From: Sorangium cellulosum
Lineage (GTDB): Bacteria > Myxococcota_A > Polyangia > Polyangiales > Polyangiaceae
Assembly: GCA_020720045.1 (NCBI GenBank)
Contig: DYPH01000040.1
Coordinates: 1-42,944 of the forward strand
Length of the DNA stretch: 42,944 nucleotides
Direction of reading: 5' to 3'
Shown here: piece by piece, positions 1 through 42,944 of the stretch
Numbering within the stretch: the stretch's first letter is position 1
Layout of the letters: every line of letters starts with the position of its first letter
Position numbers and translations under genes: made by a program
The notes under the pieces: generated by a model
The model's input: the letters and a program-made list of their open reading frames with translations, nothing else
Database searches by the model: none
What the model was told of the DNA's origin: nothing

Positions 1-501
1 TCGCGACCGCCAGCGAATTCCCTGGGAGCGGCGTCGCGAGAGACGGCGGGCCCACAAAGACAGGATCTGAGCGACGCGCTCCTCCCAGTTCGCCTGCAAT
101 GCGCACTCATTTACCTCGCCTCGGGCGGCTCCAAGCTCGTCGATGGCGACTGGCGCGGCGGGCTCGTGCTTGCTCAGCGCATCGAAACCTTCGGCGGCGA
201 AGCGGTGCGCCGTGGCGTCCCCCGGGGGCTCGTCGCGTTCTTGGGCGAGCCTTCGGTGGCGTCGCTCCTCGCAAAAGGGGCGATCGGAATCGAGCTCTCC
301 CTCGCCCTCTTGGTGTTTGTCCCTTTTGACGGAAAGCCGCTCTGGCGCCACGTCCGAACCTCCGCTCTCCTCGTCGGCGTGATCTTTCACCTCACCATCG
401 AAGCGACGGCAAAGGTGGAAGGCTTCTCCCTGTTGACGCTGGCCGCCTACCTGGCCTTCCTCCCCGCCCCCCGCGACGCTTCCCCGCAAAAAAGCCCTTG
501 A
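1..501 (+). CDS. HTTM / vitamin K-dependent carboxylase-like membrane protein, C-terminal part
   Basis: The reading frame is open from the first base of the window to the TGA at 499-501, so this is the 3' end of a gene that starts outside. The visible 166 residues contain the segment ALIYLASGGSKLVDGDWRGG, which resembles the signature helix region of HTTM-family membrane proteins (Y-x-x-x-G-x-x-K, then D/G-W). Two or three hydrophobic helices follow (around IGIELSLALLVFV, ALLVGVIFHLTIE and LLTLAAYLAFLP). In HTTM proteins the C-terminal helices have this order, and the last usually ends in FLPP-like residues, as here (FLPAP). The family is related to gamma-glutamyl carboxylase, but most bacterial members have no known substrate, so I assign no reaction. 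The next gene, pncB, starts 71 bases downstream and is probably unrelated in function. Confidence 0.6.
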   Translation, partial: SRPPANSLGAASRETAGPQRQDLSDALLPVRLQCALIYLASGGSKLVDGDWRGGLVLAQRIETFGGEAVRRGVPRGLVAFLGEPSVASLLAKGAIGIELSLALLVFVPFDGKPLWRHVRTSALLVGVIFHLTIEATAKVEGFSLLTLAAYLAFLPAPRDASPQKSP

Positions 502-525
502 AGAAATAAAAGTACTAATTACTCT

Positions 526-548
526 TTCCCCTTAAGGAACTCGGGGAA
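526..548 (+). other. Small hairpin in the AT-rich leader before pncB
   Basis: The 71-base gap before pncB is unusually AT-rich at 501-525. It then contains a 6-bp inverted repeat, TTCCCC (526-531) and GGGGAA (543-548), around an 11-base loop. There is no T-run after it, so it is not a typical intrinsic terminator. It could lie in the pncB 5' leader, and the AT-rich stretch may hold the promoter, but no convincing -35/-10 pair is visible. Confidence 0.25.
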
Positions 549-572
549 GGCCGTTCTCCCCCAACCACGCTT

Positions 573-1991
573 ATGACCAGCCACCTCGACGCCTACCAGC
601 TCACGACCCTGTGCACCCACGACGACGAGGGGCGTCGGGACCACGCCGTTCAAATGGCATTTTTCTTTCGAAGAATGCCAGCTCACCGGAATTACGTCGT
701 CGTCGCCGGCCTCGCGCGGATCCTCGCCCACGCCGCAACCCTCGGCTTTTCTGCCGCCGAAATCGAAGCGCTCGACGCCCACCCGCTCCTCGGCCCAGCG
801 CTCGCGGCCCGGCCCGCCCTTCGACAGGCGCTCAGCGACCTTCGCGGCTTCCGCGGGCGCATCCTCGCGATGCGCGAAGGGGACCTCGCCTTCGCCGGCC
901 CCGCCGTCGACGATCGCGGGCGGCCGGTCCACCTCGGCGAACGCCCACTCACCGTCTACACGCCGCTCCTCCGCGTCGAAACCGACCTCCTCCGCGCCAA
1001 GCTCATCGAGACGCCGTGGCTCGGTTTCCTCAATCATCTCTCGATGGTAGCGACGAAGGCGACCCGGATCGTCGAGGCGGCGCAGGGGAAACCGGTCTTC
1101 GAGTTTGGCCAGCGACGGACCCACCCCGACGCGGCGACCGATGCGAGCTACGCCGCGTGGATCGGCGGCGTCGCTGGGACGAGCAACATGGATGCATGGT
1201 GCAAATATCGAATCCCGGCGACGGGGACGATGGACCATTTTGCCGTCCAAGCCTCCGAGCGGGCGGGCGTCTCCAAGGGGGCAACAGAGACCGAGTTTTT
1301 TCGCGCTTTCTTTCGTACTTTCCCCGGCGCCGCGAGCTTCCTCGTCGACACCTACAACTGGGAAGAGGGGATCAAACACGCAGTTGCAGCGAGCGAAGGG
1401 AAGCTGACCGGGATTCGGCTCGACTCGAATGTGTCGATTCCGACGTTAGAAAAAGCGCGCGCCCTGCTCCGTGAACTTGGCGCGCCCGACGCGAAGATCG
1501 TCGTTTCCGACGGCCTCGACGAGGGGGACGTCGCCACGCTCGCCCCCTACGCCGACGCCTTCGGGATCGGCGAGCGGATCACCTGCTCGCCGGACGCCCC
1601 GGTCGGGATCGGCGCCGTGGCCAAGTTGACCGTCAACGGCTACGGCGTCTCGACGATGAAGATCGCCGGTACGAGCGGAAAAGCGACACTCCCTGGCGCA
1701 CTTATCGCCACCCGGTACCCCGATCACGATCGCCTCTCCCTCGACGGCGAAGCGATTCCCGACGGCGGGCGGCCCCTCCTAGAGGAGGTCTGGCGGGGCG
1801 ACCAACCGACGGCCCTCGCCGACCGCTCCGTGCATGATGCACGCGAATTCCGCGCGCACGCCCTCGCCGAGCTTCCCGACCTCGTTCGACGCGCCTTCCC
1901 CTTGGAAGCGAGCGTCGGCTCCCTACGTCCCCTTGTCGCCTCCGACGGCCTCGTCGCCGCCGTGCGCGCCCACCTCGGAGCATCGTCATGA
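573..1991 (+). CDS. pncB: Nicotinate phosphoribosyltransferase
   Basis: This enzyme makes nicotinate mononucleotide from nicotinate and PRPP with ATP hydrolysis, the entry step of the Preiss-Handler NAD salvage route in the cytoplasm. The 472-residue protein has the usual length. Family landmarks are an N-terminal Y-x-L-T-x-L-like start (YQLTTLCTH), the FGQRRTHPDAA segment at about 178-188 (family F-G-x-R-R), GGVAGTSN at 198-205, and ATGTMDH ending at His222. His222 matches the phosphorylated histidine of the family. A glycine-rich PRPP/phosphate-binding region follows (around residues 310-380). The TGA stop overlaps the nadE ATG (ATGA at 1988-1991), so the two are very probably co-translated; together they supply the first and last steps from nicotinate to NAD. 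No strong Shine-Dalgarno is visible before the ATG. nadD, the middle step, is not in the window. Confidence 0.95.
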   Translation: MTSHLDAYQLTTLCTHDDEGRRDHAVQMAFFFRRMPAHRNYVVVAGLARILAHAATLGFSAAEIEALDAHPLLGPALAARPALRQALSDLRGFRGRILAMREGDLAFAGPAVDDRGRPVHLGERPLTVYTPLLRVETDLLRAKLIETPWLGFLNHLSMVATKATRIVEAAQGKPVFEFGQRRTHPDAATDASYAAWIGGVAGTSNMDAWCKYRIPATGTMDHFAVQASERAGVSKGATETEFFRAFFRTFPGAASFLVDTYNWEEGIKHAVAASEGKLTGIRLDSNVSIPTLEKARALLRELGAPDAKIVVSDGLDEGDVATLAPYADAFGIGERITCSPDAPVGIGAVAKLTVNGYGVSTMKIAGTSGKATLPGALIATRYPDHDRLSLDGEAIPDGGRPLLEEVWRGDQPTALADRSVHDAREFRAHALAELPDLVRRAFPLEASVGSLRPLVASDGLVAAVRAHLGASS

Positions 1992-3928
1992 GACTCGTCC
2001 GCATCGCCCTCGCCAACGTGAACACCACCGTCGGCGCCGTCGTCAGCAACCGCGCCCTCGGCGTCGCCGCCGCCCATGCGGCTGCGGCCGACGGAGCGAC
2101 GTTCCTCGTCCTCCCCGAACAGCTCCTCGCCGGCTACTCGCCGGAGGACCTCGTTCATTGGCGAAGCTTTGTTGCCGCTCAATGGAAGGAACTCGAGACT
2201 TTTGCTCGCGAAACAGCAACACTCAACGTCGTGTGCACGCTCGGCCTGACCGTCGGCTTCGAGGGGGCCGTGTACAATGCAGCCGCCGTCGTCTGGCAAG
2301 GAAAAATCCTCGGGGTTGTGCCGAAGGAGAAGCTCCCGACCTACAACGTCTTCTACGAGGCGCGCACGCTCGCCCGCGGCGTCCCTGGGATGTTTGAACA
2401 GCTTGAAATGGGGAATGAATCTGTCCCCTTTGGCGATTTGATTTTCCGCCTTCCGTTCGCCACCTTCGCCGTCGAAGTGTGCGAAGACGTCTGGTCGCCG
2501 GATGGCCCGATGCGACGACGCGCCTACGCGGGGGCCGAGCTCATCTTGAACCTCTCCGCGTCGCCGTTCCGCCTCGGCATCGACGGCACCCGGCGAGAAA
2601 TGCTCGCCACCCGCGCCGCCGACAACCAGTGCGTCGTCGCCTACGTGAACCTCCTCGGCGCCAACGACGGGCTCATCTTCGACGGGGGCGGCTTCGTCAC
2701 CCAGAACGGCCGCCTGGTCCACGAAGCGCCGCGCTTTACTGCCGGCGTGACAGCGGTGACCGTCGACCTCGATCGGACGACGCGGCTGCGCACGGAAAAC
2801 ACCACGTGGCGCTCGGACCGAGAAGACTTCGTCGGCGCAGGGACGCCACTACCGGTGCGGATCGACGTCGCGACCGGCGAGTCTCCGGACGGTGGCTCGG
2901 CGGCGCGCGGAGCTTTGGTGTATCCTACACTGAAGCACCGCAGCTTCTTCCTCCCGGCGCCGAGCGCTCCCGCGCCTCCAGGAAGGGTCCACTTCTGCGA
3001 GGATCTTCTCGACGCACTCGCCCTAGGCCTTGGTGATTATTACGAAAAAGCAGGAGCGTTCAAAACGATTGGCGTCGCCCTCTCCGGCGGTCGCGACAGC
3101 GTGCTTGTGCTCCTGCTCGCCCGCCGCTGGATTGAGCGGCGCTATGCCGCGCTCCCCGCCGAAGAGCGTCGCGGAAAGGCGCGCGAGATCCTTCGGGCCT
3201 TCTTCATGCCGAGCCCCTATTCGAGCGCAGAAACGGCCGCTGCTGCCGCCGCCGCCGCCGCCGAATGCGACGCCCCCTACCTGGTGATTCCGATCGACGA
3301 AGCCTTCGAGAAGGAGCTCATCGTCGTCGCCGGGATGCTCCAACCGGGGGAGACCGTCTCCGGGATGACCAAGCAGAACATTCAGGCAAGGCTCCGAGCA
3401 GAGCGCATGTGGAATTGGTCGAACTCGACCGCGGGGCTCTTCCTTCAAACGAGCAACATGAGCGAGAAGGCGGTCGGCTATACGACGATCGGCGGCGACA
3501 TGGAGGGGGCCCTCTCGGTGATCGCAAACGTCCCGAAGACGGTCGTGAACTACCTCCTCGACTATTTGCTCGAGACGACGGGGAGCGAGGCGATCCGACT
3601 TACCCTGGAAAAACCGGCTTCTGCCGAGCTCGCCCCCGACCAGGAAGACGAGAGGGACCTTATGCCCTTCCCGGTCCTGGACGCCTGCTTCGCCCTCTAT
3701 GCGGGCGAAAAGATGGATCCGTCGGAGGTCTTCGAGGTGCTGGTGACGATGTTTCCCGAGTACGAAAAAGAAGTCCTGCGCACCTGGACGAAGCGTTTTG
3801 CGCGATTGTTTTCTCAGAGCATCTACAAATGGGTGCAGACGGCACTCTGCCTCCACGTCGGCAACTTGGACCTCGATCGCGAGCGCGCCCTCCAGCTCCC
3901 GGTCATCCAGAAGCTCGAGTGGCAGTAG
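1988..3928 (+). CDS. nadE: Glutamine-dependent NAD+ synthetase
   Basis: The protein amidates nicotinate adenine dinucleotide to NAD+ using glutamine. It is a 646-residue two-domain form. The N-terminal nitrilase-type glutaminase domain (about 1-290) carries a recognisable Glu-Lys-Cys triad: Glu44 in LPEQ, Lys113 in PKEKLPTY and Cys165 in VEVCEDVW. The C-terminal ATP-pyrophosphatase synthetase domain has the P-loop SGGRDS at 366-371 (family SGGxDS), TKQNIQARLRAERMW, and a late segment ending in NLDLDRERALQLPVIQKLEW that is typical of the bacterial glutamine-dependent type. The ATG overlaps the pncB stop, showing translational coupling within one NAD operon. Its last 26 bases overlap the 3' end of the opposing histone-deacetylase-family gene. 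A short Ala run (near residues 418-425) lies in the synthetase domain and looks like a lineage-specific insertion. Confidence 0.96.
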   Translation: MRLVRIALANVNTTVGAVVSNRALGVAAAHAAAADGATFLVLPEQLLAGYSPEDLVHWRSFVAAQWKELETFARETATLNVVCTLGLTVGFEGAVYNAAAVVWQGKILGVVPKEKLPTYNVFYEARTLARGVPGMFEQLEMGNESVPFGDLIFRLPFATFAVEVCEDVWSPDGPMRRRAYAGAELILNLSASPFRLGIDGTRREMLATRAADNQCVVAYVNLLGANDGLIFDGGGFVTQNGRLVHEAPRFTAGVTAVTVDLDRTTRLRTENTTWRSDREDFVGAGTPLPVRIDVATGESPDGGSAARGALVYPTLKHRSFFLPAPSAPAPPGRVHFCEDLLDALALGLGDYYEKAGAFKTIGVALSGGRDSVLVLLLARRWIERRYAALPAEERRGKAREILRAFFMPSPYSSAETAAAAAAAAAECDAPYLVIPIDEAFEKELIVVAGMLQPGETVSGMTKQNIQARLRAERMWNWSNSTAGLFLQTSNMSEKAVGYTTIGGDMEGALSVIANVPKTVVNYLLDYLLETTGSEAIRLTLEKPASAELAPDQEDERDLMPFPVLDACFALYAGEKMDPSEVFEVLVTMFPEYEKEVLRTWTKRFARLFSQSIYKWVQTALCLHVGNLDLDRERALQLPVIQKLEWQ

Positions 3929-4814
3929 CCGCCGTCCCTACGAGGGCACGGAAGACGTTCGCGTGGGCGGCGACGGTCTGGGTGAGATCCCGGCCGTAGC
4001 CGCCGCCGAGGGTGACGACGACGGGGGCGCCCATCCCGCGAACTGCTGCAAATACACGAGCATCGCGCCGGGCGAGCCCGTCTAGCGAGAGCGCCATGCG
4101 ACCAAGAGAATCGCCAACGAGGGCGTCGACACCGGCCTGGTAGAGGACGAGCTCGGGGGCAAAGCGGACGACCGCTTCGAGGCCGCGATCGAGCGCCTCC
4201 AGGTAGGCGGCGTCGGCGCAACCGTCTGGGAGGGGGATGTCGAGGCTGCTTTGCTCTTTCACGAACGGGTAATTCCGTGCACCATGCAAGGAAAGCGTAA
4301 ACACCCCGGGATCTTGAGAAAAAATCGCGGCAGTCCCGTTCCCCTGGTGGACGTCGAGGTCGACGACAGCGACCTTCCCGATGCCAAAGTCGCGACGAGC
4401 GACGGCGATGGCGACGGCGAGATCGTTGAACACACAGAAGCCCTCGCCACGATCGCGAAAGCCGTGATGGGTGCCGCCGGCGAGGTGCCCCGCCGCGCCA
4501 AACGCGACCGCCCAGGTGAGGGCGGCGAGCGTCCCACCGACGGAGCGGGTCGCCCGAAGAACGAGCGACCGGGACCAAGGGAAGCCGAGCCGACGAACCG
4601 CCGAGGTCGAAAGCGAACCCTCAAAGACGTCCCGCACGTAGCCGGGATCGTGAATCAATTGAAGATCCTCACGACTCGCCGGTGCACCGAGGAGCATCTC
4701 GCCAGGAAATTCGCTAACCAAAAGCGCTTCGAGCGCCGTGTACTTCGCGAGTGGAAATCGATGGCCGGGGGGCAATTCGAGGTGATGGACCGCTTCGGTA
4801 CGGATCAGCTTCAT
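3903..4814 (-). CDS. Histone deacetylase family protein (AcuC/HDAC-like zinc deacetylase)
   Basis: This is a 303-residue protein of the arginase/deacetylase fold, which removes acetyl groups from protein lysines or small amines. Active-site features are complete: GGTHHG with the tandem histidines at 116-117, GFCVFNDLAVA at 125-135, DLDVHQGNGT with zinc ligands Asp154 and His156, the third ligand Asp230 in YQAGVDAL, and a GGGYG loop near the C terminus. Length and motifs fit bacterial class I/II-like HDAC proteins. The substrate cannot be told from sequence; bacterial homologues include acetoin-utilisation and acetylpolyamine enzymes. It is convergent with nadE, with a 26-base tail-to-tail overlap, and has its own upstream region (4815-5088) facing the next lipoprotein gene. 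It does not depend on NAD, so the link to the NAD operon is only positional. Confidence 0.9.
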   Translation of the reverse strand: MKLIRTEAVHHLELPPGHRFPLAKYTALEALLVSEFPGEMLLGAPASREDLQLIHDPGYVRDVFEGSLSTSAVRRLGFPWSRSLVLRATRSVGGTLAALTWAVAFGAAGHLAGGTHHGFRDRGEGFCVFNDLAVAIAVARRDFGIGKVAVVDLDVHQGNGTAAIFSQDPGVFTLSLHGARNYPFVKEQSSLDIPLPDGCADAAYLEALDRGLEAVVRFAPELVLYQAGVDALVGDSLGRMALSLDGLARRDARVFAAVRGMGAPVVVTLGGGYGRDLTQTVAAHANVFRALVGTAATATRASG

Positions 4815-5088
4815 CGTTTCATGCTCGCGAGGTAGTGCGGTTGAATCGGTACGTTTCGCAAGTGGACACAGAGTGACAGCTGTCTCCGCGACAGGAGCTG
4901 GATCTTTCGCTCACCACAAAAATTGCAGGAGTTCCGTGACCGCGGGCCCTCAACAAACGCGCAAATGAGACGCAAAGGAAATCGTGGCGGATCGCAAAAA
5001 ATCATCGATTTTAACAGCACCGTGAGGCAAAACTGCTTGTCCCACACTGTCCGCCATTGGGCGGCCCGGTGAACCCTCGCGAGGCTCT
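4815..5088. promoter_or_regulatory. Divergent intergenic region between the HDAC-like and lipoprotein genes
   Basis: This 274-base gap separates two divergent genes and must hold both promoters. It is AT-richer than its flanks, especially around 4915-5040. A Shine-Dalgarno-like GAGG at 5081-5084 lies 4 bases before the ATG at 5089 and fixes that start. I see no convincing coding sequence, RNA gene or long inverted repeat here. Confidence 0.45.
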
Positions 5089-6828
5089 ATGAAGTACACC
5101 CTGTTCGCTCTCCCGCTGCTCCTCACCCTTGGCACCGTCGGCTGCACGACGGAAGGCGAATCCGAGGAAGAGTTCACCGAGGGCCTGGAGAGTTCTTCGG
5201 AAGAGATCCGCGAGAGCGCCGGCGGCCCGCTCGTGCGTGCGTCGAACGCAGAAGTCTGGACCATCGAGAATCAGTGGGCCGACAAGACGACCGCCAATGC
5301 CAAGAAGGCGGGCGTCGCTTGGGAGGCAGATTCCGGTTTGACCTGGGACCGGAAGTTCACGAAGTGGGTGGAAAGCATGGAGCGCGTCGACGGAGCGGTC
5401 CGAAGCGGCGGCTACAAGTCGAGCGCGAAAACACTCCGCTTTCGGACGCCGCAGGGGCGCGTGGTCGACGGACCGGTCCTCGAATGTGCCGACGTCGCCA
5501 TCTGGCTTCGGGTGACGTTCGCTGCTTGGTATCACTTGCCCTTCTTCATGACCGGTTACTCGAAGGGGCAGCCGATTTACTTCGGTCACTTTGGCGTCAT
5601 CGACAAAGCGGGGAACCCGGTTTCCGGCTACCCACTCTTTAAGACGCTCTACAAGGACACGGAGAAGAGCTGGAAGGCGGGAGACGCCTGGCCGAGTGAC
5701 AGCACGCTCGCCAAGAAGCACGTCGGCTCCGACGACGATGCGAGCGGCGTCCTTGTCGATGGCAAGCCGCTCCCCGCTGGCGCGGGGGCAGGCGCCTATT
5801 TCGATCAGACCTTCTTGAACAAGCGGGTCGGCCACCTCCTGGTCCTCCTCGACGTGAACTTCGGCTCCGCCCACCTCGCCGACGGCACGGTGACCTATCA
5901 CGCGAAGGCGCCGTCCCTTCACGCGGGCGACGTCCTCGTGGAACGCTGGCAAAAGACCGGAATTGGCCACGTTTTGCCGGTCATGAGCGTCGCCCGTCCG
6001 ACGCCGGAGACGCTCCGCGCGACGCTCGCCTCCGGCTCGATGCCCCGTCGCCAGCCGAGCTGGGACACCGCCTCCGGGAGCACCTACTACTTTGGGAACG
6101 AGGCGACCGGCGGCGCCGGCACCGCCTACGACGGCACGCCCTACGCGAAGCTCGGTGGCGGCCTCAAGCGCTGGCGGCAGCCGGTCGTCTCCGGTGGTCG
6201 CTGGTTCGCGAACGTCCCCGTCGACGATCGCGGAAATTGGATTCCCGACGACTCCTACACGGCGATCGCCGAGCGTCCGGAACTGTTCAAGAAAATGATG
6301 AAGGAGCAGGATCCCGAGGTCGCCAAGCAGACCGCGATCCGGCTCGTCAACGAAGCGCGGACGACGCTGAAGGACAAGCCGGCCTCCTGCTCGACGCGTA
6401 CGAAGCGCGAAGACGCCTTCAAGGCGCTCTACGACGTCATGGGGGCCGAGTTCGGCAAGACGAAGGCCCAGGTCGACACCGAGTTCCGGACGCTGGAAGA
6501 CTTCGTCTTTGCCGAGCTCTCGTACTCGGCCTCGAAGACCTGCTGCTGGAACTCGACGACGACGGCGATGTCTGAAATCGTGATGGATTTCGCGACGAAA
6601 GAGCAGGAAGCTGCCAAAGCGAAGAGCGTCTGCGTGCAGCCGACCCCCTTCATGAATCAGAAGGACGGCTACGCCCGCTGGAAGGCACACGCGGCGACGA
6701 TCGGTCGCGCCGCCGACTGGCGCGAGTGGAGCGAGGATGAACCGTGCGCCCAGCGCGCGGCGACGGAAGACGTCCCGACCGCCGCCGGCAAGACGGCCTA
6801 CTGCCCGGCGCCGGCAGCAGCCCCCTGA
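5089..6828 (+). CDS. Secreted lipoprotein of unknown function, possibly a papain/NlpC-like cysteine hydrolase
   Basis: The 579-residue protein begins with a lipoprotein signal peptide (hydrophobic LFALPLLLTLGTVG, then Cys19), followed by a very acidic Glu/Ser-rich spacer (20-45). I do not recognise a named family. Two segments suggest a cysteine hydrolase: VLECADVAIWLRVTFAAWY, with Cys133 at the start of a helix, and GDVLVERWQKTGIGHVLPVM, with His294 in a strand after a G-D-V-L motif. This Cys-then-GD-then-His order is seen in papain-like NlpC/P60 folds, so a secreted amidase or peptidase is possible. That is inference. YFGHFG (164-169) is another likely conserved core. The C-terminal third has several cysteines (CC at about 484-485). 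The start is supported by GAGG 4 bases upstream. The gene is monocistronic and ends at a strong terminator at 6850-6882. Confidence 0.75.
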   Translation: MKYTLFALPLLLTLGTVGCTTEGESEEEFTEGLESSSEEIRESAGGPLVRASNAEVWTIENQWADKTTANAKKAGVAWEADSGLTWDRKFTKWVESMERVDGAVRSGGYKSSAKTLRFRTPQGRVVDGPVLECADVAIWLRVTFAAWYHLPFFMTGYSKGQPIYFGHFGVIDKAGNPVSGYPLFKTLYKDTEKSWKAGDAWPSDSTLAKKHVGSDDDASGVLVDGKPLPAGAGAGAYFDQTFLNKRVGHLLVLLDVNFGSAHLADGTVTYHAKAPSLHAGDVLVERWQKTGIGHVLPVMSVARPTPETLRATLASGSMPRRQPSWDTASGSTYYFGNEATGGAGTAYDGTPYAKLGGGLKRWRQPVVSGGRWFANVPVDDRGNWIPDDSYTAIAERPELFKKMMKEQDPEVAKQTAIRLVNEARTTLKDKPASCSTRTKREDAFKALYDVMGAEFGKTKAQVDTEFRTLEDFVFAELSYSASKTCCWNSTTTAMSEIVMDFATKEQEAAKAKSVCVQPTPFMNQKDGYARWKAHAATIGRAADWREWSEDEPCAQRAATEDVPTAAGKTAYCPAPAAAP

Positions 6829-6849
6829 ACGAAGAGCGTGACCAAGGAG

Positions 6850-6882
6850 GCCGGGAGATCGAAAGATCCTCCCGGCTTTTTT
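6850..6882 (+). terminator. Rho-independent terminator after the 5089 lipoprotein gene
   Basis: GCCGGGAG (6850-6857) pairs perfectly with CTCCCGGC (6869-6876), extended by ATC/GAT around a GAAA tetraloop with one bulged base. Six T residues follow directly (6877-6882). It lies 22 bases after the stop codon of the lipoprotein gene. It also overlaps a GTG at 6838 in frame with the MFS gene, which argues against that GTG as the transporter start. Confidence 0.9.
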
Positions 6883-6939
6883 GCGCCGCTAGACCGATTG
6901 ATTCTCCGGGCGTTCTCTGGTCTGTTCGCTCCAGAAATC

Positions 6940-8241
6940 GTGAGCCCCAACGCCGATCCCCCCGCTGCAGCTGCTCGTCCGCCCGGAACCGCCGCAGGCG
7001 GTGGGGAAACGGCGAGCAGGAAAGCAGCTGCGACGTCGCGCGCCATCTTCTTGACGGTCCTCGTCGCCGCGCTCGGCTACTTCGTCGACATTTACGATCT
7101 GATTCTCTTCAGCATCGTCCGCGTACCGAGCCTGAAGTCGCTCGGACTCAGCGGCGACGAACTCACAAACGTCGGAGTTCGCCTCATCAATTGGCAAATG
7201 GGAGGGATGCTCGTCGGCGGTGTCCTCTGGGGCGTCCTTGGCGACAAGCGGGGGCGTCTCACGGTGCTCTTCGGCTCGATCCTCACGTATTCCCTTGCAA
7301 ATATCGCCAACGGCTTTGCGCAAACGGTCCCTCAATACGAGGTTCTCCGCTTCGTCGCCGGTGTTGGCCTTGCTGGAGAACTCGGCGCCGGAATTACCCT
7401 CGTTGGCGAGGTGATGCCGAAGGCGTCGCGCGGCTACGGCACCACCCTCGTCGCCGGCGTCGGCATTCTTGGCGCCGTCGTCGCCGCGCTCGTCGGAGAT
7501 GCCTTCGCCTGGCGGACCGCCTACTTTATCGGCGGCGGCCTCGGGCTTTCGCTCCTTCTCGTCCGCGTTGGCTTGCGAGAAAGTGGCATGTTTCACCGCG
7601 CGAAAGAGAGCGGCGTCAAACATGGAGATTTCCTCGCGCTCTTCCGAAGTGCCGGCCGCCTCAAACGCTATTTCGCCGTGATTCTTGTCGGCATCCCCGT
7701 CTGGTACGCCGTCGGAATTCTCGTGACGTTCTCGCCGGAAATCGCCAAGGCGCTCCACATTGCGGAGGCGCCGAAGCCGTCGCGGGCAGTCATGCTGATG
7801 TACGCCGGCCTGGCGCTGGGCGACTTTGGCAGCGGCCTTCTGAGCCAGCTCTTGAAGAGCCGCCGGAAGGTGATCGGCGGCTTCCTCGCGGCGACGAGCC
7901 TGTGCGTCATCGCCTATTTCACCGTTGGAGCGTCGTCGCTGACGAGCTTCTATGCCTGCATTTTTGCTCTCGGAGTTGCGTCCGGCTACTGGGCGGTCTT
8001 TGTGACGGTCGCCTCCGAACAGTTCGGGACGAACCTCCGCGCCACCGTGGCGACGACCGCCCCCAACTTCGTCCGCGGAACGCTCGTCCTCGGAACGCTC
8101 GCCTTCCAGGCCCTCACCGCCCGCTACAACGCAGTCACGGCGGCGATCGTCGTCGGCGTCGTCGAGATGCTCTTGGCCGCGATCGCCCTCGGGTTTCTCG
8201 ACGAAACCTACGCGAAGGACCTCGATTTCACCGAAGAGTGA
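6940..8241 (+). CDS. MFS transporter (sugar / organic-acid proton symporter type)
   Basis: This is a 12-helix major facilitator superfamily permease in the cytoplasmic membrane. The classic motif A between helices 2 and 3 is present as GVLGDKRGRLTVLFGS. The first helix (ALGYFVDIYDLILFSIV) with its embedded Asp residues resembles the metabolite:H+ symporter and sialate/sugar porter groups. The large cytoplasmic loop between helices 6 and 7 is charged. The substrate cannot be assigned. Start choice: the frame opens at a GTG at 6838, but that lies before the terminator hairpin of the previous gene, so the GTG at 6940 (433 residues) is preferred. The resulting N terminus is a Pro/Ala-rich cytoplasmic tail of about 35 residues before helix 1. 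The gene is convergent with the lytic transglycosylase gene, 6 bases away. Confidence 0.88.
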   Translation: MSPNADPPAAAARPPGTAAGGGETASRKAAATSRAIFLTVLVAALGYFVDIYDLILFSIVRVPSLKSLGLSGDELTNVGVRLINWQMGGMLVGGVLWGVLGDKRGRLTVLFGSILTYSLANIANGFAQTVPQYEVLRFVAGVGLAGELGAGITLVGEVMPKASRGYGTTLVAGVGILGAVVAALVGDAFAWRTAYFIGGGLGLSLLLVRVGLRESGMFHRAKESGVKHGDFLALFRSAGRLKRYFAVILVGIPVWYAVGILVTFSPEIAKALHIAEAPKPSRAVMLMYAGLALGDFGSGLLSQLLKSRRKVIGGFLAATSLCVIAYFTVGASSLTSFYACIFALGVASGYWAVFVTVASEQFGTNLRATVATTAPNFVRGTLVLGTLAFQALTARYNAVTAAIVVGVVEMLLAAIALGFLDETYAKDLDFTEE

Positions 8242-8247
8242 GGCGCC

Positions 8248-8901
8248 TCAATCGGCGGCGGTGCTCGCCGTCACGATGTCGCCGCCGGCTCGGTAGCGCC
8301 GATAATACTTGAGGACTTTGACCACGTAGTCCTTCGTCTGCTGGTAGGGGGGAATCCCTCCGTGACGGACGACGGCATCCTCGCCGGCGTTGTAGGCGGC
8401 TACGGTCAATTCGAGATCCCCGTTAAAGGTGTTTGCGAGGATCCGGAGGAGGCGCACACCGCCGAAGATGTTGTCGCGGGGGTCATGCATGTCCTTGACC
8501 TGCATTTGATCGGCGGTCGCCGGCATGAGCTGCATGAGGCCGCGCGCCCCGGAGACGCTTACCGCTTTGGGATCGTAGTCACTTTCGACTTTGATCACCG
8601 CGCGCACGAGCTCGACGGGGATTTGATAAAGCGTCGCTGCATCTTTGATGTACGTGTCGTAGCGCGTGTAACGCGCCGGATCTTTGTCAGAAGGGGCGAC
8701 GCGCGGACCGCCGGTCGCCGGCGCATCTTTCGTCTTTACGACCGCCTTCGCGCCAGCCGTCGAGCCGGCCCCCTTCGTGTTTGAGAAGTGGACGACGCCG
8801 TCCTTGTCGGTCCACGAATAGATGTCGGCGCCCGCAGGCGTCGCGAGGAGGAGCGACGCAGCCGCGATGAGGGGGGGCAAAGTTCGGACGGGGCGACGCA
8901 C
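8248..8901 (-). CDS. Lytic transglycosylase with DUF4124 and SLT domains
   Basis: The protein cleaves the MurNAc-GlcNAc bond of peptidoglycan in the periplasm. From the GTG at 8901 it has 217 residues: an export signal (LIAAASLLLATPAGA, cleaved near residue 25), a short DUF4124-like segment (IYSWTDKDGVVHFSN, 27-41), and a Slt-type goose-lysozyme-like domain. The catalytic Glu106 lies in IKVESDYDPKA, followed by GARGLMQLMP (118-127) and LTVAAYNAGEDAV (the A-Y-N-A-G motif), which are diagnostic for family 1 transglycosylases. The frame is open further upstream to 9123, but that part runs antisense-free through the end of the CPBP gene in another frame and has no conserved content, so the signal-peptide start is used. 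The gene is the last of a leftward cluster after gltX and the CPBP gene. Confidence 0.9.
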   Translation of the reverse strand: MRRPVRTLPPLIAAASLLLATPAGADIYSWTDKDGVVHFSNTKGAGSTAGAKAVVKTKDAPATGGPRVAPSDKDPARYTRYDTYIKDAATLYQIPVELVRAVIKVESDYDPKAVSVSGARGLMQLMPATADQMQVKDMHDPRDNIFGGVRLLRILANTFNGDLELTVAAYNAGEDAVVRHGGIPPYQQTKDYVVKVLKYYRRYRAGGDIVTASTAAD

Positions 8902-8930
8902 AGCCTTGGAAGGATACGGGAGCGGCGGCG

Positions 8931-9869
8931 CTAAGGCCAGAAGTTGGTAGGGAGCGCGTGCCGATGGGCGAGCGAGAGGCCGTCCATAAGGGCGGCGACC
9001 GTCACGTGAACGAGGAACCCCTGGTAAATACTCTTGGTTTTTGCGCTCAAGCTCCCAAGCGCGATCCCGGCGACGATGGCGCCGACCGCTTCCAGGTAGG
9101 GCTTGCCGAAATGAATCATGCAATAGGGGACAGCCATGCAGAAGATGGCGCCCGATCCCATCGACTTCTTCAATGCCGATAGCCAGAAACCGCGAAAGAA
9201 AAGTTCGAGCGCGAAGAACTGAGCAAAGTACATCCCTTCCCAGAGGAGGAGATCAAGCCAACTCCGCGAAGCGTGCTTGTAAAAGGGGTAGTAGCTCCCA
9301 AAATCGGGCGACGAAGAGACGACGAACATAGCCGGGAGGACGACGGCCAGGAAGAGACCGTAGATCCACGCATGGGTGAAAAATCCGCGGACACGGAGCC
9401 CCATGTCGAGGAGGGAGTCTTTCGGAAATACGCATTTCCACACGGCAAAAGGCAGCAGATAGCCGCCTACTCGGGTACCTGCCCACCAGACGAACCCCCA
9501 GAGTTCGTCAAACTTTCGCAGATAGAGTGGGTCATCGTCGATGCTTGTCGCGTGTTTGTTTGCCCAGGCGGTGAGCTTCGGGCGGACCGCCTCTTCGAAC
9601 CAGCCACGGCCGCCGTAGTATTCCTGCATCGCGAAGACGAGCGCACAGATCACAAGCGCCACGAGGGGGCGCAAATCCTGACCACCGCTCGCAAGAATCT
9701 TCCCGCGCTCCTCTTGAGATTCCAGATCGAGCTGCCGCCAATCTTTGCGAAAGAAGGCGTAAAGAATCGGGATGATAAAGAGGAGCGCGGGGATCGGAAA
9801 CAGCGGCTTCGTCGCCTCGGTGAAGGCGACGAAGGTGTCCGGCGGGGCGGTGGTCAGCGGGGCGACCAT
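8931..9869 (-). CDS. CPBP-family intramembrane metalloprotease (CAAX protease-like)
   Basis: This is a 312-residue polytopic membrane protein with about seven or eight hydrophobic helices. CPBP (Abi/CAAX prenyl protease) motifs are visible: LELFFRGFWL with Glu222 and Arg226 (family EExxxR, here the first Glu is Leu221), MIHFGKPYLE with His253 (FxxxH-like second motif), and GFLVHVTVAALMD with His288 (third motif). The first-Glu-to-other change is known in CPBP variants, so activity is plausible but not certain. Substrates are unknown; relatives cleave prenylated proteins or act in bacteriocin immunity. The ATG at 9869 starts one base after the gltX stop, implying translational coupling to gltX. 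An upstream in-frame start at 9941 would overlap gltX by 71 bases and adds only an Arg/Pro-rich stretch, so it is rejected. Confidence 0.85.
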   Translation of the reverse strand: MVAPLTTAPPDTFVAFTEATKPLFPIPALLFIIPILYAFFRKDWRQLDLESQEERGKILASGGQDLRPLVALVICALVFAMQEYYGGRGWFEEAVRPKLTAWANKHATSIDDDPLYLRKFDELWGFVWWAGTRVGGYLLPFAVWKCVFPKDSLLDMGLRVRGFFTHAWIYGLFLAVVLPAMFVVSSSPDFGSYYPFYKHASRSWLDLLLWEGMYFAQFFALELFFRGFWLSALKKSMGSGAIFCMAVPYCMIHFGKPYLEAVGAIVAGIALGSLSAKTKSIYQGFLVHVTVAALMDGLSLAHRHALPTNFWP

Positions 9870-9870
9870 C

Positions 9871-11319
9871 TCAGGAGGCGGTCTGGGCGCGCGCTTTCGT
9901 GGCGGCCTCGGCGAGGCGTGACGCCGTCTTTGCGGCGCCAAGGGCGGCCATCACCTGGTGGAGGAGGCCGGGGCTCGCCGCCTTGCCGGTGAGGGCGACG
10001 CGGACCGGCATGCCGACGTCCTTGATCGTGAGGCCGGCGGCCGCGAGAAACTCCTCGAAATGCTTGCCGAGGGCGTGCTCCTCAAAGGGGGCTCCGACGA
10101 GCGATTTTTGAAGATTTTCAAGCAGATCTGCCGTCGTCGGACCGAACGCCTTCTGCACGGCGGCGTCGTCCCAGAGGACTTCGTCGCGGAGGAAGGTATC
10201 GAGCTTCTCGGCCGCCTCGACGAAGGTCTGCCCGCGCTCGCGGACGAGCGGAAGGAGCGGGAGGACGGCCGCTTCCGTCGTCGTGATCCCACGGGCGGCG
10301 AGGAACGGGACGAGGCGCGCCGCGTAGTCGTCGTCGGGGCACAAACGCGGGTCCTTGAGCTGAGCATGGTTCAGTGCGAGCGACTTCTTAGGGTCGAAGC
10401 GCCCGTCGGAGCGACTACAACCGTCCCAGGAGAACGCGGCGATCAATTCCTCTTTCGAGAAAATCTCCTGATCGCCGTGGGACCAGCCGAAGCGGACAAG
10501 ATAGCCGATCAATCCCATGGGGGTGAAACCGGCATTCTGGTACTCGCTGACACCAACGGCACCGTCACGCTTTGCGAGTTTCGCCCCCTTTTGGTTCAGC
10601 ATCATCGGGAGATGGGCGAACTCGGGGACCGGTGCGCCAAGCGCCTCGTAGAGCAAAATCTGCGGCGGCGTGTTGATCATGTGATCGCGCCCGCGGGCGA
10701 CGAGCGTGATCTTCATCGTGAGATCGTCGACGACGGCGCCGAAGTTGTAGAGGGGGACGCCGTCGGTCCGAATCAGGACGAAATCCTGACTCTCCTTGTT
10801 CGGAGTACGGATCTCGCCGAAGACTTTGTCGTGATAGACGACCTCCCCCTCGGTCGGCGCAACAAAGCGAATGACGTGGGGCGTCCCCGGCGGAACATCC
10901 TTTTGACCGCGACAGGCGCCCGGGTATTTGAATTGGGCCTTCGGGTCCTTCGCTTTGAGCGCCTCGCGTTGGGCGTCGAGGGTCTCTTTCGTGCAGGTAC
11001 AGCGGTAGGCCTTCCCCGCAGCGATGAGCCGCTCGGCGTACTCGGTGTAGAGTGCAAGCCGCTCCATCTGCGCGTAGGGGCCGAAATCGCCCCCGACTTC
11101 CGGCCCCTCGTCCCAGTCGATGCCGAGCCAGCGGAGGGAGTCGAGGATCACCTGCGTGCTTTCCGGGGTGGAGCGCGCCTGGTCGGTATCTTCGATGCGG
11201 AGGATGAATTTTCCTCCAGTTTTCCGGGCCCAGAGCCAATTGAAGAGGGCGGTGCGGACGCCTCCGATGTGGAGGTAGCCGGTCGGAGACGGGGCAAAGC
11301 GGACGCGGACGTCGGACAT
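9871..11319 (-). CDS. gltX: Glutamyl-tRNA synthetase
   Basis: This class I aminoacyl-tRNA synthetase charges tRNA(Glu), and in many bacteria tRNA(Gln), with glutamate. The 482-residue length is normal. Motifs are RFAPSPTGYLHIGG with HIGH-equivalent HIGG at 17-20, LRIEDTDQARS (40-50), LYNFGAVVDDLTM in the active-site region, and the KMSKS loop as KLAKRDGAVGV (247-257). The usual form of that loop is K-L-S-K-R, so Ser is replaced by Ala. The C-terminal anticodon-binding domain is present to the end. The gene follows the beta-propeller lipoprotein gene by 34 bases and leads into the CPBP gene. I see no gatCAB in the window, so whether it is discriminating or non-discriminating cannot be judged here. 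Confidence 0.96.
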   Translation of the reverse strand: MSDVRVRFAPSPTGYLHIGGVRTALFNWLWARKTGGKFILRIEDTDQARSTPESTQVILDSLRWLGIDWDEGPEVGGDFGPYAQMERLALYTEYAERLIAAGKAYRCTCTKETLDAQREALKAKDPKAQFKYPGACRGQKDVPPGTPHVIRFVAPTEGEVVYHDKVFGEIRTPNKESQDFVLIRTDGVPLYNFGAVVDDLTMKITLVARGRDHMINTPPQILLYEALGAPVPEFAHLPMMLNQKGAKLAKRDGAVGVSEYQNAGFTPMGLIGYLVRFGWSHGDQEIFSKEELIAAFSWDGCSRSDGRFDPKKSLALNHAQLKDPRLCPDDDYAARLVPFLAARGITTTEAAVLPLLPLVRERGQTFVEAAEKLDTFLRDEVLWDDAAVQKAFGPTTADLLENLQKSLVGAPFEEHALGKHFEEFLAAAGLTIKDVGMPVRVALTGKAASPGLLHQVMAALGAAKTASRLAEAATKARAQTAS

Positions 11320-11353
11320 GGGGCGCGTCTATCAAAGTTCGCCGGGGCCGTGC

Positions 11354-12766
11354 TCACCGGCGATCGAGGGCGAGCCGGAAAAGACGCGCCTTCGTCCCGA
11401 GCGCGCCCCCCAGGTAGACCACGCCATTGAGTTCCGCGAGGGGGGAGACACAAAGAAGATCGCTGATCTCAAAGGGGCTTTTTGACACTTTCTTCTTCTG
11501 TTTCGCGTCGTAGATCTTGTCCAACAGTCCTTCGTCGACGCCGCTTACGAGCGTCACCGCCCCCCCGGCGAGTTCGGCGATGCCGTTTTCGCCGAGCACG
11601 AGGAGGTGGCCCGGCGAGGTGGCCGTTCGCAAGACCCGGCGAACGTCGGTCGGCCGCCCGAGGGGCGCCGGCAGCGAGATCGTCGTCCAGGTACGCCCAT
11701 CCACCGATTTTCGCAGCGTTCCTCCGTCACCGCCACCGGTCGAAATCCAATAGAGCGTGCCTGAATTCTCGAACTCATCGACGTACCAACGGAGGGTCGC
11801 CGCGGCGCCGCTCGTCGTGACGTGTACCGGAACCGCGTCGTCGTCCTGGAGGGTCGACCGACCGGCGGGCGGAGCTACGCGAATGAAATCGGCAGAAGAG
11901 CGCCCGTCGTAGTCTTGAATCCCGGCATAGAGTTCGTCGCGAAATACCGTTAGATAGGTGAGCCTCCAGACGCCATCCTCGTACAGATAGGTGCCTTTCT
12001 TCGCCCGTCGCGGGTAGCCGAGGGCAAAGGTCCATCGGGCGCTGGCGCTGGCAGCGCTCGGCGTCGTCGGGGCGGCGAGGAGCGCACCGGGCGCGCTCCC
12101 GGTCCACGCAGGCTCGCTCGGCGGGACGGCGCCGGTGGAGGCGTACAAAACCCCTCGAAATTCAGCCACATCGAAGACGTGGTAGGCCCGCGGCAGGACC
12201 GCAGTCCCCGCCGGGATGCGCGCATGTGGAGCGCGCGGCGGCGGGAAGGCTCCCGCAGAATCGGAAAGAAATACGTACCCTTCCGTCCCGTGATCCGCAA
12301 CGCCAAGGCCGCCGTAGGGGGGATCGGCATCGGGGACGTAGAGACGTTCGCCGATGCTGCGGACACGCAAAAAGCCCTGACCGCCGCCGCCCCCCGTGGT
12401 CGGTTCCCCGCGGCGATTCCAGTCGAAAGCACTCGAAACCTTTTGCGTTTCCGGCGAGTACTCGGCGACGACGGCGCCATCGCTCCCGAGGGGGCGACGG
12501 GCGAGCGCGGCGAAGAGGCGCCCCTGGAAAGGCGTGAGGTCGCACACGCGATTCAACGGGAGGTCGGTTACCGCTTCGAGGTGGCCGAGAAGAGCTGGCT
12601 CTTGAAGTAGCGGCGGAAGCGGCGGCGGCGCCGGTAATGGCTCGATAGAACTTATTATTTCTTCCCGGTGTGGGCGAGGGGGCGGCGGAGCATGCGTGCA
12701 ATTTACAAAGAATAGACTGGTGAAGGCCGCGGGGGCCCAGCGGCGAACGGAGCGAACGGCGTTCAT
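11354..12766 (-). CDS. Putative lipoprotein with beta-propeller-like repeats, function unknown
   Basis: From the ATG at 12766 this is a 470-residue exported protein. A signal peptide (PAAFTSLFFVN, then Cys23) ends in a weak lipobox, since Asn at -1 is unusual. A Pro-rich spacer (27-55) follows. The rest contains repeated short beta-type units with aromatic and Gly-Xaa-Leu-Tyr motifs: GRLFAAL, ERLYVPD, GVLYAST, DELYAGIQ, GTLYWIS, GVVYLGGAL. Such G-x-L-Y-x repeats are typical of bacterial beta-propellers of the WD/Kelch-like sort that sit on the cell surface. A TTGGGGGGQ loop is Gly-rich. No catalytic motif is visible. The frame stays open upstream to 14107, but that part is antisense to prfC and is not believed. 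Neighbours: prfC is divergent (84 bases), and gltX starts 34 bases after the stop. Confidence 0.75.
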   Translation of the reverse strand: MNAVRSVRRWAPAAFTSLFFVNCTHAPPPPRPHREEIISSIEPLPAPPPLPPLLQEPALLGHLEAVTDLPLNRVCDLTPFQGRLFAALARRPLGSDGAVVAEYSPETQKVSSAFDWNRRGEPTTGGGGGQGFLRVRSIGERLYVPDADPPYGGLGVADHGTEGYVFLSDSAGAFPPPRAPHARIPAGTAVLPRAYHVFDVAEFRGVLYASTGAVPPSEPAWTGSAPGALLAAPTTPSAASASARWTFALGYPRRAKKGTYLYEDGVWRLTYLTVFRDELYAGIQDYDGRSSADFIRVAPPAGRSTLQDDDAVPVHVTTSGAAATLRWYVDEFENSGTLYWISTGGGDGGTLRKSVDGRTWTTISLPAPLGRPTDVRRVLRTATSPGHLLVLGENGIAELAGGAVTLVSGVDEGLLDKIYDAKQKKKVSKSPFEISDLLCVSPLAELNGVVYLGGALGTKARLFRLALDRR

Positions 12767-12850
12767 CCCGGAAGGTCGCGGGGGCGCCTGCGAGTGTGAC
12801 AGCGCTTTCCCTCCTGGCTCGGCTGCGCCACCTGAAGTAAGCCCCGCGCT
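12767..12850. promoter_or_regulatory. Divergent spacer between the propeller lipoprotein and prfC
   Basis: This 84-base GC-rich gap lies between two divergent start codons and must hold both promoters. No clear -35/-10 pair, operator palindrome or canonical Shine-Dalgarno is visible. Confidence 0.3.
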
Positions 12851-14497
12851 ATGTCGACCGTAGCCCCCGAGCTCGCCCGCGAAATTGAGCGGCGCCGCAC
12901 CTTCGCGATCATCGCGCACCCGGACGCCGGCAAGACGACGCTGACGGAAAAACTCCTCCTTTACGGGGGTGCCATCCAGCTCGCGGGGAGCGTGAAGGCG
13001 AAGCGCGGCCGCGCCAATGCCGTCTCCGACTGGATGGAAATGGAGCGGGAACGCGGGATTTCCATCACCTCGTCGGTGCTCCAGTTCCCCTACCGGGGCC
13101 TCGTCATCAACCTCCTCGATACGCCGGGCCACGCCGACTTCAGCGAGGACACCTACCGCACGCTCCACGCCGCCGATGCCGCGGTCATGCTGCTCGATTG
13201 TGCGAAGGGCGTTGAAACGCAGACGAAGAAGCTCTTTCGCGTTTGTCGTCAGCGCAAAATGCCGATCTTCTCGTTTGTAAATAAACTCGATCGCCCCGGT
13301 CGTGAGCCCTTTGATCTCATCGGGGAAGTCGAGAGCGTCCTCGGCATCGGCGTCTACGCGGTGACGTGGCCCCTCTATTCGGGGGCGACGTTCCGTGGCG
13401 TCTATCATCGCGAAAAGAAGGAAATTTTCCTCTTCGACGCCAAGTTCGCCGGCTCCTCCCAGCAGTCCGGCTCCCGGGAAGTCGAGCCGGTTTCGGTCAC
13501 CGGCGTCCACGATCCGCGCCTCAAAGAAGAGCTCGGCGATGAAGGCTACAATCGCTTTATGGAGGAGTATGAACTCCTCGAAGCGGCCGGCGATGCCTTC
13601 GACAAAGAGAAGTTCCTCGCCGGAGAAGTCTCCCCGATGTTCTTCGGTTCCGCGATGAACAACTTCGGCGTCGAAATCTTCCTCGACGACTTTATCCAGC
13701 GGATGAGCCCGCCGAACGACCGCGAAGTGTCGACCGGCGTCCTCCACCCGACCGACCCCTTCTCCGGCTTCGTCTTCAAGATTCAGGCGAACATGGACAA
13801 GGCCCACCGGGACCGCATCGCCTTCTTCCGCGTCTGCTCCGGCAAATTCGAGAAGAATATGAAGGTGAACCACGTCCGCACCGGCAAGCAGATCCGTCTG
13901 GCCAACCCGACGACCTTCATGGCCCAGGAGCGGACGATCGTCGACGAAGGCTTCGCGGGGGACGTCGTCGGCCTCTACGATCCGGGGATCTTCGAGGTGG
14001 GCGACACGCTCACGGCGGGCAAGCCATTTACCTTCGAGGAGATCCCGAGCTTCGCCCCCGAGCACTTCGTGCGCGTCACGCTCGCCGATCCGATGCGCCG
14101 TAAACAATTGAAGAAGGGCCTCGAGCAGCTCGCGCAGGAGGGTACGATTCAGTTGTACATTCCTGAGCGTGGTGGCGAGCCGATCCTCGGCGCCGTCGGT
14201 CGCTTGCAGATCGAAGTCGCGAAGTTCCGCCTGAAGGGGGAGTACGACGTCGACGCCCGCTTCGAGGGGCTAGGCTGCGACTTCGCCCGCTGGGTACGTC
14301 GCGAAGATGGTGGAGATTTCGACCTCCTCGACTTCGACCGCAACCGCCTCGGGATCCCCTGTCGCGACGTCCGCGGTCGCCCGGTCGTCCTCTTTGACGG
14401 CGAGTGGCAGCTCAACTCGGCGCGCCGAGAAATGAGCGGTTTCACCTTTCAAGAGACCGCATTGGGTGGCACAGCGACGCACAGTTTGCAGGACTGA
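12851..14497 (+). CDS. prfC: Peptide chain release factor 3 (RF3 GTPase)
   Basis: RF3 is a translational GTPase that recycles RF1/RF2 from the ribosome after termination. The 548-residue protein has the expected length (E. coli RF3 is 529). The G domain shows G1 AHPDAGKTT (22-30), the switch I region ERERGISITSS, G3 DTPGHADF (90-97) and G4 NKLD (144-147). Domains II and III follow, with the RF3-type segments KNMKVNHVRTGK and YDPGIFEVGDTL. The pattern NAVSDWMEMERERGISITSS separates RF3 from EF-G. RF3 is present only in some bacterial lineages, and this copy looks intact. It is followed by an 82-base gap and then the four-gene lipoprotein cassette on the same strand. No terminator is obvious in the gap, so read-through into the cassette is possible. 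Confidence 0.96.
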   Translation: MSTVAPELAREIERRRTFAIIAHPDAGKTTLTEKLLLYGGAIQLAGSVKAKRGRANAVSDWMEMERERGISITSSVLQFPYRGLVINLLDTPGHADFSEDTYRTLHAADAAVMLLDCAKGVETQTKKLFRVCRQRKMPIFSFVNKLDRPGREPFDLIGEVESVLGIGVYAVTWPLYSGATFRGVYHREKKEIFLFDAKFAGSSQQSGSREVEPVSVTGVHDPRLKEELGDEGYNRFMEEYELLEAAGDAFDKEKFLAGEVSPMFFGSAMNNFGVEIFLDDFIQRMSPPNDREVSTGVLHPTDPFSGFVFKIQANMDKAHRDRIAFFRVCSGKFEKNMKVNHVRTGKQIRLANPTTFMAQERTIVDEGFAGDVVGLYDPGIFEVGDTLTAGKPFTFEEIPSFAPEHFVRVTLADPMRRKQLKKGLEQLAQEGTIQLYIPERGGEPILGAVGRLQIEVAKFRLKGEYDVDARFEGLGCDFARWVRREDGGDFDLLDFDRNRLGIPCRDVRGRPVVLFDGEWQLNSARREMSGFTFQETALGGTATHSLQD

Positions 14498-14579
14498 CTC
14501 GTTCGAACTAGCTCCGAAGAAAGGTCGATGTCGCAAAATGCCTCATCGGCCTTTTCGCGACCTCGACTAGCCTGCGCCG

Positions 14580-16310
14580 ATGCGCTTGTTGGCAAGAGCG
14601 CGCCAAGGTTCCGCGTGGGGACCGGCGCGTTGGGGATACGCTTGGCGGGGGCTGGTGGTGACGGCAGCGGTGGCTGCGTGTGGTCCCAAGGGCGCGCCTG
14701 ATGCGGCGTCTCCGGCGGCGGCACCGACGACAGAAGCTGTCGCAAAACCGGCCACTTCCAAGCGGCTGACCTTCTACGAAGCGCTCGCCGCCGCAAAAGA
14801 CGGCGACCTGTTGCCAGAGCCCGACGAGACCGTCGTGAACCTGGAGGCGGAGAGCTCGGCGATCGAAAAGAAGATCCTTGAAGCGCGCGATTGGCACTGG
14901 AAACAACGACCCACCGTCGAGTGGTACACGGAGACGACCTTCTTCGCGGCTGCCCGGGCAGTCCTCGCAGAGCGGTTTCAAGCGACCAACGTGACGGTCA
15001 CCGACCACTACCTTCGCGAAGGGATTGTTGCCGTCTACGACGGCGAACGCCACCGCATCGTCGCCGCGCGGGAACCCCATCGGCGGGAACGGCGCGCGAA
15101 AGACCTCTCCGCGGCGCTCGCTGGCGCGTTTGCGGAAGCGGCAGTAGCCGACGCCCTCGGCCATCTACAAATCCCAGACAAGTTTGATGTTGCGGGAGAA
15201 ATTGCGATGTCTCTGCGCGCCGCCGATGCCAAAGCGGTCACGCGCGCTGCGATGGGGGAGGGCCCCTTCACGAGTTACCTGAAGGGGGATTGGCACTCCC
15301 ACTACGGTGCGGCCGCTGGCCAATCCTTCGACCTCCGCCAACTCGCAGTGCGTGGCGGGATGGGGGCGAGCGGCTTCGAGGCGGTCGGCACAGCGAAGAC
15401 GCCGGCGGAGCGTCGTGCCGCCCTTGAGCGGATCCATGCAGCCCACCCGAAAACCTTTGCCCACTTTGTCGCACCGACCGCGTCTCGGGCCGACGCGCAG
15501 CCGTTTCTGCCGGTACGCTTCAAAGCACCCGGACATTTTTTGACACAAATTCAAGACCCTGGCCGCGAGCTCCTGCTGCGCGTGCTCCTTTGGGTAGACG
15601 ACCCAGCCCCTGTCGACACGGCGGGGGCCCTCGTCGCCGTACGCGGAGGCGCCGTATTTGCGAGTGCCGGGGACAAGGTCGACACGGCGGTCTATGTCTT
15701 GGCCGATGGCCCGAGCGGAGCGCTTTTGAAAAAAGCAATTGAAGCCTCAAAAGTAGGCGCACTCCATCCCATCAAAAATGGCCACCTAGCCATCCTCGGC
15801 CCCGGGAAAGCATCAACTGTCCCTGCAGACTTTCTACCTTTCACGGGTCTGACACCCGACGACACACCGCTCCCTCGAGTACCACTCCCGAAGCAAGACT
15901 ATTGCGACAGATTGGAGGTCAAGGTGCTCGGAACTGGGCGAGTACTCAACCCGAAAGTGCCGTGCGGCCGAAGTAAAGAAGACTCGTTCTGGTTTTCTGC
16001 GTGGGTTGAAGACACTCCCTTCAGCGAGACGACGCCGAGTGCGGCTGACTTGATGGAAGATCGAAGAGATGAGGGCTCTACGAGCGCCGTTTACCGGCGT
16101 TTTAGCGCGCGAAACAAAGTGGGATATCTAGCAACAACCCACTCGGACTCAAGGCGCATTACGTTTGGCTATTTGCCTCTTTGCGACGGAAAGAAGTCGC
16201 TCCACCTGGGCCTTCGGGAACCGACGACGGGTGCCCCCATCAGCGACCCTTTTTCAACGCTCGTCTGGACGGGAATCGAAGAAACCTTTTGTGCCAAGGG
16301 GAAACCATGA
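14580..16310 (+). CDS. Cassette lipoprotein 1, degenerate metallopeptidase-like, function unknown
   Basis: This is the first of four tandem related genes. It encodes 576 residues with an unusually long leader: a charged stretch (1-25), then LVVTAAVAAC with the lipobox Cys34, then an Ala/Pro/Thr spacer. It shares with the other three an early block (QRPTVEWYTETTFFAAARA, 109-127) followed by GIVAVYDGERHRIVAAR (148-164). In a widespread family of bacterial zinc-peptidase-like proteins, the motif order is an F-Y-D-P-x-x-x-R-I/L-x-V-R strand, then a helix with H-E-L-x-H-A. Here the matching helix (LSAALAGAFAEAAVADALGH, 177-196) has no HExxH, so it is probably not a protease. This parallel is inference. 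The 3' third, from about 15735 to 16170, uses more A/T-ending codons than the rest. The stop overlaps the next start (ATGA, 16307-16310). It is the most divergent of the four. Confidence 0.7.
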   Translation: MRLLARARQGSAWGPARWGYAWRGLVVTAAVAACGPKGAPDAASPAAAPTTEAVAKPATSKRLTFYEALAAAKDGDLLPEPDETVVNLEAESSAIEKKILEARDWHWKQRPTVEWYTETTFFAAARAVLAERFQATNVTVTDHYLREGIVAVYDGERHRIVAAREPHRRERRAKDLSAALAGAFAEAAVADALGHLQIPDKFDVAGEIAMSLRAADAKAVTRAAMGEGPFTSYLKGDWHSHYGAAAGQSFDLRQLAVRGGMGASGFEAVGTAKTPAERRAALERIHAAHPKTFAHFVAPTASRADAQPFLPVRFKAPGHFLTQIQDPGRELLLRVLLWVDDPAPVDTAGALVAVRGGAVFASAGDKVDTAVYVLADGPSGALLKKAIEASKVGALHPIKNGHLAILGPGKASTVPADFLPFTGLTPDDTPLPRVPLPKQDYCDRLEVKVLGTGRVLNPKVPCGRSKEDSFWFSAWVEDTPFSETTPSAADLMEDRRDEGSTSAVYRRFSARNKVGYLATTHSDSRRITFGYLPLCDGKKSLHLGLREPTTGAPISDPFSTLVWTGIEETFCAKGKP

Positions 16311-17974
16311 AGCGTCTCCACTCGCGTCCTCTTTGGGCGCTCGCCCTCGCGGCTGGTGTAGGCTGCGCCCCCGCGGCAAAGACGCCTGCCGACTTCGCGC
16401 CGCTTACGGTGTCGGAGCGCGCCGTCGAGGTGAGCGTCGCGACGGTCGTATTCCCTCGGGAAGATCAGACGTTTGACGTCGCTGCACTTGAGCCTGCGGT
16501 GCGCGATGCCGTCGCGCGTGTACGTGGGCGGCCGGTGACTACCCCCATTGAGTACGTCGATGATACTGATTTCATTGCGCGTACGAGGCCGGCACTTGAG
16601 AAAATGTATACGAGCAAAGAGCTCGTATTCACGAATCGCTTTATCGAGCGGGAATGGGTCGCCGTCGGGGAGGCCGATCGCATCGTCGCTCGCCGCGAGG
16701 TGCGTGGCGTTTTCTGGTCACCGCGACTTGTGGCGAGTCTCCTCGCTACGGCCCTGGTCGAGTCGAGCCTTGATGTTCGCGAAGCCGATCTCCCTGAATT
16801 TCATCAACTATTTAAACACGGCGTCGCCCGATTCTACGGGGACGCCGCCGCGAGTGTGATTGCGGGTATGCCTCCGCATCGCGCGCTGTTTCGCGTAAGT
16901 TTGGAGCGTGAGTTCATGGGGCATGGGTTCGAAAGTCCTTATTTCGGCCCCGGCTCGAACGTGTCCGATGCTGGCGTAGCTGCGCGCGCTTCTGCGGAGC
17001 GTTTTTGGGAAGAGGCAGCTCGCGACTTTGCTCATGCGCTCTATACACTCGGCGGAAATCGCCTCGTTGAAGCCGCGTTGATCGACCCGCCGACAACCTT
17101 GCGTGAACTCAGTGTGCTCGAGGCCTACGCCAGCGGCGCCCCTCCGAGCACACTCCGTCGGAACGACGGCGGCGCGTTCGCAGCGATCGGTCCGACCGTC
17201 ACTGCCGGCTTGTTTGGTGTCGCCCGGCTTGCAGGGAGCGTGGCCGGTGGGGGCGGCGCCAGCGGTCCACAGGGAGCCAAACCGATGGTCGTTGTTGCAG
17301 AATTCTACCGAGAAGCGCTGCCCGATACCGCCAACTTGGTCAAGGGCGGCTTCATTCGGACGAAAACGCTGCCGAGTGGAAACGCGCTCGTCGCATTCAG
17401 CAACGAGAGCGCCGCGGACGCCGAAGCGGTCTTGGCGGTGATGGAGTCGACCCCGGGCCCCCGGCGGCGCCGCTGGAACTACGCCCCCAACGTGATCCTA
17501 CGGACGAGCGCCCACGAAGCGTGCGCGTATGGGCGCGTCGGCGGTAAGTACCACTCCGCATGTTCGGACACCGAGTACTCGTCAGAATCAAAAGGATTTT
17601 CTGCACTATTCCGCGGAGTCTCCCCTGTCGATACGACCGCCGTCGCACTCCGTCTGTTCGCGTACTCCGATTCGGAAGGCAAGGTGCCACCACTCCTCGC
17701 CGAAGGGGCGCGCACGGTGCGGATGCGGCGGACCGAGCCGGCCCTTGACACCCGCTTAACCGCCATTTGCGGCGGCACGGCGGTCGCGGTGGTCGTTGAT
17801 GGCGTCAGCTGCGACGGCGATGCGTGCAAGGAAATCGTGAAGGCAACCACGGCGACGTTGGGCGTGCCGCCGCCGGAGGACGTCCCCACGTTCTGCGCGG
17901 AACTCGCCTACGAACAGGCGCACGACCTCCCCGAGCCCCAGATCCCCCCCGGTCTCCTCGTCGCGCGCCCATGA
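16307..17974 (+). CDS. Cassette lipoprotein 2, degenerate metallopeptidase-like, function unknown
   Basis: The protein has 555 residues with a clear lipoprotein signal: MKRLHSR, hydrophobic LWALALAAGVG, Cys20. The start is the ATG in the ATGA overlap with gene 1; an upstream in-frame start at 16181 would lie inside gene 1. It aligns well with gene 4: RGRPVTTPIEYVDDTDF (74-90), WVAVGEADRIVARR (117-130), a helix LVASLLATALVESSL (141-155) where related zinc peptidases would carry HExxH, GVARFYGDAA (172-181), PPHRAL (189-194), and LYTLGGNRLVEAALIDPPTT (245-264). The last block resembles the G-G-x-x-x-V-x-x-x-x-x-D-P-P-x-S-T-E-Q segment of that peptidase family. A Gly-rich loop separates it from a C-terminal domain ending DLPEPQIPPGL. 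Gene 4 ends with the matching DLPAPVVPPDL. The role is unknown and the location is probably membrane-anchored periplasmic or cell surface. Confidence 0.72.
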   Translation: MKRLHSRPLWALALAAGVGCAPAAKTPADFAPLTVSERAVEVSVATVVFPREDQTFDVAALEPAVRDAVARVRGRPVTTPIEYVDDTDFIARTRPALEKMYTSKELVFTNRFIEREWVAVGEADRIVARREVRGVFWSPRLVASLLATALVESSLDVREADLPEFHQLFKHGVARFYGDAAASVIAGMPPHRALFRVSLEREFMGHGFESPYFGPGSNVSDAGVAARASAERFWEEAARDFAHALYTLGGNRLVEAALIDPPTTLRELSVLEAYASGAPPSTLRRNDGGAFAAIGPTVTAGLFGVARLAGSVAGGGGASGPQGAKPMVVVAEFYREALPDTANLVKGGFIRTKTLPSGNALVAFSNESAADAEAVLAVMESTPGPRRRRWNYAPNVILRTSAHEACAYGRVGGKYHSACSDTEYSSESKGFSALFRGVSPVDTTAVALRLFAYSDSEGKVPPLLAEGARTVRMRRTEPALDTRLTAICGGTAVAVVVDGVSCDGDACKEIVKATTATLGVPPPEDVPTFCAELAYEQAHDLPEPQIPPGLLVARP

Positions 17975-19797
17975 AAACATCTGTTTTCTTAACTTTTTTT
18001 CGTACTCGGCTTCTCCCCTTCGCAGCGATGGCGGGCTGCGTGCATCCTGCACCTGTTGTACGGGTCGCGGCGGCGACCGACGCGCTTGCGAGCATCCCCG
18101 TCGGGGCGCCAATCCCGTGGAACGTCCCCGTCGTTGAGCTGCCGTCCCTCGAAGCGGAGGTGGAGGCGGCCGTTTTGCGTGCGCGTGGCGCCGTTTGGGG
18201 CGGCACCTTGTCGGCCCGTTGGAAGCATCGACCAGCTATTGAGTATTACGAAGATCCACTCTTTGAAGATGCTGCTTTCTCAGCAGCCTCAGCGATTCAC
18301 GTGCCGGCGGATATGTCGATCACCGTCTCTCGCTTCCGTATTTTTCGCGAGATCGCTTACTACGACGCGGCGAGTCACCGGATCCTCGCACGAAATACTA
18401 TTCACGATTCACCCTGGGTGACTCCCGCGATCAAACATAGCTTTGCCCGCGCGATCGCGACAGCGCTCGCCTTCGATGAGCACGGCGCTGTGGTCGACGA
18501 TAACGACGACGACACCGTCGCCCGCTACCGCCAGGCGCTCCGCTTTGCGGAAGGGGCGCGGACGGCAGAGGCGGCCTTCCCGAGCGGAGCGGGACGCATT
18601 TCTCTTCGTGATTTTGGGCGTTTACCGTCGCCCAAACCGGCAAGCGGAACCCGCCGCGGCGACGTCGAAGATCTCCTCGGCCTGACCTGGGGCCCGAAGG
18701 CGGCGACCTACAAAGGGGGGGAGTCGTCGCTCACCGACGCGCTCTTTGACGACTTCCTCCGTCGAGAGGCCGGGCGGCTCCTCGCGGCGCCTCGCGACGC
18801 CGCCGATGAGCGGGCCCTCTACGCCGATCCACCACGCACGCTGACGACCGCCCTCGACCGCGCCGCGTGGAGCGCGCCCCCAAAGACGAAGATGACGGCG
18901 AAGGACGGGTGGACCATCTCCACCTTTCACGACGGGAGCTACGAAGCGGCGCTGGTTCTGGCGCTTGGAAGCCTTGACGAAGATTCGGTATTTCGTTGTG
19001 CACGTGCCGTGCGCGGCGTCCACTACGCGGAGATGCCCGCAGCACGTGACGGGGCGGGCGATGCAGCCCGAGAGGGCGCCCGCTGTTATGTGTATTCTAC
19101 AGATTCTGTCGGCGAGGCGGGCGCTCATTGCCTTCAACGCGCGCTGGAGGGGCTCGGCTGGACTCCGGTAAGCTGGTCGACGGCGACCGCCCGCGTCGTG
19201 TGCAGCAACGTCCCGAACGGCTTTGCGCAGGCTGCCGAACAGGCATTGAGCGTAACTGCGTCGCCGAGCGATGCGACCGCGGCGATCGCGCTGGCGGCCC
19301 CCCCCGCGAGCGATCACGGCTGGATCCCGGTGGCGGCGGATCGGAGCCTCCACGCGGCGCTTCGACCACCGGGGGGGCTGCCGGCGTCGTTCAGCGAGGG
19401 GAAGTGGGCGACCGGCGGCCACTCGACGAACGTGCTCCTTCGGAAGGAGTCCCTCGACGAGGCACTCGCGCGAGCTGCGGGAATTGCTGAACTTTTCGAC
19501 AATCAACTCGGCGAAAGCGAGGAGACGAAGAAGGAAACAAGGCAGGCGATGCACGGCTATCCGGCGATGCCGACGGTGCTTCGCGATCAGCTCGTCGCCT
19601 TCGGCCATCCCCTCCCCGCCGCTCGCCTCCGCCGCTCCTGGCTCGCGACCGGGCGCCGCCTCGACGTGTGGGTCGCCCCGTTCGCGGGCGCGATGCTGAC
19701 GGTGATCGTCCGTCACGCCGCCGAAACCGAGACCGACGACCGCCCGGAAATCGGCACCCCCGATGCCGCGAGCGTCGCCCCGCGAGGTCGCCCATGA
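17971..19797 (+). CDS. Cassette lipoprotein 3, degenerate metallopeptidase-like, function unknown
   Basis: The 608-residue protein starts at the ATGA overlap with gene 2. Its signal is MKTSVFLTFFRTRLLPFAAMAG, then Cys23. It shares KHRPAIEYYEDPLFEDAAF (85-103) and IAYYDAASHRILARN (128-142) with genes 1, 2 and 4. The helix where a HExxH would be expected (HSFARAIATALAFDEHG, 156-172) lacks it, and a DP-P block is kept as RALYADPPRTLTTALD (281-296). The linker after the helix has an acidic run (DDNDDDT). The C-terminal half, with the segment YSTDSVGEAGAHCLQRALEG, is not clearly shared with the others. No membrane segment beyond the signal. Tight coupling on both sides means the four proteins are likely made in fixed proportions, and they may form a complex; that is inference. 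Confidence 0.7.
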   Translation: MKTSVFLTFFRTRLLPFAAMAGCVHPAPVVRVAAATDALASIPVGAPIPWNVPVVELPSLEAEVEAAVLRARGAVWGGTLSARWKHRPAIEYYEDPLFEDAAFSAASAIHVPADMSITVSRFRIFREIAYYDAASHRILARNTIHDSPWVTPAIKHSFARAIATALAFDEHGAVVDDNDDDTVARYRQALRFAEGARTAEAAFPSGAGRISLRDFGRLPSPKPASGTRRGDVEDLLGLTWGPKAATYKGGESSLTDALFDDFLRREAGRLLAAPRDAADERALYADPPRTLTTALDRAAWSAPPKTKMTAKDGWTISTFHDGSYEAALVLALGSLDEDSVFRCARAVRGVHYAEMPAARDGAGDAAREGARCYVYSTDSVGEAGAHCLQRALEGLGWTPVSWSTATARVVCSNVPNGFAQAAEQALSVTASPSDATAAIALAAPPASDHGWIPVAADRSLHAALRPPGGLPASFSEGKWATGGHSTNVLLRKESLDEALARAAGIAELFDNQLGESEETKKETRQAMHGYPAMPTVLRDQLVAFGHPLPAARLRRSWLATGRRLDVWVAPFAGAMLTVIVRHAAETETDDRPEIGTPDAASVAPRGRP

Positions 19798-21503
19798 CCG
19801 TGCGAACGTGTTGTATTCTTTCGACGTTTGTTGCTCTCGCCGCCTGTGCGCAGGGCGCGCGAGCACCGGCGCCTGTCCGCCCGCCGGCGGCCGCAGCGCC
19901 CGTATTTGCGCGGGTGACCGACGAGGTGCCGAGGCCTATCGAGCTCACCCCGCTCGTAGCGACCGCCGTCGCCGGACTTTCCCGCCTTCGTGGCAGCCCG
20001 ATCGCGCCGCCGACCGTCGAAGCGCTTTCGGACGAAGCCTTCTACGAGAAGGTCCACCCGCTCCTCGAAGAGACCTTTCGCGTAAAGGGGTGGACGGCGA
20101 CGCGCCACCATATTCTCAATGATTTCGTTGCTTTCGGGAGCACCGATGGGAAGACGCTCTGGGTACGCAATCGCGTCGAGGGGCCGACGTGGTCCGAGGC
20201 CGACGTCCTCGCACGCCTCGGCGCCGCAATCATGGTGACTCAGCTTCCGGCGGGGCCTCCGCGCGAGACAAACCTGGAAAAAATGTCGGCCGAAGCGCTC
20301 CGCCGCGGGTTCGCCCGGTTCTATGGCACTGCGGTGAGGAAGCTCGCGTTCTTGCCGCCCCAGCGCGCCCTCCTGGACGTCGCTTCGCGCGATGGAGAGC
20401 TGCCGCGCGGGAGCGAGGATCGCGACTATTTCGGCGACACCGATTTCAAGAGCTTCGGCCTCTCCTTGGAGGAGGTTCGCATCTGGGAAGAGGCGGGATT
20501 CCGCCTCGCGATCGATGCTTACGGTGGCGGTGGGAACGCGCTCGTCGACCAGGTCCTCCGTGATCCTCCACAAACCTTCCGCGAAGCTTCGGGCCTAAAC
20601 CCTTGGAATTACGTTGGTGGTGAACTCGAAGTGGAGGCGAGCCCGCCGGGCTACCGCATCGAACGCGTGGTCGCCCTGTGGCTTCAGCTCCAGCTCACGG
20701 ACGTGGCCGAGTCAACATTCGCGACCGCCGGCGACATTTGGGGAACCGCTGAAATCACGGAAGAGAAGTCGGGACTTCAGGCATTTGTCTTTAGCGTTCG
20801 TAAGTCGGATCGGTCGAGCATTGAAGATCGCCTCCGAGAGGCCGGTGCTGTGGTGAAGGACGCGCCAAGTGAGAGTCTCATTTTCGCGGCAGGCGGGCAG
20901 GCGGCGCTGGAAATGCTCGAGAGAGTGCCGACAAAAGTGTTCTTTCTCCCGGGCACCTACCGAGCTAGATTCAAGCGCCCTTTTCTCACCCCCAATCGCC
21001 CAAGCGCGAGAGCCGCTTGCGACGCCATACTTGGCGAAGAAAAAGAAGCAAAACCGAAGTTTACCTCCGTCTGCTTTGCAACCGTCGACGTCGATAAGGG
21101 CGTGACCGGTATGCAATTTACCGCAGAATCAATTGTTGCTTCGATGGCCGACATTCGCCGTAGCCTTACCCGCACAACCCCCTTTGAACTCCTCGACCGC
21201 CCCGTCCCCCACCTCCCCGCGGGGAGCCGGGCGATCACCTTTCGCGACGTCGGGCAGCCGTCGGCGCCAGCGCCCCCCCTTTTCACGTTCCTGGTCACGC
21301 CGATCTGCGAGGGTGAGGCGGGCGTTATCGTTGCCCACAAAGCGGAAGGGCCGAACCTTGCGGCGGAGATGGCCGCCTCCGACGCGTTCTTGGCAGCGCC
21401 TCCGAAGGTATCGCTTGAGACGGTGTGTCGGCTCGTCTCGAGCGAGCGCTTCCGCGACCTGCCGGCGCCGGTCGTCCCGCCCGATCTGGAGCTACTTCAC
21501 TGA
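19794..21503 (+). CDS. Cassette lipoprotein 4, degenerate metallopeptidase-like, function unknown
   Basis: This is the last cassette gene, 569 residues. The signal peptide is CCILSTFVALAA, then Cys18. The start is the ATG in the ATGA overlap with gene 3. Its shared blocks match gene 2 best: RGSPIAPPTVEALSDEAFY (66-84), FVAFGSTDGKTLWVRN (111-126), helix DVLARLGAAIMVTQL (137-151) with no HExxH, GFARFYGTA (172-180), PPQRALLD (188-195), AYGGGGNALVDQVLRDPPQT (242-261), and the end DLPAPVVPPDLELLH. Conservation of surface and scaffold motifs without zinc ligands suggests a binding role rather than a catalytic one. The last 12 bases overlap the 3' end of the opposing small lipoprotein gene. A stretch near 20930-21130 is richer in A/T-ending codons. 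Confidence 0.72.
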   Translation: MTVRTCCILSTFVALAACAQGARAPAPVRPPAAAAPVFARVTDEVPRPIELTPLVATAVAGLSRLRGSPIAPPTVEALSDEAFYEKVHPLLEETFRVKGWTATRHHILNDFVAFGSTDGKTLWVRNRVEGPTWSEADVLARLGAAIMVTQLPAGPPRETNLEKMSAEALRRGFARFYGTAVRKLAFLPPQRALLDVASRDGELPRGSEDRDYFGDTDFKSFGLSLEEVRIWEEAGFRLAIDAYGGGGNALVDQVLRDPPQTFREASGLNPWNYVGGELEVEASPPGYRIERVVALWLQLQLTDVAESTFATAGDIWGTAEITEEKSGLQAFVFSVRKSDRSSIEDRLREAGAVVKDAPSESLIFAAGGQAALEMLERVPTKVFFLPGTYRARFKRPFLTPNRPSARAACDAILGEEKEAKPKFTSVCFATVDVDKGVTGMQFTAESIVASMADIRRSLTRTTPFELLDRPVPHLPAGSRAITFRDVGQPSAPAPPLFTFLVTPICEGEAGVIVAHKAEGPNLAAEMAASDAFLAAPPKVSLETVCRLVSSERFRDLPAPVVPPDLELLH

Positions 21504-21875
21504 AATCGTAAGATCTTTCGCGCAGTAGCCGAGGCACGTCCCGCGGTCGGCGCTCCACGGGATCGTCTTCTCGACGGTCCCAACGGCGGTGGCTGCCTTT
21601 GCTTGCAGAATCCACGTATCTTGCGGCGCCGGCTTGCTTCCGACGGCGTGGATCGTCAGTCGGAAGTGGCCATCGGCGTCGGTCGTCGCCGTGAGGGGGG
21701 TCTCCCCTTCCCGGAGCTTCGGCGCGTTGCTCCGTGTGACGACGGCGCCGGCAACCGGTTTCCCGGCGGCGTCGACGACGGTGCCGCTGACGTCTGCGTA
21801 GATGGAATAGTCGTTGTTGCAGCCGACGAGGGCAAGGACGGCAACGAGCGCCGAAACGGGGGGCAGGCCACGCAT
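21492..21875 (-). CDS. Small lipoprotein with carboxypeptidase regulatory-like (Ig-like) domain
   Basis: The 127-residue protein has a lipoprotein signal (ALVAVLALVG, Cys19) followed by one beta-sandwich domain: VSGTVVDAAGKPVAGAVV (29-46), then TTDADGHFRLTI. G-x-V-x-D-x-x-G-x-P-V-x-G-A-x-V followed by T-D-x-x-G-x-F is the pattern of CarboxypepD_reg-like domains, which act as adhesion or substrate-contact modules on secreted proteins. Two C-terminal cysteines (GTCLGYCAKD) may form a disulfide. It is the third gene of a leftward run after amgK and the GH35 gene (22 bases after the GH35 stop). It is convergent with cassette gene 4 and overlaps it by 12 bases. Confidence 0.8.
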   Translation of the reverse strand: MRGLPPVSALVAVLALVGCNNDYSIYADVSGTVVDAAGKPVAGAVVTRSNAPKLREGETPLTATTDADGHFRLTIHAVGSKPAPQDTWILQAKAATAVGTVEKTIPWSADRGTCLGYCAKDLTISVK

Positions 21876-21897
21876 GGGCTCCGCCTACTCCGAATCT

Positions 21898-24030
21898 TCA
21901 GGATGCTCCATCGCGCACGACGGAAAACAGGCGGACCGAGCGCGCAGGGACCGGGATCCGGAAGGCGCCGGTCGTCTTTTCGAGGGGCGCCGGCGGCCCG
22001 TCGGCGGTCGGCGCGAGGGCATCCTGAAGGGCGCGCACACCGGGGAGGGCAAAGGCGATCAGGCGATCTTCCGGGTAGGGGTTCATCGCGAAAACCGCTC
22101 GAACTTCGCCAGCTTCCGTCTCGTGGACGGTGATGAAGCCCGCCTGCCCTTCGACGGGGAACGTCGGCAAGTGGAAGGCGCGAATGGCGTCGGCAACGGC
22201 GTCGGCGGCGCCACTTCCATCCCAGAGGTCGACGAGCGAGAAGCCGGTCCCGTCGAAGGGGGTCGTGAGCGGCCGGAGCGCGCCGTCGAGGGTCGGCGCC
22301 GTCGGCCCGAGCGTGACGCGATGGCCCGGCTGCTGAGCGTGGGTGCGGAGCGTCTCGACCAGCTCGGGCTTTAGGCCGTGGGCCGCTGCGACGACCACCC
22401 ACGGGGCTCCGACGAGCGCGTCGGAGGTCGGCGCACGTGAGTCTCCGCCCGCCGAGACGCCGGAGGGGAGAACGCCTTCGCCGCCGGAGAATGCGTAGGG
22501 AACCCCTCGAATTTCAAGCGCTTCTGCGACTCGGCGGAGGAAGGCGTCCGCGAGGACGACCGGGCTCGTCGACGCTCCGTCCTCCGAAGGGGACGACGGT
22601 CCGAGGCCGAGGTCTTCTTCAAAGCAACTTTCGGCCACGCTACGCCCCATGACATGAAATGCAGAAGGCGAGAGCGGACCAAACGCATGAGAGGCACGCG
22701 CGAGACGCCGAAGGGCACGCGGCACGAGCAACCGAACAGGCACCCGACGGCGGAGCGTATGAAAGGCGAGGCGCTCCAGCGCTTCGTTCAAACGCCGATA
22801 GAAGGCGGCGGAAGGCTGCAAGAAACCTTCTTTGGTGATCGGCGCACCGAGCCACCGATCGCGGTCCATCGCCATGTACAGGTTGTAACCGCGGAGGCCG
22901 TAGGCGAGGGCCGCTAGAAGCGTGTATTCGGAATCCTTTTCGTCCAAAGGCGGAAAGAACGGGGGGAACCCGACGCCAACTTCGGCGCCATAGGCGGGGC
23001 GGCCGCGGGCTTCACAGAAGGCGGCCAGCTCGGTCGTCCGCCGTGCAAGCATTGAATGTTGCTCGGGAGTTGCTCGGTGATAGTAGTCGAGCGCCACCAG
23101 ATCGACGACGTCCCCAATGCGGGCGGCGTTCAGGGGCGATGCCGCCTCGCCCAGTGGGAAGTTGTGGGTCGTCGGAATGCCGGTGAGCCCACCTCGCGTG
23201 AGCGCGTCGGCGAAACGGCCCATGGCGCGGGCAAGAAGATCCTCCTGAAACTCCATCCATTCCAGGTGACGGGGGAGGGCCTTTCCATCAAAGCGCCGCG
23301 GGGGATCCATCGTCGCGAAATCGAGGTTCTCATCTTCATAGGCCGCACGAAGGGCCTCGGGAGTCGCGTAGCGTTTCCGAAGGAAATCGCGATAAGCGGC
23401 GACAGCATCCGGGTGAAAATCCTGATCGTAGGGGCCATCCCGGAAGTAGAGCGCCCCCTCATTGTCGATTTGAACGGCGACAATTGGCCCCGCGGGATAG
23501 GTGAGGTCGGCCATTTCCTTCGCCGCGGCCATCAACCACTGGGAGGCCTCCGCGTGGAAGGCGCTGCTCGCATAGCTCGGCACCGGGAACGCAAGCGGAA
23601 GCATGGGAAGAACCACCGGATTCCCCTTTGGCGTCCGCGCCTGACAGGGGGCATCCCAGACGACCCGCTCCGGCAACCCGAAGAAGGAGAGTTCCCCATT
23701 GATGTGGGGCCCCGGCCGCACAAGCGCATAGAGGCCGCGCGCGGCGACCTCGCGAAGAAATGCGCGGAGATCGAGGCGCTTCTTTCGGGAGCCGAAATCG
23801 TATTTCCCGCTGGAAATCTCGTGAATTCCCCACGGAATATAGGTGTCGATGATCGTGAAGCCGAGGCTCGCGAAGGCATCGAGGGCGTGGCCCCAGACGG
23901 CGGGTTCATGGTGAAAGTAATGGAACGAAGCGACGCGGAGCGGAAGCACGCGGCCCGGCGCTTCTCCGTGGGGGGCGAGGAAAAAACCGTGGGGGTGCAC
24001 GGCGACCGGGGGTGCGGCGGAAGCGCTCAT
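21898..24030 (-). CDS. Glycoside hydrolase family 35-like beta-galactosidase
   Basis: A 710-residue GH-A clan enzyme predicted to release terminal beta-galactose (or a related sugar) from oligosaccharides. GH35 hallmarks are HYFHHEPAVWGHALDAFASL near residue 37, TYIPWGIHE (63-71; family N-x-x-W-x-x-H-E-P-x-x-G-x-Y/F-x-F), VRPGPHINGELSFFGLP (104-120; family RPGPYIxxEWxxGGxP), the acid/base Glu191 in QIDNEGALYF, and the nucleophile Glu350 in YGAEVGVGFPPFFPP. The C-terminal half carries a glutamine-amidotransferase-like and a beta domain, as in GH35/GH42 relatives. There is no signal peptide, so it is likely cytoplasmic. The ATG at 24030 follows the amgK stop by 4 bases; a longer start at 24090 overlaps amgK. 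Sitting directly after an amino-sugar kinase suggests glycan or wall-sugar salvage. Confidence 0.85.
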   Translation of the reverse strand: MSASAAPPVAVHPHGFFLAPHGEAPGRVLPLRVASFHYFHHEPAVWGHALDAFASLGFTIIDTYIPWGIHEISSGKYDFGSRKKRLDLRAFLREVAARGLYALVRPGPHINGELSFFGLPERVVWDAPCQARTPKGNPVVLPMLPLAFPVPSYASSAFHAEASQWLMAAAKEMADLTYPAGPIVAVQIDNEGALYFRDGPYDQDFHPDAVAAYRDFLRKRYATPEALRAAYEDENLDFATMDPPRRFDGKALPRHLEWMEFQEDLLARAMGRFADALTRGGLTGIPTTHNFPLGEAASPLNAARIGDVVDLVALDYYHRATPEQHSMLARRTTELAAFCEARGRPAYGAEVGVGFPPFFPPLDEKDSEYTLLAALAYGLRGYNLYMAMDRDRWLGAPITKEGFLQPSAAFYRRLNEALERLAFHTLRRRVPVRLLVPRALRRLARASHAFGPLSPSAFHVMGRSVAESCFEEDLGLGPSSPSEDGASTSPVVLADAFLRRVAEALEIRGVPYAFSGGEGVLPSGVSAGGDSRAPTSDALVGAPWVVVAAAHGLKPELVETLRTHAQQPGHRVTLGPTAPTLDGALRPLTTPFDGTGFSLVDLWDGSGAADAVADAIRAFHLPTFPVEGQAGFITVHETEAGEVRAVFAMNPYPEDRLIAFALPGVRALQDALAPTADGPPAPLEKTTGAFRIPVPARSVRLFSVVRDGAS

Positions 24031-24034
24031 CGGA

Positions 24035-25087
24035 TCAAGATTCCGTGTATTCTGCACCCAAGGTGCGCCGAAGAACCGCGTCAAGGGCAACCATGTACGG
24101 GTCCTCGCCGAGGCGGCTGAGGGCGCCGCGGACCTTGGCGAGGGTCGGCAAAAAGAATTTCAAAAACGCGGGATTACCCTTCTTCTTGTCGATAAAGATG
24201 AAGCGCCCAGCGTCCTTCAGCTTCCGCTGGACTGTGACGTAGTCGAACTCGCGACCGAGGGCGGCACGCGCTTCGGACGGGAGGCCGGCGACCGCCGCGT
24301 ATTCGTCGAGGCGTGCCTCGATAAAGGCGCGATCGAACTCCTGGTAACTATCGCCAAGGAGCGCAACGAGATCGTACACGCGCGGACCGAGAAGGGCGTC
24401 TTGAAAGTCGATCCAGAGGAGCGTCAGGCTGCCATCTTCCGAACGTCGAACCATCAAATTTCGCGATTGATAATCGCGGTGGACGAAGATCTGCGGGAAG
24501 GCGGCGATCCGGGCGGCCAGTCGCGTCGCGATCCCTTCGAAGATCGCGTGATCGCTCTCGGAAAAGGCGAGCCCTCGTGCTTCAACCCCCCACTCGCGAA
24601 AGTGCTGAATCTCCCAGTGGAGGAGGTCGAGATCGAAGGAGCGCGTCCGCACAATCGAGTCTTCAGGGAGGGCGCTCAATGCCACCTGGGCGCGTGCGAG
24701 TCCCTCCACCGCAAGCGTATACACTTCCCGCTTCCTCTGCGGTTCTCGGAGCAGAAATTGGGCAAGCGTGTCGTCGCCGAGATCGTCGAGGACGAGGTAC
24801 CCACGCTCGGTGCTCTCGACGAGGATCTCCGGGACGGCGACGCCGCGCTCCGCGAGGAGATCGCGGACCTCGAGGAAAGGCCAACGCCGGAACCCGGTAT
24901 GCTTCCCAATTTCTTCCGGTTTATCCCCGTCGGGGACGAACATCGCGACGACCGATTTTCGGTCGCCCTCCGTGCAGTCTACACGAAAATACCGTCGGGC
25001 GGAGGCGCCCCCGGGCATCTCGGCGATCGTCGTCGGAGCGCGTGCGGTGAGCAGCGCGCGGAGGGCGCTTTCGTCGTAGGAAAACAT
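24035..25087 (-). CDS. AmgK-like aminoglycoside phosphotransferase-fold kinase (MurNAc/GlcNAc kinase candidate)
   Basis: This is a 350-residue kinase of the APH/choline-kinase fold. AmgK phosphorylates the anomeric position of MurNAc or GlcNAc in a peptidoglycan recycling path that avoids MurNAc-6-P. Signature residues are GGASARRYFRVD (26-37; AmgK-type G-D/A-S-x-R-R-Y-x-R), VHRDYQSRNLMV with catalytic Asp205 and Asn210, and WIDFQDALLGPRVYDLVALL with metal-binding Asp227. The W-I-D-F-Q-D-x-x-x-G-P-x-x-Y-D-L block closely matches AmgK and not antibiotic APHs. Its usual partner murU is not adjacent. The upstream 650 bases of the same open frame are antisense to rsmG and are not part of the gene. 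The start codon (25085-25087) nearly coincides with one possible rsmG start on the other strand. No clear Shine-Dalgarno is visible. Confidence 0.82.
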   Translation of the reverse strand: MFSYDESALRALLTARAPTTIAEMPGGASARRYFRVDCTEGDRKSVVAMFVPDGDKPEEIGKHTGFRRWPFLEVRDLLAERGVAVPEILVESTERGYLVLDDLGDDTLAQFLLREPQRKREVYTLAVEGLARAQVALSALPEDSIVRTRSFDLDLLHWEIQHFREWGVEARGLAFSESDHAIFEGIATRLAARIAAFPQIFVHRDYQSRNLMVRRSEDGSLTLLWIDFQDALLGPRVYDLVALLGDSYQEFDRAFIEARLDEYAAVAGLPSEARAALGREFDYVTVQRKLKDAGRFIFIDKKKGNPAFLKFFLPTLAKVRGALSRLGEDPYMVALDAVLRRTLGAEYTES

Positions 25088-25178
25088 GGAGGAGCGCGAA
25101 GCTACGTCAGCGCTGGAGCGCTCGCAAGGAAGCGATCGCCCGTTCCGTTCCAAGGAATTCCGCGGTAGCGGACCGTCC

Positions 25179-25835
25179 GTGGACCTCAACGCTCGCCAGC
25201 TCGACGACGCATTCGCCTGCTTTCGCAACGCATTCCCCGAGGCGCCATGCGACGACGCCGCGGAAAAGGTGCTTCGCGGGTGGCTGACCGCGATGGTGCT
25301 CTGGAACAAGAAACTCGATTTGACGGCGGCACGAACGACGACGGAGCTCTTCGATTTGATGCTCGCCGACGCGTTCGCGATCGCCCCTCTGTTTCCCGTC
25401 GGTGCGTCGGTCGTCGACGTAGGGACCGGCGCAGGCGCCCCCGGTGTAGCGCTCGCGGCCCTACGCCCTGACCTTCGGATGACGCTCGTCGAGCCGCTTG
25501 CGAAGCGTACAAGCTTCCTTCGAACGGCCCTCGCAAGCGTCGGCCGGACCGACCTCGTGATCATTCGCGGGAAAGGGGAGGAACTCCCCGCGTTCAAAGG
25601 GGACGAGAACGCCGGGTTCGACGTCGCCATCAGTCGCGCGACGTTGGCGCCTCCCGACTGGCTCAGCCTTGGCGAGCGGCTCGCGACAAAGGCGGGGTCG
25701 GTGTGGGTCCTCACCGCCCGCGAAGTCGCGCCCGGCAATCGACCGTCCCTGAATATTCAAGAAGCTCGGACGTATGCGTGGCCGGGTTCCGGCGTCGAGC
25801 GCACAGCGACGCGCTACCAAAAGACGGCGACCTGA
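25179..25835 (+). CDS. rsmG: 16S rRNA (guanine-N7)-methyltransferase
   Basis: RsmG (GidB) methylates N7 of G527 in 16S rRNA with S-adenosylmethionine. The SAM-binding motif I is VVDVGTGAGAPGVALA (family D-V-G-T/S-G-x-G-x-P-G), followed by LVEPLAKRTSFL and the D-V-A-I-S-R-A motif. Upstream helices include LRGWLTAMVLWNKKLDLTA, matching the N-terminal W-N-x-x-x-N-L-T block. Start choice: an ATG at 25086 with AGGA 4 bases upstream is also possible (249 residues), but it would overlap the amgK start codon, and its 31 extra residues are unlike the family and use weaker codons. The GTG at 25179 gives 218 residues, near the normal 205-240. The gene is divergent from amgK. Its usual neighbours (mnmG, parAB) are absent. 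Confidence 0.9.
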   Translation: MDLNARQLDDAFACFRNAFPEAPCDDAAEKVLRGWLTAMVLWNKKLDLTAARTTTELFDLMLADAFAIAPLFPVGASVVDVGTGAGAPGVALAALRPDLRMTLVEPLAKRTSFLRTALASVGRTDLVIIRGKGEELPAFKGDENAGFDVAISRATLAPPDWLSLGERLATKAGSVWVLTAREVAPGNRPSLNIQEARTYAWPGSGVERTATRYQKTAT

Positions 25836-25872
25836 CGCCTTGTGAACGCTTCGGCGGGCGGAGAACAACTTC

Positions 25873-25903
25873 TTGTTGCGGGCACTGTGGCGCCGACTAT
25901 AGC
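25873..25903 (+). promoter_or_regulatory. Weak candidate promoter for the 25912 lipoprotein gene
   Basis: TTGTTG at 25873-25878 and CTATAG at 25897-25902 are separated by 18 bases and resemble sigma-70 -35 and -10 boxes. They lie only about 10 bases before the ATG, so the message would be nearly leaderless. Evidence is sequence resemblance only. Confidence 0.3.
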
Positions 25904-25911
25904 CGTGCGTA

Positions 25912-27159
25912 ATGCGCAGTCGTTTCGCCGTCCCGGCCCTCGCCTCCCTCCTCCTCGCCTGCTCGACGGAGACCGCCAGTTCCTTCAAGAAATCGGACGG
26001 CGGAACCACCAACGACGCCGGCTTTGAAGAGCCGGTCGATTCCGGCCTCGAGATTCCGCAGGGGGATGGTGGCACGATCGCGTCGAACACGCCGATCGGT
26101 ACGGCGACCGGAACTGTCTACGTCCCGTCGGGAGATCTCTCCATGCCCGGAGCGCTTGTGTATCTCACGGCGACGGAGCCGGCCGATATTCCGGCGGGGA
26201 ACTTCTGCGACAAATGCGTCGACGTCACGAGCATCCCCGCAAATGGTCTTAGCAAGACCAACGGATCGTTTTCTGTACCGGTGTTCGCAGCGGGACCACA
26301 CTATCTCGTGGTTCAAAAAGGCGCATTTAGACGCGTCACAAAGGTCACGCTGAAGGCGGGAGACAATCCATTTCCGACGAGCGCGACAACGTTGCCAGGA
26401 ACGCTGAACCGCGCGGCAGGAGAGATCGTACCGCGGATTCTCGTCGTCGATTCTGACGGAGTCGACCCCGTTACCGACGCGCTTTCTCGGCTCGGAATCG
26501 ACGTGCCGAGCGCAGACGTGAAGCAGCCGTCTGACGCCGAGGTTCTCTTCAGGAATGCCACTAACCTCGCAAAATATCAGGTAATCTTTCTTCCGTGCTC
26601 GGCGTTTGGGGTGACCTGTGGGCCCAGTCAAGCGCTCGACGCGACGATTAAGAGAAATCTCAAGACGTTCGTACAGAATGGCGGAAAGATCTACGCAGCA
26701 GATTTTTCCTATGAATTTGTGAAGCAAATCTGGCCTGGCTACATTGACTGGCCCGACTACGGTTCGTCATGGGTCCGTAACGACATCGGCCAATCCTGCG
26801 GCGATTCCTACGATGCTAGGCCCACGTGGGTGGATCAAGGCCTTGGAGACTGGATGCGTTTCGTAGGAAATGCGTCGGTTACGCTCGGCGGAAACTGGTC
26901 GAAAATGAACGGTGTAAAGACCGTCCAAGGGCGCGACGTGAACGGCAACGCGACACCGGTCACGCCGAAGGTCTGGGTCAAGGCGGCTCGTGATGGGTCA
27001 ACCTACCCGGCAACCGTGAGCTTTCCCGATACCTGCGGTCGCGTGATGTTCAGTACCTTCCACGCGGAAGGCGGAGCTGCTCATCTCGCGCAGGAGCAGG
27101 CGCTCCTTTACGTCTTGCTCGAAGTAAATACGTGCGCGGGCGGCGTGGTCGACAAGTAG
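25912..27159 (+). CDS. Lipoprotein with Ig-like and glutamine-amidotransferase-like domains, function unknown
   Basis: The 415-residue protein has a lipoprotein signal (VPALASLLLA, then Cys17) and a Gly/Asp/Ser/Thr-rich spacer to about residue 50. The next part (55-150) is a beta domain with a GTATGTVYVPSGDLSMPGA start, similar to carboxypeptidase-regulatory folds, and a CDKC pair. From about 165 to 300 comes an alpha/beta domain: PRILVVDSDG, KYQVIFLPCSAFG, LKTFVQNGGKIYAADFSYEF. This strand-nucleophile-elbow pattern and the later VMFSTFHAEGG resemble ThuA/class I amidotransferase-like folds. A full Cys-His-Glu triad cannot be fixed from the sequence. Such combined proteins are seen as surface proteins in myxobacteria. 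The gene ends at the bidirectional terminator 27181-27208. The middle part (about 26200-26950) is richer in A/T. Confidence 0.75.
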   Translation: MRSRFAVPALASLLLACSTETASSFKKSDGGTTNDAGFEEPVDSGLEIPQGDGGTIASNTPIGTATGTVYVPSGDLSMPGALVYLTATEPADIPAGNFCDKCVDVTSIPANGLSKTNGSFSVPVFAAGPHYLVVQKGAFRRVTKVTLKAGDNPFPTSATTLPGTLNRAAGEIVPRILVVDSDGVDPVTDALSRLGIDVPSADVKQPSDAEVLFRNATNLAKYQVIFLPCSAFGVTCGPSQALDATIKRNLKTFVQNGGKIYAADFSYEFVKQIWPGYIDWPDYGSSWVRNDIGQSCGDSYDARPTWVDQGLGDWMRFVGNASVTLGGNWSKMNGVKTVQGRDVNGNATPVTPKVWVKAARDGSTYPATVSFPDTCGRVMFSTFHAEGGAAHLAQEQALLYVLLEVNTCAGGVVDK

Positions 27160-27180
27160 CGCTCGCTGCAGACCAAAGAG

Positions 27181-27211
27181 AAAGCCCCCAAGGTTCCTTG
27201 GGGGCTTTTCT
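27181..27211. terminator. Bidirectional intrinsic terminator
   Basis: AAAGCCCCCAAGG (27181-27193) and CCTTGGGGGCTTT (27196-27208) form a perfect 13-bp inverted repeat with a very short loop. T-rich tails follow on both strands (CTTTTCTT on the plus strand, TTTCTCTTT on the minus strand). It lies between the convergent ends of the 25912 lipoprotein gene and the RND permease gene, so it can stop both transcripts. Confidence 0.92.
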
Positions 27212-27233
27212 TGTTTGAAACCGAGAAGATGGG

Positions 27234-30200
27234 CTACTCCGCTGGCGCAAGGACCGGGGCAGCCGGCGGCGGAACGTTCTTCTCGCCGACGCCGAGCCGC
27301 GCCTTGATGTTCTCGATCACCAAGTAACCGACCGGGACGACGATGAGCGACAGCATCGTCGAGCTGATCACCCCACCGATGACGGCGATCGCCATCGGCG
27401 CTCGGAATTCGCTGCCTTCGCCGTTGGAGGTCGCCGTCGGGAGCATCCCGAGGATCATCGCCGCCGAGGTCATAAGAATCGGACGGAGGCGCTCAGGGCC
27501 CGCCTCAAGGACCGCTTGCAGGGGGCTCTCCCCCTCCTCGCGAACGCGCACGATCGCGCGGTCGAGGAGGAGAATCGCGTTCTTGGTGACGAGGCCCATC
27601 AGAAGAATAATTCCGATGATCGCCCCCATGGCGAGGCTCGTCTTTGCACCAAAAAGAGCAAAGAGAGCGCCCACTAGTGCGAGGGGTAGCGTCAGCATGA
27701 TCGTGAGCGGATGGATGAAGCTCTCAAATTGAGAAGCGAGCACCAGGTAGATGAAGATGACGGCGAGAAGGAGGGCGATACCGAACGAGGAATTGGACTC
27801 GTTCATCTGCCGAATCTGCCCATCGAGGAAGTAGTTGTAGCCGGCCGGCTTCTCGATCTTCCCAAAGGCGGTATCCATGTCGGCGGCGATTTCACCGAGG
27901 GAACGCCCTTTGGTTGACGCAGAAATCACGATTTGACGTTCGCGATTTTCGCGCTCAATCACGCTCGGTCCGGCGCCGCGCTCGACCTTGGCGAGGTCGG
28001 AGAGGACGACCGGTCCCGCCTGGGTCTGAATCGTCATTCCAAGGACATCTCGAGCACTTCCGCGATCTGCGCGCGCGAGACGAACCTTGATCGGAACTTC
28101 GTCTTTGCCCTGACGGAGCTTGCCCGCCTCTTCGCCTTCAATCGATCCGCGAAGGGCAAGAGCAATCGATGCAACCGGCACACCGAGGCGTGCCGCTTTG
28201 TCGCGATCGGGGGTCACTGCAAGCTCAGGGGCGCCCGGATTGTACGCGAGCTTCACATCGACGAGCCCGGGGATGCGCTTCATCGTCTGCTCAAACTGCT
28301 TCGCGAGCGGTTCGAGGGTTGCGTAGTCGGGCCCGCGGACCTGAACCATGACCGGAGCGTCGGCGCCGCCCCCTTCAACAAAGGGGGGATCGGCGATGGT
28401 GATGCTCGCATTGGGAATTTGGAGGAGGCGCTTCCGAGCGACCTCTTTCAGCTCCGCAATGCCGACATCGCGCTGGTCCTTCGGGCGCGTGAGTACGCGC
28501 ATCGAGACCTTGTTCACGTCGCCGCGCGCGCCGAGCTGCGAATAGACGGTCGTGAAGTAGGGGTTCTTGAGGAGCTCGGTTTCGGCGTCGTAGGTGAGGC
28601 GGGAGGTCTCCTCGAGCTTCGTCCCCGACGGGAACTCGATGTCGACGACGAACTGGGAACGGTCCTCCGCATTGACGAAGTCGACGCCCATGAGCGGGAC
28701 GGTCGCACAGCCGGCAAAGAAGGCGACGACGGCGCCGACCAGCACGATCGCCTTGTGGCCGACCGCCCAGCGGAGGGCGCGACGGTAGAGGGACTCCATC
28801 GCCGCAAACCCGTTCAAAAACGGCTGTTTGAGCCATTGCCACGGGTCCTTCTGGCCGGGGACGTGCGCCTTCGAGAAGCGCGACGAGAGCATCGGGTCGA
28901 GGGTGAAGGCGACGAACAGCGACATCATGACCGCGGCGGCGATCGTGAGGCCAAACTGGCGGAAAAACTGGCCGACGACGCCGTCCATGAAGGAGACGGG
29001 GATGAAGACGGCGACGATGGTGAGCGTCGTCGCGAAGACCGAGAGGGCGATCTCTTTTGTCCCGAGCTCGGCGGCGGTACGCGGGTCGACCCCGCGCTCC
29101 AAATACTTGGAAATGTTCTCACGGACGACGACGGCGTCGTCGATCAGGAGGCCGATCGCCAGCGAAAGGGCGAGCAGCGTCATCATGTTGAGCGTGAAGC
29201 CGAGCGCGTACATCACGAAGAAGGTCGAGACGACCGACGTCGGCAAGGCGACGGCACTGATAAGCGTCGACCGCAGGTCGAGCATGAAGACGAGAATGAT
29301 CAGAATCGCCATCGCGCCGCCGAAGAAGATCGCGATCTCGACTTCGTGGGCATTTTCGCGAATGTACTTCGACTCATCGATGATCAGGCTCGCCTTAATC
29401 CCTTCCGGGAACGTCTTCTGAAGACGGGTGATTTCTTCTTTGACTTTGTCGGCCACGGCAACGGTATTTTGGCCGCTCTGCTTGACGACGTCGAATACAA
29501 CGGCCGACGTGCCGTTCACGCGGATCTTGGTGCGAATCTCTTCGAAGTCGTCCTGAACCTGGGCGACGTCGGAAAGTTTCACATTTGAGCCGTCGGGGGC
29601 GACGGCAACAATGGCGTTTCGAATGTCGTCGACGGAGCCGAACTCCCCCTTCGTGCGGACAGAAACCTCGCGGGCCCCCTCTTCGAAGCGACCGGCGGGG
29701 ACGTTCAGGTTTTGGGCGCGGAGCGTCTGGAGGACGACACCAGGCGTGAGCCGGAGCGCGTCGATGCGGGCGAGGTCGAGCTCAACGTGGATCTCCCGCT
29801 CCGCGCCGCCGCGAATGTTCATCGACGCGACGCCGGGGAGCTGCTCGATCGACGGTTTTACCACGTCTTTCGCGAACTTCTGGGTATCCGCGAGCGAGCG
29901 GCCACCGCCGGAGAGCGTGTACGTTACAACCGGTGTCGCGCCGACGTCGAACCGTGAGATCGAGGGCTCCTTGACCTCCTGGGGGAGCCGAAAGCGCCCC
30001 TGGGCAACCTTCTCCCGGACTTCGATTGCCGCCTGCTTGATGTCGGTCTCGAGTTTGAAGAAGACAATGACGGAAGATACCCCCTCGCGAGATTCACTCT
30101 TCAAGCGGTCAATGCCGTTTGTAGAGACGATTGCGTCTTCGAGGGGCTTCGTGACGAGCTGCTCGACTTCGCTCGGTGAAGCGCCCGGGTAGACGGTTGT

Positions 30201-30341
30201 CACGACGACTACGGGGAAGGAGACGTCCGGAAAACGGTCGGTCCCGAGTTTGGAGAGCCCCATGATGCCGAGCACCATGAGGAACAGCGTCACCATCGTT
30301 GTAAAGACGGGGCGCTTGATCGCAATGGAGGCGAGATTCAT
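27234..30341 (-). CDS. RND-family efflux permease (AcrB/MexB-like)
   Basis: This is the inner-membrane proton-driven pump of a tripartite exporter. The 1035-residue length is typical of the HAE1 (hydrophobic/amphiphilic efflux) group. The N-terminal start MNLASIAIKRPVFTTMV is characteristic. Helix 4 carries the paired proton-relay aspartates in GLLIDDAVVVREN (near residue 402). The heavy-metal variants have a different pattern, so multidrug or lipid-like substrates are more likely than metals. Periplasmic porter and docking domains are in the expected places, and the last helices (GIILLMGLVTKNAILLLD) match the family. It is the third gene of the operon tetR-MFP-RND (7 bases after the MFP stop). 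No outer-membrane TolC-type gene follows, so the channel must be encoded elsewhere. Confidence 0.95.
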   Translation of the reverse strand: MNLASIAIKRPVFTTMVTLFLMVLGIMGLSKLGTDRFPDVSFPVVVVTTVYPGASPSEVEQLVTKPLEDAIVSTNGIDRLKSESREGVSSVIVFFKLETDIKQAAIEVREKVAQGRFRLPQEVKEPSISRFDVGATPVVTYTLSGGGRSLADTQKFAKDVVKPSIEQLPGVASMNIRGGAEREIHVELDLARIDALRLTPGVVLQTLRAQNLNVPAGRFEEGAREVSVRTKGEFGSVDDIRNAIVAVAPDGSNVKLSDVAQVQDDFEEIRTKIRVNGTSAVVFDVVKQSGQNTVAVADKVKEEITRLQKTFPEGIKASLIIDESKYIRENAHEVEIAIFFGGAMAILIILVFMLDLRSTLISAVALPTSVVSTFFVMYALGFTLNMMTLLALSLAIGLLIDDAVVVRENISKYLERGVDPRTAAELGTKEIALSVFATTLTIVAVFIPVSFMDGVVGQFFRQFGLTIAAAVMMSLFVAFTLDPMLSSRFSKAHVPGQKDPWQWLKQPFLNGFAAMESLYRRALRWAVGHKAIVLVGAVVAFFAGCATVPLMGVDFVNAEDRSQFVVDIEFPSGTKLEETSRLTYDAETELLKNPYFTTVYSQLGARGDVNKVSMRVLTRPKDQRDVGIAELKEVARKRLLQIPNASITIADPPFVEGGGADAPVMVQVRGPDYATLEPLAKQFEQTMKRIPGLVDVKLAYNPGAPELAVTPDRDKAARLGVPVASIALALRGSIEGEEAGKLRQGKDEVPIKVRLARADRGSARDVLGMTIQTQAGPVVLSDLAKVERGAGPSVIERENRERQIVISASTKGRSLGEIAADMDTAFGKIEKPAGYNYFLDGQIRQMNESNSSFGIALLLAVIFIYLVLASQFESFIHPLTIMLTLPLALVGALFALFGAKTSLAMGAIIGIILLMGLVTKNAILLLDRAIVRVREEGESPLQAVLEAGPERLRPILMTSAAMILGMLPTATSNGEGSEFRAPMAIAVIGGVISSTMLSLIVVPVGYLVIENIKARLGVGEKNVPPPAAPVLAPAE

Positions 30342-30348
30342 AGGACGC

Positions 30349-31575
30349 TCACTGCCCCTTCAAAAGGACGTCTTCGCCGTCTTTGAGTTCCGGGGGCGCG
30401 TTCAAGAGGAGAACATCACCCGCCTGAAGACCGCTGCGGACGAGCCAACTTCCGTCCGCCTTGGTGTCGTGGACGACGCGCACGGTTTTCGCTTTTCCGC
30501 CGCTGACGATGACGACCTCGTCCTGGGAACCGGCGCGCTTGGCGGTGACGGGGACTTCCAGCGCATCGACCTCGGCGGGGCCTTCGATCTTTACGTGAAC
30601 AAATCCGTAACCAAGAATCGGATTCTTCGAGTCGTTGGGAACTTCAATCTCGACAGGTGCTCGCCGCGTCATCGGATCCAAGGAAGGAACGACCGCCGAC
30701 ACCTTCCCAGCGACGACGCGATCCTTCCAAAGAACGCCAACAGATGCGCCAACTTTAACGAGATCGAAGTCGGCTTCGCTCACGCTTCCTGCGAGGCGAA
30801 AATGGGAAACATCTTCGATACGAAAAGGGGCCTGCCCGGGCATTCCAGGATTGACGAAGAATCCGCCGGAGGCAGGGGCGCGCGTAAGGATCCCGTCAAA
30901 GGGCGCGCGAAGCGCCATCTTCCCCTGGCCCACTTTTGCGAGCTGTGTCGTGGCCGATGCCGCCTCAAGCCCCGCCTTTGCGGCGGCTAGCTGCTGTTTG
31001 GCCGCTTCGAGGGACGCCTCCGGGATCGACTTCGACTCGACAAGTGCTTGTGTACGCTTCCAATTGTCTTCCGCCATCGCAACCTGAGCAGCCGCCCCTT
31101 TGACCTGGGCGCTCGCCTGATTGACCTGAGCCCCGGCGATCGACGCATCGAGGGTCGCGAGGAGGTCGCCCGACTTCACCGCGTCGCCGAGGCGGACCGG
31201 CACGTCCTGAACGCGACCGGCCGCCTCAAAATTCACCTCGGCCTCGCGCCAGGGCTTCAACGTGCCGGTGATCTCGACGGAGGGACGGAATTTCACCGGC
31301 TTCGGCGTCACGGTGCCGTAGCTCGGCTTCTTGATTTGCTCCGCTTCGGCGGCGGCGCGATCGGCGGCGAGCGCCTGCTGTTTTTTCCCCGCTTCGACGA
31401 CCCGCATGCCCATAAATCCGGCGAAGGCCACAAAGAGGATTCCGGACACGACCAGCACACCCTTCGCGCTCGAAACGGGCGCGTTTTGCAGCCCTGCATC
31501 ATGGGTTGCGCCGCCAGTTGCCGGAAAGTTCCCACCGGCACTCGGGGATTGAACGGGATTTGATTGCGCTTCCAT
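30349..31575 (-). CDS. RND efflux periplasmic adaptor (membrane fusion protein)
   Basis: The adaptor bridges the RND pump and an outer-membrane channel. From the ATG at 31575 it has 408 residues: a cytoplasmic tail of about 40 residues, a single membrane anchor (VLVVSGILFVAFAGFMGM), a lipoyl/barrel-sandwich half-motif (FEAAGRVQDVPVRLGDAVKSG), a coiled-coil hairpin (about 130-195, with many Ala/Gln), the second lipoyl half (GKMALRAPFDGILTRAPASGG), and a beta-barrel and membrane-proximal end. A longer start at 31644 would overlap tetR and is unlikely. The ATG lies one base after the tetR stop, so it is coupled to it. With no lipobox, anchoring is by the N-terminal helix. Confidence 0.93.
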   Translation of the reverse strand: MEAQSNPVQSPSAGGNFPATGGATHDAGLQNAPVSSAKGVLVVSGILFVAFAGFMGMRVVEAGKKQQALAADRAAAEAEQIKKPSYGTVTPKPVKFRPSVEITGTLKPWREAEVNFEAAGRVQDVPVRLGDAVKSGDLLATLDASIAGAQVNQASAQVKGAAAQVAMAEDNWKRTQALVESKSIPEASLEAAKQQLAAAKAGLEAASATTQLAKVGQGKMALRAPFDGILTRAPASGGFFVNPGMPGQAPFRIEDVSHFRLAGSVSEADFDLVKVGASVGVLWKDRVVAGKVSAVVPSLDPMTRRAPVEIEVPNDSKNPILGYGFVHVKIEGPAEVDALEVPVTAKRAGSQDEVVIVSGGKAKTVRVVHDTKADGSWLVRSGLQAGDVLLLNAPPELKDGEDVLLKGQ

Positions 31576-31576
31576 G

Positions 31577-32227
31577 TCAGCCTTTGCGTGCTTTGGTGCT
31601 GCGAGATACGTGAGGGAGAGCTGCGATGAGCGTCGGAACGCCAAACGCGCGGGTAAACGTGTTTTGGGCCTCTAGCAACCAACTCCGGAGGGGTGGTTTC
31701 TTCGCTTGAGAAGCGAGCTGAAAGGCGAGTTCGTTGTAGGCGCCGAAGAGGAGCATCGAAGCGACCGGCCCATCGACGTCGGAACGGAAGACGCCGCAAC
31801 GCTTCGCCTCGTCGACCCACCGAACGACAGCGGCGTGGGCCTGGGTGCGGTAGGACGCGAGGAGGTAGCCGTAGGGCCCCGAACAGCTTGGGAGCATGGC
31901 GAGCGTCGCTCGATTTGCCCAAAGAAACTCGAAGGTTTCGAGGTCCCGCGTCAGCCAGAAATCGAGGGTGCTCGCGGGGGTAGTCAGGGCATCTGCAGGA
32001 ATGTCGGTGGGATCAAAAGAGCGCGCACATGCCGCCAAGAAGCTCTCCATCACGTGGAGGAACGCCTCTTCTTTGCTTGCAAAATGCAAATAAAAGGCCC
32101 CCTTCGAGACGCCAGCACTACGCGCGATTTCATCGACTTTTGCGCCGTCAAGACCATGCGCAGCGAACGCCGCTTCCGCGGCGCGAAGGAGGGCTATTTT
32201 TGCGTTCGGATCGGCAGGTCGCGACAT
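31577..32227 (-). CDS. TetR-family transcriptional regulator of the efflux operon
   Basis: This 216-residue protein has an N-terminal TetR helix-turn-helix: LLRAAEAAFAAHGLDGAKVD, IARSAGVSKGAFYLHFASKE (recognition helix around 40-47) and then a ligand-binding domain of helices. It is the first gene of the leftward operon and is translationally coupled to the MFP gene, so it most likely represses its own operon and is released by a pump substrate. A palindrome 17 bases upstream of its start (32244-32257) is a good operator candidate. The C-terminal sensing domain is typical in length but too variable to name the ligand. Confidence 0.92.
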   Translation of the reverse strand: MSRPADPNAKIALLRAAEAAFAAHGLDGAKVDEIARSAGVSKGAFYLHFASKEEAFLHVMESFLAACARSFDPTDIPADALTTPASTLDFWLTRDLETFEFLWANRATLAMLPSCSGPYGYLLASYRTQAHAAVVRWVDEAKRCGVFRSDVDGPVASMLLFGAYNELAFQLASQAKKPPLRSWLLEAQNTFTRAFGVPTLIAALPHVSRSTKARKG

Positions 32228-32243
32228 GGGATCGCCGGGTTAC

Positions 32244-32257
32244 TGACCGGCGGGTCA
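32244..32257. promoter_or_regulatory. Palindromic operator-like site upstream of tetR
   Basis: TGACC (32244-32248) and GGTCA (32253-32257) are perfect inverted arms around GGCG. The site is 17 bases upstream of the tetR start, the usual place for a TetR autoregulatory operator. A 21-base version including the flank (32238-32258) recurs at 41982-42002 with two differences. Binding by this TetR is inference. Confidence 0.55.
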
Positions 32258-32406
32258 CGAACTAGGGTCCATGGGCGGCAAGTTCAAGCGTCACGCGTCC
32301 GAAATCGAGGCGGCGCGAGGGATCGACGCGCGAGGGCCGGTCGGCGGGGTCGGTAGCGTCGAGAACTTGGCCCCTTTGCCGGGACCGTGCGACGCCCCCT
32401 CGCCAG

Positions 32407-34995
32407 ATGCACCGCACCCCGGAACAGGATCTCGTTCGACTGCGCAAACAGGCGGAAGCCTTCGCCGAGCAGCGTGGCGAACGCCCGTCGACGGCCCATC
32501 TCCTTTTCGTCGTCGCGGAAGAAGGGGGCCTCGCAAAGGGCCTCCTCGAGGAACGGCGCATCGATGGGCGCGCGATTGCTGCAGCCCTCCGCGTCGTCAC
32601 CGACGATGAAGCTGATGCGGTGGCGAAGGCTGTGGGCCGCGCCCGGGAATTTGCGGGGCGCCAGCTTCGCGGCGTCGGGCCCGAGCGGGGCGGGACCGAC
32701 CCGTCGTTGGTGCTTCTGCATGCCCTCTGCCAGGAGCAGAAGAGTGCATCTTACAGATTTCTTCAGCAGGTCGGCGTCGATATCGCCCGTCTTCGCTCGA
32801 CGGTTCTCCAGTACGCGACCGGGGTGACGGCGCCCCGGCGGATGGTCGAGCCGCAAGCGTCGGCGAGGCCGGTATTGGCGAGCCCGCTGCGCAGCCCCAC
32901 AGCTAGCGCGCCCCTTGGAAACGCGTTCTCCGATCCGGCTCGAAGGGCGGAGACAAACGCGTCTCGCCTGGCGCCCCCTGCCTCACGGCCCCCCACCCAG
33001 CTGACACTTCCGAAGCCGACCAAGCGGGCCGCCCGGCCGACGTCGAAGCCGGTCGTCGGAGTTTCTGGGTCGCCGGTCAGTCATCCGCCTCCCCTCGACG
33101 CCCCGCCGGCGGCAGCGCCAAACGCGTTTGCTAAGAACTCGGCGCCGTCTCCCGCTTCGCGGACGGACGCCTCTCCGGCAAAGCCGCCCGTCGCCACGAA
33201 GGAGCGCGCGACGAAGGGGACGAGCACCTTTGATGCCCAGAAATATCCGCGACTTGCAGCGTTCGCGACGCCCGCGCCGGACGAAGTCCTTTGCCTCGGG
33301 CGCGACCGCGAACTGGGGCGCCTCGTCGAGCTCCTGCACAAGAAGAATGGGCACCACGCGCTCGTCGTTGGCGATGCCGCCGTCGGGAAGAGCACGGTGC
33401 TCCGTGCGCTCGGTCAGGGTCTGCGTGCATTCTGCATCGATGCAAATGCGCTCCTCGCAGCGGCGCCTGCGCGGGGGCAGCTGACGGCGACCCTCCGGGA
33501 CCTCGAGAAGGAGGCGGAGACCTTCGCCAACGGGGCGCCGATGGTGCTGCTCGTTGACGATGCTGCCGCGCTTTTCACGAGCGAGGCGGAGGCGGAAACG
33601 TCCGCAGCGCTTCGTAAATTGGCCGCCCCGCAGGTTTCCTGGGTACTCGCCCTCGGAACCGCGGAAGCGAAGCGGATCGGCGATCGCGATCCGGCCCTTC
33701 TGCGCCAATTCGGCGTCGTTGAGCTCGGCGAACTCGACCTGGAAACCTCGATCGCCGCCGTCAAGACGCTCGTCGACCAGCTCGCCGCCCACCATCGCGT
33801 CACCTACGAAGCCGATGCCCTAGAGGATGCCGTTCGCTGGACGGCACGCTGGGTCTCCGAAAAGCGGAACCCCGAGAAATCCCTGGTTCTTCTCGACCGT
33901 GCCGGCGCGCGGACGAAGCTCCTCGGCCGCGATACCGTGACGCGCGCCGTGGTCGCGAAAGCGCTCTCGGAGGACTCGAAAGTGCCCGTCGAGCGCCTCC
34001 TCGAAAGCGACGGCGAGCGCCTCCTTGCGCTTGAGAACCACGTCGGAAAAATCCTTGTTGGCCACGAGGCACCTCTCACGAAAATCGCCGATATTCTGCG
34101 CAGAAATGCGAGCGGATTTCGAAGTGGTCGCCCCATCGGGAGCTTCCTGCTCCTCGGCCCCACCGGCGTCGGCAAGACGGAATGTGCAAAGGCGCTCGCC
34201 GAAGTTCTCTTCGGCTCGGAGCGCGCCATGACGCGCATTGATTTGTCGGAATATTCGGAGCCCCACTCGGTCGCTCGACTCTTTGGAGCGCCGCCCGGCT
34301 ACGTCGGCCATGAGGCGGGTGGGCAGCTGACCGATGCCATCGGAAAACGCCCCTATCAGCTCGTTCTTCTGGACGAAGTCGAGAAGGCCCACCGCGATGT
34401 ACTTCTCGCGTTTTTGCAGGTCTTCGACGAGGGGCGCCTCACCGACGGGCGCGGGCGCGTCGTTGATTTTTCAAACACCGTGGTCCTCCTCACGTCAAAC
34501 CTCGGCGCCGATAGCTATTCCAAGAAACGCACAAGCCGCGTCGGCTTCGGAGCGATCGGTGAGAGCACCGACGATGCCGATGCCGATCGCGATGCAGAGG
34601 TCGTTGCTGCTGCGCGCCGTGCGCTTGCGCCTGAATTGTACAATCGTCTCGATGAAGTGCTGGTCTTCGCACCGCTCGCCCGCGATTCCGTGCGGGAAGT
34701 TGCGCGACGCATGCTCGCAAAGACGGCAGCGAGCCTCTTTGCCGAGAAGGGGGTCGAACTCGACGTGAGCGATCACGCGATCGATGCCCTCCTCGACCTC
34801 GGCGGCTACGACCCTTCCCTCGGCGCGCGTCCGATGCGTCGCACGATCGCCCGCGAGGTGGAAGCACGCCTGGCGAACCTGGTGCTTGGCGGGCACCTCA
34901 AACGGGGCGATGTCGCGCTCTTGGAGGCGTCGCGCGGGAAAATCGTCGTTGACGTCGTCCGCGGCGACCCGAAGTCGCGTTCGCTAAGCGCCTGA
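32407..34995 (+). CDS. Clp-family AAA+ unfoldase (ClpA/ClpC-like) with long disordered linker
   Basis: The 862-residue protein has a Clp N-domain (about 1-145, double four-helix type), a Pro/Ala/Ser-rich linker (about 146-290), then two AAA+ modules. AAA1 has Walker A GDAAVGKST (near 320), and Walker B as VLLVDDAAAL, with Asp in place of the catalytic Glu. AAA2 is canonical: GPTGVGKTE (near 584) and LVLLDEVEK. After AAA2's core, a VGFG-like loop (SRVGFGAIG) sits where ClpA/ClpC proteins carry the ClpP-binding loop. There is no ClpB-type coiled-coil M domain. AAA1 may therefore be slow or inactive. The linker contains one degenerate copy (32925-32960) of the repeat found in the neighbouring J-domain gene, and NAFAKNSAP-like fragments. 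The gene is divergent from tetR and convergent with the J-domain gene (17 bases apart). Confidence 0.88.
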   Translation: MHRTPEQDLVRLRKQAEAFAEQRGERPSTAHLLFVVAEEGGLAKGLLEERRIDGRAIAAALRVVTDDEADAVAKAVGRAREFAGRQLRGVGPERGGTDPSLVLLHALCQEQKSASYRFLQQVGVDIARLRSTVLQYATGVTAPRRMVEPQASARPVLASPLRSPTASAPLGNAFSDPARRAETNASRLAPPASRPPTQLTLPKPTKRAARPTSKPVVGVSGSPVSHPPPLDAPPAAAPNAFAKNSAPSPASRTDASPAKPPVATKERATKGTSTFDAQKYPRLAAFATPAPDEVLCLGRDRELGRLVELLHKKNGHHALVVGDAAVGKSTVLRALGQGLRAFCIDANALLAAAPARGQLTATLRDLEKEAETFANGAPMVLLVDDAAALFTSEAEAETSAALRKLAAPQVSWVLALGTAEAKRIGDRDPALLRQFGVVELGELDLETSIAAVKTLVDQLAAHHRVTYEADALEDAVRWTARWVSEKRNPEKSLVLLDRAGARTKLLGRDTVTRAVVAKALSEDSKVPVERLLESDGERLLALENHVGKILVGHEAPLTKIADILRRNASGFRSGRPIGSFLLLGPTGVGKTECAKALAEVLFGSERAMTRIDLSEYSEPHSVARLFGAPPGYVGHEAGGQLTDAIGKRPYQLVLLDEVEKAHRDVLLAFLQVFDEGRLTDGRGRVVDFSNTVVLLTSNLGADSYSKKRTSRVGFGAIGESTDDADADRDAEVVAAARRALAPELYNRLDEVLVFAPLARDSVREVARRMLAKTAASLFAEKGVELDVSDHAIDALLDLGGYDPSLGARPMRRTIAREVEARLANLVLGGHLKRGDVALLEASRGKIVVDVVRGDPKSRSLSA
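32925..32960 (+). repeat. Degenerate copy of the 39-bp palindromic coding repeat
   Basis: This 36-base segment matches 33 of 36 positions of the minus-strand unit in the J-domain gene once a 3-base gap is allowed. The gap removes one codon and keeps the frame. It encodes F-S-D-P-A-R-R-A-E-T-N-A, against L-S-D-P-A-S-R-R-A-E-T-N-A next door. It lies in the disordered linker of the Clp protein. Confidence 0.8.
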
Positions 34996-35012
34996 TTCAG
35001 CGTGCTTTTTCG

Positions 35013-37883
35013 CTAGCCGATCGCGCGACGGTAGCGTTCTCGCTTCGTCTCATCGCGGAGGACTTCATAGGCCTCGTCGAGGACGAAAAGGACCTGCTCG
35101 ACGTCCCGGCGTCGCGTGGCGAGGCCAAGAGCATCGAGGCGGTGGGTGGCGAAGTCGTTCCGAAGGCGCAGGTAGGCGCCGCGAATTTCGTAGCCGTTCG
35201 CGCTGCGCGGGACGCCGAGAATGGCGAAGTAGTCCCCCTCTTCGACGAGGGCGAGACGGATCGCGAGGCGCCCTTCGTAGGCCTGCGCATCGGCTTGGAG
35301 ACTGGAATTTTCCGGGCGAGATGCGCCTTCGGGGGTGAGGGGGACGACGAAACGGAAGATGCCGAGGGTGGCCAGAATGCAGGCGAGGACATCGTGTTCG
35401 TCGTCGCCTGCGAGCTGGCCAAGGGTGGCGTTCGGATCGGCGAAGCGGCGTTCGTCGCTTTCGGGGAGCCCGCACTCGCGCAGGAGCGGACCGGCGAGCA
35501 CGGCGCCGAGCCGCGCATCCGGCCCCCCAAAATGACCGATCGCTGCGTCCCGCTCGAGAGCCCGCCGCGCCGCTTCTACAAAGATGGTCGCCCCGGGTCG
35601 CCCGCCGAAGGGGGACTCATCGTCAAGGGCGAGGGCTTTCGCGTCGAAGCCACCCGCTTCGAAAGTCCCGTTTTCGCAGCGCAAAATGCGAACGAGCATC
35701 GCCTCGGCGTGGGCGGCGAGCACGCTCCAGAGATCGTCCTGGGCGAGCCACCCCTCGGCAACAAGGGCCGCCGCGACGAGCCGGGGATGCTTCGCGGGGC
35801 GGGCCGCGACACGCTGCGCGACATCGCGGCGCAGGCGCCCCTCCGTGGCCAGGAAGAGGGGGAGCGCATCTTCGGGACACGACGAAGAAACGGCTAGAAT
35901 ATCGCCACCTTCAAGGCGAACGCGACGCTCGCCGGTATCGCCGGCGACGCAGAGGATTCCGTCGGCACGTGCGGCGATCGCCGCCCCGAGGACGCGCACA
36001 ATCGCGAGCGGTCCGGCCGACTGCCTCGGGAGCGACCAGGTCTCGGGCTTCGGCGGAAGGCGTGGCGGCGCGGCGGGTCCAGTTCCACTGGGGCCCATCT
36101 CCAAGGACGCCTGTGCCAGCGAATTCGCAGGCGGCTGCGGCGAAGACGGCGGCGCCACCGGCGCACTTGCTCGCCCTAGGGCGCCGGCCATTGCCGAGAC
36201 CGAAGGGCGGAGGAACGCCGTTGGCGGACTGAACGTGCCTGCGTCCAACGGCTGGGAACTCGCCGGCCGCGGGGCCAACGGCTCGTTGTCGGGGGTCGGA
36301 GCGCGCATGGGCGCACTCCCGTCTTCCGGAGCGGTAGACGTCCCGTCCGCACGATGCAGAAAGGCCTCGGCACCATCCAGCGTCGGAAGGGGCGGCGGGC
36401 GAACATGCGCAATAGAAACAGCTACTTCGCGTTCATTGCGCAAGGCGTTTGTCTCCGCCCGGCGAGACGCCGGATCGGACAATGCGTTTGCGTCCGCCCG
36501 GCGAGACGCCAGATCGGACAACGCGTTTGCGTCCGCCCGGCGAGACGCCGGATCGGACAATGCGTTTGCGTCCGCCCGGCGAGACGCCGGATCGGACAAC
36601 GCGTTTGTCTCCGCCCGGCGAGACGCCGGATCGGACAACGCGGCGTCCTTCATGGCCATGCGGCCCGCACTTTCACTGGCGCCCGCGACGGGGCGGACGG
36701 CGCGCGCGGCGGTCCCTTCCGCGTCGATTTGCGGGGCCGAGGACTTCCCGTGGGAGGTGCCACGAGAGAGCGAGCCGGGCGAACCGGCCACGGAGGCCTC
36801 ACCGGTCAGGGAGCGCGAGCCGCCGAAGGTCCCCTCCCCTTCCAAGAGTTCGAGCGCCTCCTGGGAGACGAGGAGGTCGGGGCGACCCGAGGGGAGCTCG
36901 CCGCGACGCGAGTCGGGGGAGCGCCCGGCGTCCGGGCTGGGCGGCGGAACCGACCCCAATTCGATAGATCGTACGCGCATTTCCGCAGCGTCGAGCAGCG
37001 CGCGAAGCTCGGGCCCGAGGGCGACGTCGGCGCCAAGGCCTTCAAGAAGCGGCGCCGCCTCTTCGGGCACAGGATGCGAAGATGGACGGACAGAATCGGC
37101 AGGAACCTCAGAAAAACGCGGCACAAGGCTCGGCGGCAGCGATGCCGAGTCGGGCGTGGGGCGGAGGGAGTCGAGAGTAGCGAGGGGAGGGAGAAGCCGA
37201 GGCGAGCTGGGGGCGCTAGAACTGCCGAGTTCACCGAGACCGACACCTTCGTCGCTCCGAGGCCGTTCGGACAGTGCATCGCCGGGGGCTCCGGGCCGTC
37301 GCGAAGACCCCGCCGCCGATCGAGGCGTTGCGAGCGACGAGGGCTCGAGGTCGGCGCGGAACGACGCGGGGGGCAACGAGGGGCGGCTCCGCCCGTCCGG
37401 CTCGCGGGGGGCATCGCTCGGCCTGTGGGAAATCGGAACAGAAACGCGCGCAACATCGACAGCTTCCGAGAACACCGGAATCGGCGGCGGAATCCTGACT
37501 GGCGGGTCACTGAGAAAACGCGCGGCTCGATTCGCAAGAAACGCGGAGATCGCATCCGGCTCAAAGGTGTCGAGGTGAAGCGCTCGTGGCGCGAGCGGCT
37601 CAAGGAGCTCAGCGAGGGCATCGTCGCCAGCGCCGACAACGATGACGCGCGCGCCTTCAAGGGCCGGAAGCGAAATTAGGCGCTCAAGGTGGGCAACAAC
37701 CTGAGCAACGGGGAGCGCGAAGACGAGCGCAGAAATCGGGGACGGGGCGGCGCTCAGCACGAGAAATACGCGGGCCGGCGCCAGCGACTCCACGACGCGA
37801 CCGTCGGCGAGGAGATCGTCGAGCTGGGCCCCGACCTCCGACGCGCCGACAAAGAGCACCCGGGGAACCGCCCCGCGGATCAC
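35013..37883 (-). CDS. Receiver-like / DUF4388 / degenerate J-domain protein
   Basis: The 956-residue protein has three folded parts joined by disordered Pro/Ser/Arg linkers. Residues 1-125 look like a receiver-type alpha/beta domain (PRVLFVGAS, ARVFLVLSA, GARVIVVGAG), but a phospho-acceptor Asp is not evident. Residues 620-750 carry a DUF4388-like domain (GILCVAGDTGERRVRLEGG, DALPLFLATEGRL), known from myxobacterial signalling and motility proteins. Residues 883-956 form a J domain: YFAILGVPRSANGYEIRGAY, then DEAYEVLRDETKRERYRRA. The HPD tripeptide that activates Hsp70 is absent (the loop reads ATHRLDALG), so it cannot act as a normal DnaJ. Five 13-residue repeats lie at about 414-478. The ATG overlaps the stop of the small membrane protein gene (37880-37883). 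It is convergent with the clp-like gene. Confidence 0.8.
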   Translation of the reverse strand: MIRGAVPRVLFVGASEVGAQLDDLLADGRVVESLAPARVFLVLSAAPSPISALVFALPVAQVVAHLERLISLPALEGARVIVVGAGDDALAELLEPLAPRALHLDTFEPDAISAFLANRAARFLSDPPVRIPPPIPVFSEAVDVARVSVPISHRPSDAPREPDGRSRPSLPPASFRADLEPSSLATPRSAAGSSRRPGAPGDALSERPRSDEGVGLGELGSSSAPSSPRLLPPLATLDSLRPTPDSASLPPSLVPRFSEVPADSVRPSSHPVPEEAAPLLEGLGADVALGPELRALLDAAEMRVRSIELGSVPPPSPDAGRSPDSRRGELPSGRPDLLVSQEALELLEGEGTFGGSRSLTGEASVAGSPGSLSRGTSHGKSSAPQIDAEGTAARAVRPVAGASESAGRMAMKDAALSDPASRRAETNALSDPASRRADANALSDPASRRADANALSDLASRRADANALSDPASRRAETNALRNEREVAVSIAHVRPPPLPTLDGAEAFLHRADGTSTAPEDGSAPMRAPTPDNEPLAPRPASSQPLDAGTFSPPTAFLRPSVSAMAGALGRASAPVAPPSSPQPPANSLAQASLEMGPSGTGPAAPPRLPPKPETWSLPRQSAGPLAIVRVLGAAIAARADGILCVAGDTGERRVRLEGGDILAVSSSCPEDALPLFLATEGRLRRDVAQRVAARPAKHPRLVAAALVAEGWLAQDDLWSVLAAHAEAMLVRILRCENGTFEAGGFDAKALALDDESPFGGRPGATIFVEAARRALERDAAIGHFGGPDARLGAVLAGPLLRECGLPESDERRFADPNATLGQLAGDDEHDVLACILATLGIFRFVVPLTPEGASRPENSSLQADAQAYEGRLAIRLALVEEGDYFAILGVPRSANGYEIRGAYLRLRNDFATHRLDALGLATRRRDVEQVLFVLDEAYEVLRDETKRERYRRAIG
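36445..36639 (-). repeat. Five tandem 39-bp in-frame palindromic repeats
   Basis: Five units of exactly 39 bases run from 36445 to 36639 without spacers; units differ only at a few positions. Each contains the perfect palindrome CCGGCG-AGA-CGCCGG (6-bp arms), except the second, where one base is changed. In the gene frame each unit encodes 13 residues: N-A-L-S-D-P-A-S-R-R-A-E/D-T/A. Unit length divisible by three keeps the frame. A related copy is at 32925-32960. Confidence 0.95.
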
Positions 37884-38086
37884 GGCGCGGGCGAGTCTTT
37901 CTTCCGGGCGCCCTCACGCTCGGCATCGGCGGGTGTCGACAGGGGCGCTTCATCATCCCCGCGGGCGGCAGAGAAAAGGCGCTCCAAGGCGTCCCCTCCC
38001 CGTTTCAAGAAGCCGGCCGCGTAGACCAGGAGAAACAGGGCGACGACGAGGAAAATTTCGCCGCGGGTCATTCCAAGAAGGAGCAT
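37880..38086 (-). CDS. Small single-pass membrane protein of unknown function
   Basis: A 68-residue product starting at the ATG 38086 (ATG 38071 is also possible; an upstream TTG at 38143 is in frame). It has one hydrophobic helix near the start (EIFLVVALFLLVYAAG), then a basic and charged tail (ALERLFSAARGDDEAP, KKDSPAP). It resembles small TatA- or holin-shaped proteins only in layout, and I recognise no family. It lies between ppk and the J-domain gene in one leftward run. Its stop overlaps the start of the J-domain gene by 4 bases, so it is probably translated with it. Confidence 0.6.
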   Translation of the reverse strand: MLLLGMTRGEIFLVVALFLLVYAAGFLKRGGDALERLFSAARGDDEAPLSTPADAEREGARKKDSPAP

Positions 38087-38162
38087 AGGGGACTGCGAGG
38101 ATGTACCGCAGTCCCTCGGGGGCGACGGACGAAATCGACCCAAGACCGGCGCTGGAAAGCCC

Positions 38163-40517
38163 TCAGTCGCGATCGTTGCGACGGCGTCGACGACGCGCGA
38201 GCTTCGGGAGCTTGCCTTCGAGGGGCGATCGCTCGGCAGTGGCGGCCATGAGGAACCGGGAAGCCGGCCGCGCCGCCTGTTCGGCGACCTTCAACTTTCC
38301 GCGCGCAAGCTCGATCAAGCGAGACTGCGAACGGAGTTCGACGCGATCTTTTGGAACAACAACACGATGGTAGGAGCCATCCGACCGGAGCAACCAGCTC
38401 TTGGCGGTGTCGGCGACCGAGAGCGCAAGGAGGTCAACGAGCGTGCTCCGGATGCGAGCGTCTTCGATGGGGACAAGGAGCTCGACGCGACGGTGGAAAT
38501 TTCGCGGCATCCAGTCGGCGGAGGAAATATAGACCTCCGTTTTGCCGGCATTCTCGAATTGAAAAACACGCCCATGCTCAAGATACCGGTCGACGATCGC
38601 GCGTACCTCGATCCGTTCGCTCACGCCGGGAACCCCCGGTCGTAGGCAACAAATTCCGCGCACGAGAAGCGTGATTTCGACGCCTGCCTGGGACGCGCGG
38701 TAGAGCGCTTCGACGACATCTTCATCGACCAGCGCGTTCATCTTGGCGACGATCCGAGCGGGGCGTCCGGCGCGCGCGTGCTCCGCTTCACGGGCGATCA
38801 GCCCGAGGATCGCCTCATGGAGCCCGAGCGGGGCGACGATGAGGGAGTTCCACTTCGCCGGCGCGCTGTAACCGGTGAGCAAGTTGAAGAGGGAAGATGC
38901 GTCCTCCCCGATCGACTTGCGCGCCGTGAGAATCGCAACATCGGTGTAAAGGCGTGCGCTCGACGTATTGTAGTTGCCGGTAGAGAGATGGACATACCGG
39001 CGCAACCCGGCCTTCTCCCTGCGAACAATCAAGAGGCATTTCGCGTGGGTTTTTAGCCCAACGAGCCCATAGACGACGTTAACGCCGGACTGCTCCAACG
39101 TGCGCGCCCACTGAATATTCGACTCTTCGTCGAAACGGGCTTTCAGTTCCACAATCGCGGTCACTTGCTTGCCCGCCTCTGCGGCACGCGTCAGCGCCTT
39201 CACAATAGGGGAATCGCCCCCGGCCCGGTAGAGCGTCTGCTTGATCGCTAGGACGTCTGGGTCTTCCGCTGCACGGGTAATCAGTTCGACGACGGCATCG
39301 AAGGAGTCGAAGGGATGATTGAGGAGAATGTCCCCTTCACGAATCCGCTCAAAGGGATCTTCGACATCCCGCAGCTCGGGGACCGGGAGCGGCTGAAAGG
39401 GCTCATCCCGGAGATCACGGCGATCGGAGAGGGACGCGAAGGCCATCACGTCGGCGACGTTCAGGAGTCCCTCGTGGCGATAGACGTCCCGCTCGGCATC
39501 GAGCTTGAGGCTCTTCACCAGCTTCGCGAGCGATGCCTCGGCGACGCCGTCCCGGAAATCGCCACTGACTTCAAGGCGTACCGCGTTGCCGCGCTCGCGA
39601 CGACGGAGTTCCTGCTGGATCGTCTGGAGGAGGTCTTCCGCCTCCTCTTCGTCGATTTCGAGGTCGAAGTTCCGGGTGACGCGAAAGGTGTATACCCCAC
39701 GAATTCGGACGCCTGGAAAGAGGGTCGTGACGTGGCGCGCAACGATATCTTCAAGAAGAACGAAGGCATGGCGTGCCTCCTTCCCGTCCGGTCCGACAAG
39801 GCCGTGCACCTCGACGAAGCGCGGGAGCATCGACGGCATCTGAACGACGCCAAACCCGTGCTCGCCGCCGCTCGCAACATCGCGCTGGAACATGACGCCG
39901 AGGTTGAGGCTCCGGTTGCGAACGCGAGGGAACGGGTGGCCGGGATCGATGGCGATCGGCGTAAGGATTGGAAAGACTTCGTTTTCGAAGCGCGCATCGA
40001 TCTCGCCGAGCGCGTGCGGCGGCAACGCAGACGGCTTCACGAGGAGGATGCCTACCTCGCCGGCAAGTCGCGGGAGAATGTCGTTTTCGAGGTTGGCTTC
40101 GGCACGTGCGACGAGCTTCTGAACGCGGAGGGAGATGGCGGCAAGCGCCTCCACCGCCGTCATGCCGTCGGCGGGCAAATCATCGACTTCGCCGGACAAC
40201 TGCTGCTTGAGGCCCGCGACGCGGACCATGAAGAACTCATCGAGATTCGAAGCGACAATCGCGTGAAACTTCACCCGTTCGAGGAGCGGAACCGCTTCAT
40301 TTTCCGCTTCGGCAAGTACGCGGTCGTTAAAGGCGAGCCAGGACAATTCGCGATTGAGGTAGAGCTGAGGAGCGCGAAGATCGACGCCCAAATCGGGGGG
40401 CAGCGATGGCTGCCGCACCGAACCGGGGCTCTCCACAATCACGGGCGTTCCTGAAGCCGCTTCCCGCTCTGCGAGTGCGGTCTCGCGCGCGTCCTTCCCT
40501 TCACCGATGCCTTGCAC
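38163..40517 (-). CDS. ppk: Polyphosphate kinase 1
   Basis: PPK1 builds inorganic polyphosphate reversibly from ATP through a phosphohistidine. The 784-residue protein includes an extra N-terminal tail of about 50 residues before the conserved start LYLNRELSWLAFNDRVL. Family features are ASNLDEFFMVRVAGLK, LLNHPFDSFDAVVELI, IKQTLYRAGGDSPIVKAL, the catalytic histidine in LKTHAKCLLIVRRE (the phosphorylated His of PPK1), STGNYNTSSARLYTD, GICCLRPGVPG, and YLEHGRVFQFEN with the second active-site His. The start is GTG at 40517; no other start matches better. It is the first gene of a leftward run with the small membrane protein (start 76 bases after the ppk stop at 38163) and the J-domain gene, and it may have its own promoter in the 40518-40890 gap. 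PPK1 often supports stress survival and development in myxobacteria. Confidence 0.96.
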   Translation of the reverse strand: MQGIGEGKDARETALAEREAASGTPVIVESPGSVRQPSLPPDLGVDLRAPQLYLNRELSWLAFNDRVLAEAENEAVPLLERVKFHAIVASNLDEFFMVRVAGLKQQLSGEVDDLPADGMTAVEALAAISLRVQKLVARAEANLENDILPRLAGEVGILLVKPSALPPHALGEIDARFENEVFPILTPIAIDPGHPFPRVRNRSLNLGVMFQRDVASGGEHGFGVVQMPSMLPRFVEVHGLVGPDGKEARHAFVLLEDIVARHVTTLFPGVRIRGVYTFRVTRNFDLEIDEEEAEDLLQTIQQELRRRERGNAVRLEVSGDFRDGVAEASLAKLVKSLKLDAERDVYRHEGLLNVADVMAFASLSDRRDLRDEPFQPLPVPELRDVEDPFERIREGDILLNHPFDSFDAVVELITRAAEDPDVLAIKQTLYRAGGDSPIVKALTRAAEAGKQVTAIVELKARFDEESNIQWARTLEQSGVNVVYGLVGLKTHAKCLLIVRREKAGLRRYVHLSTGNYNTSSARLYTDVAILTARKSIGEDASSLFNLLTGYSAPAKWNSLIVAPLGLHEAILGLIAREAEHARAGRPARIVAKMNALVDEDVVEALYRASQAGVEITLLVRGICCLRPGVPGVSERIEVRAIVDRYLEHGRVFQFENAGKTEVYISSADWMPRNFHRRVELLVPIEDARIRSTLVDLLALSVADTAKSWLLRSDGSYHRVVVPKDRVELRSQSRLIELARGKLKVAEQAARPASRFLMAATAERSPLEGKLPKLARRRRRRNDRD

Positions 40518-40890
40518 AGCCCTTACGCTCCCGTCGCCGACTCATACATGGCGCTCACGCGGCAGAGACCGCGCGCGACGCGCTGCTTCATCGGACCTAC
40601 AGGCTACCACAACGGCATCCCTCGCGGCTAACCGACGACGTCCGCCGCCCCGGATACCAGAAGATTTCCAGGGCCCCACGATCTCCTCGACGGATGGGCG
40701 GGATCGTGAACATGATGGGCGGGCCTGAAGCCGTTCTGGCTTTCGGGCCCGGTATTTTCCGTGTGAGGACTGCGCGTCCTTGGTTCCCGATTCCCCACTT
40801 TTGGGTCTCCGGCGCGACCGACCGTCGCCCCGCCCCGCCCGACCAGCCATGACCGAAACCGCACGGCGGCTCACGATTGCCGGAGGCTCT
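40518..40890. other. Divergent intergenic region between ppk and the DHH gene, with one hairpin
   Basis: This 373-base gap is flanked by divergent genes and must hold both promoters. It contains no believable coding sequence and no RNA gene that I recognise. A strong imperfect hairpin lies at 40721-40750 (GGGCCTGAAGCC, loop GTTCT, GGCTTTCGGGCCC). It is followed by GGTATTTTCC, a weak T-run, so it might be a leader attenuator or a terminator-like stem in the DHH gene's leader. GGAGG at 40882-40886 lies 4 bases before the ATG at 40891. Confidence 0.5.
40721..40750 (+). other. Imperfect hairpin in the DHH gene leader
   Basis: GGGCCTGAAGCC (40721-40732) pairs with GGCTTTCGGGCCC (40738-40750) with one mismatch and one extra base, around a GTTCT loop. 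It is 140 bases upstream of the DHH start and followed by ATTTT at 40753-40757. It could attenuate transcription or simply stabilise the leader. Function is unproven. Confidence 0.4.
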
Positions 40891-41979
40891 ATGATCGATC
40901 GCGCACAGGCGTTTGCCGAGGCGATAGCGGTCGCGAAGGGGAAAGGCCTGCTCATCGCGCTGCGTGGCCACCCCGATCCCGATGCCCTTGCAAGTGCGAT
41001 GGCGCTGTCCCATCTCGCCGAGCGCCTCGGGGTGACGAACGTCACGATCGGCTACTGCCACGAGCTCTCTCACCGCGAAAATCGCGCACTTGTGAAGCTG
41101 CTCAACATTCAGCTTCGCAAGATCAAGAATGTGCAGGATGCAGGCAACATCGAGTTCATCGCGCTGGTGGACGCCCACGATGTCGACCCGGAGCTGGTCG
41201 GCGCCGAAAAGTGTGAAGTTCTCGTCATCGTCGACCACCACCGAGCCACGACGCCTCCGAAGGCTCGATTCGTAGACTTGCGCTTGGAAGTAGGTGCAAC
41301 TGCGACAATTTTCGTCGAGTACCTCAACGCGCTCGCCCCCCTCGATCCCGACTCGGAGGACGACAGGCGCGTCGCGACGGCGCTCATGCACGGCCTCTCG
41401 ACCGACACGGACGATTTCACGCTCGCCCGCCCTGGCGATTTTCGTGCTGCCGCAGCGATCGCGGAAGTCTGCGATCGCGATCTGCTCGCCGACCTCGCGC
41501 GCCGGACGATCGCCCCCTCGGCGATGGACGTCATCAGCCGCGCGCTCGCCACGTTAAAGGTCCGTCGAAACTTCGCGATGGCTGGCGTCGGCTTCGTCTC
41601 CGAAACCGACCGTGACACGATCGCCCAGGCAGCCGACTTCCTCGTACGCCGCGAAGACATTGATACCGTTGTTGTTTACGGAGTCGTTGGCGAGCGTTTC
41701 ATCGAAGGCTCCCTCCGCACGCACTCCCCAAGTGTCGACCCGGGTGCCTGGCTCGAGCAGGCGTTCGGCTTCGACGACCGCGGCCATCCGTTTGGCGGAG
41801 GGCGCCGCGACAAGGGGGGCTTCCGCATTCCGATCGGCTTCCTCGGACGCTCCACCGATCGCGCCCAGCTCTGGACGCTCGTCGAGCATGCGGTGAAGCA
41901 GGCGATGCTGAAGCTCATGGGGGACGAACCGGCCCTCGTGACGACGGCGACGGTGAGCGAACAGCTTCGCGAGCATTGA
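40891..41979 (+). CDS. DHH-family phosphoesterase (NrnA/RecJ-like)
   Basis: From the ATG at 40891 this is a 362-residue enzyme of the DHH superfamily, which hydrolyses nanoRNA, cyclic dinucleotides or pAp with Mn2+. Motif I is RGHPDPDALASA with His27, Asp29 and Asp31; motif II is LVDAHD (Asp94); motif III is IVDHHRAT with Asp115-His116-His117; motif IV is STDTDDF. The DHHA1 C-terminal domain follows but its G-G-G-H motif is not as clear (RGHPFGGGRRDKGGFRIPIG). The start is chosen by GGAGG 4 bases upstream; an ATG at 40849 is also in frame. The downstream formyltransferase gene begins 25 bases after the stop on the same strand. The exact substrate is not readable from sequence. Confidence 0.9.
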   Translation: MIDRAQAFAEAIAVAKGKGLLIALRGHPDPDALASAMALSHLAERLGVTNVTIGYCHELSHRENRALVKLLNIQLRKIKNVQDAGNIEFIALVDAHDVDPELVGAEKCEVLVIVDHHRATTPPKARFVDLRLEVGATATIFVEYLNALAPLDPDSEDDRRVATALMHGLSTDTDDFTLARPGDFRAAAAIAEVCDRDLLADLARRTIAPSAMDVISRALATLKVRRNFAMAGVGFVSETDRDTIAQAADFLVRREDIDTVVVYGVVGERFIEGSLRTHSPSVDPGAWLEQAFGFDDRGHPFGGGRRDKGGFRIPIGFLGRSTDRAQLWTLVEHAVKQAMLKLMGDEPALVTTATVSEQLREH

Positions 41980-41981
41980 TC

Positions 41982-42002
41982 GGTTTCTGACCGGCGAGTC
42001 AC
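41982..42002 (+). promoter_or_regulatory. Near-copy of the tetR operator-like motif before the formyltransferase gene
   Basis: These 21 bases match 19 of 21 positions of 32238-32258 (core TGACC-GGCG-AGTCA). The site ends 2 bases before the GTG start codon at 42005, where a regulator would block the start region. The palindrome is slightly degraded. Regulation by the efflux TetR or a related regulator is inference. Confidence 0.45.
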
Positions 42003-42004
42003 CT

Positions 42005-42895
42005 GTGAAAATCCTGTTCTTCGGTCTCCCACTGGCCGCCCTGCTTCTCGCGCGGGACGGCCACGAAATCGTGCACGCGGCGATCTGCCGAAAGGATGCG
42101 CGAGGGATTCGCCGCCTTCGTCGCGTGCTTGGGAACGGCCGGGTTTCCCTTGTGCCTGCGGTCACCCCGGCGTTTCTGAGGGACCGACGCGGGGAACAGC
42201 CCGACCTTCTCGTCTCCTGGTTCTGGACGAAAAAGCTCCCGGCGGAGGCACTAAAACTCGCGCCGCTTGGCGCGTTTGGCGTGCACCCATCGTTGCTTCC
42301 TCGACATCGCGGGCCCGATCCCTATTTCGCGGCGCTGCGGGCTGGTGACCGCGAAACCGGTGTGACCGCCCATCGGCTTGAAGTGGAGTACGACACCGGC
42401 GCCCTGTTGGGTCAGAAGCGCCTCGCCATTCATCCTGAATGGAACGCCTGGACGCTCGCAAAGAAGCTCGATCGACCGTCGCTGGCGCTCCTCCGCGAGA
42501 CGGCGCTGGCGTTTGCATCGGGGAAGCCGCCGACGGAGGTCGTCCAAGACGAAACGCTCGCGACGGAGGCGCCGCCCCCGAGCGACGACGATCTCGCCCT
42601 CGACCTCGCGAAGCCCTGCGAGGAGCTTCTCCGCCTGATTCGCGCCGCGGCGCCGTGGCCGGGGGCGTTTGTGACTGTGGGGTCAGAAACCGTCGTCGTG
42701 ACGGCCGCCGTTCGTGATCCCGAGGCGCCCCGGGCGCTAAAAACCGGCGACGCGACGCTCTTCCAGGGTGCCTTTTATCTCGGGGCCGGCGACGGAGTGC
42801 TTCGGGTGACGGCGGGGCGCCTCGAAGATGCCGACGACGATGTCGACGCCTGGCCCGGTGACCACCTCGCGAGAGCCCTCGCCGAGCGACTCTAG
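42005..42895 (+). CDS. Formyltransferase-fold protein, catalytic Asn missing
   Basis: The 296-residue protein begins MKILFFGLPLAALLL, a formyltransferase-type Rossmann strand. Its core segment is FGVHPSLLPRHRGPDPYFAA (91-110), GDRETGVTAHRLEVEYDTGA, with His94 and Asp130 at the positions of the Fmt/PurN/ArnA catalytic His and Asp. Those enzymes carry N-x-H (Asn two residues before His); here Gly92 stands in that place, so the standard 10-formyl-THF transfer chemistry is uncertain. A C-terminal OB-like domain follows. Length is close to Fmt (about 310-320). GTG start; no Shine-Dalgarno is visible, and an operator-like motif occupies the bases just before it. It follows the DHH gene by 25 bases. 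It could be a sugar or amino-sugar N-formyltransferase, or a non-enzymatic relative. Confidence 0.75.
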   Translation: MKILFFGLPLAALLLARDGHEIVHAAICRKDARGIRRLRRVLGNGRVSLVPAVTPAFLRDRRGEQPDLLVSWFWTKKLPAEALKLAPLGAFGVHPSLLPRHRGPDPYFAALRAGDRETGVTAHRLEVEYDTGALLGQKRLAIHPEWNAWTLAKKLDRPSLALLRETALAFASGKPPTEVVQDETLATEAPPPSDDDLALDLAKPCEELLRLIRAAAPWPGAFVTVGSETVVVTAAVRDPEAPRALKTGDATLFQGAFYLGAGDGVLRVTAGRLEDADDDVDAWPGDHLARALAERL

Positions 42896-42944
42896 GTAGC
42901 TGCTCGGAATCTCCTTTTCGGAGTGCGACACGTCCTCGCGAAAC

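Follow-up and report, generated by a model that had tools for sequence, protein, structure and literature searches.

A Four-Gene Cassette of Probable Pseudopeptidase Lipoproteins in Sorangium cellulosum

Introduction

Four consecutive genes in a 42,944-nucleotide stretch of Sorangium cellulosum DNA (contig DYPH01000040.1, hereafter the window) raise the question of what a set of related lipoproteins does once the zinc-binding motif of its apparent peptidase relatives is gone. The genes, here called g1 to g4, were first singled out from the nucleotide sequence alone, and this sequence-only reading proposed that four dead-peptidase lipoproteins form a surface binding or sensing complex. Our follow-up analysis favors, with a probability of roughly 0.6, a genus-specific operon of four pseudopeptidases that would bind or regulate at the cell envelope without catalysis. 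The between-species comparisons of selection and divergence below draw on a single sister species (G001), a public Myxococcales metagenome-assembled genome (JAAFHJ) with a fragmented assembly.

Organization of the cassette

The cassette spans 14580-21503, and the description of four consecutive genes with 4-base overlaps holds at each junction, where the stop of one gene and the start of the next form an ATGA. The features of this region are as follows.

14519..14555, forward strand: hairpin with A/T-tract arms 3' of prfC; fold -23.4 kcal/mol, z -4.4 versus shuffles
14580-16310, forward strand: g1, predicted lipoprotein-like pseudopeptidase of 576 aa
16307-17974, forward strand: g2, predicted pseudopeptidase lipoprotein of 555 aa
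17971-19797, forward strand: g3, 608 aa, the most divergent of the four
19794-21503, forward strand: g4, predicted pseudopeptidase lipoprotein of 569 aa

The gene upstream of the cassette is prfC, and the hairpin that follows it is likely the prfC terminator. The same inverted repeat lies 3' of prfC in the sister species, and because the hairpin between prfC and g1 is conserved, g1-g4 are probably their own transcription unit. A simple terminator scan did not list the hairpin at 14519..14555, and no promoter match was obtained on the + strand. Downstream of g4, on the opposite strand, lies a beta-galactosidase-like gene, named from its translation.

Each protein has the N-terminal lipobox cysteine that had been claimed for it, at residue 34 in g1, 20 in g2, 23 in g3, and 18 in g4. 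The PROSITE-type lipobox pattern is passed by g1, g2, and g4. The g3 lipobox is the weakest of the four and passes a relaxed pattern only, failing the strict one because of Arg13; its sister-species orthologue passes the strict pattern. By these signals, all four proteins are probably exported and lipidated.

Kinship among the four proteins

Comparison of the four proteins with one another revealed the significant similarity on which the sequence-only reading depends, for g3 chiefly through g1. The full-length paralogues g2 and g4 are 27% identical over 525 columns (blastp E 6e-24), and an N-terminal part is common to g1 and g3 (blastp E 4e-6). When the entire genome of origin was searched with a g2/g4 profile, g1 was recovered at E 2e-5. 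After removal of signal peptides, hhalign gave 93% for g1 versus g2/g4 and 92% for the N halves of g1 and g3, with only 33% for g3 versus g2/g4, such that g3 is tied in mainly via g1. These results indicate that the paralogy of g1-g4 is beyond chance and that the direct link of g3 to g2/g4 is weak. The conserved blocks that had been listed are present as described (RFYGxA, PPxRAL, and DLPxPxxPPxL in g2 and g4; DPPxT in g2-g4), with the exception of the first segment, P-x-x-E, which in g2 reads P-x-E. Four C-terminal cysteines recur at similar spacing (13-20, 69-79, and 36-42) in g1, g2, g4, and the sister g2, and a set of polar and aromatic residues is invariant in g2, g4, and the sister g2 (Asp86, Arg129, Trp137, Tyr177, Arg192, Trp234, and Glu236 in g2 numbering).

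Relation to the intact HExxH peptidases

The sequence-only reading likened the cassette proteins to a bacterial family with the signature HELTHALQDQ...DPPxSTEQ. A HELxHALQD pattern search matched 42 of 59 related genomes, with no match for the backward pattern used as a control, and the HELxHALQDQ peptidase family is nearly universal in the bacterial family to which the organism belongs (102 of 108 genomes). Its members occur in a short form and in a long form of ~600-660 residues with an additional C-terminal domain. Against Pfam DUF6782 (PF20573, cut-off 27 bits), one long form passes with 29.9 and a short form falls just below with 24.7. None of g1-g4 matches DUF6782 at E up to 10, and the four sequences gave nothing useful in searches of Pfam and NCBIfam.

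For an unbiased search of the 108 genomes, g2, g4, and sister g2 were combined into one profile. It gave five matches beyond the genus with E no higher than 0.009, of which four are long forms with HExxH; the fifth was judged spurious, an apparent false frame. Signal-free halves of g2/g4 were also aligned by profile-profile comparison (hhalign) with 25 long forms, with 30 column shuffles and a reversed profile as controls. The N half matched at 97.3% (E 2.2e-11, 211 columns, score 78; shuffles at most 18, reversed 15) and the C half at 87.8% (E 3.4e-6, score 48 versus at most 17 in controls), and the alignment is colinear in both halves. These results indicate that g2 and g4 descend from the HELxHALQDQ...DPPxSTEQ peptidase family. 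The same ancestry is likely for g1, on indirect evidence via g2/g4. Taken alone, g1 and g3 each reach about 4% against the intact peptidases in hhalign, which is not significant, and a g1/g3 profile recovered itself and one marginal match only from the 108 genomes, so that the case for the ancestry of g3 is indirect. The proposed kinship thus stands for g2 and g4, probably extends to g1, and reaches g3 by way of the others.

Two intact paralogues are kept on other contigs of the same genome, one with HEIVHALQDQ that is ATGA-coupled to rpe and one with HEVTHALQDQ beside an rsgA-like gene. The own-genome paralogue L084, considered as the nearest active relative, was supported neither by hhalign nor by the tree. 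A sequence search of the PDB found no solved structure related to the intact form and, with g2/g4, gave one weak match (E 0.04) outside the peptidase half. No paper was found in a literature search for DUF6782.

Several observations concern the intact proteins themselves. At 22 of the 32 loci checked (L098 8810-11025, L016-L041), the gene immediately downstream of rpe, in the same orientation, encodes the short intact HExxH lipoprotein, making the two a conserved pair. The HEVTHALQDQ paralogue (L097 8344-9750) overlaps the rsgA-like gene by 8 bases, and synonymous divergence from the sister species is 0.30 for this rsgA-linked paralogue, twice the 0.16 of the rpe-linked copy. A long-form relative in another genome (L077 in G129) reads HAIEH in place of HExxH, with both His kept and the catalytic Glu replaced, which is possibly an independent inactivation. 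The long form has expanded independently in genome G115, where at least four copies are spread over separate contigs.

Loss of the catalytic residues

The absence of HExxH from all four proteins, as first claimed for the helix, was confirmed by a sequence scan, which found no HE..H over the whole length of g1, g2, g3, or g4, and by alignment, which places the former catalytic sites as follows.

15114-15128, forward strand: former HExxH site of g1, ALAGA, residues 179-183
16736-16750, forward strand: former HExxH site of g2, SLLAT, residues 144-148
18439-18453, forward strand: former HExxH site of g3, SFARA, residues 157-161
20211-20225, forward strand: former HExxH site of g4, ARLGA, residues 140-144
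16835-16837, forward strand: former EGDA site of g2, FYGDA, Tyr177
20322-20324, forward strand: former EGDA site of g4, FYGTA, Tyr177

The sister g2 reads EALAA at the former HExxH site, and the helix is placed with less certainty in g1 and g3 than in g2/g4. In almost every intact member, the third zinc ligand, the Glu of EGDA, lies ~32-35 residues past the first His. Tyr takes the place of this Glu (FYGxA) at a distance of 33 in g2, 37 in g4, and 30 in the sister g2. At firmly aligned positions, none of the zinc ligands is left and the general base is missing as well, and g1-g4 are predicted to be unable to act as zinc peptidases.

Predicted structure

The overlay on a zincin fold that had been proposed as a check yielded a mid-confidence model with zincin-type matches, set against low scores. 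The N half of g2, folded with paralogues, reached a pTM of 0.68, with pLDDT mostly 70-95 over residues 11-120. In structural comparison of this model, 48 of 50 rows were zincin-type by their titles, many of them redundant entries, with Z of 4-6 that are individually not significant. The zincin-type rows include M1 aminopeptidases, PPEP, M4, M13, collagenase, YbeY-type proteins, and toxin-domain zincins. Foldseek with the same model found nothing under E 0.1 (best E 0.4), and an AlphaFold model of nearly full-length mature g4 from three sequences was unusable (pLDDT 41). The g2 N-half model therefore weakly resembles zincins, which is agreement and not proof.

Distribution and origin

At the thresholds used, no dead cassette was found outside the genus in 108 genomes of the bacterial family or, in a g2/g4 search, in 184 genomes of the order. 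Among the genomes searched, the cassette is thus restricted to the genus. The alternative that close homologues with intact HExxH occupy the same place, which would make g1-g4 decayed proteases, also found no match: 28 other related genomes have no HExxH-family gene closer to prfC than 1.5 kb. In the tree, a single branch (98% SH-aLRT) separates all 7 dead sequences from the rest, a placement that depends on long branches flagged by the program. This arrangement fits one loss followed by duplication, and a single loss before duplication is tentatively proposed.

Selection and the divergent g2

In the sister assembly, contig breaks lie just past prfC and within g2, leaving g1 unseen there. The g3 and g4 orthologues are about 85% identical and retain their frames, signal peptides, cysteines, and ATGA overlaps. 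With dN/dS of 0.20 for g3 and 0.23 for g4 (at dS 0.34-0.39), purifying selection on these two genes is clear from the sequence comparison and supports the retention of the pseudopeptidases as working genes. These ratios are 2-5 times those of the two intact paralogues (0.045 and 0.087; both kept in both species), which points to relaxed constraint. prfC has 0 amino-acid changes between the two species.

A different picture emerges for g2, which is 31% identical to its sister homologue in protein and gives no nucleotide alignment. DNA identity is mostly 93-97% in the flanks and 82-90% in g3/g4, and the blastn alignment of this contig to the sister species begins at 17910.

17939..17974, forward strand: last 12 codons of g2, identical in the sister species by DNA comparison; apparent exchange breakpoint at the g2/g3 junction

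The difference in g2 looks like replacement by recombination, and a misjoin at the 36-base identical stretch is possible. Elsewhere in the window, a lipoprotein-like gene at 25912-27159 is 52% identical to its sister counterpart, with much of its surroundings at 92-95%.

Possible functions

In the reading that we favor, the ancestor would be an HExxH peptidase with a lipid anchor, belonging to the HELxHALQDQ family; its catalytic Glu and its three zinc ligands would all have been lost, and the dead gene would have been duplicated in tandem to four. The copies would have retained the domain order of the family and the cysteines of its C-terminal domain, and would be exported, probably lipidated, and translated in a coupled manner. 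In g2 and g4, the conserved patch of RFYGxA and PPxRAL may sit where the zinc once was, and at the cell envelope the remodelled old cleft could bind a protein or peptide, acting as a receptor, scaffold, or regulator. We infer the binding role, the lipidation, and the co-assembly.

The main rivals to envelope binding are partnership with the active paralogues and recognition between strains. By analogy with the dead subunit of processing-peptidase pairs, g1-g4 might be dedicated to regulating the genome's two active paralogues, whether as inhibitors, as decoys, or as activating partners. Both active copies are retained in both species and evolve slowly, and dead members of metallopeptidase families often regulate their active cousins (PMC11266112). 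However, the active copies reside on other contigs, beside rpe and rsgA and not near g1-g4, and most relatives without the dead cassette carry active copies, which therefore do not need it; we consider this role unlikely, if well worth keeping in view. Distinctly less probable is that the proteins are polymorphic lipoproteins for recognition or competition, with the exchanged g2 marking self in the manner of other variable surface lipoproteins of myxobacteria. The divergence island at g2 has a sharp edge at the g2/g3 overlap, and breaks in the sister contigs flank the g1-g2 region, as strain variation can cause. Yet only two genomes are involved, one of them fragmented, the 36-base identical join could be an assembly error, and the region offers no immunity-like gene, no C-terminal domain swap, and no NCBIfam match. 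Slimmer still are the odds of an envelope recognition locus of dead peptidases in which the four co-assemble and exchange of g2 alters binding specificity between strains.

The remaining explanations fare worse. A new catalytic site inside the old cleft would account for the invariant residues from Asp86 to Glu236 in g2, g4, and the sister g2, but the RFYG and PPxRAL patch is absent from g1 and g3 and all four have a small, hydrophobic helix where the active site was, and we regard such changed chemistry as improbable. Decay into peptidase genes without function is highly improbable: every catalytic residue is lost and evolution is faster than in the intact paralogues, but all four frames are intact, and sister g3 and g4 keep frames, signals, Cys, and ATGA at dN/dS of about 0.2. 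Equally hard to credit is a chance resemblance between peptidases and unrelated lipoproteins. Although Pfam and NCBIfam have no match and g3 alone is unsupported, the profile matches are colinear in both halves with controls, and the unbiased search brought back HExxH proteins.

Comparison with known systems

The closest counterparts of the cassette are the putative metallopeptidases of DUF6782 (PF20573) and the HELxHALQDQ lipoproteins of the same bacterial family, which have a lipobox and an N-terminal domain order like those of g1-g4. Their GG-x-x-x-V...DPP-T segment and C-terminal IPIC...PPVC-like pair are also found in the cassette proteins. In contrast to these single genes, the cassette has lost HExxH and the EGDA Glu and consists of four coupled copies. 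Metallopeptidase pseudoenzymes are familiar from dead ADAMs, FtsHi, and the alpha subunit of the processing peptidase, and pseudopeptidases are established in general as binding or regulatory proteins (PMC11266112). Like g1-g4, these pseudoenzymes have lost zinc ligands and the general base and have been kept by selection, but they belong to unrelated families, whereas the cassette is bacterial, predicted to be lipid-anchored, and has its four paralogues in a single operon. The cassette would thus represent a bacterial set of lipid-anchored pseudopeptidases, a four-gene expansion under selection with active cousins in the same genome, and would provide a natural comparison of dead and active members for an unstudied peptidase family that is near-universal in this bacterial family.

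Among myxobacterial proteins, the nearest comparison is with SitA/SitB, the polymorphic lipoprotein toxins (PMC5562445), which are likewise lipoproteins encoded by overlapping genes with variable members. The cassette differs in having neither a toxin domain nor a downstream immunity gene, its genes abutting one another. Homology to the peptidase family extends through the C half of g2/g4 and leaves no distinct C-terminal toxin domain of the SitA type, and in place of a C-terminal swap, g2 diverges over nearly its whole length. If the exchange of g2 is real, the variable surface loci of myxobacteria would gain a new type.
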